Shown: piece by piece, positions 1-64,000 of the stretch
Position numbering within the stretch: the stretch's first letter is position 1
Layout of the letters: each line of letters starts with the position of its first letter
Assembly (NCBI RefSeq): GCF_014205215.1
Contig: NZ_JACHNC010000001.1
Span: 3,539,001-3,603,000 of the forward strand
Source: Actinoplanes lobatus
GTDB taxonomy: Bacteria > Actinomycetota > Actinomycetes > Mycobacteriales > Micromonosporaceae
Length of the DNA stretch: 64,000 nucleotides
Reading direction: 5' to 3'
Translations under genes and position numbers: made by a program
The notes under the pieces: generated by a model
What the model was told of the DNA's origin: nothing
What the model saw: the letters and a program-made list of their open reading frames with translations, nothing else
The model's database searches: none

Positions 1-1268
1 ACGGCGATCACACCGGTGCCGGTGTGCGTGATCGGGACACCGGTCAGGGTGACGCCGGTGGCCAGTTCGAGCAGCGGGGCAGAGCCGGGGATGCGGTCGG
101 AGGCGGCCAGGCTCGGGCTGCCCGTGATCGTCATGGTGGTGCCGCCGGTGAGACCGGACGCCAGCGACGTGGACTCTGAGCCGTCCTCGCAGGGCCAGTA
201 GCCGACCATCAGCGGCAGGTTGACGGCCCCGGTGGCCTCGCGGAACAGCGGCGAGCGCACCGGTTCGCTCGGCAGTTTGAGACGGCGCAGCCAGCCGCCG
301 ATCTCGACGGACGCCCAGCGCTTGCGCCCGCTGGTGGTCCAACGGGTAGGCCAGTCCGCGATCTCACCAGAGGCACGACAGTCGAAGTCGCGGATCTCGG
401 CGTCGCCGACGAGACTCCAGGTGCGGCCCGCCGAGTCTGCAAACGAGGTGGCTCCGACGCTCTGGGCGGTGAAGTCGGGGTTGGCCACCACCGTTCCGCC
501 GATGCCGGACCGGACCTGGAGGGCGTGCAGCCGGCCGACGACCGGATCGATTGGCAGCGCCAGCGAGGTACCCGACACGAGCGTGGCCGTGGACGCGAAG
601 ATACTGGTGGTGCCCGCGGTGACGACCGGGTCACCGAGCTGTGTCCATGAACCGCTGATCGTGTCGGACGTGTAGAAAACAACGGTGTGGCCGGCGGCCC
701 CGTTGTTGACATCCAGGGTGGCGCGGAGAGCGATCCGGCCGTCCCCGGCGGGCACGATGGCCTCGGTGGAGCTGACCTCGATCACGGCGGCGAACGTGCC
801 GTCTGAGCTCCACCGCAGCCACATGATCATGTTGTCGTCGACCCACCACGACCACGACCTTTGGTTGCCGGTCGTGAGGTACTTCTCGGCCAGCGGCAGG
901 CCGAGTTCACGCTGCCAGTGCAGCGGCTGCACGTCGGCGCGCACGTCCAGGTCCCCGGTGATGTCCAGGCTGGCGTGGTCCGGTGTGGAGACATAGGCGT
1001 CGTCGTCGGGCAGCCACAGGTGGGTGTCGTCGGGCACGATCCCGCGCGCCGGGACCGCCCGGCCCAGGTGCCCGAAGTACGGGCCCCGCGGGTTCCGCGC
1101 CGACAGCGAGCCGTCGTCGTTACGCAGCTTGAGGCTGCACAGGAGCGGGTCGGCAACCGCCGCGTCCTTCTGGCGGCCACCGGTGATCCGGGCCGGCTCA
1201 TCGGTGTGCGCCGACACCGTCGTCCAGGTGCCGTCGATGTAGATCTGGGCTGCGAACGGGGCGTCCAC
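1..1268 (-). CDS. Minor tail protein, C-terminus beyond the window
   Basis: Open frame running off the left edge; about 422 residues are visible. The GTG start at 1268 has a good AGGAGG five bases upstream and lies just after the tape measure stop. The N-terminus (DAPFAAQIYIDG) reads like a siphophage distal-tail or baseplate protein. Further in, segments such as WSWWVDDNMIMWLRW suggest a jelly-roll or LamG-like fold. A gene directly downstream of the tape measure normally encodes Dit or Tal-type minor tail proteins, which fits. The assignment to a particular minor tail class is inference from position and composition. Confidence 0.7.
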   Translation of the reverse strand, partial: MDAPFAAQIYIDGTWTTVSAHTDEPARITGGRQKDAAVADPLLCSLKLRNDDGSLSARNPRGPYFGHLGRAVPARGIVPDDTHLWLPDDDAYVSTPDHASLDITGDLDVRADVQPLHWQRELGLPLAEKYLTTGNQRSWSWWVDDNMIMWLRWSSDGTFAAVIEVSSTEAIVPAGDGRIALRATLDVNNGAAGHTVVFYTSDTISGSWTQLGDPVVTAGTTSIFASTATLVSGTSLALPIDPVVGRLHALQVRSGIGGTVVANPDFTAQSVGATSFADSAGRTWSLVGDAEIRDFDCRASGEIADWPTRWTTSGRKRWASVEIGGWLRRLKLPSEPVRSPLFREATGAVNLPLMVGYWPCEDGSESTSLASGLTGGTTMTITGSPSLAASDRIPGSAPLLELATGVTLTGVPITHTGTGVIA

Positions 1269-1280
1269 CGGCACCTCCTG

Positions 1281-3737
1281 CTATTGGCCGAGGACGACCT
1301 GGACGTTGCCCCCGCGAGGCTTGATCGCGCCGCGCAGGATCTCGATGAGGAAGTCATCGACCGCGGAACCGCTGCTGCGTAGCTCCAGGACGGTGCGGCC
1401 GAGCATCTGCTGGAGCCGGCTGAGTGGGATGACCGCCTCGTCCTGGCCGCCCTCGCCGATGACGGCGAGGCGTCCGCCGGGTGTGGCCGGCACGATGCCG
1501 CCCTGAGCCAGGCGCGGGATGTTCGGGGTATCCAGGCGCATCGGTGGCCAGGACATGCCCATGAAGCTGCCGCCGGGGATCCCGAAGCTGAGGCCGTTCC
1601 AGCCGTCGATCACGTAGTTGATCGCCGACTTGAACGCCGTCTTGATGCCGTTCCACATGCCGGACGCCTTCTTGGAGATCTTGCCCGGCAGCTTCTCGAA
1701 CCAGGTCATCATGGCGTCCCACTTGCCCACGACCCAGTCCTTGGCCGCGCCCGCCGCGTCCTTCACCTTCTGCCACCACTTCGGCGCGTTCTTCCCGACC
1801 CAGGAGATGGCGTCGCCGACTGCCCCGATCACGTTCTTGATCGCTTCGATCTTCTCGGCGGCCAGATCCACGGCGACACCCACCACCGTCATCACCGGCC
1901 CGACGATCGGACCGATCTTCTCCATCAGCTCGATGAACTTGCTGGTGTAGTCCGTCAGCTTCGTCCAGAAATCCTGGATCTTCTTCTGGTTCTCCGGATC
2001 CGCCAACCAGGCACGGACCTTCTCCAACGCGCCCTGGAAGCTATCGAGGGGATTCTTCTCCTCGGCGCTGCCCCAGATGATGCCGAAAAGCTCGCCGACG
2101 ATCCCGACCACGGTCTTACCGATGGACATCACCTGGCGGAAGAACCCAGCTGCGGTCTTGAAGAACGACTCCAACTTGCCGCTGTCGTCGGCCTCCTGGA
2201 TCCACGTCGAGAAGTCCTTGATCAGCCCGCTGAACTCGTCACCCAGGGCATCGATGAACGGAGCAGCAGCCGCACTCAGACGTCCCCATGCATCCACGAA
2301 CGGGCCGGACAGCGCCCCTCCGACCTTTCCGACCAGCCGCTCGAAGGCGGCCATCCCGGTGTTCATGTTCTCGATGAACTTGGGCTTGGATGCCGACTCG
2401 GCCGCAGTGTGGAAGATCCCGTTGACCGTAGTGGCCATGCTGCCGAGCCGCTCCTTGAGCGTGCCCTTCCACGCGTCCGCAAGCTTCGTGATCTGCGGCC
2501 CGACCCCGGCGAACAACTTCTCCTGCACGTGAAGCCGCAGTTCCTCGAACGCTGGCTTCAGTTTCTTGATCGCCCGGACAGCAGCCTCAGCGGCCGGCGC
2601 CAGTTTCGTGATCGCCTGGCCGGCACCGCCACCTCCGCCACCACCGCCGGACTTCCGGGCCTGCGCCAGGGCGTGCTCAGCATCGGCGACGCCCTCAACC
2701 GCGGCCCGCTCCCGCTTGCGGGCGGCCGCCACCTCGTCGGTAGCGGCCCGGTGGCGCTCCTGGGCGGCCTTGACCTCGTCCGACCCCTTGACGCCCTTCT
2801 TGGCCGCCTCGGCCTGCTCCTGGCCGAGATCCTCGACCCGGTCTGCTGCCTCCTTCGCCGAGTGCTTGGCCTCCCGTAGCGCCAGATCGGCCTCGACGAT
2901 CGCCTTCGGATCGCCCTTGCCCAACGCCTTGTTGTACTCGGCCTGGGCCTCGGTGACGCGCATGGCTGCCCGTTCCTGGGACAGCTGAGCGCCCTCCAGA
3001 TCGGAGGCCAGGTCGCGGAGGTTTTCGGCCGCGCGTTCCTCAGCCCGCCGAAGATCGTCCTGGGTTTCCTTGGCTCGCTGACGGGCGCGGGTCAGGTTCT
3101 CCTGGCTGGCCAGCACCTCTTCGTTGGCGTCGCGCACCCGGCGTTCGGCCTGGGCGATCTGGTAGGCAGTGTCGACCATCGCGCCACCAGATCCGCCGCT
3201 GCCGCCGGTCTTCTTGAACGCGTCGTCGAGCCCCATGAAGCCCAGCCCCAGCACGCCGGTGAGCGCGCCGAGCCCGCCGATGATCCCGGGCAACGAGCCG
3301 AGCATCCCACCGAAAACTCCGATCGCCGGCGCCGCAAACAGGGCCGCGGCGCCGACCCCCGCGATCATCGGAGCGATCGTGCCGAGCGGGCCCGCCACCT
3401 GTGACAGACCCGACTGGACGTCTTGCAGCGAGCCCACCGCGACCCTGGCGCCAGCGCCGATGCCCTGACTCAGGGCGTCGCCGAACTCGGTACCAGCGGA
3501 CACGAACCGGCCGCGTCCGTCCCGCAACCTGCCGTCAGCGCCGCGGGTGAACTCTTCGCCACCGCGGCGGCCGGCATCGCCCCACCGGCGAGCGATGCCG
3601 GCCGCCGCGGTGGCCGCGTCGCCCTCCATCGCCTGGCCGGTCTGCCGCGCCTTGCGCCGCCCGTCGTCGAGGCCTTTCTCCAGTTGCCGATTGTCGGTGC
3701 GGAGGATGGCGACCAGTTCGCCCAGCTTGAGTGCCAT
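1281..3737 (-). CDS. Tail tape measure protein
   Basis: An 818-residue protein that sets tail length and is ejected with DNA in siphophages. The N-terminal ~110 residues hold a lysine/arginine-rich helix, followed by Gly/Ala-rich hydrophobic stretches (about 130-175). A long Glu/Lys/Ala coiled coil spans about 190-370 (repeats like AERRVRDANEE), then a Gly-rich hinge and further amphipathic helices with Trp-rich patches. The ATG follows AGGAGG by five bases. The gene lies between the tail chaperones and the first minor tail gene, the canonical place. At 818 residues it predicts a tail of roughly 120 nm by the usual ~1.5 Å per residue rule (inference). Confidence 0.9.
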   Translation of the reverse strand: MALKLGELVAILRTDNRQLEKGLDDGRRKARQTGQAMEGDAATAAAGIARRWGDAGRRGGEEFTRGADGRLRDGRGRFVSAGTEFGDALSQGIGAGARVAVGSLQDVQSGLSQVAGPLGTIAPMIAGVGAAALFAAPAIGVFGGMLGSLPGIIGGLGALTGVLGLGFMGLDDAFKKTGGSGGSGGAMVDTAYQIAQAERRVRDANEEVLASQENLTRARQRAKETQDDLRRAEERAAENLRDLASDLEGAQLSQERAAMRVTEAQAEYNKALGKGDPKAIVEADLALREAKHSAKEAADRVEDLGQEQAEAAKKGVKGSDEVKAAQERHRAATDEVAAARKRERAAVEGVADAEHALAQARKSGGGGGGGGAGQAITKLAPAAEAAVRAIKKLKPAFEELRLHVQEKLFAGVGPQITKLADAWKGTLKERLGSMATTVNGIFHTAAESASKPKFIENMNTGMAAFERLVGKVGGALSGPFVDAWGRLSAAAAPFIDALGDEFSGLIKDFSTWIQEADDSGKLESFFKTAAGFFRQVMSIGKTVVGIVGELFGIIWGSAEEKNPLDSFQGALEKVRAWLADPENQKKIQDFWTKLTDYTSKFIELMEKIGPIVGPVMTVVGVAVDLAAEKIEAIKNVIGAVGDAISWVGKNAPKWWQKVKDAAGAAKDWVVGKWDAMMTWFEKLPGKISKKASGMWNGIKTAFKSAINYVIDGWNGLSFGIPGGSFMGMSWPPMRLDTPNIPRLAQGGIVPATPGGRLAVIGEGGQDEAVIPLSRLQQMLGRTVLELRSSGSAVDDFLIEILRGAIKPRGGNVQVVLGQ

Positions 3738-3746
3738 CCCGGCCTC

Positions 3747-4471
3747 CTACTCGTCGTCGACGGGCTCGTGCTCCTCGGCAGGCGACCGGAGGGCGCGGGC
3801 GATCCGGGTCTTGGGTTCGCTGAGCAGCTGCACGATCCGGGTTTGCAGCCACCGCCAGGACCGGGCACGCATCAGCGCCCGGTCCTCGACGTCCACGCCG
3901 TACTCGCTGTGGAGGTCGGCCTCGATCAGCGCCCAGTGGGAGAGCAGCTGCTCCCAGGTGATTACCGGCCCCGACGGCTCTTGCGCCTCGGGCGGGATGT
4001 CGTACCACTCGTAGAGGCCGGTGGCTTCGTCTCGCCGTCCGCGGCCGTACTGGTCCCGCCAGCCCGCTCCAGTGCCCGTTTCTCCGCCCGGTTGTTCCCC
4101 GGGCGCAGGACATTTGGGTCGCCACCGGCCAGCCAGTAGGTCTCGGCCTCGGTCTCGCCGACGCTGATCCAGATGAAGGCGGTCGCCGAGCAGAACTCGA
4201 TGTAGGCGTCCGGGACGCCGTCCCGGACCATCTCGTCGTAGGCGGTACCGAGGACCCGCTGAGCCAAGGTCATCTTGCCCGGCAGTTCGGGCAGGTCCGC
4301 CTCGTCGACGTCCTCCCGGCTTCGGGCGGTCGCGATGGTGCGGCACCACAGGCCGAGCTCGGCCGACGCCAGCGGGATCGTGTACTCCCGCTGGACCTTG
4401 TCGCGGTCGGGGGCCGTGAGCACCAGCCCTGGCGAGAAGAACTCGTTGAGGGCGCCGAGCTTGGTCGCCAC
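3747..4471 (-). CDS. Tail assembly chaperone G-T fusion made by -1 frameshift
   Basis: The predicted long product starts at 4471, reads the G frame for 125 codons, slips back one base at the CCCGGGG heptamer, then reads 116 more codons to the stop at 3747, giving about 241 residues. The -1 frame has no plausible independent start and encodes a T-like domain (TWEQLLSHWALIEADLHSEY and later RSWRWLQTRIVQLL), typical of siphophage T regions. In lambda-like phages G and G-T proteins bind the tape measure and recruit tail tube subunits. Gene order (tube, G/GT, tape measure) matches. That slippage occurs at this heptamer is inference from frame geometry. Confidence 0.8.
3962..4471 (-). CDS. Tail assembly chaperone G (unshifted product)
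   Basis: A 169-residue product of normal decoding, with an acidic helical N-terminal domain (about 1-120) and a low-complexity Ser/Thr/Arg tail (TTSRPRRKSRRGR) that looks like out-of-frame coding. This is the usual signature of a frame that is only used past the slip site in a minority of products. It begins two bases after the tail tube gene and overlaps the T frame. Expected to work in the cytoplasm with the G-T fusion during tail assembly and to be absent from virions. Confidence 0.8.
   Translation of the reverse strand: MATKLGALNEFFSPGLVLTAPDRDKVQREYTIPLASAELGLWCRTIATARSREDVDEADLPELPGKMTLAQRVLGTAYDEMVRDGVPDAYIEFCSATAFIWISVGETEAETYWLAGGDPNVLRPGNNRAEKRALERAGGTSTAADGETKPPASTSGTTSRPRRKSRRGR
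4097..4103 (-). promoter_or_regulatory. Programmed -1 ribosomal slippery heptamer
   Basis: The minus strand reads C CCG GGG in the G frame, codons 124-125, a perfect X XXY YYZ heptamer. Slippage here joins the G frame to the T-like frame without a stop codon in between. No other X XXY YYZ site was seen in the overlap region. Confidence 0.7.
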
Positions 4472-4472
4472 G

Positions 4473-5225
4473 TCAGCTGATCACCAGGTCGTCGGCGGTC
4501 GTGTTCGGGCTGGCACCAGCCGGTGTGGTGACGACCGCGTCCCGGGTGCCAGCCGTGAGTGCGGGCTTCGTCGCCACGATCAGCCCGTCGTTGACGACCA
4601 CGAAGTTGGTCGCGGCCACGCCACCGAACGTCACGGCCGTCGCACCGGTGAGCTGGTATCCGAAGATCTGGATCAGGCCACCAGCGGCGGTACCGGCCGT
4701 AGCCGGCGACAGGCTGGTGATCGCCGGGAGCGCAGAGCCTGCCGGGTTGGTGATGTCGCTCAAGCCGCCCTGGCCCTTGAGGACGATGTCGATGACCCGG
4801 CGTCCCTTACCGCCCGACTGCTTCCATTCCTTTACATACACCCGGCCCTCGCTGGAGTGGCCGTCGTCCAGGCCGTCGCGGTTGTAGATGCGCGCCCCGA
4901 ACTCGCAGGCCTGCGCCGATGCGGCACGCAGCGCCTTGAATTTGGCCCGCAGGAAGGCGTGCTGGGTGTCGATGGCCGAGCCGGTCAGGGTGGTCGAGTA
5001 GGCCAGCTTGACCTCCAACTGCCAGCCGTACCCGGTCACCGCATCCCGTTCGGCGCCGTCGTCCTCGTACGCCTCGTCGTCCTCGGTCCTGACGGTTTCG
5101 GCGAGCTTGAGCTCCTCGATGCCCATCAACTGGAAGTAGGAGGACGTGGGGTAGGTGGCGGTGTCGATGTCGAGTCGGTGTGTGCGGGACAGGTCGGTGA
5201 CGCGGGTGGTGGGTGTGGTCGACAT
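4473..5225 (-). CDS. Major tail (tube) protein with C-terminal IPT/Ig-like domain
   Basis: A 250-residue protein. Residues ~1-160 resemble siphophage tail tube subunits (early ...SYFQLMGIEELKLAET, a central QLEVKLAYSTT strand). Residues ~165-250 form an IPT/TIG-like immunoglobulin domain (ITSLSPATAG, then IFGYQLTGATAVTFGG), a common surface decoration of tail tubes. The ATG overlaps nothing and follows AGGAGG. It lies between the tail terminator and the chaperones, the standard place. The Ig-like part may bind carbohydrate or host surface, but that is only family knowledge. Confidence 0.85.
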   Translation of the reverse strand: MSTTPTTRVTDLSRTHRLDIDTATYPTSSYFQLMGIEELKLAETVRTEDDEAYEDDGAERDAVTGYGWQLEVKLAYSTTLTGSAIDTQHAFLRAKFKALRAASAQACEFGARIYNRDGLDDGHSSEGRVYVKEWKQSGGKGRRVIDIVLKGQGGLSDITNPAGSALPAITSLSPATAGTAAGGLIQIFGYQLTGATAVTFGGVAATNFVVVNDGLIVATKPALTAGTRDAVVTTPAGASPNTTADDLVIS

Positions 5226-5234
5226 GCGAGCCTC

Positions 5235-5687
5235 CTAGTCGGTGTTGTTCGCCGTGGGCCGCATGGCATCCACGAAAAAGTTCTCGCTTCGTTCCCAGCG
5301 ACGTGAGCCGTCCTGACCGAGCGACGTGTACGAGGTGCGGCTGACACTGACGACCGGGATATCGCCCCAGACCAGACCGGACGCGCCGTCGAGCGCGTCG
5401 AAGACGGCGTCGGCCAGGTCATCGCAGTCCCGCGGGTCCGGGCCCGCGCGGAGGCGGATCTGTACGCCGGTGCGGTGGTCCGCCAGCCCAGGCAGGTTGG
5501 TGCCGACCGGGTACGCGGTGATCGTCACCAGGCGGTCCGGCTGGTCGGGGATGGCCCGGATGGCGATCGCTGTGTCGTCGTCGGCGTAGCTGGTGCCGGT
5601 GGGGTCCCAGGTGCCGATGTCGGCGTCGGCCAGGTGCTCGGCGAGGCCGGTCAGTAGCCGGCTGGTCCAGCCGTCGCCTGTGGCCAC
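5235..5687 (-). CDS. Tail terminator / minor structural protein
   Basis: A 150-residue protein with the features of siphophage tail terminators: an opening amphipathic helix (TSRLLTGLAEHLADADIG), a central VQIRLRAGPDPRD strand followed by the helix DLADAVFDALDG, and a C-terminal RRWERSENFFVDAMR strand. Terminators cap the tail tube and join it to the head. It is two bases from the previous gene and directly upstream of the tube gene. Confidence 0.75.
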   Translation of the reverse strand: MATGDGWTSRLLTGLAEHLADADIGTWDPTGTSYADDDTAIAIRAIPDQPDRLVTITAYPVGTNLPGLADHRTGVQIRLRAGPDPRDCDDLADAVFDALDGASGLVWGDIPVVSVSRTSYTSLGQDGSRRWERSENFFVDAMRPTANNTD

Positions 5688-5688
5688 C

Positions 5689-6054
5689 TCAGTCTCCGAT
5701 CGTGTCGCGGAGCGGGCCGGCGAGCAGGGCGAGCATGGTGTCCCGCTCGGTGCTCATGGGCTCCTCCAAATATTTGGCCTGCCTGCCCGCATCGTGGCGC
5801 CAGGTCAGCTCCTCGTGCTGGCGTGCGGCGTAGGGGCGGTCGTAGGAGACTGCGGCGGCCTGCTCGTCGGCGTCCGTACTGACCTCGCCGGACCGCTCGA
5901 GGTCGCCCTCCTCCAACGGGGCCAGAGCTGAGGACACCTGGAGCAGGTGTTCCGCGGCCAGCTCGAGGCCGTCCATGGAGGCGCCTGTGAGTGCGGCGAG
6001 GATGCGGTCGTCGTCCCAGCTCAGCTCAAAGGAGTCGCCACGCTCGACGTCCAC
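5689..6054 (-). CDS. HK97 gp10-like / minor capsid head-tail protein
   Basis: A 121-residue protein. The central YDRPYAARQHEELTWRH and the following GRQAKYLEEPM are the hallmark of gp10-like and Minor_capsid_2-type connector proteins. The N-terminal half is acidic. It is the fourth gene of the connector cluster and starts with ATG three bases after its neighbour's stop. Likely located at the head-tail interface. Confidence 0.75.
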   Translation of the reverse strand: MDVERGDSFELSWDDDRILAALTGASMDGLELAAEHLLQVSSALAPLEEGDLERSGEVSTDADEQAAAVSYDRPYAARQHEELTWRHDAGRQAKYLEEPMSTERDTMLALLAGPLRDTIGD

Positions 6055-6057
6055 CGG

Positions 6058-6411
6058 CTACTCCAGACTCAGCTCTTGGTGCTCGGGGAGGGCGAGGCCG
6101 GGGGCGAGCAGCCGGGCAACGGCGATGATCCGGGCCGGGCGGGATCGCCAGGGGATGACGGCGAGGGAGCCCGGCTTGATCTCGGGGTTGAGCGGTGCAA
6201 ACACCGTGCTGCTGCTGAGGTGCTCGCTGCCGTACGCGTCGACGGTCTGCACGACGACAGCGCGGCGGACGTCCTCGATCACGCACGGGGTGAGGTCGAT
6301 GGCGTCCGCGTAGGTGTCGCCGTAGGCGCCGGAGCCGGTGTACTGCTGCACCGTGACCGCGGTGGCCATCGCGTCGGGGATGTTGGCGGCGACGAACTCT
6401 TCCCACGTCAC
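6058..6411 (-). CDS. Head-tail stopper/connector protein
   Basis: 117 residues, using the GTG at 6411 that forms a GTGA overlap with the upstream gene's stop. An ATG-only search would miss the start and add an unrelated Arg-rich extension. The sequence (e.g. IEDVRRAVVVQTVDAYG, then PGSLAVIPWRSRPARIIAVAR) is beta-rich, like small SPP1 gp16-type stoppers. Function is inferred from size, fold type and position between adaptor and gp10-like genes. Confidence 0.6.
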   Translation of the reverse strand: MTWEEFVAANIPDAMATAVTVQQYTGSGAYGDTYADAIDLTPCVIEDVRRAVVVQTVDAYGSEHLSSSTVFAPLNPEIKPGSLAVIPWRSRPARIIAVARLLAPGLALPEHQELSLE

Positions 6412-7088
6412 CAGTTCACCCACCGCTCTCCGGGGCCTTGCCCGGTCAGCCCGGCGGTCTGGAGGGTGAGCCACGCCTGGTCGACGAGCCCATTCGTACG
6501 CGGCACCGGGGTAGTGGAGCCGGACGCCTTCGTGACCTGGATCTTGCCGATGGTGAAGTTCGTGGCCGTGGTGGTGACTCCGCCGAGGCCGGTGCTGTCG
6601 CCGTCCTGCTGGGCGCCGGCGATCTGCTCCAGTGAGGCCTGCTTGAGTGCGGCGATGACGTCCGCGTTCTCGACGTCGTAAACGGCGCACAGGAGCGCCC
6701 GGTCGATCTCCCGGGCTGCCCGGATGAGCAGGGTGTCCGCATTGTCGGGCAGCGGGGACAGGATGTTGGACAGGTCAGCCTGGCTCGCGTACGCACCGGT
6801 GGGCGGGGTGGTGAGCGTGCTCCCGTCGACCACCGCGAACGCCCCGTAGACGATGTCGGTGACCGGGCCGGACACCGACACGCTGTACGTCCACTGGCCG
6901 GTGCTCCCGGGGGCGAACGTGGCGGCCCGGTAGACGCCCGTGGACGGCGTGGAGACCGCGGGGACCACGGGACTGCCGGTCGCCGGGGTGGCTGTGAAGA
7001 CGACGGTGGCCCCGGCGGTGAGCGCCCCGTCCCGGTCGTAGACGGTGTGCTCCAGGTTCACCCCGGCGCCGAACACGTATCTGGGCAC
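6408..7088 (-). CDS. Head-tail adaptor with N-terminal Ig-like domain
   Basis: 226 residues. Positions ~10-100 are beta-rich and Ig-like (GALTAGATVVFTATPATGS, GQWTYSVSVSG). Positions ~105-226 are helical and resemble connector adaptors (ADTLLIRAAREIDRALL, then VIAALKQASLEQIAGAQQDGD). Adaptors bind the portal ring and start the neck. Start ATG at 7088; its stop overlaps the next gene as GTGA. Confidence 0.65.
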   Translation of the reverse strand: MPRYVFGAGVNLEHTVYDRDGALTAGATVVFTATPATGSPVVPAVSTPSTGVYRAATFAPGSTGQWTYSVSVSGPVTDIVYGAFAVVDGSTLTTPPTGAYASQADLSNILSPLPDNADTLLIRAAREIDRALLCAVYDVENADVIAALKQASLEQIAGAQQDGDSTGLGGVTTTATNFTIGKIQVTKASGSTTPVPRTNGLVDQAWLTLQTAGLTGQGPGERWVNW

Positions 7089-7104
7089 GGGCGCCTCCAG
7101 GAGG

Positions 7105-9177
7105 TCAGGTCGGTGGTCGTCCGGTGGAGAGCGTCCTGGGCCGGGAGGCTGTGGAGAGCGTGGGTGGCCTGGACGTGGTGCGGAGCGTGCTGGTCGGGGA
7201 GGAGACGACCGGGGGCACCACGGTGGCGGTGGCGGTCAGGGTCCCGACGGCTGCCAGTGTGGCTGTGGTGCTGGTCTCCCGGGCGCCGACGCCGGTGAGG
7301 GTTGCGACCGCGGCGAGGAGGCCGGTGTCGACCGCGGTCAGCGTCGCGGTGGCGGTGAGCCCGCCAGTGCCGGCCAGCACCGCGGTCGCTGGCTGAACCC
7401 GTTCGCCAGCGGCGGTCAGGGTCCCGGTGGCGGCGAGGGTGGCCGTGGTGACCGCGGTACGGTCTCCGGCCGCCGTGAGCCCGCCGGTCGCGGCCAGGGT
7501 GGCGGAACCCTCGACGGGGGTATCCCCGGCGACGAAGTCGAGGTCGACGAAGTAGCCGCCGTTCGATCCGGCTCCGGTGGCCGGGTAGCTGAGCCCGACG
7601 CCGATGGTGAACGTGGCCTGCCTCAGCGTGCCGAGCCCGGCCGGGTCGTCTCCGGCGGCATCAGCGACCAGGTCGCCGTTGACGATGTCGCTGTCGTGCA
7701 CGCCCGCCGAGTACACGTACCGGCCGGCGCTGGAGTGGGTAGCGGGGCGGTAGAGAACCCCGGCAGTGATGGGCACGGGGCTGTCGAAGGTGATGCTGTT
7801 CCAGCCGCCCGCGCTCGGGGGCCCGGCCAGCGTCTTCTGCGCCAGCTCCGTCCCGGCGGGGGTGGGGTCGTCGGCGGCGTCGACCTGGTAGAGCGCCCCG
7901 ATGTAGGTGCCGCTGACCGTGTCGGTGGTGTACCAGCGGACACCGGTGGCGTAGCCGTCGACCGTGGCCCGGACGGTGGTGCCGAAGGTGATGCCTGGTG
8001 TGCCGTCGTCGGCGTCCGTGATGGTCGGCACCTGGTCGGTGAACACATGCTGGACCTGGCCCGGGATCTCCCCATCGGCGGTGAGCGCACCGGTCGCAGC
8101 CAGCGTGGCGGTGGCGTCGGTGGTACGGAGGCCGCTGGAGGCCAGGGCGCCAGTCGCCGCCAGCGTGGCTGTCGCCTCCTGGACGCGTTCGCCGGCGGCA
8201 GTCAGAGTGCCAGTGGCGGCCAGCGTCGCTGCGGCGGCCTGGGTTCGTTCGCCAGCTGCGGTCAGGCCGCCGGTAGCGGCGAGCGTGGCCGTCGCCTCCT
8301 GGGTGCGTACGCCGGTAGCGGTCAGCGTGCCGGTGCCCGCCAGGTCCGCCGTGGTGCTGGTCTCCCGGGCCGCCGTGCCCGTGAGTGCACCGGTCCCGGT
8401 GAGCGTGGCGGTGGTGATGGCGTCTCGGGTGGCCGTGCCCGCGAGTGCGCCGGTGCCCGTCATGGTGGCCGTGCCGACGCCGGTAAGGACGGCTGTGCCA
8501 GCCAGGGCACCGGTGCCGGCGAGAGTGGCTGTTCCGGCGCGGTCCGCTGTGGCCGTGCCGGTGAGCGTGCCCGTGCCGGCCAGAGTGCCACTGCCGCTCT
8601 GGATGCCGAGGGTGTTGAAGTTGTCGACAAACGCAAAGTTGGCTGTGCCGCTGCCGCGCTGCGCCTCGAAGATCAGCCGGAGATCGGTGTCGGACGTCCA
8701 CACGGGTGCGGCCAGGGTGCGCCGGGAGGTCCACGTCGTACCGTCCGGCGCCGTGCTCCAGACGATGTTCCCGCCGGTCTTTTCGATCTTGAGCCACTTG
8801 TGCGTAGTGGCCGAGTACGTGACCGACGCCGCGCCGCCATCGAAGTAGCCGACGTTGGACTCGAAACGCAGATCACCACTGACCGCGTCGATGCTGCACG
8901 CCAGGTTGGTGCCGTCGGTGATCGACAGCACCGCCAGCCTGGTCAGGCAATAGTCCGATGCACCAGCAGCCGCCGCGGCGGTGACCTCGGCATACACGGT
9001 GTCCAGGCTGTAGATCGCCTCGGACAGGATGCCCGCGAAGTCGGGTGTGCCACCGGTCTGCGAGACGGGGACCCGGCCGCGGCCAGCGGAGACGTCGGCG
9101 CCGTAGGAGTTGTCCCATGGCGGCACCGAAAGGGATGGCCCCGGGAAGGTGTCGGTGACAGTGCTGGTGGCTGGCAT
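7105..9177 (-). CDS. Large repeat-containing virion protein
   Basis: 690 residues. The first ~210 look like a lectin/concanavalin-type beta domain (WLKIEKTGGNIVWSTAPDG, LRLIFEAQRGSG). Then come about nine near-identical 20-residue units (core TATLAATGALTAAGER), a DUF4082-like block around 380-530 (FTDQVPTITDADDG, GVRWYTTDTVSG, AGVLYRPA), more repeats, and a Ser/Thr/Pro/Arg tail. The repeat is 60 bp at DNA level. Its place in the head cluster suggests a head fibre or surface adhesin. Secretion signals and catalytic motifs are not seen. Role is inference; that it is a structural surface protein is likely. Confidence 0.65.
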   Translation of the reverse strand: MPATSTVTDTFPGPSLSVPPWDNSYGADVSAGRGRVPVSQTGGTPDFAGILSEAIYSLDTVYAEVTAAAAAGASDYCLTRLAVLSITDGTNLACSIDAVSGDLRFESNVGYFDGGAASVTYSATTHKWLKIEKTGGNIVWSTAPDGTTWTSRRTLAAPVWTSDTDLRLIFEAQRGSGTANFAFVDNFNTLGIQSGSGTLAGTGTLTGTATADRAGTATLAGTGALAGTAVLTGVGTATMTGTGALAGTATRDAITTATLTGTGALTGTAARETSTTADLAGTGTLTATGVRTQEATATLAATGGLTAAGERTQAAAATLAATGTLTAAGERVQEATATLAATGALASSGLRTTDATATLAATGALTADGEIPGQVQHVFTDQVPTITDADDGTPGITFGTTVRATVDGYATGVRWYTTDTVSGTYIGALYQVDAADDPTPAGTELAQKTLAGPPSAGGWNSITFDSPVPITAGVLYRPATHSSAGRYVYSAGVHDSDIVNGDLVADAAGDDPAGLGTLRQATFTIGVGLSYPATGAGSNGGYFVDLDFVAGDTPVEGSATLAATGGLTAAGDRTAVTTATLAATGTLTAAGERVQPATAVLAGTGGLTATATLTAVDTGLLAAVATLTGVGARETSTTATLAAVGTLTATATVVPPVVSSPTSTLRTTSRPPTLSTASRPRTLSTGRPPT
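7194..7520. repeat. 60-bp coding repeats, distal block
   Basis: Degenerate 60-bp units encoding the C-terminal TATLAATG-type repeats of the large virion protein. They are more diverged than the proximal block. Confidence 0.7.
8081..8600. repeat. 60-bp coding tandem repeats, proximal block
   Basis: About eight to nine tandem 60-bp units; the GAGCGTGGC-like core recurs at almost the same column of consecutive 60-base rows. They encode a 20-residue period (TATLAATG then a variable linker such as GER.Q). Units differ mainly in the linker. Confidence 0.85.
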
Positions 9178-9201
9178 CCAGGCTCCCCGGGGCTTGGTGG
9201 G

Positions 9202-9591
9202 TCAGGCGGCCAGGCCGCCCTGCGTAGCCGTCACCGTGACCGTCAACGTGTCACCATTCGCGACTGCCTTGCTGCTGGCGAGCGCCCCGGACGACATGAA
9301 GTTGCCGGACGACGACGCATCCCACTCGCTGATGTGGGAGATCGTCTCCGAGCCCGCCGACCACGACGTCCACGACACTGCCGTCGCCGTGCTCGACCGG
9401 TTCGTCGACACCGTAGATGGCGCCGCGAATGTCAACGCCTTCCGCGTCGTCTCCGCGCTCGCGTTGCTCGTCCCGGCAGCTCCAGGGTCACCTGTGTGCA
9501 GCTTCGCGTGCGCCGTATACGCCGTGAAGTTGGTCGCCCGCCTGACGTTCAGCACCGAGTCCGCGTACGTCGTGCTCAGCCCTGTGGTCAC
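9202..9591 (-). CDS. Phage structural protein, small beta-rich family
   Basis: 129 residues. The opening ...ATNFTAYTAHAKLHTGDPG is characteristic of a widespread actinophage family placed near capsid or tail-fibre genes. The C-terminal half is Ser/Thr-rich beta structure ending ...TLTVTVTATQGGLAA. Starts with ATG in an ATGA overlap with the upstream gene. Exact virion role is unknown. Confidence 0.6.
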   Translation of the reverse strand: MTTGLSTTYADSVLNVRRATNFTAYTAHAKLHTGDPGAAGTSNASAETTRKALTFAAPSTVSTNRSSTATAVSWTSWSAGSETISHISEWDASSSGNFMSSGALASSKAVANGDTLTVTVTATQGGLAA

Positions 9592-9920
9592 TCCGACACC
9601 AGCCCTTCCAGGTGCGTCAGCAGCGCACCGCCGCGCAGGGTTTCAGCCCCTGCCGTCTGCGTGTTGCAGGTGCCGTCCGGGCATCCCACGGCCCGGCAAC
9701 AGTCCAGGTGCCGGTAGAGACCCGGCTCCACCAGCTGAGCGACCGCCAGCGCCTTGATCTCCGGGCTGTGGTCGCTGCCCAGGACGATCGCGATGACGTC
9801 CTGGCCCGGGCGGTCGTCCCGGCCCGGGTCCGCGCCGATCGTGTGTCGGGGGTGGTCGTCGACCAGGCCGCAGGTGTCGCACACCCTGGTCGGGCGGTCG
9901 CCGCCGATGTTCTTGTGCAT
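9588..9920 (-). CDS. Cysteine-rich phage protein, function unknown
   Basis: 110 residues with an N-terminal CDTCGLVDDHPRH motif and C-terminal CCRAVGCPDGTC, which could bind zinc. It is the kind of small gene commonly found beside actinophage capsid genes. Overlaps the next gene by four bases. No enzymatic motif is visible. Confidence 0.6.
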   Translation of the reverse strand: MHKNIGGDRPTRVCDTCGLVDDHPRHTIGADPGRDDRPGQDVIAIVLGSDHSPEIKALAVAQLVEPGLYRHLDCCRAVGCPDGTCNTQTAGAETLRGGALLTHLEGLVSE

Positions 9921-9990
9921 CAGCCCCTCCAGGGCGGTTGGAACGGTGCGGGCCCAGCCAGATCAGCCAAGGACCAGGCCCGCACCGAGA

Positions 9991-10590
9991 TCAGGTCAGA
10001 ATGCAGAGCGGCACACCGGCAATCGCCGTGAGCGCACCGAGAGTCGCCGGCGCGGTGTCGGTCAGCGATGAATCCGACGTCGCCGACAGGATGAGCTCGC
10101 CGCTGATGAGCGCCGCGGACTCGACCGCGTTGTGCAGAGCCACACCGGCCAGGGTCGGCGGGGTGGTGGCCTTGACCATGATTCCGGCGCGGTACCAGCC
10201 GGTCTCCGTGATCGCGGCCGGCGTGCCGAGCGCCTTGGTCATCTTCGTGTTCGCTGCCCACGCGGTCGACGTCTGGTCGGCGGTCTGGCCGACCAGCGCC
10301 CCGTCCGGGTCGTACAGCGCGAACCACCAGTTCGTCGGTACGGAGGCCGCGGTGGTGGCGCTGACGAAGGTGATGCTGGTGACCGTGTCGCCCTGGAACA
10401 GGTAGATCGGCACCGTGGACAGGACCTGGGTGGTGAGCACGGACGCGTTGGAGACTGCCGCCCGGCGGGGCATGTTGGTCCGGTACATGTCGTCCGTCGG
10501 GTCGATACCGGGGTACCGCTCCCGGGACTGCGCCACGAACGAACCCATCTCGTCGCGGATGTTGCCGGTGAAGTCACCGTGAACAGTCAC
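9991..10590 (-). CDS. Head-associated structural protein
   Basis: 199 residues, GTG start at 10590 overlapping the upstream stop. The N-terminus is charged; the rest is a beta-rich domain (VPIYLFQGDTVTSITFVSA, WWFALYDPDGALVGQ) resembling a carbohydrate-binding-like or decoration fold. Directly downstream of the capsid gene pair, so probably a decoration or fibre protein (inference). Confidence 0.55.
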   Translation of the reverse strand: MTVHGDFTGNIRDEMGSFVAQSRERYPGIDPTDDMYRTNMPRRAAVSNASVLTTQVLSTVPIYLFQGDTVTSITFVSATTAASVPTNWWFALYDPDGALVGQTADQTSTAWAANTKMTKALGTPAAITETGWYRAGIMVKATTPPTLAGVALHNAVESAALISGELILSATSDSSLTDTAPATLGALTAIAGVPLCILT

Positions 10591-10928
10591 TTTGCGTCCC
10601 CTTCGGGCTCGGCGGACCGCTCGGCGAGCTGGTCGCGGGTGAGTGCTTCGGCCTCGGCGGGGTCGACGCCCTGGGCGACCGCGTAGGCGACCCAGTCGGC
10701 TTTGGACGCGGACTTGGCGGGCCGCTTCGGCGCGTCAGGGTCGGCCGGGTCGTCCGCGGGTGCTGGGGCGGGCGCGGGTTCGTCGAGCCGGGTGACCCGG
10801 TAGGCGTGGCGACCGAAGTACGCCAGCGCCTGCCGGGACGGCTCACCCTCCGCGACGCCCTGGTTGAACAGCACACCGACGACCAGGCCGGTGACCCGCG
10901 TGGGTGCCTTGATGCGGTATCGGGGCAT
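10587..10928 (-). CDS. Capsid-adjacent small protein with helical C-terminus
   Basis: 113 residues. A beta N-terminus (YRIKAPTRVTGLVVGVLFNQGVAE) is followed by a Pro/Ala linker and a C-terminal helix-extended-loop-helix-like segment (KADWVAYAVAQGVDPAEAEALTRDQLAE). Such proteins sit after the capsid gene in many actinophages. Three bases separate it from the capsid stop. Confidence 0.6.
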   Translation of the reverse strand: MPRYRIKAPTRVTGLVVGVLFNQGVAEGEPSRQALAYFGRHAYRVTRLDEPAPAPAPADDPADPDAPKRPAKSASKADWVAYAVAQGVDPAEAEALTRDQLAERSAEPEGDAK

Positions 10929-10931
10929 GGT

Positions 10932-11990
10932 TCAGACCTTGATCTTCCGGAGCACGCCGCAGCTCTTGGTGTTCTTCAACACCACCGCGGTCGGGCCCAT
11001 CTCGATCTCGCCGGACTTGAGCGCACCGGCGGTGGAAAAGTCGGGCATCCACGTCTCGGTCAACGGCTTGCCGGCCACCGACGCGGCGTGCAACGAATCC
11101 AGACCGAACGTGACCGCATAGATGTCGGTCAGGTTGGTGATGGTGCTGCCGCCGCCACCCTCGTCGGCGTCGGCCGAATAGATCGGGATGATCGGGTTGG
11201 CGCCGGTCATGCCGTTGCCCATGTCGATCAAGGCCCAGTCGCCGTACCGCTCGATCTTCCGGCCGAGGTCGTCCTTCTCCGCCGTGTACATCCCGGCCCA
11301 GCGCGCCAGAGCGCGGATGCGGGTGATGGAGCGCGTGTTGCCGAGGATGGCCTTCACGCCGGGCGGCAGCGCGCCGGCCGCACCGAGGTCGCCGCCGCCG
11401 GTCTTCGACGGGGTGATCCCGGACAGGAACGTGTCCAGGTGGTCCAGACCGGCCATGGCCAGCGCCTGGGTGATGACCGTGGCCTGGGTCCAGTCCAGGT
11501 ACCCGGCCGTGACGGAGTGGTCGAGCGGGTCGTACTCGGTGGCGGTACCGGTGAGGCTTTTGTCCAAGCCGTCGAAGCCGTTGACGTCCACGGCCACATC
11601 GCCGTTGATCAGCTCTTCGAGCCACTTCTGCTGAGTGGCGGTGAGGAGCTGCTGCATCTGGAACGTGACCTCGTTGGTGGCCGCCTGGCCGAGGTTCGCC
11701 AAAACCCGGTCGATCGTGAATGCGCCACCGTGTGGCTTGAGGTCGACGTCGTAGCGGGTGCGCTGCGCCTGTCCGGCGGTGTACTCGCTGCCGATGGCAC
11801 GGAATGCAGCGGACCGCGGCGTGGTGAGGCGGGTATAGCCGTAGGTCAACGTGCCACCGCCGGTGGGGTTGACCGTGTCATCGAACACGATCTGGTCCAG
11901 GACCCAGGAGTAGCGCCGCAGGTTGTCGATCACCGCGAAGTTGATGTCGTCCTGGACGTTCACCTGGGCCTGGGCGAGAGTGATAGCCAC
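10932..11990 (-). CDS. Major capsid protein (HK97-like fold)
   Basis: 352 residues. The pattern is typical of non-cleaved major capsid proteins: an N-terminal helix (LAQAQVNVQDDINFAVIDNLRR), an E-loop region rich in Gly/Thr (TGGGTLTYGYTRL), the spine helix EVTFQMQQLLTATQQKWLEE, and the P-domain end with GVKAILGNTRSITRIRALARWAGMY. Preceded by scaffold and followed by small head genes. No protease gene is present, consistent with a scaffold-only assembly path. Confidence 0.9.
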   Translation of the reverse strand: MAITLAQAQVNVQDDINFAVIDNLRRYSWVLDQIVFDDTVNPTGGGTLTYGYTRLTTPRSAAFRAIGSEYTAGQAQRTRYDVDLKPHGGAFTIDRVLANLGQAATNEVTFQMQQLLTATQQKWLEELINGDVAVDVNGFDGLDKSLTGTATEYDPLDHSVTAGYLDWTQATVITQALAMAGLDHLDTFLSGITPSKTGGGDLGAAGALPPGVKAILGNTRSITRIRALARWAGMYTAEKDDLGRKIERYGDWALIDMGNGMTGANPIIPIYSADADEGGGGSTITNLTDIYAVTFGLDSLHAASVAGKPLTETWMPDFSTAGALKSGEIEMGPTAVVLKNTKSCGVLRKIKV

Positions 11991-12018
11991 CTGGGCTACC
12001 TCCTGTCAGGTCAGAGGG

Positions 12019-12723
12019 CTATTGCTGCATGCGGGCCGCGATTGCGGCGCCGAGTCCGGCGGGGCGGGTACGTGTGCCTCCGCCGCCGGTGTGGTCGCTA
12101 CTGCCGGACCTCGTGCCGCCCTTGGCGCCAGCCGTTCCGTACTTCGCGGGGTTGTCCTTAGCCGCCTTCGCGACGAGCGCGGCGACCTTGTCGCCGTAGT
12201 CGGAGGCGGCCGGGTCCAGCTTGGCGAGCTGGTCGGTGAAACTGCGGCTGTCGAGCAGCTCGGCGGCGTTGGCCTTGTGCTCGTCAGCCGCGTCACGCAC
12301 GGCCGACTTCACGGCCAGGGCGTTCGCCCGCTGCTCGGCCGCGGTTGCCCGCTCGGTGAGCTGCCGGACCTGGTCTTCCGGATCGGCCTTGCCGTCCGTG
12401 CCGAGTCCGAGCGCCTTGAGCACGCTGGCCAGCTTGTCGCTGCTGTCTTTGGCTGCCTGTTTGGCCTTCTTCTCGCTGTCGCGGGCGGAGGTGATCGCCG
12501 CCCGGGCCTTGTCGGCGTCGAAGTCGCCGGTGAACTTGGGCCCATCGGGCTTGTCGTCGTCACCGGCGCCGTCGTTCGCGCCGCCAGCGGCAGGGCCGCC
12601 ACCGGCGGACCCGTCCCCTCCGCCGTCGCCCGGATCGTTGCGGTGCCAGCCGCCCCGAGGCGGTCGAGGCGCCGACCAGATTCCGGACATCAGGGTCAGG
12701 GCACGGCGACGGGTGCGGTACAT
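12019..12723 (-). CDS. Capsid scaffolding protein
   Basis: 234 residues using the ATG at 12723 (AAGGAG five bases upstream) rather than a more distal ATG that would add an unrelated leader. It has a Gly/Asp-rich N-terminus, a long charged coiled coil (~80-175; TSARDSEKKAKQAAKDSS) and a Gly/Ser/Thr linker before the C-terminal helix AGLGAAIAARMQQ, which is where scaffolds usually dock to capsid protein. Directly upstream of the capsid gene. Confidence 0.85.
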   Translation of the reverse strand: MYRTRRRALTLMSGIWSAPRPPRGGWHRNDPGDGGGDGSAGGGPAAGGANDGAGDDDKPDGPKFTGDFDADKARAAITSARDSEKKAKQAAKDSSDKLASVLKALGLGTDGKADPEDQVRQLTERATAAEQRANALAVKSAVRDAADEHKANAAELLDSRSFTDQLAKLDPAASDYGDKVAALVAKAAKDNPAKYGTAGAKGGTRSGSSDHTGGGGTRTRPAGLGAAIAARMQQ

Positions 12724-12770
12724 GGGTACTCCTTGGCATCGGCGGCACCTTGTCCGCTCGGACCTGCTGT

Positions 12771-12791
12771 CCGTCAGCCCTTGGCTGACGG
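12771..12791. promoter_or_regulatory. 9-bp perfect inverted repeat between divergent genes
   Basis: CCGTCAGCC, a CTT spacer, then GGCTGACGG. It lies between the divergent starts of the scaffold and lipoprotein genes. There is no downstream T-run, so an operator is as likely as a terminator for antisense traffic. Confidence 0.5.
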
Positions 12792-12834
12792 TCATTACCG
12801 TGCGCCGTCATTTCGCCCCCACACAGGAGGATCG

Positions 12835-13476
12835 ATGAGGGCACGTCACGTCATGAGTGCGATCGGGTTGATCGCGATCGCCGGATGCTCAGGCCCGGCA
12901 CCGGCGCAGGTCATCGTCAACACCCCGGCGCCGGTAGCGACACCAGTGCTGCCCACGTGCGCGGAGGTGTTCAAGCCCGGCCAGGTCGTCACCAGCTACG
13001 ACGAGCAGGCCGGCTGCACCAACAAGCAGGGCAGCATCCAGTTCATCGGCGCGCACGACTGCGCTGACGGCACCAAGCTGTGGTCGGTCGACGCCACCAC
13101 CGGTGCTCCGGCCGGCTACGCGCGCCAAGGCCAGCCGTTCCGCGTGGTGAAGGGCGACATCGCCGCCAGCAAGGGCTACAAGAAGGCGTATCAGGCCTGC
13201 CAGAACAAGCCGGCCGCCGCCGGGTCGAGGGAGCACACGATGGACGTCGAGCAGACCACCGAGGCGACAGCCGTAGTGGCCGGGGTCAAGGTGACCACCA
13301 CCGCTGACCTGCGGGCTACGACGCCAGCCACTCCGGCAACACCCGCCATCCCTGCGACGCCGGGCAAAAAGCAGCCCGACAGCGTTCCTCCGGCCGAGCG
13401 GACGCCCTACCCGGGCGGTGAGTGGGCCAACGCACCCCAGACGCCGCCGACCGGGGAGATCGTGGACCCGGGCTGA
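12835..13476 (+). CDS. Secreted lipoprotein on the opposite strand (moron candidate)
   Basis: 213 residues, ATG preceded by AGGAGG with four bases of spacing. A signal peptide ends at a lipobox (LIAIAGC), so it should be anchored to the outer face of the membrane. The mature part has spaced cysteines (around 42, 59, 77) and a Pro/Thr/Ala-rich C-terminal stretch. It is the only plus-strand gene inside the late operon and is flanked by head genes, the usual placement of a moron expressed from the lysogen. Superinfection exclusion or host fitness are possible roles, but the sequence does not show which. Confidence 0.75.
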   Translation: MRARHVMSAIGLIAIAGCSGPAPAQVIVNTPAPVATPVLPTCAEVFKPGQVVTSYDEQAGCTNKQGSIQFIGAHDCADGTKLWSVDATTGAPAGYARQGQPFRVVKGDIAASKGYKKAYQACQNKPAAAGSREHTMDVEQTTEATAVVAGVKVTTTADLRATTPATPATPAIPATPGKKQPDSVPPAERTPYPGGEWANAPQTPPTGEIVDPG

Positions 13477-13620
13477 TCAGCCCTCGGCGTCCGATTCCGG
13501 GGCCCACACCGGGATCGGACCGCCCCGCGGCTCGGCGAGGATCGGCGGCTCGTAGTCGCCATCCTGCCGCTGACGCATCGCCTCCAGCCGCGCCGCAGCA
13601 TCGTCATCCTCGACAGTCAC
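13477..13620 (-). CDS. Small acidic phage protein
   Basis: 47 residues. The GTG start makes a GTGA overlap with the stop of the giant head protein upstream. Its stop abuts the lipoprotein stop so that TGATCA serves both strands. Sequence features: acidic start (TVEDDDAAARLEAMRQRQ) and a Pro-rich end. Function unknown. Confidence 0.55.
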   Translation of the reverse strand: MTVEDDDAAARLEAMRQRQDGDYEPPILAEPRGGPIPVWAPESDAEG

Positions 13621-16600
13621 AGCATCTCCACATCAAGCCGGCGCACACCGTCCACCACACCATGGTCGGCGACGACACGGTAGGACCGGCCACGTTCGAG
13701 CAGGATCTCCGACTCATACCCGGCAGCCGAGAGAGTCACCCCGCCGGTGCCCTTCGGCGCCAGGATGCGCAGGACCAGGCCGTCACCCTTCGACGCGCTG
13801 CCCCCACCGAACTTGACCGCCGTCTGCTCCGCCGTCGTGGTGGAAACGTAGGCGAGCTCGTGCCACTCTGCCCCCGTCAAATCCTCGGCTGCACGGTCAC
13901 GGCCGAAGAACTGGCGCACGCTGCCGAGTCCGCGGTAGATCAGCACGTCAGAGGTCAGGGCTGAGTCGGCCATGGCCGAGTCGATCGCGTCGATCTTCGG
14001 GGTCGCGGAAGCAACCGCGCTGGGGTGGTCGGTGGTACCCCGAAGCACAGCGTTGATGGTCGCGTAGGCCATCTTCTTGTAGTCGTTCAGCGCGGACCGT
14101 TGTGGTGCGGTGAGCTGCGCTCCGGGCGCGGTCTTCTTGCGTACCAGGTTCAGTGGCGCGGCGGCCAAGGCGTCTTTGCCGGCCGTTGCCGTCGCGAGCC
14201 GCTCGTCGAACGTCTGCTCCTGGGCGGCGGCCTGCTCGCCGCTGACCGTGCTGTCGTCGCGGTCAATACTCGTTTCCGGCGCGGGCACGACAGTCACGTC
14301 CAGCCGGCGTACACCGTCCACCACGCCGTGGTCCTTGGTGACCTCCAGTTGTAGGCCATGCTGGAGCAGCAGCTCGGACTCGGCGTCGACGCCAGACACC
14401 TCTACGGCGCCGGTTCCGCCCGGGACGGTGATCCGCATCAGGGTGCCGGTGACGCCTTCGTGCCGACGCTGGCGGGCGAAGAGGTCAGCCAGCTTTGGGG
14501 ATGCGGAGGTGGATGCGTAAGCATCCTCACGCCAGGCGAACCCAGTGAGATCCCCGGTCACCCGGTCGCCGAAGATGCGGCCGCTGCCGATGCCACGCCA
14601 GACGGTCACGTCCCTGCTCAGCGGAGACGCAGCCATGGCCGAGTCGATTTTGGCGATCAACTCGTCGAGTTCGTCGACGGTAGGTCCGCCGCGGAGAGCA
14701 CCGTTGATCGACGTGTAGAAGGCGCCGCCGTAAGCGAGTAGCGCCTCCTCCTGGGCCTTCTTCAGCTTCGGGCCACTGCTACGGCGGAGGCCGAGCGGCG
14801 CCGCAGCCAGGATGGCCTCCTTTTCGGCGCGCTCATCGGCCACAGGCTGCGTGGCCTGATCGGCTTCCGGTCCAGCGCTCTCAGATCCCGGCAGCGGTGG
14901 CAACGCATTCTCACCAGCACCAACCTCATCGGTGAGCTTCACGTCAGCTGCGTCGAACACCACCAGCTGGCTGCCGCCGACATCGTCGCCCCAGACCGGG
15001 TCCATGACCGGCTGGTGGATGTAGATGCTGTCGTAGCCGGCGGCCCGCATCCGGGCGGTGATCTCCTGCGGAGACAGGCGCTCGCCAGGCTCAGCCAGGC
15101 CTACCTCGACCATCTTGGCGAGCAGCACGCTCGGGCCGTTGCTCTCGTCCGGGTCCATGTCGACGCGGAACGGGTTCTGCACTCGGGCTTGGGCCGTGAA
15201 CATCATTTCGTCGCGGTCTTCGGCGTCGTGCATGCCGTTGAAGTAGCGGTCGGCGGCGTGCTTGTCGGTAGACAGGTAGAGGCCGATGCCGTAGTGCGCG
15301 CCGTTGGTGCTTCCGTCGCCGACCAGGAGGCCGTTGCGGCGCACGCTGGCTGCGACTTCGGAGGATGAGACGGTGTGCCACAGTTTCGGCCACGTCACCG
15401 GCCGACCGTCCTCTGGGGTGAGGCTGGCCTTCTCTTCCTGTTCTTTACGCTCCTGCCGCTCGCGTTCCTCCTGCTCGCGTGCTTCCCGCTCGCGTTCCGC
15501 CTTCTCCCGGGCTTCCTGTTCGCGGCGGGCCTGCTCGGCACGCTCGCGCTCGGCGGCTTCCGCGCGCTCGCGCTCGGCCGTCTCCTTCGCCAGCCGCTCC
15601 TGCTCCGCCTGGGCCTGGCGTGCCTTATCGGCGAGGACGTTGAGGGCTGCCTCGGCCGGAGCCGGTGATGAGGCCCTGGTCGGCGGCAGGTTGCCGGCGC
15701 CGATTTGCTCCCGGTAGCTCAGCCGCTTGAGCGCCGGGTTGGCCTTGAGGTGCTCGCGCATCTCGTTCTGCCACTTCCGCACCCGGGCCTTCGCGCCAGC
15801 CTTCGCCTCCGGGGTGAGCGCGGCCTGTTCGCGTTCCTTCCAGCGGCGGATGTTGCGCTCGATGGCCCGCTGGCGTTGCCGGGCGAGGTCGCCCTCGGGG
15901 TCGGCGGTGGGCTGCGGGGGCAGCTTGGTCACACCGGGCAGGTACGCGCGGAGGCTGTGACGGCAGTTCGGGTGCTGAAACCCGTTCCGGCGGGCAGCCT
16001 CCACCGTGGCCCGGATCTCGATGTCGACGGGCTCACCGGTGATCTGGTGCGGCACGGTCACGTCGCCGGTCGGGCCGGGCCCGATGCGCAGGATGCCGCC
16101 TTCGTACGGCCTGCACCTCTCGCATTCGCCGGCCACGTTGCTGACGATGACCAGGTCCAAGCCGAGGCGCTGCTGCCGGTCGGTCTGGCCTTGCACAGCG
16201 GCGCGGGCAGTGACGGTGCGCAAGGCCATCTCGACGTAGGAGGTGAGCCGCCAGCGGCGCCCACTGACGTCGCGGAAGCTGGTGAGGCCGCGGTCGACGA
16301 ACCGCGCCCAGGCCATCTGGCTCGCCTCGCGGCGGGTGATGCCGCCGGCCACGGATGCCGCGGTGGCCTGGGCGATGACCCGCCGGTAGGCGTCGAGGAC
16401 GTCCCGGAGCACGTTCTGGCTGCGCTCGCCGATGTCCTGCACCAGCGCCGCGGCCAAGTTGTGGAGGACGCTGGCGCGCGGGATCTCGGCAAGCACCGCG
16501 GGCGCCCGGGCGGCGTCCGGGTCGCGGGGCAGCAGCCGGGCGGGGATGCCGAACAGTGCCGACGCCGAGCCGGCCCGGTAGGCGGCGGCCAGGGCGGTCC

Positions 16601-16820
16601 GGATCGCGGCCGCACCAGCACGCAGCGCCAGGGCCAAGGTTCGCTCCACGCTGGTTCGCAGCGTGGATAGCGCACCGAGCCGTCGCACGGCCCAGTCGGG
16701 GGCGTCGAGGCCCTCGGCGAGGCGCTGGGTGACCTGCTCCAGGACGGCCTGCTCAGCAGCCCGGTACAGGTCGACGGTCTCCCGGACGATCTCCTCGATC
16801 TGCTCCGGGTCGACCGCCAT
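13617..16820 (-). CDS. Minor head protein fused to three ADP-ribosyltransferase-like domains
   Basis: 1067 residues, far longer than the usual 300-450 for this head family. Residues 1-390 are a Minor_capsid/Mu-F-like protein with CERC (233-236) and HPNCRH (283-288). Residues ~395-465 are a Glu/Arg coiled coil. Residues ~475-640 look PARP-like (LWHTVSSSE, later GIGLYLSTD). Residues ~675-848 and ~880-1067 are two tandem R-S-E transferase domains: R742 / STS 770-772 / ExE 814-816, and R963 / STT 993-995 / ExE 1036-1038. The two share the ending DHGVVDGVRRLDV, so they arose by duplication. Such proteins can be carried in the head and injected to modify host proteins, as T4 Alt does; targets here are unknown. 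Confidence 0.85.
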   Translation of the reverse strand: MAVDPEQIEEIVRETVDLYRAAEQAVLEQVTQRLAEGLDAPDWAVRRLGALSTLRTSVERTLALALRAGAAAIRTALAAAYRAGSASALFGIPARLLPRDPDAARAPAVLAEIPRASVLHNLAAALVQDIGERSQNVLRDVLDAYRRVIAQATAASVAGGITRREASQMAWARFVDRGLTSFRDVSGRRWRLTSYVEMALRTVTARAAVQGQTDRQQRLGLDLVIVSNVAGECERCRPYEGGILRIGPGPTGDVTVPHQITGEPVDIEIRATVEAARRNGFQHPNCRHSLRAYLPGVTKLPPQPTADPEGDLARQRQRAIERNIRRWKEREQAALTPEAKAGAKARVRKWQNEMREHLKANPALKRLSYREQIGAGNLPPTRASSPAPAEAALNVLADKARQAQAEQERLAKETAERERAEAAERERAEQARREQEAREKAEREREAREQEERERQERKEQEEKASLTPEDGRPVTWPKLWHTVSSSEVAASVRRNGLLVGDGSTNGAHYGIGLYLSTDKHAADRYFNGMHDAEDRDEMMFTAQARVQNPFRVDMDPDESNGPSVLLAKMVEVGLAEPGERLSPQEITARMRAAGYDSIYIHQPVMDPVWGDDVGGSQLVVFDAADVKLTDEVGAGENALPPLPGSESAGPEADQATQPVADERAEKEAILAAAPLGLRRSSGPKLKKAQEEALLAYGGAFYTSINGALRGGPTVDELDELIAKIDSAMAASPLSRDVTVWRGIGSGRIFGDRVTGDLTGFAWREDAYASTSASPKLADLFARQRRHEGVTGTLMRITVPGGTGAVEVSGVDAESELLLQHGLQLEVTKDHGVVDGVRRLDVTVVPAPETSIDRDDSTVSGEQAAAQEQTFDERLATATAGKDALAAAPLNLVRKKTAPGAQLTAPQRSALNDYKKMAYATINAVLRGTTDHPSAVASATPKIDAIDSAMADSALTSDVLIYRGLGSVRQFFGRDRAAEDLTGAEWHELAYVSTTTAEQTAVKFGGGSASKGDGLVLRILAPKGTGGVTLSAAGYESEILLERGRSYRVVADHGVVDGVRRLDVEML

Positions 16821-16823
16821 CGC

Positions 16824-18443
16824 CTACTCCTCGGGGTCCTCCGCCTGGCCGTCCTCGTCCTGGTCGTCGCCGGGCTGCTGGCCAGCGTGAGCGCCGAGTG
16901 TGTCCTCGACGCTGATGGCGGCCTGCTGGTCGTCCTTGATCCGCGCCACCTCCTCGTCCACCTGGTCGTCGTCCCAGTCGGGGTGGACCATGCGCACGCT
17001 GGTCTCGATGGAGATGGCGGAGGCTGCGTTGAGCAGCTGCACGACGCGGGCGATGGTCTCCGGGCCCTCGCTGACCGAGTCGCCGAACTCGACGGATGGT
17101 CGCTCCGGTGTGACCGCGGCGGCGAGGCTCCAGGCCTGCTCGTACTCCAGGAGGAGCTCCACGGCCTGGGCGATGCCGGGACGCCACGCGCCGGAGATCC
17201 GGTTGCCGCGGGTGGTGAAGCTCATCCGCTCGCGGGCTTGGACTTCGGTGGCGGTCTGGGCGGAGACCCCGTCGTCCCCGCCCAGAGTCTGCGCGGATAG
17301 GCCTGCGTGCCGGAGTGCCTGCTCGACGAGGGCATCCGCGGTCTCTTTGTGCTCCTGCCAGCGGATGTTGAACTGGTGCGCCGAAATCTGCTGGGTGAGG
17401 CTGGCGTCGCTCTTGATCATGGTGTTGACGCTGGACCAGACCTCGCGGTCGGCGTCGAAGGTAGCGCCTTGGCCTCGGCCGTTGGACTGGAGCATGTGTT
17501 CCGGGACGACGAGCCGGCCTTTGGCGAGGCGGACGTCCCTCATCCAGCTGGTCCACACCTCGTCGAGGTTGTCGAAGATCGGCTCATTGCCGTCGAAGTC
17601 CGACCTGCCCAGGTATTTCAGCCCGGCGATGGTGCGCCACTGTCGCTGTGGCCCGGCGTTCGGGATCCGCACCACGTCGAGCCGGTCCAAGCCGGTCGGC
17701 TCGGCGCCGTCGGCGTCGACCAGGTCCGCCAGGTGAGCGCTCGCGGTGTACTCGGCCAACGGGACGACGCGGCCGAGCTTGTCCGCGGTGCCCTCGTAGA
17801 CGGCATGCACGATCCGTCCGGCCCCGTTCACCACCTCGTGGTGTTCGAGGAGTCGGACGACGCGATCCCGGTCCTGGGCAAGGACGGACCAGAACGTGAC
17901 TTCCAGGAGCCGGCCCCAGCGGATGACCGGGATCGCGCCGTCGGCATGCACCGTCGCCAGGAAGGCGCGGTCGCTGTAGACCTCCGGGTCCCGGACGGGG
18001 CGGAGGTAGACGTCGCCGAGCGCGCTCGCGGCTTCGGCGGCGTGGAGGAGCAGGGTGTGGAGGCCGTCCTCCGCGAGCTGCTCCAGGCGCTCCTGCACTG
18101 CGGCGGTCTCGGAGGTGATGGCCGGGGGCTCGGAGAAGATCAGGTCCGCAGCGGTGCGCGCCAGATCCGCAGGCAGCGGGATGTGCAGCCGGCCGTCCCG
18201 GGCGCCGGTCGGGGGCGGGCTGCCCCACAGCCAGCGGGAGATGGTGCCAACAAGACCGCCCGCGTACTGGCTGGACCGGGCCCGCTGGGAGGGTGGGAGG
18301 GATTGGCCAGAGGCGTCGCGCCAGCGGTAGACGGCGCGCAGCTTGTCGGCGGACCCGTCCAGCCAGGCATCCCAGTCGCGGTATGCGCTGTAGGCGGGGG
18401 CGTACTCGACGGGGGGCCAGGCGCCTTCGGTGGGGATCGGCAC
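16824..18443 (-). CDS. Portal protein
   Basis: 539 residues from the GTG at 18443, which has AAGGAGG four bases upstream. The protein has the SPP1 gp6-like portal layout: an N-terminal WDAWLDGSADKL helix, a central beta region, a long helix before the crown (QQISAHQFNIRWQEHKETAD), and the acidic C-terminus. It forms the dodecameric DNA gate at one capsid vertex. Upstream of the minor head protein gene as expected. Confidence 0.85.
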   Translation of the reverse strand: MPIPTEGAWPPVEYAPAYSAYRDWDAWLDGSADKLRAVYRWRDASGQSLPPSQRARSSQYAGGLVGTISRWLWGSPPPTGARDGRLHIPLPADLARTAADLIFSEPPAITSETAAVQERLEQLAEDGLHTLLLHAAEAASALGDVYLRPVRDPEVYSDRAFLATVHADGAIPVIRWGRLLEVTFWSVLAQDRDRVVRLLEHHEVVNGAGRIVHAVYEGTADKLGRVVPLAEYTASAHLADLVDADGAEPTGLDRLDVVRIPNAGPQRQWRTIAGLKYLGRSDFDGNEPIFDNLDEVWTSWMRDVRLAKGRLVVPEHMLQSNGRGQGATFDADREVWSSVNTMIKSDASLTQQISAHQFNIRWQEHKETADALVEQALRHAGLSAQTLGGDDGVSAQTATEVQARERMSFTTRGNRISGAWRPGIAQAVELLLEYEQAWSLAAAVTPERPSVEFGDSVSEGPETIARVVQLLNAASAISIETSVRMVHPDWDDDQVDEEVARIKDDQQAAISVEDTLGAHAGQQPGDDQDEDGQAEDPEE

Positions 18444-18519
18444 CGGGCCTCCTTCGGGTGATGCGGCGTGGGGTGCGCGGTCCGGCCGCACATACGAAGG
18501 CCGAGGGCCTACAACCTGG

Positions 18520-18628
18520 TGGGGTGGGCGGGAGTCGAACCCGCGACCTCCAGCCCCTTCGCCCCGGCGATACAGCGCGCACTCGCGCCGGGGTCTGGCT
18601 GGCGCTCTACCGTCTGAGCTACCTCCCC
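18520..18628 (-). tRNA. tRNA-like gene with 36-nt insertion in the anticodon loop
   Basis: Read on the minus strand it has a seven-base acceptor stem (one A-A mismatch), TA at 8-9, a GCTC/GAGC D stem, CCAGC/GCTGG anticodon stem, five-base variable region, and a perfect GCGGG/CCCGC T stem with TTCGACT loop. The anticodon loop is 43 nt, not 7, and the extra sequence folds into a CCCCGGCG/CGCCGGGG hairpin. No U33 or readable anticodon is present. It is probably a damaged or repurposed tRNA; no self-splicing intron would be this short. Confidence 0.6.
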
Positions 18629-18698
18629 ATGGCCGCCGGTCCTCACCGCGCCGCTGTAGGGCGCGACTCGCCTGGACTGCGGCGAGGACCGGCGGAGA

Positions 18699-18902
18699 TC
18701 AAACGCGTTTGCGCGGGTCGATGACCTTGCCGGTGAGGATGTACTCCTCGAACGCCTTCGCGTCCTCCAGCACCAGCAGGCCGAGTGCCCCGGGCGGGAC
18801 GTCGGAGCCGGTGTGGATGTGCGCGGCAATGAGCAGGGCGGCGGCGCGCACCTCGTCCGGTTCGTCGGCGGCGAGCTGGCTGGCCTCTTTGAGCAGGTCC
18901 AC
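18699..18902 (-). CDS. Small phage protein, function unknown
   Basis: 67 residues from a GTG start, helical with hydrophobic segment AAALLIAAHIHTGSDVPPGALG. Three bases downstream of the Acb2-like gene, so it is co-transcribed with it. A partner role is possible but not shown. Confidence 0.5.
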   Translation of the reverse strand: MDLLKEASQLAADEPDEVRAAALLIAAHIHTGSDVPPGALGLLVLEDAKAFEEYILTGKVIDPRKRV

Positions 18903-18905
18903 GGG

Positions 18906-19127
18906 CTACTCCTGGTCCGGCTGGCGGGCGATGGCGGCGTTGCCCCAGAACATGACCTGCTCCAGGTTGGTGATCGCCAGCGCCTTCTCCCGGCCCTCCG
19001 GCAGCAGCGCGTTGAGGTGGTCGGCCAGGTCGCCACACGCCACCCGCACGCTGACGTGCGCGTCCTGCCGCTCCGGTGTGGTGGCCGGGTGGAAGGCGAA
19101 CCGGCGGGCCAGATCAGACGAGTCCAC
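18906..19127 (-). CDS. acb2: Acb2-like anti-CBASS cyclic-nucleotide sponge
   Basis: 73 residues, GTG start with AGGAG five bases upstream. The sequence carries the Acb2/Tad1 helical hairpin pattern: RRFAFHPATTPERQDAHVSV near the N-terminus, then LADHLNALLPEGREKALAITNLEQVMFWGNAAIAR, which is the family signature (shown here by key residues LPEGREKAL, TNLEQ and WGNAAIAR). Known Acb2 proteins form hexamers that sequester CBASS cyclic-nucleotide signals and so block that defence. It lies beside the terminase genes in the late region. Family match is firm by eye; the ligand range is inference. Confidence 0.8.
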   Translation of the reverse strand: MDSSDLARRFAFHPATTPERQDAHVSVRVACGDLADHLNALLPEGREKALAITNLEQVMFWGNAAIARQPDQE

Positions 19128-19329
19128 GAAGGCTCCTATTTAGGATCTTGAGGCTGATGCCGGCCTGCTTGGCCAGCCGTTTGACCTCGGTGGTCGGGTA
19201 TCGGCGGTGGCCGCCCGGCGTGACCACGGCGGACAACCGTTTCTCCTGCTGCCACCGCCACACGGTCTTCGGGGCGACGCCGAACACCGAGGCAACCTCG
19301 GCAGGTTTTAAGAGCGGGGGTGCGGGCAT
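19114..19329 (-). CDS. BldC-like MerR-family DNA-binding protein
   Basis: 71 residues with a single MerR/excisionase-type HTH (LLKPAEVASVFGVAPKTVWRWQQE) followed by the wing GGHRRYPTTEV, the BldC-type pattern. No effector domain. It overlaps the Acb2-like gene by 14 bases and is 15 bases below the TerL stop. In phages such proteins regulate late genes or act as excision factors; which applies here is not clear. Confidence 0.8.
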   Translation of the reverse strand: MPAPPLLKPAEVASVFGVAPKTVWRWQQEKRLSAVVTPGGHRRYPTTEVKRLAKQAGISLKILNRSLRGLV

Positions 19330-19344
19330 CGGGGGCTCCTCGGG

Positions 19345-20628
19345 TCAGGCTGCGGCGAGCACGCCCGGCATCTCCCGGATCAGCGGCCGCCACAGCACCT
19401 CGGGCGTCTTGATCGCGTACCGGCCGGCGTCCATCGAGTGGTCCATGAGCTTGATCGGCTTGTCCTCGCCTTTGAGGGCCGCGTCTGGGTCCCAGACGTA
19501 GCCGGGGCACTCCTGGATCCAGCCCTCGCACGACTCATGCACCCGGAGCAGGCCTTCGGCGAGGAGGGAGGCGACGAGGCGGATGCCGTCCTCGACCGCG
19601 TTGTCTGCGTTGGTCGGCGTCAACCCGTCGTGGAACAGCTGGCGATTGAACGAGGCGGCGGACGGGTCGACGCACACCCAGTCAGGCCAGATCCGCAACT
19701 GCTCCAGCCACTCCCGCAGCCTGGCCGAATACTGGGCATCGGTGAGCTGCCGCATCTGCTTCTTCGAGTCCCAGCGCCACTCCCGCGCCAGGTAGAGCAG
19801 CCCGTCGTCGCCGACGCCGAGGATGAGGCCGGCGAACGGATTGACCGTCCCGTAGTCGATGCCGAGGCTCACCCATCGGCGGATCGGGGGCAGCGTCTTC
19901 ACGACGTGCACAGCCGGATCCCACGACTCGTAGATGGCTCCTTCGGCCATCACCCACAGACCGAGGATGTTCCGCTTGAAGTACAACCCCTTGTACTGCC
20001 GGTGATACCTGTCCTTGACCTTCTGCGACAGGACTGGGTTGTCGTCGAGCAGGAACTTCAGCACGTACCAGTCGCCGGCCAGCTCACCGCCCGGCTGAGC
20101 ACGGTCGATGCCTTCGGTCTTCAAGAAGTGCATCGGGTTGTCGGGGTTGGTGTTGCCGAAGATCTGGCTGCCGTCGACGGAGCAGCGGCCGAGGAGCTGC
20201 TCGTGGAACGGTTGCTGCATCAGTGACCATTCATCGACGTACGCGCCGCGGCAAGTCATTCCGCGGAGGCGTTCCTCGCTGCTGGCGTCGTTGAAGGTGA
20301 TTACCTCGACGGTCTCGCCGAGGATCTTCGCCGTGGACGCGCCCCGCGTGTAGCTGGTGGCCTTGGCCAGCGGCCCGAACAGCCTGGTGTCCCGGAGCGG
20401 GTTGAAGATGTTGCGGACCGCAGTGTCATACGTCTTCGCCGTGACCAGCAGATCCCCGGTGGTCGGGGTCTTCGGGTCGCCGATGAACATCAGCCAGCGC
20501 AGCAGCCCCGACGCGGTCTTGCCGGACCGGATGGCGCCCTCGGCGAGGTTGACGAACCGGTCCGACTCGACGAGGTACTGGATCTGCTTCTCGGAGACCG
20601 GCAGCTCACGCAGGTCGAGCTTGGTCAC
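19345..20628 (-). CDS. terL: Terminase large subunit
   Basis: 427 residues from a GTG that overlaps the TerS stop (GTGA). Walker A-like RSGKTASG at ~36-43, Walker B/ Glu around CRGAYVDEWSLM (~130), and the RNase-H-type nuclease beginning SLGIDYGTVNPFAG (~255) are all visible. The protein packages DNA into the prohead and cuts concatemers. Confidence 0.95.
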   Translation of the reverse strand: MTKLDLRELPVSEKQIQYLVESDRFVNLAEGAIRSGKTASGLLRWLMFIGDPKTPTTGDLLVTAKTYDTAVRNIFNPLRDTRLFGPLAKATSYTRGASTAKILGETVEVITFNDASSEERLRGMTCRGAYVDEWSLMQQPFHEQLLGRCSVDGSQIFGNTNPDNPMHFLKTEGIDRAQPGGELAGDWYVLKFLLDDNPVLSQKVKDRYHRQYKGLYFKRNILGLWVMAEGAIYESWDPAVHVVKTLPPIRRWVSLGIDYGTVNPFAGLILGVGDDGLLYLAREWRWDSKKQMRQLTDAQYSARLREWLEQLRIWPDWVCVDPSAASFNRQLFHDGLTPTNADNAVEDGIRLVASLLAEGLLRVHESCEGWIQECPGYVWDPDAALKGEDKPIKLMDHSMDAGRYAIKTPEVLWRPLIREMPGVLAAA

Positions 20629-21128
20629 GTGTCGCGGCCGGCGAACAGCTTGGACAGGCCCTCACGCAGGTCGGTGAGCATGCTCTTGTCGTCGGCGTTG
20701 CCGGTGTCGCGGTCGTGGTCCTCCAGGCGCAGGCTCTTGTCGATCGCCGTGGCCGCCGCTTGGACCAGGTCGCGTTGGTCGCGTGCGTCGGGCAGGTCGA
20801 GCATGCCGGTGAGCAGATCGCCCTCGTTGCTGAGCCGCCACACCTTGTACGGCTTGTTGGCCCGGTCGAGGAGGCGTTCGGCCTCGTCGAGGAGGCGGTG
20901 CATGAGGGCGACACGGCGGGCTTTGGCGTCAACGATGCGGGCTTCGGTGGCTTCGGCGACCAGGAACCGATCGAACGATAGGCCCATCAAGGCGGCGTGG
21001 CGGGCGACGGAGGTTTTGCCTCGCCCGATCTCGCGGGCGATCGCGGCGCAGGAGAGGCCGTCGCTGTGGAGGGCGAAGATCCGGTCCCGCTCCTGCTGGG
21101 TGATGGGTTTGTATCGTCCGCCTGCCAT
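20625..21128 (-). CDS. terS: Terminase small subunit
   Basis: 167 residues. An N-terminal HTH (LSCAAIAREIGRGKTSVARHAALMG) for pac/cos recognition is followed by helices suited to ring formation (MHRLLDEAERLLDRANK). Start ATG at 21128. It overlaps TerL by four bases. Confidence 0.85.
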   Translation of the reverse strand: MAGGRYKPITQQERDRIFALHSDGLSCAAIAREIGRGKTSVARHAALMGLSFDRFLVAEATEARIVDAKARRVALMHRLLDEAERLLDRANKPYKVWRLSNEGDLLTGMLDLPDARDQRDLVQAAATAIDKSLRLEDHDRDTGNADDKSMLTDLREGLSKLFAGRDT

Positions 21129-21465
21129 GGGTGCCTGCCTTGGGGTGCGGGCCGGGCCTTGCCGGCGGCGCGCGCGACCGGCCTTGCGGTGCGCTGGGGA
21201 TATGACCGGGCGCCTGCGTGGTGGCCGCCCGGTATTTGTTGATCATCGGTGTGTTGGGCGTAGGCGCGTCCACGCCAGCCATGCCCTCGGAGTTCTGTGG
21301 TGCAGGGTGGCGCCCGCGCCTGACCCCCTGCCAGCGGAGCGGGCGCCTACCCTGTGCCGTCTCTCGTGCGCAGCCCCGCAGCCCCTGGAGACGGCAGCAG
21401 CCCACCGCGCGCGACGCGATGGGCTGCCAAGAATGGGGAGGTTTGCCGTTTCGGGCAGAGTCTTC
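21129..21465. other. Intergenic region between early and late operons
   Basis: About 337 bases without a convincing gene. It separates the early chain from TerS, so the late promoter should lie here, but I cannot point to a certain -10/-35. It holds one terminator-like hairpin. Confidence 0.5.
21397..21427 (-). terminator. Putative early-operon terminator hairpin
   Basis: GCAGCCCA/TGGGCTGC 8-bp stem around a 15-base GC-rich loop, about 40 bases past the stop of the last early gene. No clear T-tract, as is common in actinobacteria. Confidence 0.5.
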
Positions 21466-21717
21466 CTACTGCGTTGAAACGGTCAACGCGATGGTAGCGC
21501 GTGATCGTCCGATGTCACGCGTTCGGCGTTCCTCCTCAACTGCGGCGTCGAGGGGGTACATGCGGATGCCGCGGCCTGGGCCGGGGATGAGTGCGCTGGG
21601 GATGCGTTTGCGGCGTGCCCAGGTGCGGACGGTGTCGGGGCGGATGTGGGCACCGAGCTGCTCAGCGATCTCTTCGGCGGTGCCCCAGGGTTCGCGGGTG
21701 ACCGGGTGCGGGATCAT
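21466..21717 (-). CDS. HTH protein, excisionase/MerR-like
   Basis: 83 residues starting at the ATG in an ATGA overlap with the DUF6221 gene. Contains an HTH (GTAEEIAEQLGAHIRPDTVRTW) and a basic wing (ARRKRIPSALIPGPGRGIRMYP). Last gene of the early chain; may act as an excision or late-gene regulator (inference). Confidence 0.7.
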   Translation of the reverse strand: MIPHPVTREPWGTAEEIAEQLGAHIRPDTVRTWARRKRIPSALIPGPGRGIRMYPLDAAVEEERRTRDIGRSRATIALTVSTQ

Positions 21718-22070
21718 GGCCGCCATTCCTCGCGGTACTCCGGGTGGCTGGCGTACGGCAGGGCGAGCGTCTTGACCAGGTAATCGCCGCCGATCGCCCA
21801 GGGCTCGTCGTTGGCGACCAGGCGGGATGTGCCGGTGCCGGTGGCGCCGACGAGACACTCCAGCAGCCGTCGCTTGGCCTCGACCTCGGCACGCCACCGC
21901 TTGGAACTGACGAAGATGTCCACACCCGCGAGCCAGTTGGGCGGATGGCCTTGGAAGATCGGCGCGGTCTGAACCCTGCTCTCCTCCCGCTCCATGGCCG
22001 TGATCTTGCGCTCGTCCTCGTTGAGCCGGACGCGCAGGAACGCGACCAGGGCGGGCACGTCGGCGGTCAT
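21714..22070 (-). CDS. DUF6221-family phage protein
   Basis: 118 residues from the ATG at 22070 (ATGA overlap). The opening LVAFLRVRLNEDERK, central EVEAKRRLLECLVG and ending LALPYASHPEYREEW match the pattern of DUF6221 proteins that abound in actinophages and their prophages. Function unknown. Confidence 0.7.
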   Translation of the reverse strand: MTADVPALVAFLRVRLNEDERKITAMEREESRVQTAPIFQGHPPNWLAGVDIFVSSKRWRAEVEAKRRLLECLVGATGTGTSRLVANDEPWAIGGDYLVKTLALPYASHPEYREEWRP

Positions 22071-22837
22071 GCTGCCAGTCCCATCGTTCGTACTCCGGCA
22101 GCGATCGACACGGCAAGGCCGGAGTCGGGGGCCCAGATGTGTCGTACGCCGCGCTCCTGGACGTCCATCCCGCACGGGCAGGCCTCGCCGATGCACATGC
22201 ACGCGGCAGCACACACCACCGTCCACCGGCCCGAGTCCGGCGCCGACGTCTGGATGCGCAACCGGCGGCGGTCGCATGCCGGGCACGGCGGGGCCAGCGG
22301 CGGGGCCAGCAGATCGGCATCCAACCCGGCGTACGCGCGGACCTGCTGGTCGGCGTCGTCCAGGAGCAGCCGGACCGCCTCCGCCAGATGCGGAACGGTC
22401 ACAGGCAGCACAGTCGAGATCCACGTCCAGCGTGCGTCCCGCGTGATCCCCCAGGCGTCCAGCACGCGGTGCCAGTGGCCGGTCCAGGCGAGCAGCCGGT
22501 TCCGGTGGTGGTGGTAGGCGAGCATCGTGTGGACGTCGACGAGGACCTGGTAGAGGTCGCGTTCGAGGTCGGCGAGGCCTGGAGCGTCCCCGGGCGCCGC
22601 GCTGCCGGCGGACGGCTTCAGCCCGCGCAGGGAGCCGGCCGCCCGTTCGGCCTTCTCGGCACGAAGCAGCTCGTCGTGCCGTGCCAGTGAGGCGAGTGAG
22701 CGGGGGCGGGCTTCGGCGGGGCCGAGTTGTGGGCGGCGGATGAGGAGGGCGTCGCGGTGTTCGTCGAGGTGGCGGAGTGCGGCGCGGAGGGACCAGAGGG
22801 CGGCTTGGGCGTGGAGCTGGTGCGGATGCTGGATCAC
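22067..22837 (-). CDS. Hypothetical phage protein with C-terminal zinc-ribbon-like motif
   Basis: 256 residues, GTG start overlapping the upstream stop. Mostly helical N-terminal two thirds (LYQVLVDVHTMLAYHHH), then CPACDRRRLRI at ~200 and CMCIGEACPCG at ~230, a pattern that could coordinate zinc. No recognised enzyme motif. Confidence 0.6.
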   Translation of the reverse strand: MIQHPHQLHAQAALWSLRAALRHLDEHRDALLIRRPQLGPAEARPRSLASLARHDELLRAEKAERAAGSLRGLKPSAGSAAPGDAPGLADLERDLYQVLVDVHTMLAYHHHRNRLLAWTGHWHRVLDAWGITRDARWTWISTVLPVTVPHLAEAVRLLLDDADQQVRAYAGLDADLLAPPLAPPCPACDRRRLRIQTSAPDSGRWTVVCAAACMCIGEACPCGMDVQERGVRHIWAPDSGLAVSIAAGVRTMGLAA

Positions 22838-23076
22838 TGCCTGCTCCCGTCGCCGGGTGGGAATCCGTGTTCGTCAAGCCAGCGGTCGGACTCCTCGCAG
22901 CGGAAGTGCGGCAGCACCTTGCCGTGTTCGGCGCACCTGCTTCGTTGGGCGATCCCGTAACCACGAGCGGCCAGCTGTTTCTCGATCCGGGCCGCGAACT
23001 CCCGGGGTGTCGGAACCGGCAGGCCGTAGGACGCCTCGATGGCGTCTACCAGCGCATCGGTTGCTTGGGCGGTCAT
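22834..23076 (-). CDS. Hypothetical phage protein
   Basis: 80 residues; an N-terminal helix (DALVDAIEASYGLPVPTPREFAARI) and a Cys/His segment (CAEHGKVLPHFRC) near the end. ATGA/GTGA overlaps on both sides. Confidence 0.6.
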   Translation of the reverse strand: MTAQATDALVDAIEASYGLPVPTPREFAARIEKQLAARGYGIAQRSRCAEHGKVLPHFRCEESDRWLDEHGFPPGDGSRQ

Positions 23077-23324
23077 GAGTCACCGCCTGTGGTGAGCTGC
23101 GGCGACACGTCGTCGCAGCCGCAGGTGGGGGTATGACGGTCGCCGTGTTTGCCGTCCTGGCCGAGCGGCCGGTGCCGGTCACACTCGTCGATCAGGCGCT
23201 GGAGCCGGAGCACGTGCTCACGGGTGCGGTCAGGATCGAGTCCCGAGGCACCGATCCTGGTCTGGGCGACGCACAGCGTCTCGCGCAGCATCTTCGGGCT
23301 GTCGGGGATCTCGTAGCTGGTCAT
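23073..23324 (-). CDS. Hypothetical phage protein
   Basis: 83 residues from the ATG at 23324, with GGGAG six bases upstream; a longer upstream reading would overlap noncoding sequence. Helical middle (REHVLRLQRLIDECDRH) and a HTPTCGCDD tail. Confidence 0.55.
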   Translation of the reverse strand: MTSYEIPDSPKMLRETLCVAQTRIGASGLDPDRTREHVLRLQRLIDECDRHRPLGQDGKHGDRHTPTCGCDDVSPQLTTGGDS

Positions 23325-23376
23325 TGGGTGCTCCCGGGTGTGGTGGGCCGCCGGGCGGCAGCGGCCCACAGACGGA

Positions 23377-23694
23377 CTACTGGGGTGGGGTGGCGGTGTT
23401 CGCGTCGATGTGGTCGAGCAGCTGGTCGCGGGCCCCGATGTACTCGCCGCCGTATGTCGCGCCACAGGTGCACTCGACGGTGTACGCGTTCATGTAGTGG
23501 CTCCATCGGGGACCGTCGCCGACCATGCGGTGCTCGAACGGCGGCAGCTTCGGCGTGACGTCGTAGTCGCGCTCGACCAGGGCGAGCACGGCGGCCAGGC
23601 CGCGAAGCACGTCCTCCTTCGAAGCGAACTCGCCACCGCAGGCGTCACCGGCGTCGAACAGCGCCTCATACATCTCGTCGGTCGGCTCGATCAC
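23377..23694 (-). CDS. Hypothetical phage protein with CxC motif
   Basis: 105 residues from a GTG in a GTGA overlap. Opens IEPTDEMYEALFDAGDACGG; carries VECTCGATYGG near the C-terminus. Followed by a 52-base gap, one of the few in the operon. Confidence 0.6.
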   Translation of the reverse strand: MIEPTDEMYEALFDAGDACGGEFASKEDVLRGLAAVLALVERDYDVTPKLPPFEHRMVGDGPRWSHYMNAYTVECTCGATYGGEYIGARDQLLDHIDANTATPPQ

Positions 23695-23969
23695 GACGGC
23701 TCCGAGTCGAACAGGGCGGTAAGACGGCGGCGTGCCTTGCACACCGTGCAGATCTCCTCGGTCGCCCGGGCGAGGTGGAAGTGCGGTTGTGGCTCACCGA
23801 GTACGGCCAGGACGTCGGCGGCGAGCGGGGCGAGCCCGGCCACGATGCCGCGCTCGACCGCCTCGCGGATGTCGTCGCCGGCGGTGCCAGCGAGGCCGGT
23901 GCCCTCCAGCTGGTAGCGGACGGCGTTGACCATGCGGGCGAGCATGATGCGGCGGATGTTGTCGGTCAC
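23691..23969 (-). CDS. Hypothetical phage protein with C-terminal CxxC
   Basis: 92 residues, GTG start. Helical, with EEICTVCKARRR near the end. Overlaps neighbours on both sides by four bases. Confidence 0.6.
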   Translation of the reverse strand: MTDNIRRIMLARMVNAVRYQLEGTGLAGTAGDDIREAVERGIVAGLAPLAADVLAVLGEPQPHFHLARATEEICTVCKARRRLTALFDSEPS

Positions 23970-24073
23970 CAGATCCTCCAGAGCAGGCCAAGGGCGATCA
24001 GGGCGGTGGCGATGAGGACCATGCCGGCGTGGAAGGGGCCGAGGTCGGTGTGGACGGCCAGTGCGTCGATCAC
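23966..24073 (-). CDS. Single-span small membrane protein
   Basis: 35 residues, GTG start in a GTGA overlap with the Lsr2-like gene. One hydrophobic segment (GMVLIATALIALGLLW) ends in RIW. Too short for most gene finders, but the start and stop overlaps on both sides argue that it is translated. Confidence 0.5.
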   Translation of the reverse strand: MIDALAVHTDLGPFHAGMVLIATALIALGLLWRIW

Positions 24074-24459
24074 GGCACCCTCAGGTCCTCGGCCATGGCC
24101 CGCTCGTGTGCGACTCGCACGTACGCGGGCACCCGGCCGTGACGGCTGACGGGGATGCCACGGCCGTCGGCCCAGGCACGCAGCTCGTCGTTCGACGCGC
24201 TCGGCGGCGGGGCGATCCGCTTGACGCGGAGGGCGTCGACGAGGCTGTGGCCGGTCTTGTGCTGCCAGGCGAGCGCCATCTGGGCGGCCCGGCCGCGCTG
24301 GTAGCCGGCGGCCCCAAGGGTGCGGGTGACGGTGATCGGGTCTTGCTGTTGGGTGTCGCGGCAGATGTCGGCGAAGGTGCGGCCGAGGCCCCACATGGCG
24401 AGGATCTGCGCGGCGTCATGGCCGACCGGGTAGCCGGCCATGACGATCGTGTCGGTCAC
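24070..24459 (-). CDS. Lsr2-like nucleoid-associated protein
   Basis: 129 residues from the GTG overlapping the upstream stop. The C-terminal domain reads NDELRAWADGRGIPVSRHGR then VPAYVRVAHE, closely like the Lsr2 DNA-binding domain, where an R-G-R motif inserts in the minor groove (here HGR). The N-terminal half differs from Lsr2 and contains a helix-rich segment (AAQILAMWGLGRTFADICRD). Lsr2 silences AT-rich and foreign DNA in actinobacteria; a phage version may antagonise or mimic it (inference). Confidence 0.65.
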   Translation of the reverse strand: MTDTIVMAGYPVGHDAAQILAMWGLGRTFADICRDTQQQDPITVTRTLGAAGYQRGRAAQMALAWQHKTGHSLVDALRVKRIAPPPSASNDELRAWADGRGIPVSRHGRVPAYVRVAHERAMAEDLRVP

Positions 24460-25400
24460 GAGGTGCCGCCGGGGCGTGGGATCCGGATCGTCCACATGCC
24501 GTTGCCCGCCTCGACCTGGCGGCCGTCGTAGAGCGAGATCTCCTCGTCGGTGAGCGGCCGCGTCGTGTCCTTCGGGAAGTGGACGTGGAGGAAGCCGAGG
24601 CCGGTGACCCACTGGCCGATCCAGTGGGTGTCGATTTCGTCCTCGATGACCGCGAGGGCGGGGGTGTCGCGGGAGATGTCGCCGGCGAACTGGTGGTGGG
24701 CCTCGGTGGCCATCACATATCTGGGGGATGCGAGTAGTTCTCGCGTATCCTGTGAGGTCATAGGATAACCGTGATTATCCAATGACCTCACAGCCTGATC
24801 TTGCGTCCCTGGCTCGACCACCCCGGCTTGCGCGGAGGCACAGAACGAGCCATCGCCGGTCGTTGCTGAACGAGTCCCGTTCAGGTATTCGATCGCGGCG
24901 GGCGTGAGCGACATTCGCGTGTCTTCGGGGGTGTCCGGGAGCGGCGCGTTGAGGGCTCGCCGGATCTCGCCGACCTGGATTTCGGCGTTGTCGTCGATTG
25001 GGTTGCCGTCGGTGTAGCTGATGAGGTCTTCGACGCGGGCGAGTGTGGCGGCGGCGTGTTCGTAGCGGCGGCGGTAGGCCTGTGCGGCGTGGCGGGCGTT
25101 CTCCTGGGCCTTGGCGAGGCGGTCTTCGAGGTCGGCGCGGAGGCGGTTGATCTCGACGTGGGCCTGTTCCAGGTCGAGGCGGAGGGCGGCGACCGTTGGC
25201 AGCTCGAAGTCGTTCAGACGGCGGAAGGCGGCGCCGGGGGCGGGCTGTGTGGGGCCGTCTGGGTGTGTGCGGCCGCGGGCGATGGTGGTCCACTGGCAGT
25301 CAGTGCTGTAGGTGTGGGGGTAGGGCTGGCCGGAGGGGCAGGGCTGGTTGTCGTGGCGTGCGTGCCGGATGCCGCCCTGCTCGATGTCGTCGTGGCTCAT
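24456..25400 (-). CDS. Hypothetical phage coiled-coil protein
   Basis: 314 residues with an N-terminal Cys/His-containing region, a coiled coil at ~70-130 (LRLDLEQAHVEINRLRADLED) and a separate C-terminal domain from the internal Met at about 215 (TSQDTRELLASPRYVMATEAHH). The 42-bp palindrome at 24751 lies at the junction, so it may represent two fused genes or have an internal start. No function assigned. Confidence 0.6.
   Translation of the reverse strand: MSHDDIEQGGIRHARHDNQPCPSGQPYPHTYSTDCQWTTIARGRTHPDGPTQPAPGAAFRRLNDFELPTVAALRLDLEQAHVEINRLRADLEDRLAKAQENARHAAQAYRRRYEHAAATLARVEDLISYTDGNPIDDNAEIQVGEIRRALNAPLPDTPEDTRMSLTPAAIEYLNGTRSATTGDGSFCASAQAGVVEPGTQDQAVRSLDNHGYPMTSQDTRELLASPRYVMATEAHHQFAGDISRDTPALAVIEDEIDTHWIGQWVTGLGFLHVHFPKDTTRPLTDEEISLYDGRQVEAGNGMWTIRIPRPGGTS
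24751..24792. promoter_or_regulatory. 42-bp near-perfect palindrome within a coding region
   Basis: Outer arms TGTGAGGTCAT/ATGACCTCACA (11 bp), an A-A mismatch, inner arms GGATAA/TTATCC, and a CCGTGA loop. It is AT-rich compared with its surroundings and lies just before an internal ATG. Possibly an operator or an RNA hairpin controlling internal initiation. Confidence 0.55.
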
Positions 25401-25801
25401 CGGGCCACTCCGCGCAGGGTCTCGGCGGCGAGGCGGTAGCCGTGCTGGTAGGCCGCTTCGATGGTGAGCGCGGTGAAGTTGTCCTCGGGCTTCCTTCGGC
25501 GGAGGACAACGCGACGGTCGTAGCCGGCCTCGGCGGCCTTATCGGCCAGCGTGTTCCAGCCCTCGTCTCCGAGGTTGCACGGCATCTGCTCGATGTGGGC
25601 GATGGCGTTGAGGCGCCCGGCTTGGTAGCCGGCGTCTCCGGCGCGGATGATCGCCTTGTTGATCTCGTGCATCAGGACGAGGAGGCCGGAGGGGACGGGG
25701 ATACCGAGTCGTTCGAGCCATGCGCGGATGGCGATGGTGTCGCCGATGGGGATGCCGGATGCCTCTAGGTAGATCTCGGCGGTCTTGATGCTGTCGGTCA
25801 T
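25397..25801 (-). CDS. Hypothetical phage protein
   Basis: 134 residues, ATG start overlapping its neighbour. Alpha-helical throughout (GLLVLMHEINKAIIRAGDAGYQ, then AAYQHGYRLAAETLRG). No recognised family. Confidence 0.6.
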   Translation of the reverse strand: MTDSIKTAEIYLEASGIPIGDTIAIRAWLERLGIPVPSGLLVLMHEINKAIIRAGDAGYQAGRLNAIAHIEQMPCNLGDEGWNTLADKAAEAGYDRRVVLRRRKPEDNFTALTIEAAYQHGYRLAAETLRGVAR

Positions 25802-25977
25802 GTGCGGCGCTCCGATTCGATCGTGAGGCGGATTTGGCGTGCTCGGGCGGGTGTGATCCAGGAGTCCGGCTGTTCGGGCTCCTGGGCGGGTTTGGTGGCG
25901 CGGGCGGCGGCTCTGGCTACGGCGGCTGCGGCTGTGTCGCGGGTGCGTTTCTCGCCGGGGGTCAGGTGTGGCTGCAT
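25798..25977 (-). CDS. Small basic phage protein
   Basis: 59 residues from an ATG in a TGATG overlap. Lys/Arg/Ala-rich, with the C-terminal WITPARARQIRLTIESERR. Just under common ORF cut-offs. Confidence 0.55.
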   Translation of the reverse strand: MQPHLTPGEKRTRDTAAAAVARAAARATKPAQEPEQPDSWITPARARQIRLTIESERRT

Positions 25978-26312
25978 CACGTGCTGGGCACCACCACCAG
26001 GCGGCCAGCCCGTACCGCGACGGCTTCCTTGGCCTTCTTGGCGCGCCGCTTCCAGCGGTTCTCGTCGTCTGGCCAGTTCCGGTAGTGCCACCAGTTCCAC
26101 AGGTTGATCGCGTCGAAGACGATCTGCCAGGGCGTCGGGGAGTGCCAGTCTCTGACTGCGGCGAGTAGCAGGCCGGGCGGCGCGAAGAGCCACAGTTCCT
26201 GGTGTGCGCGGGCGAAGGAGCGCCACAGTGTCTCCGCCTTGGACCGGTTCCCGCGGATCTGGCAGTAGATGTGGCCGATCAGGGCGAAGACGAGCGCCAG
26301 GAGCCAGGTCAT
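25977..26312 (-). CDS. Membrane protein, 5' end removed by TnpB element
   Basis: 111 residues as it now stands, beginning MTWLLALVFALIGHIYCQ, a hydrophobic N-terminal anchor, followed by a basic segment and a second hydrophobic stretch (FAPPGLLLAAV). Joining the flanks of the adjacent element in frame puts 13 further codons (MADTLITLARVIS) in front, so the original product was about 124 residues. The current ATG is preceded by GGAGGA from the element, so translation probably continues from the internal Met. Confidence 0.7.
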   Translation of the reverse strand: MTWLLALVFALIGHIYCQIRGNRSKAETLWRSFARAHQELWLFAPPGLLLAAVRDWHSPTPWQIVFDAINLWNWWHYRNWPDDENRWKRRAKKAKEAVAVRAGRLVVVPST

Positions 26313-27698
26313 CAGATTCCTCCGTGGAGACTCCGGCCTTCAGGCCGGAGAGGAAACGGAACCCCTGCGGAGCAGGTCAGGGACAGCCCATTCGCCGTCA
26401 AGGCGGATGGGCGTCTACCCACGGACCGTCCGCGAGGGTGGTTCCACATAGGTGTGTTAGCTTGTGAGCCGTGTCCGAACGTGCTGTGAAGCGGGCTTTC
26501 AAGTTCCGCTTCCACCCGACTCCGGAGCAGGCCGACCTGCTGAACCGGACGTTCGGGTGTGTGCGCAAGGTGTACAACCTGGCCCTGGAGGCCCGCACCA
26601 CCGCCTGGTATCAGCGCCGGGAGCGGGTCAACTACAACGCCACCAGCGCCATGCTGACGGCGTGGAAGAAGACCGAGGAACTCGCGTTCCTCAACGAGGT
26701 CTCCGCCGTGCCGCTGCAGCAGGGCCTGCGGCATCTGCAAGGTGCGTTCGCCGCGTTCTGGGAGAAACGGGCCCGGTATCCGCGGTTCAAGTCCAAACAC
26801 AAGTCGCGGGCCTCGGCCGAGTTCACCCCGTCCGCGTTCCGCTGGAACAACGGCGAACTGACCCTGGCCAAGACGGCCACCCCGCTGGACATTGTCTGGT
26901 CGAGGCCACTGCCCGAAGGGCAGTCGCCGTCGACCGTGACCGTGTCCCGCGACAGCGCCGGCCGCTGGTTCGTGTCCCTGCTCTGCCAGGACACGATCGA
27001 ACCCCTCCCGACCGTCGAGAACGCGGTCGGGATCGACGCCGGACTCGACCACCTGATCACCCTGTCCACCGGCGAGAAGATCACCAATCCCCGTCACGAA
27101 CGCGCCGACCGTGAGCGGCTGGCCCGCGCCCAGCGGGAACTGGCCCGTAAAGAAAAGGGCTCCAGGAACCGGGACAAGGCCCGGCTGAAGGTCGCCCGCA
27201 TCCACGCCCGCATCAGCGACCGGCGCCGCGACCACCTGCACAAACTGACCACTCGGCTCGTGCGTGAGACCCAAACGCTCGTGATCGAGGACCTGACCGT
27301 GCGCAACATGGTCAAGAACCACACCCTGGCCCGCGCCATCAGTGACGCGGCCTGGACCACCTTCCGCGAACAGTTGACCTACAAATGCCAGTGGTACGGC
27401 CGGAACCTGGTCGTGATCGACCGCTGGTACCCGTCGTCCAAGGTCTGCTCGGCCTGCGGGCACCTCACCGAGAAAATGCCGCTCAACGTGCGGTCGTGGA
27501 CCTGCCCCTGCGGGGCCGCCCACGACCGTGACGTCAACGCGGCACGCAACATCCTGGCCGCCGGGCAGGCGGTGTCGGCCTATGGAGCTGGCGTAAGACC
27601 TCAACGGAAACCTCCGTCCGGGGCAGCAGGCTGAGAAGTAGGAAACCCGGTGGGCGACCACCGGAATCCCCGTCCCTTCAGGGCGGGGAGGATGTCAA
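26313..27698 (+). mobile_element. IS200/IS605-family tnpB-only element, copy 1
   Basis: 1386 bp. Boundaries come from comparing the three copies: each follows TCAT on the left and ends ...GATGTCAA on the right. No target duplication. The left end has a perfect 8-bp hairpin with TTCA loop at 26331-26350. The right end has a CCGGTGG/CCACCGG hairpin (27647-27664) and a CCCCG(T)CCC/GGGCGGGG hairpin with one bulged T, the kind of imperfect stem recognised by Y1 transposases. The TCAT/TCAA pair parallels left and right cleavage sites of the family. No tnpA is present, so movement must rely on a transposase in trans. Confidence 0.9.
26471..27634 (+). CDS. tnpB: TnpB RNA-guided nuclease, copy 1
   Basis: 387 residues from a GTG. 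All catalytic elements are intact: RuvC-I D189 (GIDAG), RuvC-II E273 (VIEDL), zinc finger C326/C329 and C345/C347 (SACGH, CPCG), and RuvC-III D354 (HDRDVNAAR). The N-terminal domain has the usual KFRFHPTPEQADLLNRTFG. TnpB cuts DNA next to its TAM, guided by RNA made from the element's right end, and helps the element persist. All three copies encode the same protein. Confidence 0.92.
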   Translation: MSERAVKRAFKFRFHPTPEQADLLNRTFGCVRKVYNLALEARTTAWYQRRERVNYNATSAMLTAWKKTEELAFLNEVSAVPLQQGLRHLQGAFAAFWEKRARYPRFKSKHKSRASAEFTPSAFRWNNGELTLAKTATPLDIVWSRPLPEGQSPSTVTVSRDSAGRWFVSLLCQDTIEPLPTVENAVGIDAGLDHLITLSTGEKITNPRHERADRERLARAQRELARKEKGSRNRDKARLKVARIHARISDRRRDHLHKLTTRLVRETQTLVIEDLTVRNMVKNHTLARAISDAAWTTFREQLTYKCQWYGRNLVVIDRWYPSSKVCSACGHLTEKMPLNVRSWTCPCGAAHDRDVNAARNILAAGQAVSAYGAGVRPQRKPPSGAAG

Positions 27699-27714
27699 GC
27701 TGATGACCCGGGCA
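27560..27714 (+). ncRNA. Putative omega RNA of copy 1
   Basis: In this family the guide RNA comes from the 3' part of tnpB through the right end, with the guide taken from the flank. The two right-end hairpins would be its 3' scaffold, and the guide would start at 27699 (GCTGATGACCCGGG). The 5' limit is a guess. Confidence 0.5.
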
Positions 27715-27737
27715 AGGGTGATGAGCGTGTCAGCCAT
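27678..27737 (-). pseudogene. Severed 5' end of the membrane-protein gene
   Basis: ATG at 27737 encodes MADTLITLARVIS, then runs into the element as LTSSPP and stops at 27678. In the empty site it continues in frame with MTWLLALV on the far side of copy 1. The start overlaps the stop of the upstream gene (ATGGCTGA). Confidence 0.75.
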
Positions 27738-27972
27738 GGTCGGTCTCCTCGGTCGGCAGTGAGCGCAGATGGCGGGCGGGCGGCTCGTCTCGGTCGGCGG
27801 CGATCCGCATTGAGCGGCAGATGCCGCAGTAGGCCGGGTCGGTCTTCGGGTACGGGCAGTCGGCGTGATGGCCGTTGCGGGCACGGCGGGCCGGGTAGAA
27901 GGCGGGGCGGGCGCCGGTTCGCGGGTTGACGGTCGGGTCGTCGGCGTGGAGTCGGATGACCTGGGCGCTCAC
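27730..27972 (-). CDS. Small Cys-rich phage protein
   Basis: 80 residues, GTG start in a GTGA overlap. HADCPYPKTDPAYCGICRSMRI holds three Cys and a His that could bind zinc. Function unknown. Confidence 0.6.
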   Translation of the reverse strand: MSAQVIRLHADDPTVNPRTGARPAFYPARRARNGHHADCPYPKTDPAYCGICRSMRIAADRDEPPARHLRSLPTEETDHG

Positions 27973-28766
27973 GGGGCTACCTCTGCGGCGTGCTGGCGGG
28001 CTTGGTGGGCGGCGATGGCGGCGGCGCGGCGTTCGCGGGCTTCGGCGATGGCTTCGGCCGCCCGGTCACCTCGGCCGAACGGCGAGCGCAGTTCAGGCAT
28101 CGGAGGAATCGAATTTCTCGGCTTTTCTCGCACGCGCGGACCCGCAGCGTCCGTACCCAGATTTCCCCCGGTGTCAGGAGAGGTGAGTTCTTTCGGGTAG
28201 GTGGTAAGGGAAGGTGGGGGCTCATCCTGGGTGAGCGCAGATGGCGTCCCAGGTGAGCGCAGATGGCCGGTATCTGCGCTCACCTGGGTGGGCGCAGATG
28301 GCTCTGGCTGAGGCTCGGGTTCTGCGCTCTGCTCGGGTGAGCGCAGATGCTTGGCTCGGATGGTGCGGTCGGACGACCCGGCACGGTTCCGATTGCGGAT
28401 CTCGTCGCGCATCCGGTCGTACGCTGCGGGGTCCGGCAGATCGATGTGTTCCAGCAGCTGGGTGCCGAGGACGAGCCGGTACTCGTCGGACAGGCCTCGG
28501 CGGAAGTTGCCGTGCCTGACCAGCTCGATCAGGCCGACAACGCGCATCCAGGCCAGGTAGCGGCGGGCGGTGGAGTAGCCGATCTCGCAGTCGACGGCCA
28601 GGCGGGCCACGCCACAGTGGATGCCGGTCCCGTCGGCATCCGCATAGGAGCTGAAGGTGAGCGCAACACCCTTGCGTTCGCGGCCGAGCCGGGCACGGCG
28701 CACGAGGGCGTTCCAGGCGCCGACGGTGACGCCGATGTCGGGTGGGGTGAGCGCAGATTGCGTCAT
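27969..28766 (-). CDS. Replication initiator-like HTH protein with internal origin
   Basis: 265 residues. The N-terminal ~100 form a winged-helix domain (SYADADGTGIHCGVARLAVD, STARRYLAWMRVVGLIELV), the pattern of phage O-type and HTH_36 initiators. The middle is a Ser/Pro/Glu linker; the C-terminal tail is basic and Ala-rich. The linker DNA consists of repeated GTGAGCGCAGAT iterons, as in lambda O, where the origin lies inside the gene. No helicase motif is present, so the host helicase is probably recruited. Confidence 0.7.
   Translation of the reverse strand: MTQSALTPPDIGVTVGAWNALVRRARLGRERKGVALTFSSYADADGTGIHCGVARLAVDCEIGYSTARRYLAWMRVVGLIELVRHGNFRRGLSDEYRLVLGTQLLEHIDLPDPAAYDRMRDEIRNRNRAGSSDRTIRAKHLRSPEQSAEPEPQPEPSAPTQVSADTGHLRSPGTPSALTQDEPPPSLTTYPKELTSPDTGGNLGTDAAGPRVREKPRNSIPPMPELRSPFGRGDRAAEAIAEARERRAAAIAAHQARQHAAEVAP
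28231..28348. repeat. Iteron cluster inside the initiator gene (candidate origin)
   Basis: Copies of GTGAGCGCAGAT at 28231, 28253 and 28337, one inverted at 28272-28283, a one-mismatch copy at 28288, and a degenerate inverted half near 28320. Spacing is irregular and both orientations occur. Confidence 0.7.
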
Positions 28767-28792
28767 GGGCGCTCACCCGGGCGAGCGCAGAT
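28747..28792. repeat. Second iteron cluster at the initiator's 5' end
   Basis: GTGAGCGCAGAT at 28747-28758 and GCGAGCGCAGAT at 28781-28792, with an inverted GGCGCTCAC half between them. They overlap the start codon region, so the protein could also repress its own gene. Confidence 0.65.
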
Positions 28793-28954
28793 GGTTCGGG
28801 CACGCGGCATGGCGCGGTAGGGCTCTGGCATCATGAAGCCAGGCGTCCTTCCGGTCGGGATAAGCGACGGGTATGGACTGCCGAGTCGGCCGGGTGTGGG
28901 CGCTCCAACGCCCTGCCCGGCCGCGCTGTCTCGGCGGCCGTTTGTGCTGCTCAT
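28763..28954 (-). CDS. Small protein upstream of the initiator
   Basis: 63 residues from the ATG at 28954, ending in an ATGA overlap with the initiator start. Low complexity (Gly/Pro/Arg). The only evidence is the overlap arrangement seen throughout this operon; an internal Met-Met start would give a shorter peptide. Confidence 0.4.
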   Translation of the reverse strand: MSSTNGRRDSAAGQGVGAPTPGRLGSPYPSLIPTGRTPGFMMPEPYRAMPRARTICARPGERP

Positions 28955-28958
28955 CCTA

Positions 28959-29073
28959 CCGGTCCGGTCTGTCCGGGAGTCCACCGACCCACCCCGTCGC
29001 GTCACGAAAACAGTCGATCTTTCTGATAGATGGCGAACTGTCCGATCCGGCCCTCCCCAACCGGACCGGACAG
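28959..29073. promoter_or_regulatory. Repeated CTGTCCGGTCCGG operator-like boxes
   Basis: CCGGACCGGACAG at 29061-29073 is the inverted partner of CTGTCCGATCCGG at 29038-29050. A related box (CCGGTCCGGTCTGTCCGG) lies at 28959-28976. They fall in the ~124-base gap before the replication genes, a likely promoter/operator region. Confidence 0.5.
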
Positions 29074-29078
29074 CACGG

Positions 29079-29351
29079 TCAGGCCTCCGGGAAACAGCCG
29101 GGTTCGGTGCAGGCGTGCGCGCCCATGTGGTCGGCCCACGCCGCCGTGAATAGCGCGGCCGACGGGCCCTTCGGGTCACATGCCGCGACCGGCACGTCCA
29201 CCTCCGCCGGCTGGTTACTGCCCATCGCGCGGCCGGTATTCGTGCGCTTGTCGCTGGCCGGGCGGTGGGCGATCGCGCCGGGGCCGAGCTGGCCTCTGAC
29301 GGCGAGGCTGTAGCCGCCGGTCAGCAGCTCACGCGGGATTGGTGTGCTCAT
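29079..29351 (-). CDS. Hypothetical phage protein
   Basis: 90 residues from the ATG at 29351, in a TGATG overlap. Contains PIPRELLTGGYSLAVRGQLG and a C-terminal DHMGAHACTEPGC. Function unknown. Confidence 0.55.
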   Translation of the reverse strand: MSTPIPRELLTGGYSLAVRGQLGPGAIAHRPASDKRTNTGRAMGSNQPAEVDVPVAACDPKGPSAALFTAAWADHMGAHACTEPGCFPEA

Positions 29352-29566
29352 CAGGTGTCTCCTCGGGTCCATGCGGTGAGGTCCAGCCAGGGCCGGTCGA
29401 TGGGGACGGCCGCGGCGAGGACGAAGATCAGCCGCCAGCGGTCAGCGGGGTCAGGGAGCTGGTGGCGGAGCCAGGTGCCGTTGGCCTCGGCGCCGTACTC
29501 CCGCACCCGGGCCGCCAGCTGTGCGGCGACCTGGGCGAGCCGGTCGGCGGCGTCATCCGAGGCCAC
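29351..29566 (-). CDS. Hypothetical phage protein
   Basis: 71 residues from a GTG. Helical (ADRLAQVAAQLAARVREYG), then WRLIFVLAAAVPIDRPWLDL. Overlaps both neighbours. Confidence 0.55.
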   Translation of the reverse strand: MASDDAADRLAQVAAQLAARVREYGAEANGTWLRHQLPDPADRWRLIFVLAAAVPIDRPWLDLTAWTRGDT

Positions 29567-29765
29567 CGGCCACCGCCAGGTCGAACAGCTCCAGCTGCCC
29601 GTCGACCAGCCCGGCCGGCACCGTCCGGGTGGAGGCGGCGAGCAGGGTGGTGCAGCGGCGGGACTGGGTGAGGCCGAGACGGCGGGCGCAGGTGGGGCCG
29701 ACGCCGCGGGCCCGGGCGAGCGGGTCCCGCAGCTTCCGGGCGCACACCCGACACCGGCGGCTCAC
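29553..29765 (-). CDS. DUF6011-like zinc-finger protein
   Basis: 70 residues from the GTG at 29765 (GTGA overlap). The N-terminus RRCRVCARKLRDPLARARG then VGPTC has the CxxC...GxGPxC pattern of the DUF6011 family common in actinophages. The remainder is hydrophobic/acidic. Confidence 0.65.
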   Translation of the reverse strand: MSRRCRVCARKLRDPLARARGVGPTCARRLGLTQSRRCTTLLAASTRTVPAGLVDGQLELFDLAVAGGLG

Positions 29766-29959
29766 CCGCCACCTCGCGTGTCGTGACCAGGCCGGTAGTG
29801 GTAGTCCCGGCCGTCGCGGCGCTGAGTCGTCCAGCCCTCCGCCTTGGCGTCGGCAAGCGCCTTCGCCCGAGTGTTGGCGTAGATCGCGGGATCGCAGCCA
29901 TACGGATCGCCGGGGAGGCCGCAGTCGCACCGCAACTCGTACTCGGTGTAGATGCTCAC
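29762..29959 (-). CDS. Small Cys-rich phage protein
   Basis: 65 residues from a GTG. RCDCGLPGDPYGCDPAIY gives three cysteines; the C-terminus is basic with aromatic residues (RRDGRDYHYRPG). Short overlaps with both neighbours. Confidence 0.55.
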   Translation of the reverse strand: MSIYTEYELRCDCGLPGDPYGCDPAIYANTRAKALADAKAEGWTTQRRDGRDYHYRPGHDTRGGG

Positions 29960-30099
29960 AGGACACCGAGCCGTGCCGCGGTGACGACCTCGGCGTGCTG
30001 CCGGTCGTGCACCTCGCCGCCCACACACGGGCCACCGCACGCGCCGCAGTAGTCGTCCTCGTCCGGCTCCGGCGGGTCGAAGTCCAGGTCGGCGTTCAC
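29956..30099 (-). CDS. 47-residue acidic CxxC protein
   Basis: GTG start at 30099, stop overlapping the next start. The peptide opens NADLDFDPPEPDEDDYCGAC and includes GGPCVGGEVHDRQH, a possible zinc site. Short, but joined to the operon by GTGA overlaps on both sides. Confidence 0.55.
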   Translation of the reverse strand: MNADLDFDPPEPDEDDYCGACGGPCVGGEVHDRQHAEVVTAARLGVL

Positions 30100-30320
30100 C
30101 GGTCGCCTGCCCGGCGCTGGTGCTCGGCCTGGGCCTCGGCCCGCTCCTGCTCGGCGGTGGTGATCGTGTCCTCGTCGTGCACCGAGTTCTCCCGCGACAG
30201 CGGGCAGCAGGCGCCCACGCCAGGGACCTCGCTGGGCCGCCAGCGGTGCGAGGCGATCCCGCGGTGAGGCTGGCGGGCCCGCCGGACCGGCTGGAGGCCG
30301 ATCCGGCTACGGCGCCTCAC
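30096..30320 (-). CDS. Small hypothetical phage protein
   Basis: 74 residues from a GTG. Basic first half (RRRSRIGLQPVRRARQPHRG), acidic C-terminus (VHDEDTITTAEQERAEAQAE). GTGA overlaps on both sides. Confidence 0.5.
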   Translation of the reverse strand: MRRRSRIGLQPVRRARQPHRGIASHRWRPSEVPGVGACCPLSRENSVHDEDTITTAEQERAEAQAEHQRRAGDR

Positions 30321-30364
30321 GCGACCGCTCCAACCTGCTCAAAGGTGACGCGGTAGGCGGCCAT
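30317..30364 (-). CDS. 15-codon overlapping ORF
   Basis: ATG in a TGATG overlap with the 208-residue gene; stop in a GTGA overlap with the next. The peptide MAAYRVTFEQVGAVA resembles the opening of longer YRVTFE-type phage proteins, so it may be a truncated gene or a coupling leader. Confidence 0.3.
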   Translation of the reverse strand: MAAYRVTFEQVGAVA

Positions 30365-30990
30365 CAGGACTCGTCCTCCGAGCAGCCCTCGTCGTGCTGG
30401 ACGACGCTCCTGCTGCACCCGGGGCACCCCGGATAGCCGGGCTCCCCGAACTCCGGCACATATGCCGGCACGTCCTCCTCTTCCTCCGGTTCATGGACGG
30501 CAGCAGCCGCGCGCTGCGGCTGGAGCCGTTCCAGGAGCTCGGCCCCGACCACCGCATACACCTGCTTCGCCTCACGGGAGGCGCGAATCGTCAGCGCGCC
30601 CGGGACGCCACCAGGTCGGACCGACATACCCGGCACGATCTCCCCGGTCTGCGGGTCCACCACCACATCCCCGGCCGGCACCGTCCGGGCCAGCAGGGCG
30701 GCCTGAAACGAAGCCCGAACCTGGTGGATGGTCTCGACCTCGCCCGGGTACCGCTGCTGGCACCAGGCCAGCAGCGCGGCGATGTCGGAGATGTACGCGG
30801 TCTCCTTCGACAGCGGGAGCGCGACGGTGCCGAGGTCGGGCAGGCGCCACGACGGGGCGGTGCCCTGCTGGTCGAGTTCGGCGCGTGCGTCGTCGGCGAG
30901 CTGCTGCCGGAGGCTCCCGGCCCGGTCCTTGGCGGCGGTGGCCAGGGCCTCCATGCGGAGGATCTCGGCGACCTGGTCGGCGCGGTTCAT
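30364..30990 (-). CDS. Hypothetical phage protein beside recombination genes
   Basis: 208 residues. N-terminal helices (MNRADQVAEILRMEALATAA), a middle domain with WRLPDLGTVALPLSKETAYI, an acidic linker, and C-terminal CPGCSRSV. The ATG is preceded by GGAGGA from TnpB copy 2, which has separated the gene from its native GGAGGGG. Neighbourhood (Sak4-like ATPase two genes up) suggests DNA metabolism, but the fold is not recognised. Confidence 0.6.
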   Translation of the reverse strand: MNRADQVAEILRMEALATAAKDRAGSLRQQLADDARAELDQQGTAPSWRLPDLGTVALPLSKETAYISDIAALLAWCQQRYPGEVETIHQVRASFQAALLARTVPAGDVVVDPQTGEIVPGMSVRPGGVPGALTIRASREAKQVYAVVGAELLERLQPQRAAAAVHEPEEEEDVPAYVPEFGEPGYPGCPGCSRSVVQHDEGCSEDES

Positions 30991-32376
30991 CAGATTCCTC
31001 CGTGGAGACTCCGGCCTTCAGGCCGGAGAGGAAACGGAACCCCTGCGGAGCAGGTCAGGGACAGCCCATTCGCCGTCAAGGCGGATGGGCGTCTACCCAC
31101 GGACCGTCCGCGAGGGTGGTTCCACATAGGTGTGTTAGCTTGTGAGCCGTGTCCGAACGTGCTGTGAAGCGGGCTTTCAAGTTCCGCTTCCACCCGACTC
31201 CGGAGCAGGCCGACCTGCTGAACCGGACGTTCGGGTGTGTGCGCAAGGTGTACAACCTGGCCCTGGAGGCCCGCACCACCGCCTGGTATCAGCGCCGGGA
31301 GCGGGTCAACTACAACGCCACCAGCGCCATGCTGACGGCGTGGAAGAAGACCGAGGAACTCGCGTTCCTCAACGAGGTCTCCGCCGTGCCGCTGCAGCAG
31401 GGCCTGCGGCATCTGCAAGGTGCGTTCGCCGCGTTCTGGGAGAAACGGGCCCGGTATCCGCGGTTCAAGTCCAAACACAAGTCGCGGGCCTCGGCCGAGT
31501 TCACCCCGTCCGCGTTCCGCTGGAACAACGGCGAACTGACCCTGGCCAAGACGGCCACCCCGCTGGACATTGTCTGGTCGAGGCCACTGCCCGAAGGGCA
31601 GTCGCCGTCGACCGTGACCGTGTCCCGCGACAGCGCCGGCCGCTGGTTCGTGTCCCTGCTCTGCCAGGACACGATCGAACCCCTCCCGACCGTCGAGAAC
31701 GCGGTCGGGATCGACGCCGGACTCGACCACCTGATCACCCTGTCCACCGGCGAGAAGATCACCAATCCCCGTCACGAACGCGCCGACCGTGAGCGGCTGG
31801 CCCGCGCCCAGCGGGAACTGGCCCGTAAAGAAAAGGGCTCCAGGAACCGGGACAAGGCCCGGCTGAAGGTCGCCCGCATCCACGCCCGCATCAGCGACCG
31901 GCGCCGCGACCACCTGCACAAACTGACCACTCGGCTCGTGCGTGAGACCCAAACGCTCGTGATCGAGGACCTGACCGTGCGCAACATGGTCAAGAACCAC
32001 ACCCTGGCCCGCGCCATCAGTGACGCGGCCTGGACCACCTTCCGCGAACAGTTGACCTACAAATGCCAGTGGTACGGCCGGAACCTGGTCGTGATCGACC
32101 GCTGGTACCCGTCGTCCAAGGTCTGCTCGGCCTGCGGGCACCTCACCGAGAAAATGCCGCTCAACGTGCGGTCGTGGACCTGCCCCTGCGGGGCCGCCCA
32201 CGACCGTGACGTCAACGCGGCACGCAACATCCTGGCCGCCGGGCAGGCGGTGTCGGCCTATGGAGCTGGCGTAAGACCTCAACGGAAACCTCCGTCCGGG
32301 GCAGCAGGCTGAGAAGTAGGAAACCCGGTGGGCGACCACCGGAATCCCCGTCCCTTCAGGGCGGGGAGGATGTCAA
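30991..32376 (+). mobile_element. IS200/IS605-family tnpB-only element, copy 2
   Basis: 1386 bp, apparently identical to copies 1 and 3. It splits an ATGA overlap. Empty-site reconstruction gives ...CAG CGA TGA with the downstream ATGA start. After insertion the upstream frame reads CAG CGT TGA, the last bases coming from the element, so Arg and stop are kept. The downstream gene keeps its ATG and gains the element's GGAGGA. Confidence 0.9.
31149..32312 (+). CDS. tnpB: TnpB RNA-guided nuclease, copy 2
   Basis: Same 387 residues as copy 1, with D189, E273 and D354 and the four zinc-finger cysteines all intact. Identity of the three proteins and their shadow frames implies very recent duplication. 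Confidence 0.92.
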   Translation: MSERAVKRAFKFRFHPTPEQADLLNRTFGCVRKVYNLALEARTTAWYQRRERVNYNATSAMLTAWKKTEELAFLNEVSAVPLQQGLRHLQGAFAAFWEKRARYPRFKSKHKSRASAEFTPSAFRWNNGELTLAKTATPLDIVWSRPLPEGQSPSTVTVSRDSAGRWFVSLLCQDTIEPLPTVENAVGIDAGLDHLITLSTGEKITNPRHERADRERLARAQRELARKEKGSRNRDKARLKVARIHARISDRRRDHLHKLTTRLVRETQTLVIEDLTVRNMVKNHTLARAISDAAWTTFREQLTYKCQWYGRNLVVIDRWYPSSKVCSACGHLTEKMPLNVRSWTCPCGAAHDRDVNAARNILAAGQAVSAYGAGVRPQRKPPSGAAG

Positions 32377-32392
32377 CGCTGCCCCTCCCCCA
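32238..32392 (+). ncRNA. Putative omega RNA of copy 2
   Basis: Same right-end scaffold; the guide would start at 32377 (CGCTGCCCCTCCCC). 5' limit uncertain. Confidence 0.45.
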
Positions 32393-32540
32393 TGGTCGGG
32401 GTGAGCGGTGCGGCGATCCGGGTCGGCCCGTGCCAGATCAGGCGCAGCCCGTCCACCTGCTCCGCGGAGAGCGGCGGGGCCGCGGCGACGAGGCGGCCGA
32501 TGTGGGCCAGGATCCTCGGGTCCTGTGTGATGTCGTTCAT
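32373..32540 (-). CDS. 55-residue phage protein between Sak4-like gene and TnpB copy 2
   Basis: ATG at 32540 overlaps the stop of the Sak4-like gene (ATGA). The peptide opens MNDITQDPRILAHIGRLVAA and ends TMGEGQR. The final Arg wobble base and the stop codon now come from TnpB copy 2 (CGT TGA instead of CGA TGA), so the protein is unchanged. Function unknown. Confidence 0.7.
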   Translation of the reverse strand: MNDITQDPRILAHIGRLVAAAPPLSAEQVDGLRLIWHGPTRIAAPLTPTMGEGQR

Positions 32541-33586
32541 CGCGCACCCGCCCCGACCGGCTCCTGCTGCTGGAGGTAGCTCTCCAGCTTCGCGATCACC
32601 TGGTTGACCTCGGCGGCGGTCAGCTCCTTGGTCTGGTCGACCTCACGCTTGACCACGTCGGCGATGTAGGCCATGCCCTGTTCGCGGCTGGAGATCTCCG
32701 CCCGCTGGAACAGGCCGAACATCTGGTTGAGCTGGTCCTTGGAGGCGAACTCCACCTCCGGTTCGGCGGGCTGTGTCTCGACCAGGTCCCGCACGTGTGC
32801 CGTGCCCGGGTCGCACTTCAACGCGTCGAAGACGATGCCCTCGATCGACCAGTCGGCGGCCAGCTTGAACGGGTCGTCGTAGCCGGGCCGGATCCCGGTG
32901 TGCACCGACCGCAGCCCGACCACGAGACCCGGCTCGGACCGGTCGAGGCGGATCCAGCACGACACGTCGAACCCGAGCGTCTTGTGGCCCTCGACCCGGT
33001 ACTCGCGTTTGCGCTCGATCGGCTTGCCGTTGTCGTCCAGGGCGGCGACGTCCTTGCCCCGGGCGGTGATCAGCACGATGCCGGGGAAGGTCATCAGGAT
33101 CGTCATGAGCTTGCGGTGGCGGGCGTTGGCCTCGTTCCACAGGTCCATGGAGATGGTGGGCTCTTCGTCGGCGGCGAGCCGGGCCTTGCCGTACTTCTGG
33201 GCCTTGGCGTTGTGCCGCTGGCGGGCCTTGTCGGAGGCCCAGTCCTTGTGGAGGTCCCACTCGGCGGTCATCGAGTCGATCGTCAGCACGACGGGCGGCT
33301 GGCCGGCATCGGCGGCGTGCTGAGCCTCGTCGCGGACCGCGGTGACCGCGCCGAGGATCGAAGCCCAGGTGCCGTCGTGCTCGACGACGAGGTAGTTGGC
33401 GCCGGGGATGGCGCCGTACTCGTCGGCGGAGCCTTCGCCGAGGTCGATCCAGTACATCTGGCCGATGCGGCTGCTGGTGGAGAACTGGGCGCAGGCCCAG
33501 GACTTGCCGCTCTTCTCGCCGCCCTCGATGAGGATGAGGGGCCAGGGGACGCGGCCGGTCGGCTTGCGGGTCTTGAGCGCGGTCAT
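32537..33586 (-). CDS. Sak4-like RecA-core ATPase (phage recombination)
   Basis: 349 residues. Walker A EGGEKSGKSWA near residue 22, Walker B-like VVLTIDSMTAEWD at ~100, and sensor region IVLITARGKDV near 170. The C-terminal ~80 residues are a separate helical domain (FGLFQRAEISSREQGMAYIADVV). Sak4-type proteins are ssDNA-dependent ATPases that work with SSB in annealing recombination. The start ATG abuts copy 3, whose end provides the ribosome binding site. Confidence 0.75.
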   Translation of the reverse strand: MTALKTRKPTGRVPWPLILIEGGEKSGKSWACAQFSTSSRIGQMYWIDLGEGSADEYGAIPGANYLVVEHDGTWASILGAVTAVRDEAQHAADAGQPPVVLTIDSMTAEWDLHKDWASDKARQRHNAKAQKYGKARLAADEEPTISMDLWNEANARHRKLMTILMTFPGIVLITARGKDVAALDDNGKPIERKREYRVEGHKTLGFDVSCWIRLDRSEPGLVVGLRSVHTGIRPGYDDPFKLAADWSIEGIVFDALKCDPGTAHVRDLVETQPAEPEVEFASKDQLNQMFGLFQRAEISSREQGMAYIADVVKREVDQTKELTAAEVNQVIAKLESYLQQQEPVGAGAR

Positions 33587-34972
33587 CAGATTCCTCCGTG
33601 GAGACTCCGGCCTTCAGGCCGGAGAGGAAACGGAACCCCTGCGGAGCAGGTCAGGGACAGCCCATTCGCCGTCAAGGCGGATGGGCGTCTACCCACGGAC
33701 CGTCCGCGAGGGTGGTTCCACATAGGTGTGTTAGCTTGTGAGCCGTGTCCGAACGTGCTGTGAAGCGGGCTTTCAAGTTCCGCTTCCACCCGACTCCGGA
33801 GCAGGCCGACCTGCTGAACCGGACGTTCGGGTGTGTGCGCAAGGTGTACAACCTGGCCCTGGAGGCCCGCACCACCGCCTGGTATCAGCGCCGGGAGCGG
33901 GTCAACTACAACGCCACCAGCGCCATGCTGACGGCGTGGAAGAAGACCGAGGAACTCGCGTTCCTCAACGAGGTCTCCGCCGTGCCGCTGCAGCAGGGCC
34001 TGCGGCATCTGCAAGGTGCGTTCGCCGCGTTCTGGGAGAAACGGGCCCGGTATCCGCGGTTCAAGTCCAAACACAAGTCGCGGGCCTCGGCCGAGTTCAC
34101 CCCGTCCGCGTTCCGCTGGAACAACGGCGAACTGACCCTGGCCAAGACGGCCACCCCGCTGGACATTGTCTGGTCGAGGCCACTGCCCGAAGGGCAGTCG
34201 CCGTCGACCGTGACCGTGTCCCGCGACAGCGCCGGCCGCTGGTTCGTGTCCCTGCTCTGCCAGGACACGATCGAACCCCTCCCGACCGTCGAGAACGCGG
34301 TCGGGATCGACGCCGGACTCGACCACCTGATCACCCTGTCCACCGGCGAGAAGATCACCAATCCCCGTCACGAACGCGCCGACCGTGAGCGGCTGGCCCG
34401 CGCCCAGCGGGAACTGGCCCGTAAAGAAAAGGGCTCCAGGAACCGGGACAAGGCCCGGCTGAAGGTCGCCCGCATCCACGCCCGCATCAGCGACCGGCGC
34501 CGCGACCACCTGCACAAACTGACCACTCGGCTCGTGCGTGAGACCCAAACGCTCGTGATCGAGGACCTGACCGTGCGCAACATGGTCAAGAACCACACCC
34601 TGGCCCGCGCCATCAGTGACGCGGCCTGGACCACCTTCCGCGAACAGTTGACCTACAAATGCCAGTGGTACGGCCGGAACCTGGTCGTGATCGACCGCTG
34701 GTACCCGTCGTCCAAGGTCTGCTCGGCCTGCGGGCACCTCACCGAGAAAATGCCGCTCAACGTGCGGTCGTGGACCTGCCCCTGCGGGGCCGCCCACGAC
34801 CGTGACGTCAACGCGGCACGCAACATCCTGGCCGCCGGGCAGGCGGTGTCGGCCTATGGAGCTGGCGTAAGACCTCAACGGAAACCTCCGTCCGGGGCAG
34901 CAGGCTGAGAAGTAGGAAACCCGGTGGGCGACCACCGGAATCCCCGTCCCTTCAGGGCGGGGAGGATGTCAA
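33587..34972 (+). mobile_element. IS200/IS605-family tnpB-only element, copy 3
   Basis: 1386 bp, same ends and orientation as the others. Target is again TCAT at an ATGA overlap: the empty site reads CAG CCC CGA TGA for the upstream gene and ATGACC for the Sak4-like gene. With the element, the upstream frame is CAG CCC CGT TGA, unchanged at protein level. Confidence 0.9.
33745..34908 (+). CDS. tnpB: TnpB RNA-guided nuclease, copy 3
   Basis: 387 residues identical to the other two copies; all RuvC and zinc-finger residues are present. GTG start. Confidence 0.92.
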   Translation: MSERAVKRAFKFRFHPTPEQADLLNRTFGCVRKVYNLALEARTTAWYQRRERVNYNATSAMLTAWKKTEELAFLNEVSAVPLQQGLRHLQGAFAAFWEKRARYPRFKSKHKSRASAEFTPSAFRWNNGELTLAKTATPLDIVWSRPLPEGQSPSTVTVSRDSAGRWFVSLLCQDTIEPLPTVENAVGIDAGLDHLITLSTGEKITNPRHERADRERLARAQRELARKEKGSRNRDKARLKVARIHARISDRRRDHLHKLTTRLVRETQTLVIEDLTVRNMVKNHTLARAISDAAWTTFREQLTYKCQWYGRNLVVIDRWYPSSKVCSACGHLTEKMPLNVRSWTCPCGAAHDRDVNAARNILAAGQAVSAYGAGVRPQRKPPSGAAG

Positions 34973-34988
34973 CGGGGCTGCCCCTTCG
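34834..34988 (+). ncRNA. Putative omega RNA of copy 3
   Basis: Guide would start at 34973 (CGGGGCTGCCCCTTCG). 5' limit uncertain. Confidence 0.45.
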
Positions 34989-35175
34989 AGTCGTCGGCGT
35001 TGGCGGGGTCGGTGGCGGGGCCGCGCAGGAACTCCTCCCAGATGGCACGGAGCCGCTGGGAGGCCGGGGTGGCCGGCCACTCGGTGATCTGGGGCGGGAT
35101 GCCGGAGCAGCCGCAGAGGTCGCTGAGCAGCGCGCCGCAGCAGGCCCGGACGGGCACGGTGTGGACGGTGGTCAC
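34969..35175 (-). CDS. Small Cys-rich phage protein
   Basis: 68 residues, GTG start overlapping the sigma factor stop. RACCGALLSDLCGCSG near the start, then a helix (QRLRAIWEEFLRG). Its stop codon is supplied by TnpB copy 3. Confidence 0.65.
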   Translation of the reverse strand: MTTVHTVPVRACCGALLSDLCGCSGIPPQITEWPATPASQRLRAIWEEFLRGPATDPANADDSKGQPR

Positions 35176-35774
35176 AGCCAGTCCTCCACATCCAGGCGCT
35201 GGGCCAGGTTGCGGGTCGCCCGGTAGGTCGCGGCCTTGACCGCGCCCTCGGCGATGCCCATCTCCCGGGCCGTCTCGACGACCGACAAGCCCCGGAAGTA
35301 CCGCAGGATGAGCACGGTCTGCTGCTGGTCAGTGAGGTACAGCAGTGCCGCCGCGAGGTCCTGACTCCGCAGCGCCGCGAGGACCGGCTCGTCCGCCGCC
35401 GGCACCGGATCTAGAAGGTCGAACGCACCGTTCTCGAACGGGCTGGTGACGGCGCCGGACGGCCGGCTCAACCTGGTCGACAACCGCTTGAAGTGGTCGG
35501 CGACCAGGTTTCGGGCGATCGTGAAGAGCCACGCCCCGATCGCCTTGTCACGGCACTCGAACTGCGTGCCCAACTGGGCGAACGCCTTGCAGAACGTGTC
35601 CTGCGCGAGGTCCTCGGCGAGCTGCCGGTCCAGCACCCGACGGGACGCGAACCGGAAGACCAGCGGGTAGTGGATGCGGTAGATCTCCGCAAACGCCTCC
35701 CGGTCACCGGCCTGGTGTCGGCGCACCAGGTCGAGGCCGTCCTCGACGGAGGGCTGCATCGTGGGGGCGGTCAT
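35172..35774 (-). CDS. ECF-type RNA polymerase sigma factor
   Basis: 200 residues from the ATG at 35774 (ATGA overlap). Region 2 is clear (FAEIYRIHYPLVFRFASRRV, LAEDLAQDTFCKAFAQL, WLFTIARNLVADHFKR) and so is region 4 (YLTDQQQTVLILRYFRGLSVVETAREMG, then AVKAATYRATRNLAQRL). Region 1.1 and region 3 are missing, as in ECF factors. It lies early in the leftward operon, so it could redirect host polymerase to later phage promoters. No anti-sigma gene is recognisable, but the two membrane proteins upstream may be relevant. Confidence 0.85.
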   Translation of the reverse strand: MTAPTMQPSVEDGLDLVRRHQAGDREAFAEIYRIHYPLVFRFASRRVLDRQLAEDLAQDTFCKAFAQLGTQFECRDKAIGAWLFTIARNLVADHFKRLSTRLSRPSGAVTSPFENGAFDLLDPVPAADEPVLAALRSQDLAAALLYLTDQQQTVLILRYFRGLSVVETAREMGIAEGAVKAATYRATRNLAQRLDVEDWL

Positions 35775-35902
35775 GAGGCCCTCCGGGGGCGCGGGATCCG
35801 GGCGAGGGCGGTGGCCTGCTCGCGCTGTTCCATCACCAGCTCGTAGGCCGCGTAGGCGAAACAGGAGAGGGAGATCAGGGCCATGAGCAGCTCGAACGTC
35901 AT
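35771..35902 (-). CDS. 43-residue membrane protein upstream of the sigma factor
   Basis: ATG at 35902; one hydrophobic segment (MTFELLMALISLSCFAYAAY) and a basic tail (ARIPRPRRAS). ATGA overlaps on both sides. Confidence 0.55.
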   Translation of the reverse strand: MTFELLMALISLSCFAYAAYELVMEQREQATALARIPRPRRAS

Positions 35903-36279
35903 CGGGATCCGCCTTCTTTGCGGCGCGGGTCCAGCGGCAGCCAGAGGACGCGGGTCTGCTGCATCGCCCTGAGCCGGTCGGCGCCGACCGGCGGCATCCA
36001 GTCGGCCGGGACCAGCTCGACGCTGTCCTCGTGGTGCCGTCCGGCAGGCTTGGCCGGCACGAACGCCGGGAACGGGTGCGGCTGCGGCTGCGGCACGACG
36101 GTCGGCGTGTGCGGGTCGCAGGCGGGCGGCAGCGGCTCGGTGCTCTCCGAGACACCCGGGTGCTCCGGGCCGAGCTGCCGCTGCCTGGACGTCGCGACCC
36201 CGGCGACGACCAGGACGATGGCGACGAGGATGGCGGGGATGAGGACGATCGCGGCGGCGACCATGTGCTGGCGTGTCAC
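35899..36279 (-). CDS. Single-span membrane protein with proline-rich domain
   Basis: 126 residues from a GTG overlapping the upstream stop. A strong N-terminal transmembrane segment (MVAAAIVLIPAILVAIVLVV) precedes a Pro/His-rich part (PTVVPQPQPHPFPAF) and a C-terminal domain with RVLWLPLDPRRKEGG. Function unknown. Confidence 0.6.
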   Translation of the reverse strand: MTRQHMVAAAIVLIPAILVAIVLVVAGVATSRQRQLGPEHPGVSESTEPLPPACDPHTPTVVPQPQPHPFPAFVPAKPAGRHHEDSVELVPADWMPPVGADRLRAMQQTRVLWLPLDPRRKEGGSR

Positions 36280-36707
36280 TGGGTGTCTCCGTCCTGCTCG
36301 TGCGGTGGTGTGACGGCCGGAGCGGCGAAGCGGGCGTCCCATTGGGAGACCCAGGCGGCCCGTTCGATGTCGGCCTGGCGCTGGCGCCGGCTGCGGTTCG
36401 GGTGCGGCTTCATCAGGAGGGACTCCTGCTCGGCCGAGGCCTGGCGCAGCTCGTTGCGCCAGCGGAGGCCCTCGTCGACCTGAGCGCGCAGCTCGGCGAC
36501 CGTGGCGACGGCCGACTCCAGCTCGGCGATCGCGGTGTCCCGCTCGGCGGCCGCGATCGCCAGCTCCCTGCGGAGCTGCTGCTTGCGGTTACGCAGGAGC
36601 CCGTTGGCGGTGTCGCCGCGGTCGGCGCGGCGCCGGTGGAATCGCAGCCGGAGGTGGACGACGACCAGGGCCAGGACTGCGGCGACGGCGATGGCCTCGG
36701 CGATCAC
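36276..36707 (-). CDS. Membrane-anchored coiled-coil protein
   Basis: 143 residues, GTG start. N-terminal transmembrane helix (IAEAIAVAAVLALVVVHLRL), then a long basic/acidic coiled coil (AERDTAIAELESAVATVAEL). Topology and fold resemble spanin or exclusion-type phage proteins only in outline. Confidence 0.6.
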   Translation of the reverse strand: MIAEAIAVAAVLALVVVHLRLRFHRRRADRGDTANGLLRNRKQQLRRELAIAAAERDTAIAELESAVATVAELRAQVDEGLRWRNELRQASAEQESLLMKPHPNRSRRQRQADIERAAWVSQWDARFAAPAVTPPHEQDGDTQ

Positions 36708-37387
36708 CGGGCACCCCCGGCCAGCTTGGCCTCCAGCTCAGCGATCCGAGCGAGCAGGATCGTCTCGCCGGGGTCCGGGATGCTCGCGAACACCTCGGCC
36801 TTAAGCCCGGCCGTCTCGGTGCTGGACTGGTGACGCCAGCCGGCGCCCACCTGTACCGGCTTGCCCGGAGCGCCGAACAGGTGCAGCCCGAGCTGGTCGG
36901 CGTTAGCGATGGCCTCGGCCTGCTCGAACACCCCGGCGACGAAGTGGAAGCTCAGCCGGGTGTATTTGGTCAGCGGACCGGTGTAGACGGCGAGCTTGTC
37001 GGCCAGGTCGTGGAGCGTGGCGGCCAGCTCGGTGCCGCGGTTCCAGTCGCCCTGGTTGGCGAGCGCCCCGTTCAGGCCGGCGGCCATCGCCTGAGCAGCC
37101 TGGAGCTGCCGGTCGATGTGGTCGGTCTCGCCGAGGTCGTCGACCATCTCGAGCTGCCACTCGGCGGCGATGTGCCCCTCCTCGGAGCTGCCGGGCAGAC
37201 GCCACACGCCGTCCTCGGCACCGGGGGTCTGCGGGACCGGCAGGGCGGACAGACAGCGGATGCTGACCCGAACGTTGCTCTCCGGCCCGTACTCGTCGAA
37301 GGCCTCGGCAACGGTGGTGATGTAGCCGTCCTCGTCGGCGAGGAACGCCTGCCAGAGGCTGGGGTTGGTCGGCGGCTCGTACTTCAT
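36704..37387 (-). CDS. Hypothetical early phage protein
   Basis: 227 residues, ATG start. Mixed alpha/beta; contains GHIAAEWQLEMVDDLGETDH and a C-terminal leucine-rich helix (ILLARIAELEAKLAGG). First large gene of the early chain. No family recognised. Confidence 0.6.
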   Translation of the reverse strand: MKYEPPTNPSLWQAFLADEDGYITTVAEAFDEYGPESNVRVSIRCLSALPVPQTPGAEDGVWRLPGSSEEGHIAAEWQLEMVDDLGETDHIDRQLQAAQAMAAGLNGALANQGDWNRGTELAATLHDLADKLAVYTGPLTKYTRLSFHFVAGVFEQAEAIANADQLGLHLFGAPGKPVQVGAGWRHQSSTETAGLKAEVFASIPDPGETILLARIAELEAKLAGGAR

Positions 37388-37462
37388 GTGGTACTCCTTG
37401 GGGTGTCTGGGCGGTCCCGCGTGCCGGAGAAGCGAGGCGGGGCCGCTCGGGTGTTTGCGCTG

Positions 37463-37708
37463 CTAGACGCGGTTGCGTGCCCGGGACTGGGCCGAGCGCA
37501 GAGCCATCCGCTGGTAGTGCGCCTTCCGGAGGTTCTCGGCGGCGACAGCACGGGCCTGCGGGTCAGTGATCTCGGCAGGGACCTGCGTCTCGAACCGGTC
37601 GTGCAGCGCCTTACGGGCCGCCTCGGTCCGCGCCGTCCGGTCGACGGTCTTCCCCCAGCTGGTGTTCGCGGCGATCCGGGCCCTCAGGGTCCGTTCGGCC
37701 GGCGTCAC
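37463..37708 (-). CDS. Actinobacterial basic helical protein
   Basis: 81 residues from the GTG at 37708. The opening TPAERTLRARIAANTSWGKT, then AARKALHDRFE and NLRKAHYQRMALRSAQ match a protein widely found in actinobacteria and their phages. An ATG at 37762 would add 18 residues but runs into operator repeats, so the GTG is preferred. Confidence 0.6.
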   Translation of the reverse strand: MTPAERTLRARIAANTSWGKTVDRTARTEAARKALHDRFETQVPAEITDPQARAVAAENLRKAHYQRMALRSAQSRARNRV

Positions 37709-37762
37709 CAGGCACCAGCCCGCTGGAGCCGTCGCGCTTCCGGGGAATTCACACGCGCCCAC

Positions 37763-37806
37763 CGCATGCGTACTCCACGCGTACTTTGTGCCTGATTCTG
37801 CGTACT
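37763..37806. promoter_or_regulatory. GCGTACT repeats upstream of the early operon
   Basis: Three GCGTACT copies within ~40 bases, the same core as the operators in the main switch region. Probably lets the repressor or Cro-like protein control the first early promoter. Confidence 0.55.
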
Positions 37807-37813
37807 GATTGCG

Positions 37814-38071
37814 CTAGTCGGCGGCACGTACGGCCTCCTGGCTGCGCATCAGGTTGGCGCTGGTCGTGCCCAAGGCCGCAGCGATCCGGCGCAAGAGCGG
37901 AGCACCGCAGCTGCGGCGGCCGCGCTCGATGTCGGAGATGTGCTGCTTGCTGGTGGCGGCGCGCTCGCCGAGCATCGCGCCAGTCAGGCCGGCTTCCACG
38001 CGGAGGCGACGAATGCGTACGCCGTCCACGCCGCCGGGAACCCGGTAGGACCTGGGTGCCGTGTCGGTCAT
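37814..38071 (-). CDS. Cro-like XRE-family regulator
   Basis: 85 residues, ATG start. One complete XRE helix-turn-helix: RIRRLRVEAGLTGAMLGER then TSKQHISDIERGRR. Divergent from the plus-strand repressor, the classic lysis/lysogeny switch layout. A Cro-like role is inferred from direction: it is transcribed with the early genes. Confidence 0.8.
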   Translation of the reverse strand: MTDTAPRSYRVPGGVDGVRIRRLRVEAGLTGAMLGERAATSKQHISDIERGRRSCGAPLLRRIAAALGTTSANLMRSQEAVRAAD

Positions 38072-38220
38072 GACCTAGATACTTGCGTACAGCCGCGTAC
38101 TACGCAAGCTTGTACGCAGAAAAGTACGCTCAGGAATGTCACGAGATACGCAAGTATTGGCCCAGGCTCATTCATGTTTGATGTTGCGTACTTGCGCGTA
38201 CCTTGCCCTACGCTGGAGCC
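38072..38220. promoter_or_regulatory. Switch operators and divergent promoters
   Basis: ATACTTGCGTA at 38079-38089 and its exact inverse TACGCAAGTAT at 38147-38157, plus TACGCAAG at 38101, TTGTACGC near 38110, and TTGCGTACTTGCG near 38184. The region is unusually AT-rich for this genome. These look like shared sites for two regulators. Confidence 0.75.
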
Positions 38221-38661
38221 ATGACCGATCTCGCGCCCACCGAGCTCGGCCAACTGCTCGAAGATGCACGCCGACAAACAGACGGCACCGGCATCACCCT
38301 CCGAGAAGCCGGCAAGCGCGCCGGCTTCTCGGAAGGACGCTGGCGCCAACTCGTACGCCTGGGCCGCGGCCCAGGCGGAACCGTCGTCGCAGCAGCCCTA
38401 GCAGTTGGAGCCGAGCCCGCCAAAGCACTCGCCGCAGCAGGCCACCCCAACGACCCTGAGGCAGTTCAGGCGTTCACCGAGGAAGCGCGACGGCCGAAGC
38501 GTGCCGGAACAGCCGTGTCGGGCCTGGCGGAAGAGATCGAGCGGATCAGGGCACTGCCACTGCCGGCTGGCGAGAAGCTTCGGGCCGCGCAGGGAGTGAT
38601 CGCACTCTTCGAGGACCTCGCCCGAGAGCGCCACGACGAGACGGCCGAGAGTGGGCAGTGA
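38221..38661 (+). CDS. Immunity repressor
   Basis: 146 residues from the ATG at 38221. The HTH region (GITLREAGKRAGFSEGRWRQLVR) is followed by an extended segment and a C-terminal helix (LAEEIERIRALPLPAGEKLRAAQG) that probably dimerises. It is the only gene of the switch on the plus strand, so it would be expressed in the lysogen and hold early genes off through the TTGCGTA sites. No self-cleavage motif is seen. Confidence 0.75.
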   Translation: MTDLAPTELGQLLEDARRQTDGTGITLREAGKRAGFSEGRWRQLVRLGRGPGGTVVAAALAVGAEPAKALAAAGHPNDPEAVQAFTEEARRPKRAGTAVSGLAEEIERIRALPLPAGEKLRAAQGVIALFEDLARERHDETAESGQ

Positions 38662-38764
38662 AGAGCCCACTCTGTACAGCAAGGGATTGTTTCTACAGGC
38701 GGATCCGCGACCCCGCGTATATGCTGGTCAGGGGATTTGTAGTACAGCGCTTAGACCGGTGGTC

Positions 38765-38808
38765 CTCATAATCCCTCGGTCGCGGGTTCGAGTCCCGCCC
38801 GGCCCACC
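38765..38808 (+). other. Attachment site: tRNA-Met 3' half
   Basis: CTCATAAT (anticodon CAT region), the ...CGGTC variable part, the T arm with GGTTCGAGTCC, and the CCCACC end of a tRNA-Met. The 5' half is missing. The first 37 bases repeat exactly at 45464. This marks the right end of the prophage. Confidence 0.85.
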
Positions 38809-38815
38809 TTTCCGA

Positions 38816-39058
38816 CCTGCTTCTTCGCAGGCGGCCGGACCGCGTCGAAGGCCGGTCCGGCGTGGTCGGTCCGCAAATAGTCCGCACTACGGCCGGTTAC
38901 CGCCTGGTCGAGGCGGTCCGCGACCGCATCGAGGTCGTCCTCGAAGAGGTCCGCATAGACGTCCAGGGTCATCGCCGCTGAGGCGTGGCCCAGCATTCGC
39001 TGGACCGCTTTGACGTTCGCGCCCTCCGCTACGGCCAGGCTGGCGACGAGGGCGACGC
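38816..39058 (-). pseudogene. Tyrosine integrase, C-terminal fragment
   Basis: Encodes ASLAVAEGANVKAVQRMLGH, then SAAMTLDVYADLF, the last third of a phage-type integrase with the LGH motif and the DVY nucleophile. The conserved LRHTAAS that should precede it is absent here but present in the fragment at 45.5 kb. C-terminus points at the tRNA end, the usual arrangement. Confidence 0.8.
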
Positions 39059-39133
39059 TGGAGACCAGTTCGTCCAGCAGGCCCGAGCCTGGTTCGACAG
39101 CATCTGGGACACCATCACCCACGAGTACACCCC

Positions 39134-39863
39134 GTGACCCTCACCGATCTGGTCAGCGCGACCCGATGCCTCCTGGTCGACTTCGACGGCGCCTCCTGGT
39201 CGACTTCGACGGCCCGGTTTGCTCCGTGTTCGCCGGCCATCCAGCCGCCGCAGTCGCCGACGAGTTGCGCGCCGCCATCCGCCGTCACGGTGATGGCGAG
39301 CTGCCGCCGGCCATTGCCGATTTGGAGGCTGATCCGCTCCAGATCCCCACCGCGGTTGCCATGCTCGATAACCAGCAGCTCACCCATGAGGTCGCCCGAG
39401 CGTGCCGTGACTCGGTGGTCACCGCAGTCAGGTCGGCCGTTCCAACCCAAGACGCGGAGGGCGTGTTGAGCGCCGCCCACGCTTCCGGACGCCGAGTCGT
39501 CATCGTCAGCACAACGCCAACGAGGCAATCGGCGCCTACTTGCAAAGCCACGACCTTATTCGCTACGTCGATGGGATCGCCACGCGGTTCGACGGGATGG
39601 ATCCTCGCCTGCTTAAGCCGCACCCGTTCCTTTGGGGCCGCGGCCTTGCCTCTGTGGCCGCGACGCGGATCGGAGCGGCCTTTATAGGGGACTCGGTCAC
39701 CGACATCGAGGCAGGCAGGACCGATGGCATTCCCGCCATCGGGTACGCCAACAAGCCGGGCAAATACCAGCGTCTGACCGATGCGGGAGCCGATGTCGTG
39801 ATCGAGTCGATGCTTGTGCTGGCGAGCGAGCTGCACCACAGCGAAGTCAGGCCAGCGCCATGA
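39134..39863 (+). pseudogene. Broken HAD-family hydrolase gene
   Basis: GTG at 39134 begins TLTDLVSATRCLLVDFDG. A 23-bp unit repeated at 39168-39190 and 39191-39213 shifts the frame. The next frame carries LLVDFDGPVCSVFAGH to VVIVST; a one-base loss at the expected SNNAN motif (near 39510) shifts it again, and the last frame has YVDGIATRFDG, LLKPHPFLW and GDSVTDIEAGRTDGIPAIGYANKPG. Joined, the three pieces form a complete HAD-IA type phosphatase. Confidence 0.8.
39168..39213. repeat. 23-bp tandem duplication disrupting the HAD gene
   Basis: Two exact 23-base units starting GCCTCCTGGTCGACTTC. The unit encodes the DFDG catalytic motif, so the motif is present twice at DNA level in different frames. 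Confidence 0.9.
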
Positions 39864-40811
39864 CCGATCAACTCGCGGTCCCGGCCGCAGTACTCGTCAA
39901 CGTTCGCCATCGCTAGCCCGAGATTGCAGAGCCCTGGGCTGCGCAGGTCGGCGCTGAGTTCCAGGCTATCTGCGAGCGATATCGAGCCAGCCCCCGTGAG
40001 GCCTTGCCTGCCCGGTACGGATTCGTCGCTGCCGTCGACACGCCAGACGGCCAGCTCGTACTTCGCAGCAGTCCCGATCCGCACGGAGGCGATCAAAGCC
40101 GCGGTTGCCAGCGCGCTTGCCGCACTGGGTGCCGCACCGCAGGTACATGAATCGGTGACCACCGATCACGGAACCTGGACGGTAATCGAGCGGGTGCTCC
40201 CCGGAACGCCGCTCAGCCAGGTAGATCCCGCAACCGTCGATCCCTCAGCACTTGTCACGCCCTTGGCGGCGATGCGGGACCAGCCGCCACCACGACCCGG
40301 CATGCCATCAATCTTCGACTGGCTTCGCGGCCGCCTCGAAGACGATCAACTCACCGACCTTCGCCCCGGCACCACCGTCGCGCCTCCGAGCGAACGACGA
40401 ACTGCGCTCGCGATACTGGATGGCCTCGCCAGCGACCACACGCCAGCTCTGCCATGGGGGGACGCCTCCAGCGGCAACATCATCGCGAGCGGCCCTCGTC
40501 GCTGGATGTACATCGACCCTCGTGGTGTAACCGGCGAGCACACCTATGACGCGGTTGTTCTCGCGATTCGGATCGCTGCGGTATATCCCTCTCCTGAGAT
40601 CCCGGAGTACATCGCAGAGTTGGCCCGAACCAGCTCCACTCGACTGCGTGCATGGATGAAGATCGCCGAGATCGCGCGCGTATCGGTGCCGTCCTGGCTG
40701 TCGGATTCCCGGCAATCGATGTTCGGGGGACGTGAACCACCTCGCCCACGAGGGCGTGTACGACTGTGGATAGGTCGGCTTCCATCCCTAGGGATCTGTG
40801 CGACGAGTTGA
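39860..40811 (+). pseudogene. Broken APH-like kinase gene
   Basis: ATG at 39860 overlaps the HAD stop. There is an in-frame TAG at 39914-39916. Beyond it the same frame reads PEIAEPWAAQVGAEFQAICE, until another frameshift near 40085. The remaining frame has WTVIERVLPGTPLSQVD and the kinase core WGDASSGNII followed by RWMYIDPRG, the catalytic Asp and metal-binding pattern of aminoglycoside/hydroxyurea phosphotransferases. Likely no longer functional. Confidence 0.75.
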
Positions 40812-40883
40812 CTACTCAAGTAGCCAACTCGCGCACATAGCTGACCGAAACCCTGTCGGACAGCTCGTGGACGAGGAGTAGCC

Positions 40884-41297
40884 ATGACCGGGCGAACGAG
40901 TCGCGGGGAACGCTCCGGCGGCTTCACCCTGCTGATGCTGTGTACTACGGCTTCGATTCTGCTGCTGACCGTGGCGCTTCTGGTGACCTCTTCCGAGGAT
41001 GTCGCCGACGCGACGCCCTTCGGTCGGATCGGGACCCTGGTCGTGACTGTCGGGGCCGCCCTCGTGGTTTGCGCATCGGCCGTCATTGCTCGGCACACCG
41101 CGGTTCCCGCAGTGCGGGCGACTGCCGTGGGAGCGTCGATCATTGCCGCTGCTCTCGTGGCGGTGATGGCGTTCCTCTTCTTGTTCGCAAACAGCGCTCA
41201 GTTCGCTGTGGGGCTCCTGTTGGCCTGTGCTGCTGTCCTGGTTGCCCTGGGAGGCCGTGCGGTCGCGCAGGCGTCCGGAACGAGGGAGGCCCGTTGA
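40884..41297 (+). CDS. Four-helix membrane protein
   Basis: 137 residues, ATG with GAGGAG upstream. Four hydrophobic segments (e.g. LLMLCTTASILLLTVALLV, AALVVCASAVIA, IIAAALVAVMAFLFLF, AVGLLLACAAVLVALGG). First gene of the type VII-associated cassette; may be a secretion accessory (inference). Confidence 0.6.
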   Translation: MTGRTSRGERSGGFTLLMLCTTASILLLTVALLVTSSEDVADATPFGRIGTLVVTVGAALVVCASAVIARHTAVPAVRATAVGASIIAAALVAVMAFLFLFANSAQFAVGLLLACAAVLVALGGRAVAQASGTREAR

Positions 41298-41298
41298 G

Positions 41299-42030
41299 AT
41301 GCATTCGGATCTGACGCAACGCTTGCAGCGGCTCCAGCAGCGCGCCACCCAGCTCGGCCAATTGGCAACCGAGTTGGCGTCTGCCGCGCCCGAACGGTCG
41401 GAAGGCTATGACGCGAGCGGCCGCGTGTTCGTGGAGCTCGGCCGAGATGGACTGCCGGCTGATATCCAGGTGCAGGATCGATGGCAGGACCGATTGGAGC
41501 CGGAACAACTAGGCCAGGCGATTTTGGACGCCAACCACGATGCCGGAGAGGCAGCAACCCGGGCATGGACTGGAAGCCTGGACGAAAGCCATTGGTGGAG
41601 GCGCCGGCAGGACGCGGACGCGGGACCTCAGCAGGGTCCGTTCCAGCGCAACGGGCCGCTGCCCAGGTTACCTATGGGACGTCCGCAGCTGGACGGCGAG
41701 TTCAACGAGAAGATCATGAGGGCTCTGCGCGTAACGGTGAACCAAGCGAACCAGCCCGCTCCTGTCGTCGAGGTCGAGGGTACGGACGACGGACATCATG
41801 TCGTGTTGACGCTGAACGCCGCCGGTCTCAGCGAGTGCTTCATCGAGCCGGACTGGGCGCGTAATCGCATGGCCGGCCTGATCACGGAAGGCCTCTTGAC
41901 CGCGCTGCGTCGTGCCAGGCGCAAGCTGCCGCCGTCCGGCCATGCGGGGGCCGACCTCGATGCCTTGATCGGTGATGCTCTGGCCACGTTGAACGCTTTC
42001 GCCCAGCAGCCGGCGAGCGGAGATGCGTGA
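41299..42030 (+). CDS. YbaB-like type VII secretion-associated protein
   Basis: 243 residues, ATG at 41299 one base after the previous stop. Two YbaB/EbfC-like modules seem present: residues ~1-90 (RLQRLQQRATQLGQLATELA, RVFVELGRDGLPADIQV) and ~150-240 (HHVVLTLNAAGLSECFIEPDW, GLITEGLLTALRRARRK). Such proteins accompany ESX/WXG100 clusters in actinobacteria. Stop overlaps the next start (TGATG). Confidence 0.65.
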   Translation: MHSDLTQRLQRLQQRATQLGQLATELASAAPERSEGYDASGRVFVELGRDGLPADIQVQDRWQDRLEPEQLGQAILDANHDAGEAATRAWTGSLDESHWWRRRQDADAGPQQGPFQRNGPLPRLPMGRPQLDGEFNEKIMRALRVTVNQANQPAPVVEVEGTDDGHHVVLTLNAAGLSECFIEPDWARNRMAGLITEGLLTALRRARRKLPPSGHAGADLDALIGDALATLNAFAQQPASGDA

Positions 42031-42344
42031 TGGGTTTGCCCAGTTCGGAAGAGGTTTCGCTGGCCACTCAGGCTCTGCGCTCCGAGGCATCGGTATGGAA
42101 CGCGCAGGGCGGGAGGCTCGCCGAACTCAGCGCACAGGTCGAGGCCATGGAGTTCGGCCGGGTCGAGGCCGGCCTGTTTCAGATCATGGTGAGCCCGTAC
42201 AACGACGTCGTTCGAGCTGTGGCCGCCCGTTGCATGGAGGGCCGGGCCGCGATGACGGACATGGCCGACACGCTACGCAGGGCGGCGGATATCTACGAGT
42301 CCGAGGATCAGGCGGGCGCGCACCGAATCAAGGATGTCTACTGA
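42030..42344 (+). CDS. ESX-type small secreted protein
   Basis: 104 residues, all helical, WXG100-sized, with a YESED near the C-terminus that fits the YxxxD/E type VII export signal. The central WxG turn is not clear. Would be exported as a dimer with its neighbour. Confidence 0.65.
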   Translation: MGLPSSEEVSLATQALRSEASVWNAQGGRLAELSAQVEAMEFGRVEAGLFQIMVSPYNDVVRAVAARCMEGRAAMTDMADTLRRAADIYESEDQAGAHRIKDVY

Positions 42345-42357
42345 ATCGGGGAAAGCG

Positions 42358-43146
42358 ATGTTCAGCCTGGCTCAGTACGAGGCAGTGATGGGCGAGATCG
42401 AGACCGGAACGAAGACCTTCGAGGCGAAACTCGCCGAGGTGATTCCCGCCGCCGACAGCGTCTCCAGCCAGTGGTACGTGAACCACGTCCTGGCGGAGCT
42501 GCTCCAGTGGATCGCCCGGAAGACGGTGGAAGTAGGAACCGAGATCCTCAACTTCATCAGGGACGTGCTCAAAGGGGCCACCGCGCCGATCTTCATGTTC
42601 ATGGATGCGTACAAGTGGACGGACTTCAAGGCTGCTGCGAACGGAGTTTCAGCCGATGTCACCACTCAGAATCTGGTGATCGACAACTCGGACTGGTCCG
42701 GCAAGGGACACGAGGCCTACCTCGGTGCGGCGGCCGCCCAATCCGCCGCCGCCGGCCGTATCGGATCCGTCGCCAAGAGCGTGTCCGACAACCTCATGCT
42801 CTGTGCTGGCGCTGGCCTGGCCTTCTACGTCGTGGTCGCCGGCGTGATCGCCAAGCTCATTGTCGAAGTGGCCGCCGCGACTGCCGCGATCAGTTCGGCT
42901 GTCTTCTCCGCGGTCGGCGCGATGATCTTCCTGGAGTCGGGAGCGGTCAACACGATGGCCATCGCGACGGCTGTCGGTGCACTCGCTGCCTTCCTCGGAA
43001 CTCAGGTCAACGCCCTGATCACCCTCCACGGCGAGGCCGTCGATCCCACCAGCTTCCCGAACGGGGTATGGCCGAATTCCAACAGTGCGCAGTACAACGA
43101 CGGAACGGTCAACGATGGCGATGCGGACTGGTCGCTCAAGGACTAA
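42358..43146 (+). CDS. WXG-like type VII substrate with membrane domain
   Basis: 262 residues from the ATG at 42358 (GGGGAAAG upstream); an ATG at 42334 is also possible. Residues ~1-125 are a helical hairpin with a DWSGKGHEAYL turn (WxG plus export-like motif). Residues ~150-235 hold two or three transmembrane segments (AGAGLAFYVVVAGVIAKLIV, TMAIATAVGALAAFLG). No toxin domain follows, unlike LXG-type polymorphic toxins. Confidence 0.65.
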   Translation: MFSLAQYEAVMGEIETGTKTFEAKLAEVIPAADSVSSQWYVNHVLAELLQWIARKTVEVGTEILNFIRDVLKGATAPIFMFMDAYKWTDFKAAANGVSADVTTQNLVIDNSDWSGKGHEAYLGAAAAQSAAAGRIGSVAKSVSDNLMLCAGAGLAFYVVVAGVIAKLIVEVAAATAAISSAVFSAVGAMIFLESGAVNTMAIATAVGALAAFLGTQVNALITLHGEAVDPTSFPNGVWPNSNSAQYNDGTVNDGDADWSLKD

Positions 43147-43204
43147 CGAGCCCATGACACCAACGCCAGCAACGTACTGCTGAATGCATCTCTTCTGAAT
43201 CAAG

Positions 43205-43224
43205 GCGCCGCGCAAGCGCGGCGC
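43205..43224 (+). terminator. GC hairpin terminator
   Basis: GCGCCGCGC, AA, GCGCGGCGC: a perfect 9-bp stem with minimal loop, 58 bases after the stop of the type VII substrate gene. Confidence 0.6.
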
Positions 43225-43446
43225 GGGCCGGACGCGCTCGGCCTGCTGGCGGGCTCCGCCCGGCATCGCCCGGCGCGCCGGCCAGTACTTCGCGGCGGTG
43301 CTTGAGCCGGGGGATGCCTTCGGCACGACGCTTGTGCTCTGGAGAGAGCTGATGCCGCGCCGCCCGTCGTCGACTGGGGCGAAGGTCAAACAGGTACGAC
43401 CGTGCCGATCCCGCCAGACCGGACGGCCGGGTTTGGCTGGCTCGGC

Positions 43447-43475
43447 TTCGCATTGGCTGGTCCGGTTGCTATAAA
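43447..43475 (+). promoter_or_regulatory. Candidate promoter for the 130-residue gene
   Basis: TTCGCA and TATAAA separated by 17 bases, 36 bases before the GTG start. Resembles the -10 of the FkbM gene. Confidence 0.45.
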
Positions 43476-43510
43476 GCCCTGTCGACCTACCAGGCCAACT
43501 TGGGGGAAGT

Positions 43511-43903
43511 GTGACCTCTATCGAGAGCATCGATCTTGATCCCGGATCGACCTACGCCGTTACGTTGTCGGTCGGGCAGTGGCTGTACGTGCTCGGAACT
43601 CTCGACAACGAGACGGACGCGGAGGATTTCGAAGATGATCCGCGAGGGGTGGTGGAGCCTTGCAGGGCGGTCATGCAGGACATCGAGCGCCTTGCCTACG
43701 GCGCTGATGGACTGCCGTTGCCACACGAACGCATGGTCACGATCGACGTGCCGGGTCGGAGCTGTCGGATCGTCGCGGGAGCACTTGACGATTGGGCAGC
43801 CGTGGCGGCCCGGGAGACGGCACCGGAGCCGGGCTTCGAGAACGAGGCCGCGGAGATGAGAGAGGTGCTACAAGCCTGGTTGGCCCAACTCGTCCGGAAG
43901 TGA
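43511..43903 (+). CDS. Hypothetical acidic protein, possible immunity partner
   Basis: 130 residues, GTG with GGGGGAAG upstream. Opens TSIESIDLDPGSTYAVTLSV and is acidic throughout. Small acidic cytoplasmic proteins next to type VII substrates are often immunity proteins, but nothing specific supports that here. Confidence 0.5.
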   Translation: MTSIESIDLDPGSTYAVTLSVGQWLYVLGTLDNETDAEDFEDDPRGVVEPCRAVMQDIERLAYGADGLPLPHERMVTIDVPGRSCRIVAGALDDWAAVAARETAPEPGFENEAAEMREVLQAWLAQLVRK

Positions 43904-44155
43904 ACTCAAAGGTCGCGGAGGGTTGCGCTTAAGTTGCTGCCGCGCCGCTTCGCGGCTTGCCACCGAATACGGTGGTCCAGGAGGTGCCGGGCCCGGCGCG
44001 ATCAGCGGGCAGCGCAGCCCGGCAGCCGCGTTGCTGTACAGCAACGCCAGCAGCCGGAGCGGGTGGGACCGGACCTGATCAAGCCGTCTGAGCTCGTACG
44101 ACTCTTGATCCGTATTGCGGGTAATTCATAGGTTCAGGGTCCACGCGGGCGCCGC

Positions 44156-45301
44156 TCAGTCGAACGGGATTGGCTCACGATCGCGGGTGAGGCGCGTTTC
44201 CGGGTCGGTCCGGTGCCGGCGTAGTACTTGCCTGATCAGTGCGACGCCGTCGTCGAGGTTGTCGAAAATGCCGATCCTGAGGGCGAACGCGGTCCATCCG
44301 CGGCCGGGAGTGAAAGTCGAGCCGGCTGTATCGGCCCAGCCACGGTCCGCCTCACGCAATGTCCGGTCGAGGTCTGCGCACACTGCCAATGCGTGGGCGT
44401 GCGACCGCCCCTCAATAGGCAGGTCTAGGTCGAGCAGGTAGAGACGCGAATCGCGTAGCGGGCTAGAGCCGAAGTGGGCAGCGATCAGTGAACCGCGGGG
44501 TGCGCCGACCCGCTCCTCGTCGATCCAGCACTGCTCGGCCGGACTTTCTGGAGCGGGCATGGTGCCTGCCGCCAGAGTCGCCTCAGCGGCGGATACCAGC
44601 TTCTGCCAGGCTGCGAACGGGAAGTCGCCGTCGGGACAGCGCAGGCTGTACACGACACCGTCAGCCTCGTTCGCCTTGTCCTGTCCGACCGTCCAGGTGC
44701 CGGCGGCGTCCTGACTCCATACGACCCCCCTGTCGCGGCCGTCGACTCGGTGGAGCCAGTCTCGGGTACGAGGCCACCACGTCTTGACGGGCACGGGCGG
44801 GCCGAAGTCGATATCTAGCATCGGGACCATCGGGTCGGCCTGGACCCGAGGAAGGCGTGGAGAGCCGAACGCGGCCTCCATCATCGGGGTGATCGCATCC
44901 AAGTCGTCGCCACGGCCGAGGATGACGAAGCGGCCGGCAAGGGCAAGAACTGGGCCGGGATGCCTGAGCGCGGGGTCGAGGACGGCAGCGGCGCGTGCAA
45001 TCAGGTCCAGCTCGGTCCATCGGAGTGCGGAGGGGTGCCAGTGAGCCTGGTCATCCCACCCCAATCGGAGGGCCTCATTGCTGTCCGGGGTGCGCATCGT
45101 GAGGTTGACCATGTGGAGCCCGACGTAGATCTTAAGCACGAGGGCATAGCCGCCGCCCACGGGAAACTCCACGACAAGCGACGATTCGTCCTCGTCTTCG
45201 TCCTCTTCATCGTCATGGACGGTGGCTTCGTCTTGGAAGAAGTAGGCACGCCAGAAGTCCGGATCATCCAGCCGGGCTTGGAGATCGACAGGCAGAGGCA
45301 T
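44156..45301 (-). CDS. Hypothetical protein of the island
   Basis: 381 residues from the ATG at 45301; a longer reading from 45367 takes in leftover integrase-tail sequence. Acidic run near 30 (EDEDEDESS), then a repeated alpha/beta layout and aromatic-rich strands (TWWPRTRDWLHRVDG). No family recognised; soluble and probably cytoplasmic. Confidence 0.6.
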   Translation of the reverse strand: MPLPVDLQARLDDPDFWRAYFFQDEATVHDDEEDEDEDESSLVVEFPVGGGYALVLKIYVGLHMVNLTMRTPDSNEALRLGWDDQAHWHPSALRWTELDLIARAAAVLDPALRHPGPVLALAGRFVILGRGDDLDAITPMMEAAFGSPRLPRVQADPMVPMLDIDFGPPVPVKTWWPRTRDWLHRVDGRDRGVVWSQDAAGTWTVGQDKANEADGVVYSLRCPDGDFPFAAWQKLVSAAEATLAAGTMPAPESPAEQCWIDEERVGAPRGSLIAAHFGSSPLRDSRLYLLDLDLPIEGRSHAHALAVCADLDRTLREADRGWADTAGSTFTPGRGWTAFALRIGIFDNLDDGVALIRQVLRRHRTDPETRLTRDREPIPFD

Positions 45302-45463
45302 GCGCGGCAGCCTAGTACGGCAGGCAAGCGCGCAGCCAAGATCGATTGGTCCGCAATCAGTCCGCACGAGGTCCGCAAAGACAGCGGAACGCTGTCAGAT
45401 CATGGCAAGCGTTTTCGCAGGTCGACGGGTGTTTGTGCCGGTAGATCAAGTTGGGTTTTCGAT

Positions 45464-45506
45464 CTCATAATCCCTCGGTCGCGGGTTCGAGTCCCGCCCG
45501 CCCCAC
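45464..45506 (+). other. Second tRNA-Met 3'-half attachment site
   Basis: The first 37 bases are identical to 38765-38801; the CCA-side ends differ slightly (GCCCCAC versus GGCCCAC). Again there is no 5' half, and an integrase fragment follows on the minus strand. Confidence 0.85.
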
Positions 45507-45511
45507 TCTCC

Positions 45512-45712
45512 CTGCCTGGCGTCGCTCGCGGCGGGGTGGCGCAGCTCATGTGGGTGAGGCCCTTGAGACCGACGCTCTCCGCGGCCCGGTCGAAGGTCCG
45601 CCGGCGGAAGTTGTTGTTGCGCAACACCCCGCCCTCCGGCGATGTGAGCACCAGCTCCTCGAGAAGGGAGAGAGTGTTCCCGTCTGCCCACGATCCGCCC
45701 ACAACCGTTCAT
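45512..45712 (-). pseudogene. Tyrosine integrase, central fragment with frameshift
   Basis: One frame reads ELVLTSPEGGVLRNNNFRRR then RAAESVGLKGLT; one base is lost and the next frame continues PHELRHPAAS before joining tRNA-derived sequence. The LGH and Tyr part is missing, and that is the part found at 38.8-39.06 kb. Confidence 0.8.
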
Positions 45713-45742
45713 GGAGAGCTGGACTCCGCTAGATCACAACGA

Positions 45743-45784
45743 AAACGGCCCTGGTCAGCGTTTCCGCTGTTACCGGGGCCGTTT
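45743..45784. terminator. Hairpin terminator
   Basis: AAACGGCC/GGCCGTTT plus an inner CTGGT/ACCGG arm, about 13 bp in total, followed by CCC. Could end transcription from either direction. Confidence 0.6.
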
Positions 45785-45793
45785 CCCTAGCCT

Positions 45794-45860
45794 GTGGCGG
45801 GTAGAGGATTCGAACCTCTGTAGCTTTCGCAACGGATTACAGTGCGCCGATCACTCGGCC
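45794..45860 (-). tRNA. tRNA-Tyr-like 3' remnant
   Basis: Minus strand shows a CTGTAAT anticodon-loop-like segment (GTA), a GCGAAAGC variable arm, and AGAGGTTCGAATCCTCT T arm ending CCCGCCA. The 5' half does not fold and the anticodon loop seems one base short, so it is probably a pseudo-tRNA left by integration events. Confidence 0.5.
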
Positions 45861-45892
45861 TCGACCAGGTCGAACGGTCACCGGTGTCAGCG

Positions 45893-46834
45893 TCAGGGGA
45901 GGTAGTCGCGCAGTGTCAGGTTGCGCAGTGAGGACGGCTCGGTCTTGCTGGCCAGTACCTTGCCCTTCGCGGACAGCAGCGTGAGCACCCGCTTGCTCGC
46001 CGGACCGCTGCGGACCAGCAACCTGCCGTTCGACAGCAGGAGGACCTGCGACACGCGGCCGCGTACCGGCAGGGCGATCGGCTTACCGGTTTTGGTGTCG
46101 ACAACGGCATCGGCCACCTGGCCGCTGCCGAGGTCGCCGTCGGTTTCGTTGCCCTTGATCAGGTCAACGGTGATCCGGCTGCCGTCGCGGTTGGTGCTGA
46201 CGATGTCGTAGGCGCGCAGCTGCTTCGGGTTGGTGCGGTCCTGCTTGCCGAGCACCGGCACCCGCTTGACGTCGGTCCCGTCGACCCGAGCGGACCAGAT
46301 GCCGCCCGTGCCGTCCGACCAGAGGTAGCGCTTGCCGTCGCCGGTCATCCGGATGTGGATGCCCTGAATGCTGCGCGGCAAGGGGGTGAACTTGCCGTTG
46401 GAGACCTGTACGACGCCGGCCTTGTTGTCGGACTTCCGGGCGACGATCAGCCCTTTGCCGTTCGCCGTCCAGTTCGGCCCGTAGCCGAATGGCGCCACCC
46501 GGAGCGAGAGTTTGCGGACGTGCGTGCCGTCCGGGTTCGACACCTGGAGCCGGCCGGCTTCGGTGACGTAGGCCAGTCGCTTGCCGTTCGGCGAGAATTC
46601 GGCGTAGTTCGCCTTGTAGCCGTTCAGTACGGTGCGTAGCTTGCCGCTGCGGTAGGAGAGGAATTTCTCGCCGTTGTAGTTGTCCTTGGCGTAGTAGAAC
46701 GTACCGCTGATCTTGGTGCTGGTGACCGACGACGTGGTGCTGGCGGCCGGTGCCGCCGAGGCCGCGGTGGCCGACAGACCGGACAGCAGCAACAGGCTTG
46801 TAGTGATGGCCAAGCCGACCTTGATTGATCTCAT
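45893..46834 (-). CDS. Secreted beta-propeller-like protein
   Basis: 313 residues from the ATG at 46834, with GGGGGACG upstream. Signal peptide (VGLAITTSLLLLSGLSATAA), then repeated strands typical of TolB/WD40-like propellers (YAEFSPNGKRLAYVTEAGRL, YGPNWTANGKGLIVARKSD, RMTGDGKRYLWSDGTGGIWS). Exported; function unknown. Confidence 0.7.
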   Translation of the reverse strand: MRSIKVGLAITTSLLLLSGLSATAASAAPAASTTSSVTSTKISGTFYYAKDNYNGEKFLSYRSGKLRTVLNGYKANYAEFSPNGKRLAYVTEAGRLQVSNPDGTHVRKLSLRVAPFGYGPNWTANGKGLIVARKSDNKAGVVQVSNGKFTPLPRSIQGIHIRMTGDGKRYLWSDGTGGIWSARVDGTDVKRVPVLGKQDRTNPKQLRAYDIVSTNRDGSRITVDLIKGNETDGDLGSGQVADAVVDTKTGKPIALPVRGRVSQVLLLSNGRLLVRSGPASKRVLTLLSAKGKVLASKTEPSSLRNLTLRDYLP

Positions 46835-46913
46835 CTTCGTCCCCCATGGGTTCGGTGACGTCGTCGACGCCACGGTGGTCACGCTTGCGCTGGTGTAGAG
46901 CCCCTACCTGGCG

Positions 46914-46996
46914 TTTTGCGGGTGGCCGGACCGCGTCGAAAGTCGGTCCGGTGTGATCGGTCCGTAGATGACCCGCACTACGGCCGGTGACCGCGG
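46914..46996 (-). pseudogene. Third integrase-tail remnant
   Basis: The stretch with GGCCGGACCGCGTCGAAAGTC and later GCACTACGGCCGGTGACCGC closely matches the integrase C-terminal extension at 38831-38905. Nothing else of the gene is present, and no tRNA end adjoins it. Confidence 0.65.
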
Positions 46997-46997
46997 A

Positions 46998-47468
46998 TCA
47001 GCAGCCGCTTTCGGTGCCCTGGTTGAGGCGGTCCCGGACGGACGGGGAGACGTAGCCGTCGCAGACCTCACCGGTGCCGAGGTTGAGCGCCTTCCAAGCG
47101 CGGGCCTCGCTGTCGAACTGGAACAGAACCGAGGCGATCTCACCCTCCGGCTCCTTGCGGAACGTGGACCGGCCGTAGGCGAAACCCTGGTAGCAGTTGG
47201 GCTTGGCCATACCGTCCGGCTTGCCGCCCGCTTCGTAGAGGTCGCTCTTGCGAAGTGCCTCGAACAGGGTCGCGGCGCTGACCGGGCAGGGGTCGGCTGC
47301 ACTCTGCTCCGCTTTGGCCGCGGTGGTGGTGGGTGCCGCCGTCGGGGTGGTCGCGCTGGTCGCGCTGGTCGCCGGCCTGGCGGCGTCGCCGATGTGTTCG
47401 GCCGGCTGCGAGCAGGCTCCGGCGAGGGTGACGAGGGTCAGGATGCCGGTGAACTTGAGCGCGCGCAT
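46998..47468 (-). CDS. Putative lipoprotein
   Basis: 156 residues with a signal peptide ending at a lipobox (TLAGAC). A Thr/Ala/Pro-rich linker leads into a compact domain with four cysteines (DPCPVSAATLFEAL, PNCYQGFAYGRS, GEVCDGYVSP, final ESGC), probably two disulfides. Surface-exposed; function unknown. Confidence 0.7.
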   Translation of the reverse strand: MRALKFTGILTLVTLAGACSQPAEHIGDAARPATSATSATTPTAAPTTTAAKAEQSAADPCPVSAATLFEALRKSDLYEAGGKPDGMAKPNCYQGFAYGRSTFRKEPEGEIASVLFQFDSEARAWKALNLGTGEVCDGYVSPSVRDRLNQGTESGC

Positions 47469-47594
47469 CGTTCTTGGTTCTCCTTGGATCAGGGCTCTGT
47501 CATACCGTGCGATGCGCGTGATCGGCCCTCAGTTCGCGATTGTTTATAACGAGAAGGTAACGGTCCGGTGGTGAGTGTGGGGCGGCAAGCCCGT

Positions 47595-47631
47595 TCAGCG
47601 GCGCCTGGCGGAGTTCGCCAAGCGCCGCTGA
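47595..47631 (-). terminator. Terminator hairpin of the secreted Ig-like gene
   Basis: TCAGCGGCGC/GCGCCGCTGA 10-bp stem with an inner TGGCG/CGCCA arm, just past the stop of the gene at 47648. Confidence 0.65.
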
Positions 47632-47647
47632 GCCGGTGGCGGATTCG

Positions 47648-48958
47648 TCAGGGCGTGGTAGGCGTCAGTTCCCATCCGGTGATGACCGTGTCCGACTCGA
47701 AGCCGTCCGCGGTGCGGGCACGGGCCATGACCTCCAGGTATTCCGCTCCGGGGCGCGTGGTGTGAACGAAGGTGGCGTTGCCGTTCTCGTCGGCGGTCAC
47801 CACCTGCTCGGTGTTCCCGAAGTCGACGGAATAGACGAACTCGGTGACGTCCGGTGAGTCCGTACGCAGGATGATCGTGACCGGCCGGCCCGCGGGTGAC
47901 GGGCTGCCGTCGGTCGGCAGGTCGGGCGAGCTGATGGCCGGTCGCGGAACCTGCACTGGCACGTAGAGGTTCGCCCTGGTCTCGGGCGAGACCACGCCCT
48001 CCGCGGTCTGGCTGGTGACGGTCAGGAAGTTGTCCCCCCGCCGGTCAGGGGTGACGACGACGGTGCTGCGGCCCTCGGCATCGGCGGTGGCGGTCGCTGG
48101 CGGGCCATCGTTCAGCCGGTAGGTGAACGACACCGTCCCGGGCACCTGACTCGAGAGTTGGATCGTCCGCGGCTCGCCGACTGCGGCGCCCCAATTCTGG
48201 TCGAAGACCTTCGGCGTGTGGTCGATGACCTGGAACGAGTACGTCGTCTCGACCGAGCGGTTGAGGGTGCGGTCGATCGCCTGAACCGTGAGGACGTTGG
48301 TGCCCAGCATGGTCGGCGTGATGTCGACGGTGGCCCGGCCGTCACGGCCCACCGGCACCTCGACCAGCCCGGTCGTGGTCGTCGAGTACCGGAACTTCGC
48401 CACGTCCCGGTCACCTCCGGCCACGGCGAACGTGAACTTCCCGGTGATGCCCGCGCCGCCGCCCGGAGCGTTTTCCGGATAGTCGGTGGACGTCACGACC
48501 GGGGCGTGCGGACGGGTCGTGTCGACGGTGACGGTGCAGATCGGTGACCACGCCGACACGGCGCCCGCGGCGTCGGTGGCGCGTGCCTTCAGGTGATATT
48601 TCTGGCCGTCGGTCAGGGTGGCCGGGACCGTCGTGAACACGGTGCCGGAGTACGTCAGTTCGGTGGCGGTCCAGTCGATGCGCCGCGCCGGTTCGCCGGC
48701 CGGCCAGATCACGAACGCCGGGGTCAGCGTCTCGCCCGGAACCGTGGCGAAGTCGGCGTCGGTGAACTGGGCGGTGACCGCCGGGCCGGTGGTGCCGACG
48801 AGGATGCCGCCGGGCGCGCAGGCGATGCCGCCGACCGTCAGCGACGTGGGGACGGCCGGCGGGTTGTTGGTGGCCGCCGCCCAGCTCGGGGAGGCGGATA
48901 GGGCAAGGACGACGGTCGTCGCGGCGACTGTGGTGACGCGGTGAGCAAGGAAACCCAT
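47648..48958 (-). CDS. Secreted protein with Ig/FN3-like repeats
   Basis: 436 residues from the ATG at 48958 (GGGGGA upstream). Signal peptide (VTTVAATTVVLALSASPSWA), then three or four beta-sandwich domains of about 100 residues (AWSPICTVTVDTTRPHAP, TYSFQVIDHTP, GPPATATADAEGRSTVVV). A much longer frame exists upstream but overlaps the DUF2293 gene in another frame and is not real. Likely cell-surface or extracellular. Confidence 0.7.
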   Translation of the reverse strand: MGFLAHRVTTVAATTVVLALSASPSWAAATNNPPAVPTSLTVGGIACAPGGILVGTTGPAVTAQFTDADFATVPGETLTPAFVIWPAGEPARRIDWTATELTYSGTVFTTVPATLTDGQKYHLKARATDAAGAVSAWSPICTVTVDTTRPHAPVVTSTDYPENAPGGGAGITGKFTFAVAGGDRDVAKFRYSTTTTGLVEVPVGRDGRATVDITPTMLGTNVLTVQAIDRTLNRSVETTYSFQVIDHTPKVFDQNWGAAVGEPRTIQLSSQVPGTVSFTYRLNDGPPATATADAEGRSTVVVTPDRRGDNFLTVTSQTAEGVVSPETRANLYVPVQVPRPAISSPDLPTDGSPSPAGRPVTIILRTDSPDVTEFVYSVDFGNTEQVVTADENGNATFVHTTRPGAEYLEVMARARTADGFESDTVITGWELTPTTP

Positions 48959-49005
48959 GAATCCCCCGCAGATAGTGATGAGCGCCGATTCGGCGCGTCG
49001 TGATC

Positions 49006-50061
49006 CTAAGGGGTTCGCCAAAGGGCGAGCACGTGATCGATGGCGTCCCGGATCCGGGCTCTGGCCTCGTCCCGGGGGACTCCGGACATCAACAGCTCGT
49101 CGTACGGGGTGTCGTCGTGCCGGATCGAGGCGATCACCGCCCGGGTGACCGCGTCCGGGTCGAGGGCCCGGCCGGCGGCGCTCCGGCCCACCCGGCCGCT
49201 GCCGCGGATGCTGGTGTGCTGGCTGATCGCGTCGGCCCGGTCCGGTGGGCAGCCGGGGAACAGACGGGTGATCTCCCCGGCCAGCTCTCCCTGGAACGTC
49301 TCGTCGGCGGCCTCGCGGCGTTCGCGGTCGCGTTCGCGGCGGCGGGCGCGGGCCTCCTCGTCGGACAGGCACTGCTGTTCGGCCTGGTCGAGTGCGGTCT
49401 GTTCGACCAGCAGGCCCTGGCGTTCGTGGCGTTTGCGGGAGCGGTTGAAGCGGACGACCACCGCGGAGAGCCGGCTGGCCGCCTTGGCGCGGCGGGTGAG
49501 CGCCGCGTCGCCGGCCGGCAGGAAGACCAGGTGGTCGAGGTCGGCGCAGGTGAGGCAGATCGGGCCGGCGTCCTCCATCGTCAGCATCTCGGCGCCGTCG
49601 TGGCCGCAGCTCGCGCAGGTGAAGTCGCGCACCGGCAGCATCACCACGAGATCCGGGGGCCGGCTCTGCCGGGCGGTCAGCCGTTCCCGCTGGCGTTCCG
49701 GCAGGTCCGCGGGCATCCAGTGGGTGCGGTAGGCGCGTTCCCGCGCGGGGTCGGCGGTGGCGGTGAAGCGCAGCGGCCGGCGGTCGCGGGTGGCGGACGG
49801 GTAGTCGACCTCGCTGGGGCGCAGACCCCGGCTCTCCACCCAGCGGTGGAAGATCTCCAGGGCATCGGTGAGCCGGTCGGCGGAGACCGCCGCGACGGAC
49901 TCCAGGTCTGGTGCCCGGCCCTGCCGCCAGTCGGTGACCAGCCCGGGTGGCAGCCAGCCCATCCCGGTGAGCACGTCGAGCGGGCACACGTGACGCTGCC
50001 GCTCCAGGGCCTGCTCGGCCGCGGTCACCACGTGGCGTTCCAGCTTGGCGACGGGCGGCAT
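49006..50061 (-). CDS. DUF2293-domain protein with zinc ribbon
   Basis: 351 residues. A zinc ribbon at ~140 (CASCGHDGAEML with ICLTC) and a C-terminal DUF2293 domain (ITRLFPGCPPDRADAI, QHTSIRGSGRVGRSAAG, YDELLMSGVPRDEAR). The N-terminal part resembles a UBA-like or helicase-associated region only vaguely. Conserved in actinobacteria; function unknown. Confidence 0.75.
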   Translation of the reverse strand: MPPVAKLERHVVTAAEQALERQRHVCPLDVLTGMGWLPPGLVTDWRQGRAPDLESVAAVSADRLTDALEIFHRWVESRGLRPSEVDYPSATRDRRPLRFTATADPARERAYRTHWMPADLPERQRERLTARQSRPPDLVVMLPVRDFTCASCGHDGAEMLTMEDAGPICLTCADLDHLVFLPAGDAALTRRAKAASRLSAVVVRFNRSRKRHERQGLLVEQTALDQAEQQCLSDEEARARRRERDRERREAADETFQGELAGEITRLFPGCPPDRADAISQHTSIRGSGRVGRSAAGRALDPDAVTRAVIASIRHDDTPYDELLMSGVPRDEARARIRDAIDHVLALWRTP

Positions 50062-50214
50062 GGGGGCACGCTACTCCGCTCCGGGAACGGGTGGGCACAG
50101 ATGGGCCACAGGTTTCGTGATCCGATCCGGTCAATGGCTCGTATCACCCTGTGTCCGCAAGTGTCGACGCGACTCGATGAGTCCTGGGTGGCACACGAGA
50201 ACGAGGGAGGTTTG

Positions 50215-51015
50215 ATGTCCGTGTGGCGCCGTCTGTGCAGTGCCGCGGTTCTCTCCGCCGCGCTGGTCATGCTCGTGCCGGATCCGGCACGGGCCGCGCC
50301 GGACGTCCCGGTGCCTCCCGAGAACCTGCTGCTCGACCGGGGGACCGGTGCGATCTCGGCCGCGGACAAGGATCTCGTCGTGAAGGTCCGTCTGGCCGGC
50401 CTGTGGGAGATCCCGGCGGGGGAGATGGCCCAGCAGAAGTCGAACAGTGCACGGATCAAGCGGATCGGCCAGAACATCGCCGACCAGCATGCCGCGCTCG
50501 ACCAGCTGGCCCGTGCCGCCGCCAAGGAACTGAAGATCGCCCTGCCCAACGAGCCGAACAGCGACCAGCAGGGCTGGCTCGACGAGATGGAGGCGGCGCA
50601 GGGCCCCGAGTTCGACGCGATCTACATCGACCGGCTGAGGTCCGCGCACGGCAAGATCTTCCCGGCGATCGCGACGATCCGGGCGAGCACCCGCAACGAC
50701 ACCGTCCGCAAGCTGGCCCAGCAGGCGAACCAGTTCGTCATGACGCACATGACCCTGCTGGAGAGCAGCGGGATCGTGGACTTCGCCGCCCTGCCGACCG
50801 CCCCGGCCCCGAACGCCGCGGCCAGCAGCAAGCCGGCCGCCCAGGTCCTCTCCGCGGCCGAACAGAACTCTGGTGAGAGCGGCGCGAACATTCCGTTGAT
50901 CGCCGCGGCCCTGGCCGGCGGCCTGGTCGCGGGCGGCCTCGTCACCCGGCAGATCGTCGGTGGCCGCGGCCGGAACGGCTACCGGTCGAGGCGCCCACGC
51001 TATTACGGAGGCTGA
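50215..51015 (+). CDS. DUF4142-domain exported protein
   Basis: 266 residues, ATG with GGGAGG upstream. Signal peptide (LCSAAVLSAALVMLVPDPARA), DUF4142 helical bundle at ~45-195 (AADKDLVVKVRLAGLWEIPA, MAQQKSNSARIKRIGQNIAD), a linker, and a C-terminal transmembrane helix (IPLIAAALAGGLVAGGLVTR) with a basic tail. Probably anchored at the cell envelope. Confidence 0.75.
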   Translation: MSVWRRLCSAAVLSAALVMLVPDPARAAPDVPVPPENLLLDRGTGAISAADKDLVVKVRLAGLWEIPAGEMAQQKSNSARIKRIGQNIADQHAALDQLARAAAKELKIALPNEPNSDQQGWLDEMEAAQGPEFDAIYIDRLRSAHGKIFPAIATIRASTRNDTVRKLAQQANQFVMTHMTLLESSGIVDFAALPTAPAPNAAASSKPAAQVLSAAEQNSGESGANIPLIAAALAGGLVAGGLVTRQIVGGRGRNGYRSRRPRYYGG

Positions 51016-51038
51016 ATCCTCGTCGTTAGGGTGGCGCG

Positions 51039-54000
51039 ATGACCTCGTCGACGGATGGTGTGATCGTCACCGATTGGCTCCGCAAGGTCCTGCACCCGCG
51101 CCGGGGTGGCATCGTCACCGACATCCGGCCGCTCGCCGGGGCCGACGAGGCCTGGGCCGGCCTGCGGCGCGGCATCTGGGCGCAGGACGCCGCGATCCGG
51201 GCGAACTCCACCGAGTCGTCGCGGGTGTGGCAGCTGGTCACCTCGTCCGTCGCGGAGGACCGGGCGCTCGGCGCCCGGCTGCTCGACGAGGGGATGCGGA
51301 TCGGTGACGAGCGGGAGGACCATGCTCTGATCCGGGCGGTCCGCGAGCGGTTCCAGTACGTCGATCACGGCGCCGACGAGTGGCTGGCCGACTTCCTGGT
51401 GGCCGCCCACGGCCTGCCCGAGGCGTGCCGGCGGGTGCTCGGCGGCTTCCACGTCGACCTGCCGTACACCGGGGTGGGTGTCTTCGGCCGGCTGCGGGAA
51501 CTGCTGGTGGCGGCCGATGCGACGACGTACGCCCAGGCCCGTGACCTGCTGCTGGACGTGCGGGACCGGATGGCCAAGGAGCTCACCGGCAGCCTCCGCG
51601 CCGACCTGTTCTGGGCGGTCACCTATCTGCTGCCGCTCGGCCCCCAGGCGGGGCCGGAGGAGCGGGCCGCGCACGCCGAGGCGATGCTGTACGTCGGCCG
51701 GTTCGGCAACGCCGCGGTACACGCCTCCGGGCTGGCCGCCGGCGACCTGGACACCCTCGAACGGTTCCTGCGCGCCAACGACCGGGTGCGCCACGAGTTC
51801 TTCGCCGGCCGGCTCTACCTGTCCGGCGTCGTGGAGACGGCGGGCGCGGCGGCCGGCCCGGTGCTGGCACGGATGCGGCCGGACTCCCCGTACCACGACG
51901 ACCCGTATTACAACGGCATCTGGTGCACTCTGCTCGCCCACGTCGACGACGACACGGCCCGGGCCGCGCTGGACGAGCAGCGCCGTGCCGGGCATACGTG
52001 GGCGACCGGATTCACCGTTCCGGAAACGGCGCGGGTGGACGTACCGGATGAATTGCCTTGTCCTTATCAGCCGCCGAAGGCGGTGCATCCGGCCTGGCTG
52101 GCCGTGGCCGTGCCGGTGGAGCCCGTGCTGCGCCTCCGGGACGCCGAGCGGGAGGAGGCCGGGCGGAAGGGCGTGTACCCGGACGCCGAGCAGTGGGACG
52201 GCGTGCCGATCGGCCGGTGCGACACCGCCGCGGTGACCGCCTGGCTGGAGCATCGCGAGCGCTGGGCGATCCCGGCGACGCTGCCCGCCCTGGCTCTCGC
52301 GCCGCGCTGGACCCATGAGCGGCTGATGGCCCTCGGGTTCACCCACTACCACTACTGGGTGCGGTCGCTGATCCCGTTGCTGCTGCTCAGGCACGGGGTG
52401 AGTCACGTCGCGCCGCTGCTGTCGGCGTTCGCGGACGCGGCGAGCGTGGAGGCGGCGCTGGAGGTGGCGCAGCCGGTCGGGCACGCGTCGCTGGCCGCGC
52501 CGATGGCCCGCGCCTTCGCCGGGAAGAAGCACCGCCGCCCGGCCCGCTCCTGGTTGCTGCGCCATCCGGAGCACGCGGCCGCCGGGACGGTGGCGCTGTG
52601 GCGCGCCGAACCGGACGACCCGGCGACCGGGCGGGTGCTGCGCTACCTCGACGCGCAGGGGCACCGGGAGCTGCTCACCACCCAGGCCGGCGACCGGGCC
52701 GCGGACCTGGTCACGCTCCTGGAACGGGACCCGCTCGACGCGCCGAAGGCCAGGAGGCCGAAGATCGCGGCCTATCTGACGGCCGAGCCGCTGCCTCCGC
52801 TCACGGCCGCCGACGGCAGCCGGGCGACAACCGACGATCAAGACCATTTCCTGGTACGCCTGGCGTCGTGCGACACCGACGAGGTGCACCCGGCGGTCCT
52901 CGCCGCCCGGAACCGCTGGACCGCCGCGTCCCGGGCCGCCTTCGCCGACGCGCTGTTCGACCGCTGGGTAGCCGCCGGGGCGCCGGCCGCCGACGGCTGG
53001 TGCATGCAGGCGGTGGGCCTGATCGGCGACGACGCGGGCGCCCGGCGGCTGGCCGCGCACGCCCGGCAGTGGGCCGGCACCAACGCGGCGGCCCGGGCCC
53101 AGGCCGCCCTCGACGCACTGCGGCATCGCGGCACCGAGGCCGCCCTGATCGAGTTGAGCCTGCTCGCCGAGCGCTCCCGGTTCCCGGTCTTCAAGAGCCG
53201 CGCCCGGGACCACATCGAGGCGATCGCCGACCTGCGCGGGCTCGCCCCGGACGAGCTGGCCGACCGGCTGGTGCCGTCGCTCGGCCTCGACGAGGAGGGC
53301 GGGGACGTCCTCGACACCGGCGCCGGAGTGTTCCGGATCGGCTTCGACCACCAGCTGGCCCCGGTCCTGCGGGACGTGGACGGCCGGATCCTCGCTGACC
53401 TGCCCCGGGGCGGCGACCCGCAGCGACGTAGGGCGGCCAAGGACCGGCTCACCGCGCTGCGCAAGGAGGCCCGCGCCTCGGCGTCGCTGCACGTGGCCCG
53501 GCTGGAACGGGCGATGTGTGCCCAGCGGCGGATCCCGGCCCCGGTCTTCCTGGACCGGTTCGCGGCCCATCCGTGGATGACCCACCTGGCCCGCCGCCTG
53601 GTCTGGGGCGTCTTCGACGGCGAGGCCTTGACCGGCACGATCCGGATCGCCGAGGACGGCACACCGGCCACCGTGGACGACGAACTGGCCGCGCTGCCGG
53701 ACGACGCGACCCTCAGCGTGCTGCATCCGCTGCTCTTCCCGGACGGCGACCTGGCCGCCTGGGGCGCGGTCTTCGCCGACTATCAGCTGCTCCAGCCGTT
53801 CGCACAGCTCGACCGGCCGGTTCATCGAGACCTTCGAGACCTTTCCCGGTACGCCGGGAGCGCGACCACCTACGCCGCGCTGCGCGGCCTGGAACGGCGC
53901 GGTTGGACGCGCTGGTACGACGCCGCCGTCCAGATGGCGAAACCGCTGGGCGGGGGAAGACACGCGCTGCTGCGCACCGATCCGGGCTGGCACGCCTCGG

Positions 54001-54131
54001 ACACCGTCGACACCGCCCCGCCGCAGACCGTCGTCGACGTGATCCTGGTCGGTGCGGGCGGTCTCAGTCCCGGGGAACTGCCGCCGGTGGTCTTCTCGGA
54101 ACTGGTGCACGATCTGCGCATACTCGACTGA
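51039..54131 (+). CDS. DUF4132-domain large protein
   Basis: 1030 residues. The first ~600 look like HEAT-type helical repeats. The last third carries the DUF4132 signature (ARDHIEAIADLRGLAPDELA, AKDRLTALRKEARASASLHV, HPWMTHLARRLVWGVFD, FRIAEDGT-like IRIAEDGTPATV). Homologues include E. coli YehI/MolR-type proteins, with WGR-related roles unknown. No signal peptide. Confidence 0.75.
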   Translation: MTSSTDGVIVTDWLRKVLHPRRGGIVTDIRPLAGADEAWAGLRRGIWAQDAAIRANSTESSRVWQLVTSSVAEDRALGARLLDEGMRIGDEREDHALIRAVRERFQYVDHGADEWLADFLVAAHGLPEACRRVLGGFHVDLPYTGVGVFGRLRELLVAADATTYAQARDLLLDVRDRMAKELTGSLRADLFWAVTYLLPLGPQAGPEERAAHAEAMLYVGRFGNAAVHASGLAAGDLDTLERFLRANDRVRHEFFAGRLYLSGVVETAGAAAGPVLARMRPDSPYHDDPYYNGIWCTLLAHVDDDTARAALDEQRRAGHTWATGFTVPETARVDVPDELPCPYQPPKAVHPAWLAVAVPVEPVLRLRDAEREEAGRKGVYPDAEQWDGVPIGRCDTAAVTAWLEHRERWAIPATLPALALAPRWTHERLMALGFTHYHYWVRSLIPLLLLRHGVSHVAPLLSAFADAASVEAALEVAQPVGHASLAAPMARAFAGKKHRRPARSWLLRHPEHAAAGTVALWRAEPDDPATGRVLRYLDAQGHRELLTTQAGDRAADLVTLLERDPLDAPKARRPKIAAYLTAEPLPPLTAADGSRATTDDQDHFLVRLASCDTDEVHPAVLAARNRWTAASRAAFADALFDRWVAAGAPAADGWCMQAVGLIGDDAGARRLAAHARQWAGTNAAARAQAALDALRHRGTEAALIELSLLAERSRFPVFKSRARDHIEAIADLRGLAPDELADRLVPSLGLDEEGGDVLDTGAGVFRIGFDHQLAPVLRDVDGRILADLPRGGDPQRRRAAKDRLTALRKEARASASLHVARLERAMCAQRRIPAPVFLDRFAAHPWMTHLARRLVWGVFDGEALTGTIRIAEDGTPATVDDELAALPDDATLSVLHPLLFPDGDLAAWGAVFADYQLLQPFAQLDRPVHRDLRDLSRYAGSATTYAALRGLERRGWTRWYDAAVQMAKPLGGGRHALLRTDPGWHASDTVDTAPPQTVVDVILVGAGGLSPGELPPVVFSELVHDLRILD

Positions 54132-54153
54132 GCCGGCCGCGCATCCAAGAATT

Positions 54154-54161
54154 GCTATAAT
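54154..54161 (+). promoter_or_regulatory. Extended -10 promoter of the FkbM gene
   Basis: TGCTATAAT, five bases before the ATG at 54167. Transcription would begin at or next to the start codon, giving a leaderless message. No -35 is visible. Confidence 0.6.
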
Positions 54162-54166
54162 CCGGT

Positions 54167-54934
54167 ATGCAATTCAACCGTGACGCGCTCGACTCGCTCA
54201 AAGCCGATCCGGCGGCCTCGCCCATTCACCGGTCGCTCGGTTTCTACTACGGAAATGCGGAGCACGACGCGGCGCTGGACGCGTTCTACGCGCGTTTCGT
54301 GGGTCCCGGCGATCTGGTCTTCGACGTCGGGGCGCACGTGGGGGACCGGATCGGGAGTTTCCGGCGGCTCGGGGCGAGGGTCGTCGCGGTGGAGCCACAG
54401 CCGCTCTGCCTGCGTGCGATCCGGGAGATCTACGCTGGTGACGACGATGTGGTGGCGATTCCGGCGGTGTGCGGCGGGTCCGCCGGGACGGTCGACTTCT
54501 ACGTCAACTCGGCGAATCCCACGGTGTCCACGGCGTCCAGCGACTTCGTCCGGGCCGCCGACGGGGCCGACGGCTGGCAGGGTCAGGTGTGGGACGAGCA
54601 GTTCCGGGTCCGGTCCGTGACACTCGATTCACTGATCGCCGAACAGGGGATTCCGGCATTCGTGAAAATTGACGTCGAAGGGTTCGAGGAAACGGTTCTC
54701 TCGGGTCTGACCCGTTCCGTTCCGGCGCTGTCCTTCGAATTCACGACAATTGAACGGGAAGTGGCGCTGCGCTGTCTCGACCGGGTCACCGGGCTCGGTT
54801 TCAAGGAGTTCAACATCGCGATGGGCGAGTCGATGTCGATGACCTTCCCGGAGTGGGTGGGCCGGGAGGAGATGGCCACCCACGTCCGGGAGCTGCCGCA
54901 CGAGGCGAACGCCGGCGACGTCTACTGCCGCTGA
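54167..54934 (+). CDS. FkbM-family methyltransferase
   Basis: 255 residues. SAM-binding motif LVFDVGAHVGDR at ~48, acidic VVAVEPQP at ~73, and the FkbM landmark FVKIDVEGFEETVL at ~165. Family members O-methylate sugars or polyketides. The gene stands alone between unrelated neighbours; AT-rich segments at both ends differ slightly from the surrounding composition. Confidence 0.85.
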   Translation: MQFNRDALDSLKADPAASPIHRSLGFYYGNAEHDAALDAFYARFVGPGDLVFDVGAHVGDRIGSFRRLGARVVAVEPQPLCLRAIREIYAGDDDVVAIPAVCGGSAGTVDFYVNSANPTVSTASSDFVRAADGADGWQGQVWDEQFRVRSVTLDSLIAEQGIPAFVKIDVEGFEETVLSGLTRSVPALSFEFTTIEREVALRCLDRVTGLGFKEFNIAMGESMSMTFPEWVGREEMATHVRELPHEANAGDVYCR

Positions 54935-54937
54935 GCC

Positions 54938-55690
54938 CTACACGGTGGTGGCGGCGGGTTCCGCCTGGCGGGATCCGCTCCACCAGGGGGCCTCGCGGCG
55001 CAGCGACTCCCGCTGCCACAGCCAGCGGACGTCCTTGCCGAACGACCAGACCAGCGAGGCGATGCTGACCGCGATGCAGGCCTGCGCCAGCGGGACCGGC
55101 AGCAGGCCGGCGCTCGTCACCACCAGGACGGCGCCCTGTGAGGCGGCCACCACCTTGCGGGAGAACCGCGGCGGCAGCGCGCCGTTCAGCCAGGGCATCG
55201 GGTAGGACGCGAGCACGTAGGCGTACCGGAAGAGGCCGATGCCGACCGCCCACCAGCCCAGCGTGGTGCCCAGGTAGACACTCAGCGCGATGGCCAGGAC
55301 CGAGTCGGCCTCCATGTCGAACCGGGCACCGAACTCCGAGGTGGTGCCGGTCCGCCGGGCGATCTGGCCGTCCAGGCCGTCACACGCCAGGGACACCGCG
55401 GCCAGCCCGATCAGCGCGACGTGGTGGGTGTTCCCGGCGACCGCGTCGGCGGTGAGGGCGATCACCCCGCCGGTCAGGATCAGCCGGCCGAAGGTGACGG
55501 TGTCGGCGTGCCCCCAGCGGTGGCCGTGGTGGTGCTCCAGGGAACGGCCCAGCAGCGTCCACGTACCGGCCGCGAAGACGATCCCGGCCAGCCAGCCCGC
55601 CGCCCCGAGCCCGACGGTGGCTCCCAGCAGGAGCAGGACGGTTGCTTGCACGATGCCGCCGAGGACCAATGGGCGTGCCGGAACCGTCAC
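54938..55690 (-). CDS. CDP-alcohol phosphatidyltransferase family protein
   Basis: 250 residues, GTG start. Six hydrophobic segments and a complete CDP-OH-P motif (CDGLDGQIARRTGTTSEFGA followed by RFDMEADS) at about 100-127. The enzyme swaps CMP for an alcohol in phospholipid or polar-lipid synthesis. Substrate not deducible. Confidence 0.85.
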   Translation of the reverse strand: MTVPARPLVLGGIVQATVLLLLGATVGLGAAGWLAGIVFAAGTWTLLGRSLEHHHGHRWGHADTVTFGRLILTGGVIALTADAVAGNTHHVALIGLAAVSLACDGLDGQIARRTGTTSEFGARFDMEADSVLAIALSVYLGTTLGWWAVGIGLFRYAYVLASYPMPWLNGALPPRFSRKVVAASQGAVLVVTSAGLLPVPLAQACIAVSIASLVWSFGKDVRWLWQRESLRREAPWWSGSRQAEPAATTV

Positions 55691-55753
55691 TATTCCTCCT
55701 GTAGCCGCTCGTTGACCTGCCGTCCGGTAACACGGCTCGGGGCGGCGGGCGGT

Positions 55754-56614
55754 TCAGCCGGAGATCTTGAATTCCGCGGGCGCGCCGAGCCGGTCCGCGA
55801 TCCGCTCGGCGTACGCGGTCAGGAAGGACTGCCGGACCGTACGGCTCTTCGAGTCGACCAGGTTCATGGCCCGGGCCGCCTGCGCCAGCAGCGAACCGAA
55901 CAGCAGCTCGGTGGCGTACAGGCCGGTCACCGGCCCGGTGACGTCGACCACGCCGAACTCCTGCATCCAGACGGCGTGACAGCCGTTCGCCGCGGCCACC
56001 GCACACAGCAGCTGTGCCTTCGGCTGCTCGTACGGGTTGTCCACGGCGATCCGCCGCCCACCCGTGCGCCCGTCCCCGGTGTTCTCCCGGAGCAGTTCCT
56101 GTGCCGCCAGGGTGCGGGCCTCCGCGATCTCGGCGTCGTCGGTGCCCTCGGCCTCGGCCAGCAGTCCCCGTACCCGGTCCAGCAGTTGCCGGCCCGGCTC
56201 ACCGGCCGGCGCCGGGCTGACCGGCCCGACCCGCGGCATCGACGTGAGCAGGCGCAGCACCTGGAGGATCGACTCGATGGCGTCGGTCCGGTCGAGCCCG
56301 TTGCGGTCCGCCCACTCGGGCAGCGGTTCCGGCCCGGTGACGAGCCGGCTGTGCCGGGCGCTGTGCTCGCGCCGTACCGCCCGGACCATCTCGGACGTCT
56401 GCCATCCGCGTTGTCCGGCCCGCTCGATCTCGCCGTGCAGGGCCGCGAGCAGCGTTCGGTCGACCTCGCGCGGGTCGGTGCTCGATGCCAGCCGGAGACA
56501 GGCCCCGGTGTCGAGATCGAGCAGGGTGTCGGTGACCGGCCGTTGGGCCGGGATGCGGGGCCGGCCTGCCGCCAACCGCTTCACCTTGTGTCGTTTCCGG
56601 CTGTTCCAGCCCAC
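55754..56614 (-). CDS. DUF2786-domain protein
   Basis: 286 residues. The DUF2786 motif is visible at ~150 (RVRGLLAEAEGTDDAEIAEA, LAAQELLRE); the C-terminal half is alpha/beta (QLLCAVAAANGCHAVWMQEFG). Conserved actinobacterial protein of unknown function. Confidence 0.75.
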   Translation of the reverse strand: MGWNSRKRHKVKRLAAGRPRIPAQRPVTDTLLDLDTGACLRLASSTDPREVDRTLLAALHGEIERAGQRGWQTSEMVRAVRREHSARHSRLVTGPEPLPEWADRNGLDRTDAIESILQVLRLLTSMPRVGPVSPAPAGEPGRQLLDRVRGLLAEAEGTDDAEIAEARTLAAQELLRENTGDGRTGGRRIAVDNPYEQPKAQLLCAVAAANGCHAVWMQEFGVVDVTGPVTGLYATELLFGSLLAQAARAMNLVDSKSRTVRQSFLTAYAERIADRLGAPAEFKISG

Positions 56615-56891
56615 GGGTGGTTCACCTTGCTGTCGGAGTCGGGTTTCTCGGCCACCTCACCATCCGGGGCGGAGAGCCCGTGGGGTTTCGCGGGGCGTTG
56701 CACCCGATCGGGCAGTGCGCTACCGATCGGCAACCTCCGGTGGGGGTACCGGGCCACCACGGGCCGGTAATCCCGCGGCGGGTACCCCATTTGCAACCTT
56801 TCTGCATTGAGCCAAACTTTGCAGCGAGCGGCGCGGCCGCCGAAAGGGAGGGTCCACACCGAAAAGCAACCTCGAGAGAGGCGGAGTTCCC

Positions 56892-58376
56892 TTGCGCCGT
56901 TTCCGCGTCCGCGCCGCTGTCGTCGCCTCGTCCGTGCTGATGGGCCTCGGTCTCTCGGCGGCGCCCGCTCTTGCCGCGGGACAGACGGACGCGATGACGC
57001 TGACCTCGACCACCCTGGCTGACCGGCTCGCCGGGGTGAAGTCGGCCAAGTCGATCAACTACTACCCGTCGAACGGCGGCTGGTCGGCCATGTGGACCGG
57101 CTTCGACGCGGTCCGGATCGACGCCGACCTGGCCAAGGCGGCGGAACTCGGCGCCGACAACGTCCGGGTGATCGTCTTCCCCTCGGTGTTCGGCTTCCCG
57201 GCGCCGAAGGCGGAGTACACCGAGAAGCTGCGCAAGTTCATCAGCATCGCCGACGCGCACGGGCTCACCGTCAAGGTGACCCTCTTCGACTGGTGGGCCG
57301 GCTACTCCGAGGTCGCCGGCAGCGTCGCCTGGGCCAAGGCCGTGCTGGCGCCGTACGCGGACGACCCGCGGGTCCTCGCCGTCGAGGTGAAGAACGAGAT
57401 CCAGCCCGGCGACGCACCCGCGATGACCTGGGTGAAGCAGTTCATCCCGGCGTTCCGTTCCGCGATCCCGAACTTTCCGCTGGCCCTCTCGGTCGACGGT
57501 GGCACCGGCGCGGCCGGCTTGGCGCAGCTCAAGTCGGCGCTGACCGCCAGCCCGCTCGACTACTACGACTTCCACTTCTACGGCAACTCGGAGCGGGCGC
57601 TCCCCGAGATCCGCAAGGCGCAGAACGCCGTCACCCCGACCCCCGTCGTGATCGGTGAGACCGGTGTCAGCAGCGCGGTCTACAGCGAGGGCGAGCAGGC
57701 CGTCTACCTGGCCCGGGTCTTCCGTGCCGCGACCGAGGCCGGCATCGGCTCGGTGTCGCCGTGGACGCTGAACGACTTCTCGGACGGCGCCATCCCCACC
57801 AACTCGGTGGTGTCGACGATGCCCGCCCAGTACAAGTTCGGCCTGTTCCGCGCCGACGGCACCCCGAAGCTGGCCGCCACCGCCGTCAAGACCGCCTTCG
57901 CCGGGGCCCCGATGCCGAACAGCCTCCTCAACCTGAGCTTCGAGGCGGCGGCGATCGACTCGCCGTGGCGGAAGACCAATCCCGACGCGGGTACGGCCGT
58001 GATCACCACCGAGATGGCCCGTACCGGGGTCCAGTCGGCGCGCTTCTCCGGCACCACCCGCACCGCCTCCGGCCTGCCCGGCCTCGTCCTCTCGCCGATC
58101 ACGCCGGTGCAGCCCGGCTACCGCTGGCGGGCCGAGGCGTACGCCCGCGGCGTCAACGCCACCGGCATCACCGAGATCGCGCTGAGCTGGTTCGACGCGG
58201 ACGGCAAGTGGATCAGCCAGAACACCTCGAACCGTCTCCCGGCGGGCAACACCAGCTGGACCAAGCTGGTGGTCGAGACGGTCGCCGCTCCGGCCGGTGC
58301 CTACGCGGTGCAGCTGCACCTCAAGTCCGGCGACAACACCGGGACCGTGTGGTTCGACGACGTGGCGATCAGCTGA
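56892..58376 (+). CDS. Secreted GH5-like glycoside hydrolase with carbohydrate-binding tail
   Basis: 494 residues from the TTG at 56892 with GGCGGAG six bases upstream. Signal peptide (AAVVASSVLMGLGLSAAPALA). The barrel shows LFDWWAGY, acid/base Glu in VEVKNEI (~170), and nucleophile Glu in VVIGETGVSS (~257). The last ~140 residues form a beta-sandwich typical of CBM4/9-like modules (ARTGVQSARFSGTTRT, TVWFDDVAIS). Probably cuts beta-glucans or mannans outside the cell. Confidence 0.8.
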   Translation: MRRFRVRAAVVASSVLMGLGLSAAPALAAGQTDAMTLTSTTLADRLAGVKSAKSINYYPSNGGWSAMWTGFDAVRIDADLAKAAELGADNVRVIVFPSVFGFPAPKAEYTEKLRKFISIADAHGLTVKVTLFDWWAGYSEVAGSVAWAKAVLAPYADDPRVLAVEVKNEIQPGDAPAMTWVKQFIPAFRSAIPNFPLALSVDGGTGAAGLAQLKSALTASPLDYYDFHFYGNSERALPEIRKAQNAVTPTPVVIGETGVSSAVYSEGEQAVYLARVFRAATEAGIGSVSPWTLNDFSDGAIPTNSVVSTMPAQYKFGLFRADGTPKLAATAVKTAFAGAPMPNSLLNLSFEAAAIDSPWRKTNPDAGTAVITTEMARTGVQSARFSGTTRTASGLPGLVLSPITPVQPGYRWRAEAYARGVNATGITEIALSWFDADGKWISQNTSNRLPAGNTSWTKLVVETVAAPAGAYAVQLHLKSGDNTGTVWFDDVAIS

Positions 58377-58390
58377 CCGATGCGATGCGA

Positions 58391-58412
58391 AAGGCGGGCG
58401 CGAGCCCGCCTT
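58391..58412 (+). terminator. Rho-independent-type terminator
   Basis: AAGGCGGGC, GCGA loop, GCCCGCCTT: a perfect 9-bp stem 15 bases past the hydrolase stop. Confidence 0.75.
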
Positions 58413-58506
58413 TCGCCGCTTCAGGCGCTCTCCTCCCGGGTCGGCGGATTCCGGGAGGCAAGCTAGAGGGATGACCCAGCGGGCTCTCTGTAGTGGATGG
58501 AGCACC

Positions 58507-59364
58507 ATGACTCGCCGTTGGCATGTGGTCGTCCTGGCCCTGCTCGCCGTGTTCGCCCTGGCCTGCGAGGGCAGTGGCAACGCCCAGCCGAAGCCGACGA
58601 GGACCAGTGCCAAACCGGCCACCGGCTATCCGGCCTCGATGGTGGCGCTCGGCGACTCGATCACCGCGGGGCTGGGCAGCTGCGCCGTCTACGTGGCGTG
58701 CACCCGCAATTCCTGGTCGACCGGGAACAATTCGGCGATCGCCAGCCACTACGACCGGATTCTGGACAAGAACCCGAAGATCAAGGGGGAGGCGGACAAC
58801 CTCGCCGAGCCCGGTGCCGAGGCCGACGCGCTGGCCGGGCAGGCCCGCCGGGCGGTCGACCTGAAGCCCCAGTATGTGACGATTCTGATCGGCGCCAACG
58901 ACGCGTGTGCCCGCCGGGTGGAGGACATGACCTCGGTGGCCACCTTCCGTGACGAGATCGGTGCGGGGCTGGCCCGGCTGAAGAAGGGCCTGCCGAAGTC
59001 CCGGGTCCTGATGGTCAGCATCCCGGACCTGTACCGGCTGTGGCAGGTCGGCCGGGAGAGCGACGAGGCGGTCGCGGTGTGGAGCCGTGGCGGGATCTGT
59101 CCGTCCATGCTGGCCGAACCGGCCTCCACCGCGGCGGCCGACCAGCAGCGGCGGGAGCGGGTCCGGGACCGGATCGAGGCGTACAACACCGAGCTGCGGA
59201 AGGCGTGCAGGGCGTACGGCGGCCGGTGCCGCTGGGACGGCGGCGCCGCGCACCGGATCCGGTTCGATCTCGACCTGGTGAGTGAGTTCGACTACTTTCA
59301 TCCGAACGCGGACGGCCAGAAGGAACTGGCCGAAGTGGTCTATCCCGGTCGTTTCACATGGTGA
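58507..59364 (+). CDS. SGNH-hydrolase lipoprotein
   Basis: 285 residues from the ATG at 58507. Lipobox FALAC; block I GDSITAG (catalytic Ser), block III GANDAC, and block V with DYFHPNADGQ (Asp and His). Typical of secreted esterases or acetyl-hydrolases of actinobacteria. It follows the glycoside hydrolase, so a role on acetylated polysaccharide is plausible but unproven. Confidence 0.85.
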   Translation: MTRRWHVVVLALLAVFALACEGSGNAQPKPTRTSAKPATGYPASMVALGDSITAGLGSCAVYVACTRNSWSTGNNSAIASHYDRILDKNPKIKGEADNLAEPGAEADALAGQARRAVDLKPQYVTILIGANDACARRVEDMTSVATFRDEIGAGLARLKKGLPKSRVLMVSIPDLYRLWQVGRESDEAVAVWSRGGICPSMLAEPASTAAADQQRRERVRDRIEAYNTELRKACRAYGGRCRWDGGAAHRIRFDLDLVSEFDYFHPNADGQKELAEVVYPGRFTW

Positions 59365-59479
59365 CGGTCGTCACAGCTCGCCAGAATGGCACTGCTTTAC
59401 CAGCAACGGGTGATTTCCGGGACACCGGACCGGGAGATATACAAGCGACAGAGCGGCAGCAACCACCGAAGGGAGCCCG

Positions 59480-60169
59480 ATGGCCACCTGGATCCTGGTG
59501 CCATGTCTGGGCCAGTTGCGCACCGAGCTGAACCGGATCGCACCCGGCCGGGACACAACGAGCGACGGCACGATCGGTGACGTAGCGCACCAGAGCCGAA
59601 GCTCCGACCACAACGACGACGAGATCGGGACCGTCCCGATCAGAGACGCGGATTCCAAGCACGAGGTGCACGCCATCGACCTCGACGTCGATCTGCGCGA
59701 GTCGGACCTGACCATGGAGAAGGTGGTGCAGCACATCGTGGCCCGCTGTCGCAGCGGCGCCGAGAAGCGGCTGCGCTACGTGATCTACAACCGGCGCATC
59801 TGGGAGGCGTCGAACAACTGGCGTCAGCGCTCCTACACCGGGGACAACGCGCACACCGAGCATGCGCACTTCTCATCCTCGTACGAGACACGGTACGAAG
59901 CCTCGACCGCATCCTGGCAACTGGAGGACATTCCCGTGGCACTGACCGAAGCGGACAAGAAGTGGCTGGCCGCCCAGATCGACAAGGCGGCCACCACGGC
60001 CGCCGAGCGGGTGTGGAAGACGAAGTGGAACATCAACTTCGAGCCCGGCAGCACGCCGTACCTGGCGGAGGCCGGCAACATCCTGGCCCACGTGCCCGGT
60101 GAGCACGCCCGCGGCGAGGCACTGCTCAACGAGATCAAGACCGACGTGGAGAAGCTGCTCGCGGAGTGA
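59480..60169 (+). CDS. Endolysin-type M15-like peptidase
   Basis: 229 residues. Residues ~1-150 carry SSDHNDDEIG, KHEVHAIDLDVDLR and NAHTEHAHFSSS, an HxxD...HxH zinc-binding pattern of M15/VanY-like domains. The C-terminal helical part (LTEADKKWLAAQIDKAATTA) resembles phage tail or lysin appendages. No signal peptide is visible. May be a domesticated phage lysin. Confidence 0.65.
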   Translation: MATWILVPCLGQLRTELNRIAPGRDTTSDGTIGDVAHQSRSSDHNDDEIGTVPIRDADSKHEVHAIDLDVDLRESDLTMEKVVQHIVARCRSGAEKRLRYVIYNRRIWEASNNWRQRSYTGDNAHTEHAHFSSSYETRYEASTASWQLEDIPVALTEADKKWLAAQIDKAATTAAERVWKTKWNINFEPGSTPYLAEAGNILAHVPGEHARGEALLNEIKTDVEKLLAE

Positions 60170-60174
60170 CATGT

Positions 60175-60203
60175 GAGGAGGGGCCGGTCATCGGCCCCTC
60201 CTC
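60175..60203. terminator. Strong bidirectional terminator
   Basis: GAGGAGGGGCCG/CGGCCCCTCCTC 12-bp perfect stem with a 5-base loop, between the convergent peptidase and TetR genes. Confidence 0.8.
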
Positions 60204-60213
60204 TGTGACTGGC

Positions 60214-60792
60214 CTAAACAGGGGTGACGCGGTCGCGGATGGTGTCGAGGACCGCCTCCGCTGCCCACGCGGCGGCGTCGGCGATGTCCCGTCCGTCCAT
60301 CCCGAACTCGCGGCGGAACGTCACCCAGGTTCCGACCGAGTCGAGATGTGACAACGCCGTGATGACCGCCCGGCGCTGGGCCGGGTCGAGGGACGGCGCC
60401 GCGGTGTCCAGCAGCCGCTCCAGCTGCGCCCGGCCGGGCGACGGCGCCGCACCGCTCACGCCGCGCATCGCCGTCTCGGCGACGACGTGGGCGAGTTCCG
60501 GCCGCGCGTTGTACCGCTGCATCGCCTCGCGGATCGCGAGAGGGACGTCGAAGATCGAGTGCGACTCCTCGCGGGCGAACAGCGTCGCCTCGATCCAGGC
60601 CGCGGTCGCGAGCAGCAGGTCGACACGGGTCGGATAATTGCGGAACACCGTGCGCTCGGCGATGCCGGCCCGGCGCGCGATGACCCGGTACGACACGTCG
60701 TCGCTGCCGAGCTCCTCGATCAACTCGGCGTAGGCGGCGAGGATCGCCCCCTGTGTGCCGCTGCGCGCCGGGATCGCCGCGGACCCGGTCAC
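60214..60792 (-). CDS. TetR-family regulator
   Basis: 192 residues from the GTG that overlaps the stop of the upstream TetR gene; a GTG four codons earlier is also possible. HTH at ~25-50 (VSYRVIARRAGIAERTVFRNYPT) and a helical ligand-binding domain. Last gene of the uptake operon. Confidence 0.85.
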   Translation of the reverse strand: MTGSAAIPARSGTQGAILAAYAELIEELGSDDVSYRVIARRAGIAERTVFRNYPTRVDLLLATAAWIEATLFAREESHSIFDVPLAIREAMQRYNARPELAHVVAETAMRGVSGAAPSPGRAQLERLLDTAAPSLDPAQRRAVITALSHLDSVGTWVTFRREFGMDGRDIADAAAWAAEAVLDTIRDRVTPV

Positions 60793-61355
60793 GGCCGCAC
60801 CCACGTCGCCTCCGGCAGGCGCGCGAGCACGGTGCCCACCGCGTGGTCGAACGCCTCGCAGATCTCGCCCGCGTCCAGGTCGAAGCCGGTGCGCAGCCGG
60901 GCCCAGAACATCGCGGACGAGAAGTAGCGCAGCGATGCCGCGACCCGCAGGCGATCCCGCCGGTTCAGCGTCGGCGCCGCCACCTCGAGCATCGCCTCGA
61001 TCGCCCGGGTGATGTAGGCCGGCTCGGTGTCCAGCGTCGGCGAGATCGCGGACGCCCGGGCGCCGACGTACGCGTACGCCGGCAACGTGTCGAAGGCTCG
61101 GAAGCGCTCGTGCACGGCGGCGCAGAAGTCGGACACCGTCACGAACGGCGGCAGCGGGAAGCAGGCCTGCTCGATCCAGTTCGACAGGGCGGCGAGCAGG
61201 TGGGCGCGTGTCGGGTACTGCCGATAGATCGTGCGCTCGGAGATGCCGACCTCGTCGGCGAGGGCACGGTAGGAGATGTCGTCGAACGTGCGCTCGCGCA
61301 GCAGCACCGCGGCACTCGCGAGAATCGCGGTCGCGGTGTCGACCGGCTCCTCCAT
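60789..61355 (-). CDS. TetR-family regulator
   Basis: 188 residues from the ATG in a TGATG overlap with the permease, with GGGAG upstream. HTH at ~25-50 (ISYRALADEVGISERTIYRQYPT). It is similar to its neighbour, so the pair may be an old duplication or a heteromeric regulator of the operon. Confidence 0.85.
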   Translation of the reverse strand: MEEPVDTATAILASAAVLLRERTFDDISYRALADEVGISERTIYRQYPTRAHLLAALSNWIEQACFPLPPFVTVSDFCAAVHERFRAFDTLPAYAYVGARASAISPTLDTEPAYITRAIEAMLEVAAPTLNRRDRLRVAASLRYFSSAMFWARLRTGFDLDAGEICEAFDHAVGTVLARLPEATWVRP

Positions 61356-63082
61356 CACGTCTCCCTCTTTCGGGCGGCCGCCCAGTGCTGAGGCCTGGTG
61401 ACTTCCGGCGGGAGCACGTATCGATCGGAATCGTCGAGCGTGAGCGCCAGGGACGAGACGTACAGGATCTCGCCGTGCGGTCCCCTCTCGGCCGAGGCCA
61501 GCATATCCGGCCGCTCGAACATGTATCCGGTGACGTGGCAGCGGAGCCGCTCGCCCGAGGGGTTGCCGTCGGCGTCGAAGCGGGGGGAGTCGATGCCGTC
61601 GGAGCGGCGTCGCAGGTAGTACCGCCCGCGCGTGGCGAGGGCGGTGACCGGCGTCACCACGAACGCGACGCCGATCGCGATGAGCACCGAGAGCGGCTTC
61701 ACGTCGGCGCCGAACACCCCGGCGAACGCGAGCAGCGACAGCACCGAGGCGAGCCCGACCGACGCCAGGCCGACCGGGTTCCAGTCGTGGAGCATGCCGC
61801 GGCGGAACTCGGGGAACCGCGGCGAGATGCGCAGCACCCACTTGTTGATCGCGATGTCGGTGGCGATCGTCACGAGCCAGGCCATGACGATGTTCGCGTA
61901 GAGGCTCAGCACGAAGGAGATGAGGGTGAAGACGTCCAGCATCATCAGCACGTACGCGATCACCAGGTTGAACAGGACGAATATCGTGCGGCCCGGGTAG
62001 TGTTTCGCCAGCCTGGTGAAGACGTTCGACCAGGCGAGCGAGCCTGAGTAGGCGTTCGTCACGTTGATCTTCACCTGGGCGACCACGATGAGCACCAGGG
62101 CGAGCACGATCGCGAGCCAGTCGGGGACGAGGGTCTGGTACATCTCCACGAACTGCTTGACCGGCTCGGTCGCCTGGTGCCCGAGCGTGGGCTCGACCCG
62201 GACCAGCAGGTAGACGGCGAGGAACACCCCGATCACCTGCTTGGTGCCGCTGAAGACGACCCAGCCCGGCCCGGCGAACACGAACGACGTCCACCACGAG
62301 CGGGTGTTGGACGGCGTACGCGGCGGCATGGCCCGGATGTAGTCGATCTGCTCGGCCAGCTGCGGGGCGAGGGCGAAACACACGGCCGCGCTCGACACCA
62401 CGGCGCCGAAGCTGATCGATCCGTCAGAGTTGCCGGTGAACGTCGTGAAGGCGCTCACCACCTCGGGGTCGGAGGCGAGGATCCACAGCAGCGGCAGCAG
62501 GGCGAGGGCGAGCCACAGAGGGGTGGTCCAGAACTGCAGGCGCTCCAGCGCGCGCATGCCGTAGATGACGATCGGGATCACCACGACGGTCGAGACGAGA
62601 TAGCCGAGCCACAGCGGCATCCCCGTCGCCACCCGCAGCCCCTGCGCCATGATGGCGCCCTCCAGGGCGAAGAAGATACAGGTGAAGCCTGCGAAGATCA
62701 CCGTCGTGATGATCGAGCCGTAATAGCCGAACCCCGACCCACGGGCGATGAGATCGAGGTCGAGGTTGTAGCGCGCGGCGTAGTAGGCGACCGGCACACC
62801 CACGATGAGGATGATGACCGACGCGAACACGATGCCGAGCACGGCGTTGGAGGTGCCGTGGTCGATGCCGATGCTCGCGCCGATCGAGAAGTCGGCGAGG
62901 AACGCGATGGACCCCAGTGCGGTCGCGCCGACGGAGGCCGCGCTCCAGCGCCGGAAGGTGCGCGGCACGTAGCGGAACGCGTAGTCCTCCAGACTGTCCT
63001 CTGCGGCCGCGCGCGCGTTGTCCGTCGACACAGGCCAAATTTTGCCGTCCAGTGTTACGACGGCGTTGCAGGTGTGAGTCAT
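61355..63082 (-). CDS. NCS1-family permease
   Basis: 575 residues with about 12 transmembrane helices. The sequence matches purine-cytosine/allantoin-type permeases (ASVGATALGSIAFLADFSIG, FALAPQLAEQIDYIRAMP, VKINVTNAYSGSLAWSNVF). A GTG about 18 codons in is an alternative start. Co-operonic with urea-type ABC ATPases, so an amide, urea-derivative or nucleobase substrate is likely (inference). Confidence 0.8.
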   Translation of the reverse strand: MTHTCNAVVTLDGKIWPVSTDNARAAAEDSLEDYAFRYVPRTFRRWSAASVGATALGSIAFLADFSIGASIGIDHGTSNAVLGIVFASVIILIVGVPVAYYAARYNLDLDLIARGSGFGYYGSIITTVIFAGFTCIFFALEGAIMAQGLRVATGMPLWLGYLVSTVVVIPIVIYGMRALERLQFWTTPLWLALALLPLLWILASDPEVVSAFTTFTGNSDGSISFGAVVSSAAVCFALAPQLAEQIDYIRAMPPRTPSNTRSWWTSFVFAGPGWVVFSGTKQVIGVFLAVYLLVRVEPTLGHQATEPVKQFVEMYQTLVPDWLAIVLALVLIVVAQVKINVTNAYSGSLAWSNVFTRLAKHYPGRTIFVLFNLVIAYVLMMLDVFTLISFVLSLYANIVMAWLVTIATDIAINKWVLRISPRFPEFRRGMLHDWNPVGLASVGLASVLSLLAFAGVFGADVKPLSVLIAIGVAFVVTPVTALATRGRYYLRRRSDGIDSPRFDADGNPSGERLRCHVTGYMFERPDMLASAERGPHGEILYVSSLALTLDDSDRYVLPPEVTRPQHWAAARKRET

Positions 63083-63088
63083 GCCTGC

Positions 63089-63772
63089 TCAGATCGCCAT
63101 GGCGGCTCGCACTGTGGAGGTTGCCGCCATGCCACCCACTCCGGTCTGTGTGACGAAACCCGAGGCGAGTACGACGTAGCGCTCGGCGGCCTCCAGGGCG
63201 AAACCGATGTGCTGTTCGACGAGCAGCACGTGCATGCCCTCCTCGGCCAGCTGCATGATGGTTTGCTCGATCTCGGCGACGATCGTGGGCTGGATGCCCT
63301 CGGTGGGTTCGTCGAGGATGAGCAGCTTCGGCTGGGTGATGAGGGCGCGGGCGATCGCGAGCTGCTGGCGCTGTCCGCCGGAGAGCAGGCCCGCCTTCCG
63401 GGTGGCGAACTGCTCCAGGGCGGGGAAGCGGGCCAGCTGCGCGTCGATCAGGGCTTTGCCGTTCCGGCGCCCGTCGGCCACGAGCTGCAGATTCTCCAGC
63501 GTGGTGAGCTGGCCGAACGACTGCTGACCCTGCGGCACGTACGCCATGCCGCGAGCGACGCGCCGGTTGGGGGCGAGCGACGTGATGTCCTCGCCGTCGA
63601 ACAGCACCCGGCCCTTGGTCGGCTTGATCAGGCCGATCGCGAGACGCAGCAGGGTCGTCTTGCCGGCGCCGTTGTGGCCGAGCACGGCCACCACCTTGCC
63701 GGCCGGCACCGTCACGCCGTGCAGCACCCGCGTGCGCCCGTAACCGGCCTCGATGTCGGTGAGTTCCAGCAT
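63089..63772 (-). CDS. urtE: Urea/amide ABC transporter ATPase UrtE-like
   Basis: 227 residues. Walker A GHNGAGKTT, Q-loop region PQGQQSFGQLT, signature LSGGQRQQLAIARAL, Walker B LLILDEPTEG, and H-loop VEQHIG. The LIVF/UrtE subgroup is indicated by PQGQQ-type spacing and IQPTIVAEIE. Pairs with the next gene to power a branched-amino-acid-type importer. Confidence 0.8.
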   Translation of the reverse strand: MLELTDIEAGYGRTRVLHGVTVPAGKVVAVLGHNGAGKTTLLRLAIGLIKPTKGRVLFDGEDITSLAPNRRVARGMAYVPQGQQSFGQLTTLENLQLVADGRRNGKALIDAQLARFPALEQFATRKAGLLSGGQRQQLAIARALITQPKLLILDEPTEGIQPTIVAEIEQTIMQLAEEGMHVLLVEQHIGFALEAAERYVVLASGFVTQTGVGGMAATSTVRAAMAI

Positions 63773-63773
63773 G

Positions 63774-64000
63774 TCAGCCCTCCGTCATGGCGTCTGCGGT
63801 GCCGAGGTAGACCTCCTGCACCCTGGGGTCGGCCTGCACCTCGGCCACCGTGCCCTGGGAGAGCACCCTGCCCTGGTGCAGCACCGTCACGCGGGTGGCG
63901 TAGCGGCGCATGAAGTCCATGTCGTGCTCGACCACGAGCACGATCCGCTTTGCCGCGATGCGCTGCAGCAGTTCGCCGGTCGCGGTGCGCTCGTCCTGGC
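63774..64000 (-). CDS. urtD: UrtD-like ABC ATPase, N-terminus beyond the window
   Basis: C-terminal ~75 residues only: LVVEHDMDFMRRYATRVTVL then HQGRVLSQGTVAEVQADPRVQEVYLG, the LivG/UrtD ending with its EHD H-loop. Stops one base before the UrtE start, so they are translated together. The permease subunits would lie to the right. Confidence 0.75.
   Translation of the reverse strand, partial: QDERTATGELLQRIAAKRIVLVVEHDMDFMRRYATRVTVLHQGRVLSQGTVAEVQADPRVQEVYLGTADAMTEG

Follow-up and report, generated by a model that had tools for sequence, protein, structure and literature searches.

TnpB-only IS200/IS605 elements located mostly at start codons and carrying an antisense Shine-Dalgarno sequence in the left end

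RESULTS

Element copies and neighbouring genes

The window, a 64,000-nt stretch of the Actinoplanes lobatus genome, contains three mutually identical 1386-bp copies of an IS1341-type (tnpB-only) IS200/IS605 element; two further identical copies lie elsewhere in the genome, giving five in all. The features, in window positions, are as follows.

25977..26312, minus strand: gene lying downstream of copy 1, with its native start probably 13 codons upstream, beyond the element (ATGGCTGAC, ~27735), from a reading of the empty site
26313..27698, plus strand: copy 1 of the element, 1386 bp, preceded by TCAT at 26309-26312; identity to other copies
26318..26323, minus strand: GGAGGA, the antisense Shine-Dalgarno in copy 1, located 5 nt ahead of ATG
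26327..26330, plus strand: GAGA, a putative left guide tetranucleotide located 5′ of the left hairpin; agrees with the GA.A pattern for TCAT as target (code derived from PMC5934647)
26331..26350, plus strand: left-end hairpin CTCCGGCCTTCAGGCCGGAG
26471..27634, plus strand: tnpB of copy 1, 387 aa; Pfam OrfB_IS605, Cas12f1-like_TNB and HTH_OrfB_IS605
27664..27667, plus strand: putative right guide GAAT, identical in letters to the IS608 right guide (PMC5934647)
27668..27688, plus strand: right-end hairpin CCCCGTCCCTTCAGGGCGGGG
27695..27698, plus strand: right cleavage site TCAA (antisense TTGA) of copy 1
30364..30990, minus strand: 208-aa gene (g208), ATG abutting copy 2; seven uninterrupted homologues start ATGAACCGC
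30991..32376, plus strand: element copy 2, flanking TCAT at 30987-30990; identity to other copies
30996-31001 and 33592-33597, minus strand: antisense Shine-Dalgarno of copies 2 and 3
31149-32312 and 33745-34908, plus strand: tnpB of copies 2 and 3, same as in copy 1
32373-32376 and 34969-34972, plus strand: right cleavage site TCAA of copies 2 and 3
32373..32540, minus strand: ORF of 55 aa, upstream of copy 2, terminated by the TGA within the element's TTGA
32537..33586, minus strand: 349-aa phage gene, ATG abutting copy 3; PHROG 1366, with a weak AAA_24 match below the Pfam cut-off
33587..34972, plus strand: element copy 3, flanking TCAT at 33583-33586; identity to other copies
34969..35175, minus strand: ORF of 68 aa, upstream of copy 3, with a stop that TTGA provides

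As the initial annotation had reported, each of the three copies follows TCAT, which reads ATGA on the minus strand. Position 26309, given there as the start, opens the flanking TCAT; copy 1 itself begins at 26313. TCAT precedes all five genomic copies, and their right flanks differ and do not repeat TCAT; that is, there is no target duplication.

The organization of the element resembles that of IS608 and ISDra2, which, according to PMC5934647 and PMC8612924, insert 3′ of a short target that is read by a left guide, four bases located 5′ of the hairpin. In particular, the element inserts 3′ of a short target without duplication, has subterminal hairpins with putative guide tetranucleotides, including one at the left end, and shares the right cleavage site TCAA and right guide GAAT described for IS608 in PMC5934647. 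Unlike IS608 and ISDra2, for which TTAC or TTGAT are the targets, the element targets TCAT (or TCAC, see below), mostly at start codons, carries an antisense Shine-Dalgarno (SD) sequence in its left end and has no internal tnpA. A lone tnpB between left and right ends places it with the IS1341 group, as defined in PMC9956272. The host genome yielded no intact, matching TnpA; of six Y1 matches there, two are complete and belong to elements with target CTAC, and the others are broken or partial. TnpA would act in trans.

Native starts at the insertion sites

The initial annotation placed a start ATG directly against each copy. Uninterrupted prophage relatives, from which the native starts can be read, support this for copies 2 and 3. 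Specifically, all seven examined loci with a clear, uninterrupted g208 homologue begin ATGAACCGC. Among 33 uninterrupted loci of the AAA gene beside copy 3, the start reads ATGACC in seven (L231-L236, L246) and GTGACC in four (L230, L237-L239); in the remaining 22 the match stops short of the first residue. The claim does not hold for copy 1, which very likely inserted at an ATGA 13 codons inside the gene, because the empty site contains an in-frame ATGGCTGAC with its own GAGGAGA 13 codons upstream, overlapping the stop of the preceding gene. Copy 1 was nevertheless scored as start-like by the ORF test used below, and neither of the two genomic copies outside the window (one at 7.22 Mb, one on a second contig) is start-like by that test.

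Start-codon preference across the family

We assembled a site set from the best 80 of 196 relatives and 40 closer loci. Left ends were located by alignment to reference left ends, with TCAT required within 30 nt; those of L061, L066, L070, L081 and L101 were set by hand. Uncounted for want of a recognisable left end at TCAT were eight of the 80 relatives and four of the 40 closer loci (L167, L170, L171, L175). Among the relatives so lost, L028, L039, L050, L051 and L076 were dropped, and L033, L055 and L078 had no TCAT. L066, L070, L081 and L101 were retained despite having no ordinary left hairpin, as was L043 with a weak alignment. Five duplicates were removed, and the final set comprises 108 non-redundant TCAT-flanked sites.

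By the ORF test, 81 of the 108 sites are start-like, versus 267 of 2209 further ATGA sites in the flanks of these insertions (odds ratio 21.8); 7 are in-gene, 19 other and 1 at an edge. A blind gene finder places a start at 57 of 108 sites versus 125 of 2280 controls (odds ratio 19.3), and at 52 of 108 versus 115 of 2280 when its SD bonus is removed. Neither test is exact, since the gene finder misses some short genes and the ORF test scores copy 1 as a start. RefSeq annotation agrees: of 13 plasmid regions taken, five were annotated and had a match reaching the left end (H49, in which the left end is also reached, was left out), and in all five, representing three distinct host genes, the TCAT coincides with the ATG annotated for the opposite gene. 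Homologous copies thus lie in their majority at start codons rather than at unrelated TCAT sites, as the initial annotation had expected.

This pattern could be a by-product of transposition, in which TnpA needs TCAT alone, in-gene insertions are purged, ATGA is common at starts, and the SD-like sequence serves as one strand of a left-end stem needed for transposition. The in-gene share, which falls from 60% of control ATGA sites to 6.5% of insertions, is in keeping with such purging. However, with in-gene sites left out, the ratio of start to other sites is 81:19 versus 267:614 by the ORF test (odds ratio 9.8), and the ratio of start to intergenic sites is 57:32 versus 125:429 by the gene finder (odds ratio 6.1), i.e. 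starts are preferred 6- to 10-fold over intergenic or other TCAT. On this and the evidence given below, we consider the by-product explanation unlikely.

Native SD sequences at the targeted starts are stronger than at control starts (median −7.5, n = 81, versus −6.25, n = 252; p 0.004), and no such excess is present at 25 non-start insertions (p 0.75). On the latter result, an SD-guided extension of target choice was dropped from the main account and retained only in the stronger form considered in the Discussion.

Antisense Shine-Dalgarno sequence in the left end

Read antisense, the left end is GGAGGA-ATCTG-ATG, as initially described, and the motif is kept among related elements. A duplex energy of −6 kcal/mol or lower is reached in 96 of 108 family left ends (89%); the corresponding share is 21% for shuffles and 51% for native starts of the control set. 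Spacings of 5-7 nt occur at 91 of 108 sites, mostly 6 nt. Among SD-less elements, 7 of 12 sit at starts, compared with 74 of 96 SD-bearing elements, which makes the start preference independent of the SD and is compatible with the by-product explanation.

Also compatible with that explanation is partial pairing of the SD strand with the sequence after the left hairpin: in the TCAT group, a helix of at least 5 is present in 95 of 108 left ends versus a shuffled-linker mean of 38.5, and pairs seen by eye include TTCCGT:ACGGAA, CTTCGT:ACGAAG and TTTCGT:ACGAAA. The SD partly overlaps this left-end stem, so that the SD strand is not purely a translation signal, and left-end structure could explain part of the SD conservation. 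Three observations argue against the by-product explanation. First, in several TCAC elements a stem (e.g. ATCGGC:GCCGAT) is internal to, and separate from, the SD-forming CTCC, and by eye the SD distance is still right. Second, along the TnpB tree the SD motif class changes ~33 times, but there are only 8 switches between SD and no SD. Third, none of seven near-identical CTAC left ends has an SD.

Covariation of left guide and target

A sister group of elements, made up of distant relatives, is flanked by TCAC, the reverse complement of GTGA. By the identical test, 11 of 14 TCAC elements lie at GTG starts versus 27 of 324 control GTGA sites, when the right end is set at the earliest GTCAA beyond position 1150, a rule that still misplaces this end in L267, which is not start-like. 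Other right-end callings, which misplaced or missed many ends, gave 9 of 14 and 2 of 3 start-like. The 14 elements were picked by eye, out of 20 left ends read, the six excluded having TCAT (L206, L264, L269, L276) or neither target (L272, L273). The SD threshold is reached in 13 of the 16 left ends measured with this group (14 TCAC, 2 TCAT), versus 22% of shuffles.

The left guide differs between the two groups (p 3e-7): GA.G is present in 6 of 11 TCAC ends, and GA.A in 70 of 101 TCAT ends with a called hairpin, a count that is not blind because TCAT left ends were found with reference strings containing the guide. Hairpin feet were assigned with a simple rule, and 7 TCAT ends had no called hairpin. 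Of the 31 TCAT ends that miss the strict pattern, 3 read GA.G, and many appear by eye to be miscalled hairpin feet. Fourteen 44-46% relatives (L210-L223) were set aside; five of these plus two elements from the host genome gave readable CTAC left ends, and AG.G is present in 7 of 7, which is not an independent count, since the search strings contained the guide. Across these sequences, the left-end guide changes with the target as the IS608 pairing code predicts.

Overlapping genes and the right end

As stated in the initial annotation, comparison with the empty site indicates that the TTGA right end of copies 2 and 3 converts CGA TGA of the upstream gene to CGT TGA, keeping both the arginine and the stop. 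Across the family, 31 of 81 start sites share their ATGA with the stop of an upstream gene, versus 42 of 261 control starts (p 8e-5). The element ends in TCAA at all 31 overlap sites, and the last codon is synonymous in 29. Right ends of the 108 are TCAA in 101, CCAA in 5, TCAC in 1 and not called in 1. Stop retention need not be an adaptation of the element, because it follows from a cut after TCAT and an element ending in TCAA.

The initial annotation proposed harmless insertion into overlapped phage operons. Insertion at starts, a supplied SD and an excess of overlaps hold family-wide, and selection for harmlessness is plausible; the restriction to phages does not hold. The 80 relatives (best 80 of 196) are in actinobacterial genome contigs beside ordinary bacterial genes, and a scan of viral contigs gave five loci, two of which are the window's own prophages.

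TnpB, transcription and RNA

TnpB matches PF01385, PF07282 and PF12323, and the TnpB structures 8h1j/8bf8 (E about 4e-69). TldR proteins are nuclease-dead TnpB repressors in which RuvC catalytic residues have been lost. Unlike these, the window TnpB retains its D, E, D motifs (GIDAGL, IEDL, DRDVNAARNI), which by pattern are intact in 103 of 107 TnpBs. This retention, the apparent lack of relationship among the host genes, judged from their translations, and the absence of a sigma-70-like promoter in a promoter scan together weigh against a regulatory role, in which the element would be kept for altering downstream expression as a mobile leader, through antisense control or through TnpB as an RNA-guided repressor at the empty site. 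Such a role, which we regard as highly improbable, would fit with the element lying directly upstream of the gene at start sites and with a TnpB guide that copies the right flank and so would match the leader and SD of the gene.

The element contains two terminator-like sites on the gene strand (expected 0.9, sd 1.2); these, like the missing sigma-70-like promoter, do not favour antisense transcription through the element. Positions 25900-35200 gave no Rfam match at E ≤ 0.1. In 102 of 107 cases an open antisense run covers 90% or more of the element, an antisense frame is open across 1164 nt of tnpB in 103 of 107 versus 130 of 182 other long genes, and a TGATG junction is present in 33 of 107. 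We make no claim of adaptation for the antisense frame, because homologues are non-independent and GC-rich codon use opens the frame.

DISCUSSION

The observed positions, start enrichment, SD presence, guide/target covariation and empty-site starts are best accommodated, in our judgement, by IS1341-type elements that target start codons and whose left end replaces the displaced SD, so that insertion is near-silent for translation; we think this account probably correct. In this mechanism, the left-end guide tetranucleotide would be set to TCAT, and in the sister group to TCAC. Both are reverse complements of a start codon plus A (ATGA, GTGA), and insertion would therefore often separate the leader of a host gene from its coding sequence precisely at the start, the targeted gene being on the opposite strand and pointing away from tnpB. 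The gene's own SD would be displaced more than 1.3 kb upstream, past the right end, and the outermost left end, read on the gene strand, would take its place with a new SD at initiation distance (mostly 6 nt), which ribosomes would use. Where an upstream gene ends in the same ATGA, the TCAA end would supply TTGA, keeping the stop and nearly always a synonymous last codon. Translation of both genes would then be almost unaffected by the insertion, on condition that transcripts of the operon run antisense through the element. TnpB, acting as an RNA-guided nuclease with a TAM equal to the target site, would cut the empty site, and selection for low cost may have kept the fit.

A stronger form of this account, which we advance tentatively and hold to be the less probable, is a clade dedicated to translation starts: the guide would read ATGA, or GTGA after a change of one guide base, targeting would, beyond the four bases, also sense the initiation region (an exposed or SD-bearing strand), and the left end would be a portable ribosome-binding site making insertion translationally silent.

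IStrons, as described in PMC4227781, are IS200/IS605-type or other insertion sequences made harmless to the host gene by a self-splicing group I intron. The present element would likewise be harmless to the host gene; unlike IStrons, it has no Rfam match, and harmlessness is proposed to come from replacement of the ribosome-binding site. No description of an element landing at start codons with its own SD was among the papers listed by full-text literature searches, and the terms "start codon", "TCAT" and "Streptomyces" are absent from the text of PMC9956272 on a word search.

For annotation, the arrangement calls for caution over misread leaders and spurious antisense ORFs beside actinobacterial TnpB genes. 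A start-codon aim combined with a replaced ribosome-binding site would give a simple account of how a widespread TnpB element settles at low cost in compact genomes and phages. A TnpB guide RNA that copies the right flank, and hence would match the leader and SD of the host gene, would be an obvious origin from which regulators of gene starts could be derived from TnpB.

Element copies and their junctions

The window derives from a 10.4-Mb actinobacterial genome, and a region of it matches prophage UViG 2873296955_000003 (IMG/VR). The region contains three identical copies of the 1386-bp TnpB element.

Element copies in the window
26313-27698: copy 1
30991-32376: copy 2
33587-34972: copy 3

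Two further identical copies are present in the genome, one at 7.22 Mb and one on a 35.5-kb second contig, which agrees in match and length with another virus that IMG/VR lists for this genome. Each copy comprises tnpB (387 aa) between left and right hairpins; no tnpA was found inside any copy. In and around a 265-aa gene, iteron-like repeats GTGAGCGCAGATGG (five 18-nt units plus related units; 27759-28801) are perhaps a replication origin.

The initial annotation placed all window copies after TCAT, and TCAT directly precedes the element in 5/5 genomic copies, including the two outside the window. The left end opens with CAGATTCCTCCGTGGAGA, which on the other strand reads GGAGGA, 5 nt, ATG, the claimed antisense Shine-Dalgarno (SD) arrangement. 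The right end is TCAA, so that the upstream gene reads TTGA; specifically, its CGA TGA becomes CGT TGA at copies 2 and 3, as had been proposed.

The further claim that each copy abuts a start ATG is supported by relatives for copies 2 and 3 and very likely fails for copy 1. In related prophages lacking the element at the places of copies 2 and 3, the downstream-gene homologues start at the same codon. In particular, homologues of the 208-aa gene abutting copy 2 start with ATGAACCGC in 7/7 examined, while the 349-aa AAA gene abutting copy 3 starts with ATGACC in 7/33 loci (L231-L236, L246), two of which have the CCCGATGACC overlap of the window site, and with GTGACC in 4/33 (L230, L237-L239); in the remaining 22/33, the match stops short of the first residue. 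As far as these relatives show, copies 2 and 3 adjoin genuine starts. At copy 1, the true gene start very likely lies 13 codons earlier, such that the first 13 codons are cut off (27699-27740, severed from 25977-26312) and the element SD precedes an internal in-frame ATG. Possibly, this internal ATGA and the element SD could restart translation, making copy 1 a case of in-gene rescue. The copies at 7.22 Mb and on the second contig are not start-like by our start test.

Insertion sites across the family

To collect relatives, we performed a scan with one genome per species and took the best 80 of 196, whose records are named as actinobacteria with one exception, a metagenome-assembled Steroidobacteraceae. 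The left end immediately follows TCAT in 72 of these best 80 of 196; these 72, plus 36 of 40 closer same-family loci, minus 5 duplicates, plus the 5 own-genome copies, gave 108 sites. The start test (ORF, GC-frame, and upstream criteria) classed 81 of these as starts, 7 as in-gene, 19 as other, and 1 as edge; for 2209 further ATGA sites within the flanks of the 108, the counts were 267 starts, 1328 in-gene, and 614 other. Most homologues therefore do not lie at TCAT sites unrelated to starts. An insertion-blind gene finder, which overlooks short genes (e.g. the 112-codon products at L040 and L081), called 57 of the 108 sites exact starts and 12 more in frame within 90 nt, with 32 scored as intergenic and 7 as in-gene; the corresponding counts for 2280 controls were 125, 93, 429, and 1633. 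Of 13 plasmid regions fetched, five were annotated and had a match reaching the left end (three distinct host genes), and the RefSeq start is the TCAT site in 5/5.

The products at L040 and L081 (two Streptomyces) look like PII proteins, with the element at the gene start; the L040 junction changes GCATGA to GCTTGA. Three Streptomyces plasmids (L023, L278, L282) carry a TnpB element with a glucose-1-phosphate thymidylyltransferase gene on one side and rfbB on the other. Other own-genome elements, outside the 108 and with left ends 74-86% similar (L006-L009, L011-L013, L015-L019), mostly follow TCAT (L018 follows TCAG). Frame scores point to ATG starts for L008, L009, L012, L015, and L016, only weakly for L017 and L019, and not for L006, L007, L011, and L013; L006 and L007 contain tnpA remnants.

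At 31/81 start sites, versus 42/261 controls, the TGA within ATGA serves as the stop codon of the upstream gene. The element ends in TCAA in all 31/31 overlap cases, so that TTGA keeps the stop, and the last amino acid is retained in 29/31. Because IS608 also ends in TCAA, stop retention probably reflects inherited chemistry, with the fit being coincidental. The antisense frame (26312-27661, minus strand, and in relatives) is open across nearly the whole element; it ends in TGATG at the gene start in 33/107 relatives and is annotated as gene P1312_047 in Thermobifida phage P1312 (L025).

The antisense Shine-Dalgarno

Conservation of the SD among relatives, also anticipated, is seen in 96/108 left ends, in which pairing of the gene strand to the 16S tail has an energy of -6 kcal/mol or below; the same threshold is reached by 21% of shuffles and 51% of control native starts. 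SD-to-ATG spacing is 5-7 nt in 91/108. The motif types differ (GGAAGG, GGAGG, AAGGAG, GAAAGG), with 33 changes of type and 8 switches between SD and no SD on the TnpB tree. At 68% of the 81 start sites, the displaced native SD can still be recognised past the right end.

The SD linker pairs with the stretch following the left hairpin (95/108 have a helix of at least 5; shuffled mean 38.5), so the SD partly overlaps a stem. An additional role in translation is nevertheless favoured by two facts: by eye, the stem is separate from the SD's CTCC in several left ends of the TCAC-targeting group, and the SD occurs in 0/7 left ends (near-identical to each other) of the CTAC-targeting group, which is not aimed at starts. 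SD-less elements also lie at starts (7/12), indicating that the SD is not the cause of the start preference.

Target recognition

In IS608, a four-base guide 5′ of the hairpin reads the target, TTAC by AAAG and TCAA by GAAT (PMC5934647). By our derivation, this pattern would predict guides GA.A for TCAT, GA.G for TCAC, and AG.G for CTAC. Among ends with a called hairpin (uncalled in seven TCAT and three TCAC ends), GA.A is present in 70/101 TCAT ends, whose reference strings also contained the guide, and GA.G in 6/11 TCAC ends, with cross patterns in 3/101 and 0/11, respectively (Fisher p 3e-7). AG.G is present in 7/7 CTAC ends, for which the search strings already held it. TCAC is the antisense of GTGA, and GTG starts are found at 11/14 TCAC sites; the same test scored 27/324 control GTGA sites as starts.

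Proposed mechanism and origin of the start preference

We infer a pathway in which a Y1 transposase would act in trans to make a single-strand circle, which would insert after a TCAT that forms a gene's start codon on the template strand. Transcription of the operon would then cross the element antisense, ribosomes would initiate on the element's SD, and TnpB would cut the empty site, so that the element is kept (as proposed in PMC8612924). The TnpB D, E, D motifs are intact in 103/107. Easy read-through is disfavoured by two terminator-like sites that the element carries on the gene strand (0.9 expected). In a full-text literature search covering few subscription papers, no title or abstract opening among the matches listed dealt with start-codon insertion by IS200/IS605 elements.

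Starts exceed other non-coding TCAT sites 6- to 10-fold (odds ratios), so loss of in-gene hits cannot by itself account for them. The start preference may reflect a lower cost of insertion via the SD, or better access to the target strand at starts.
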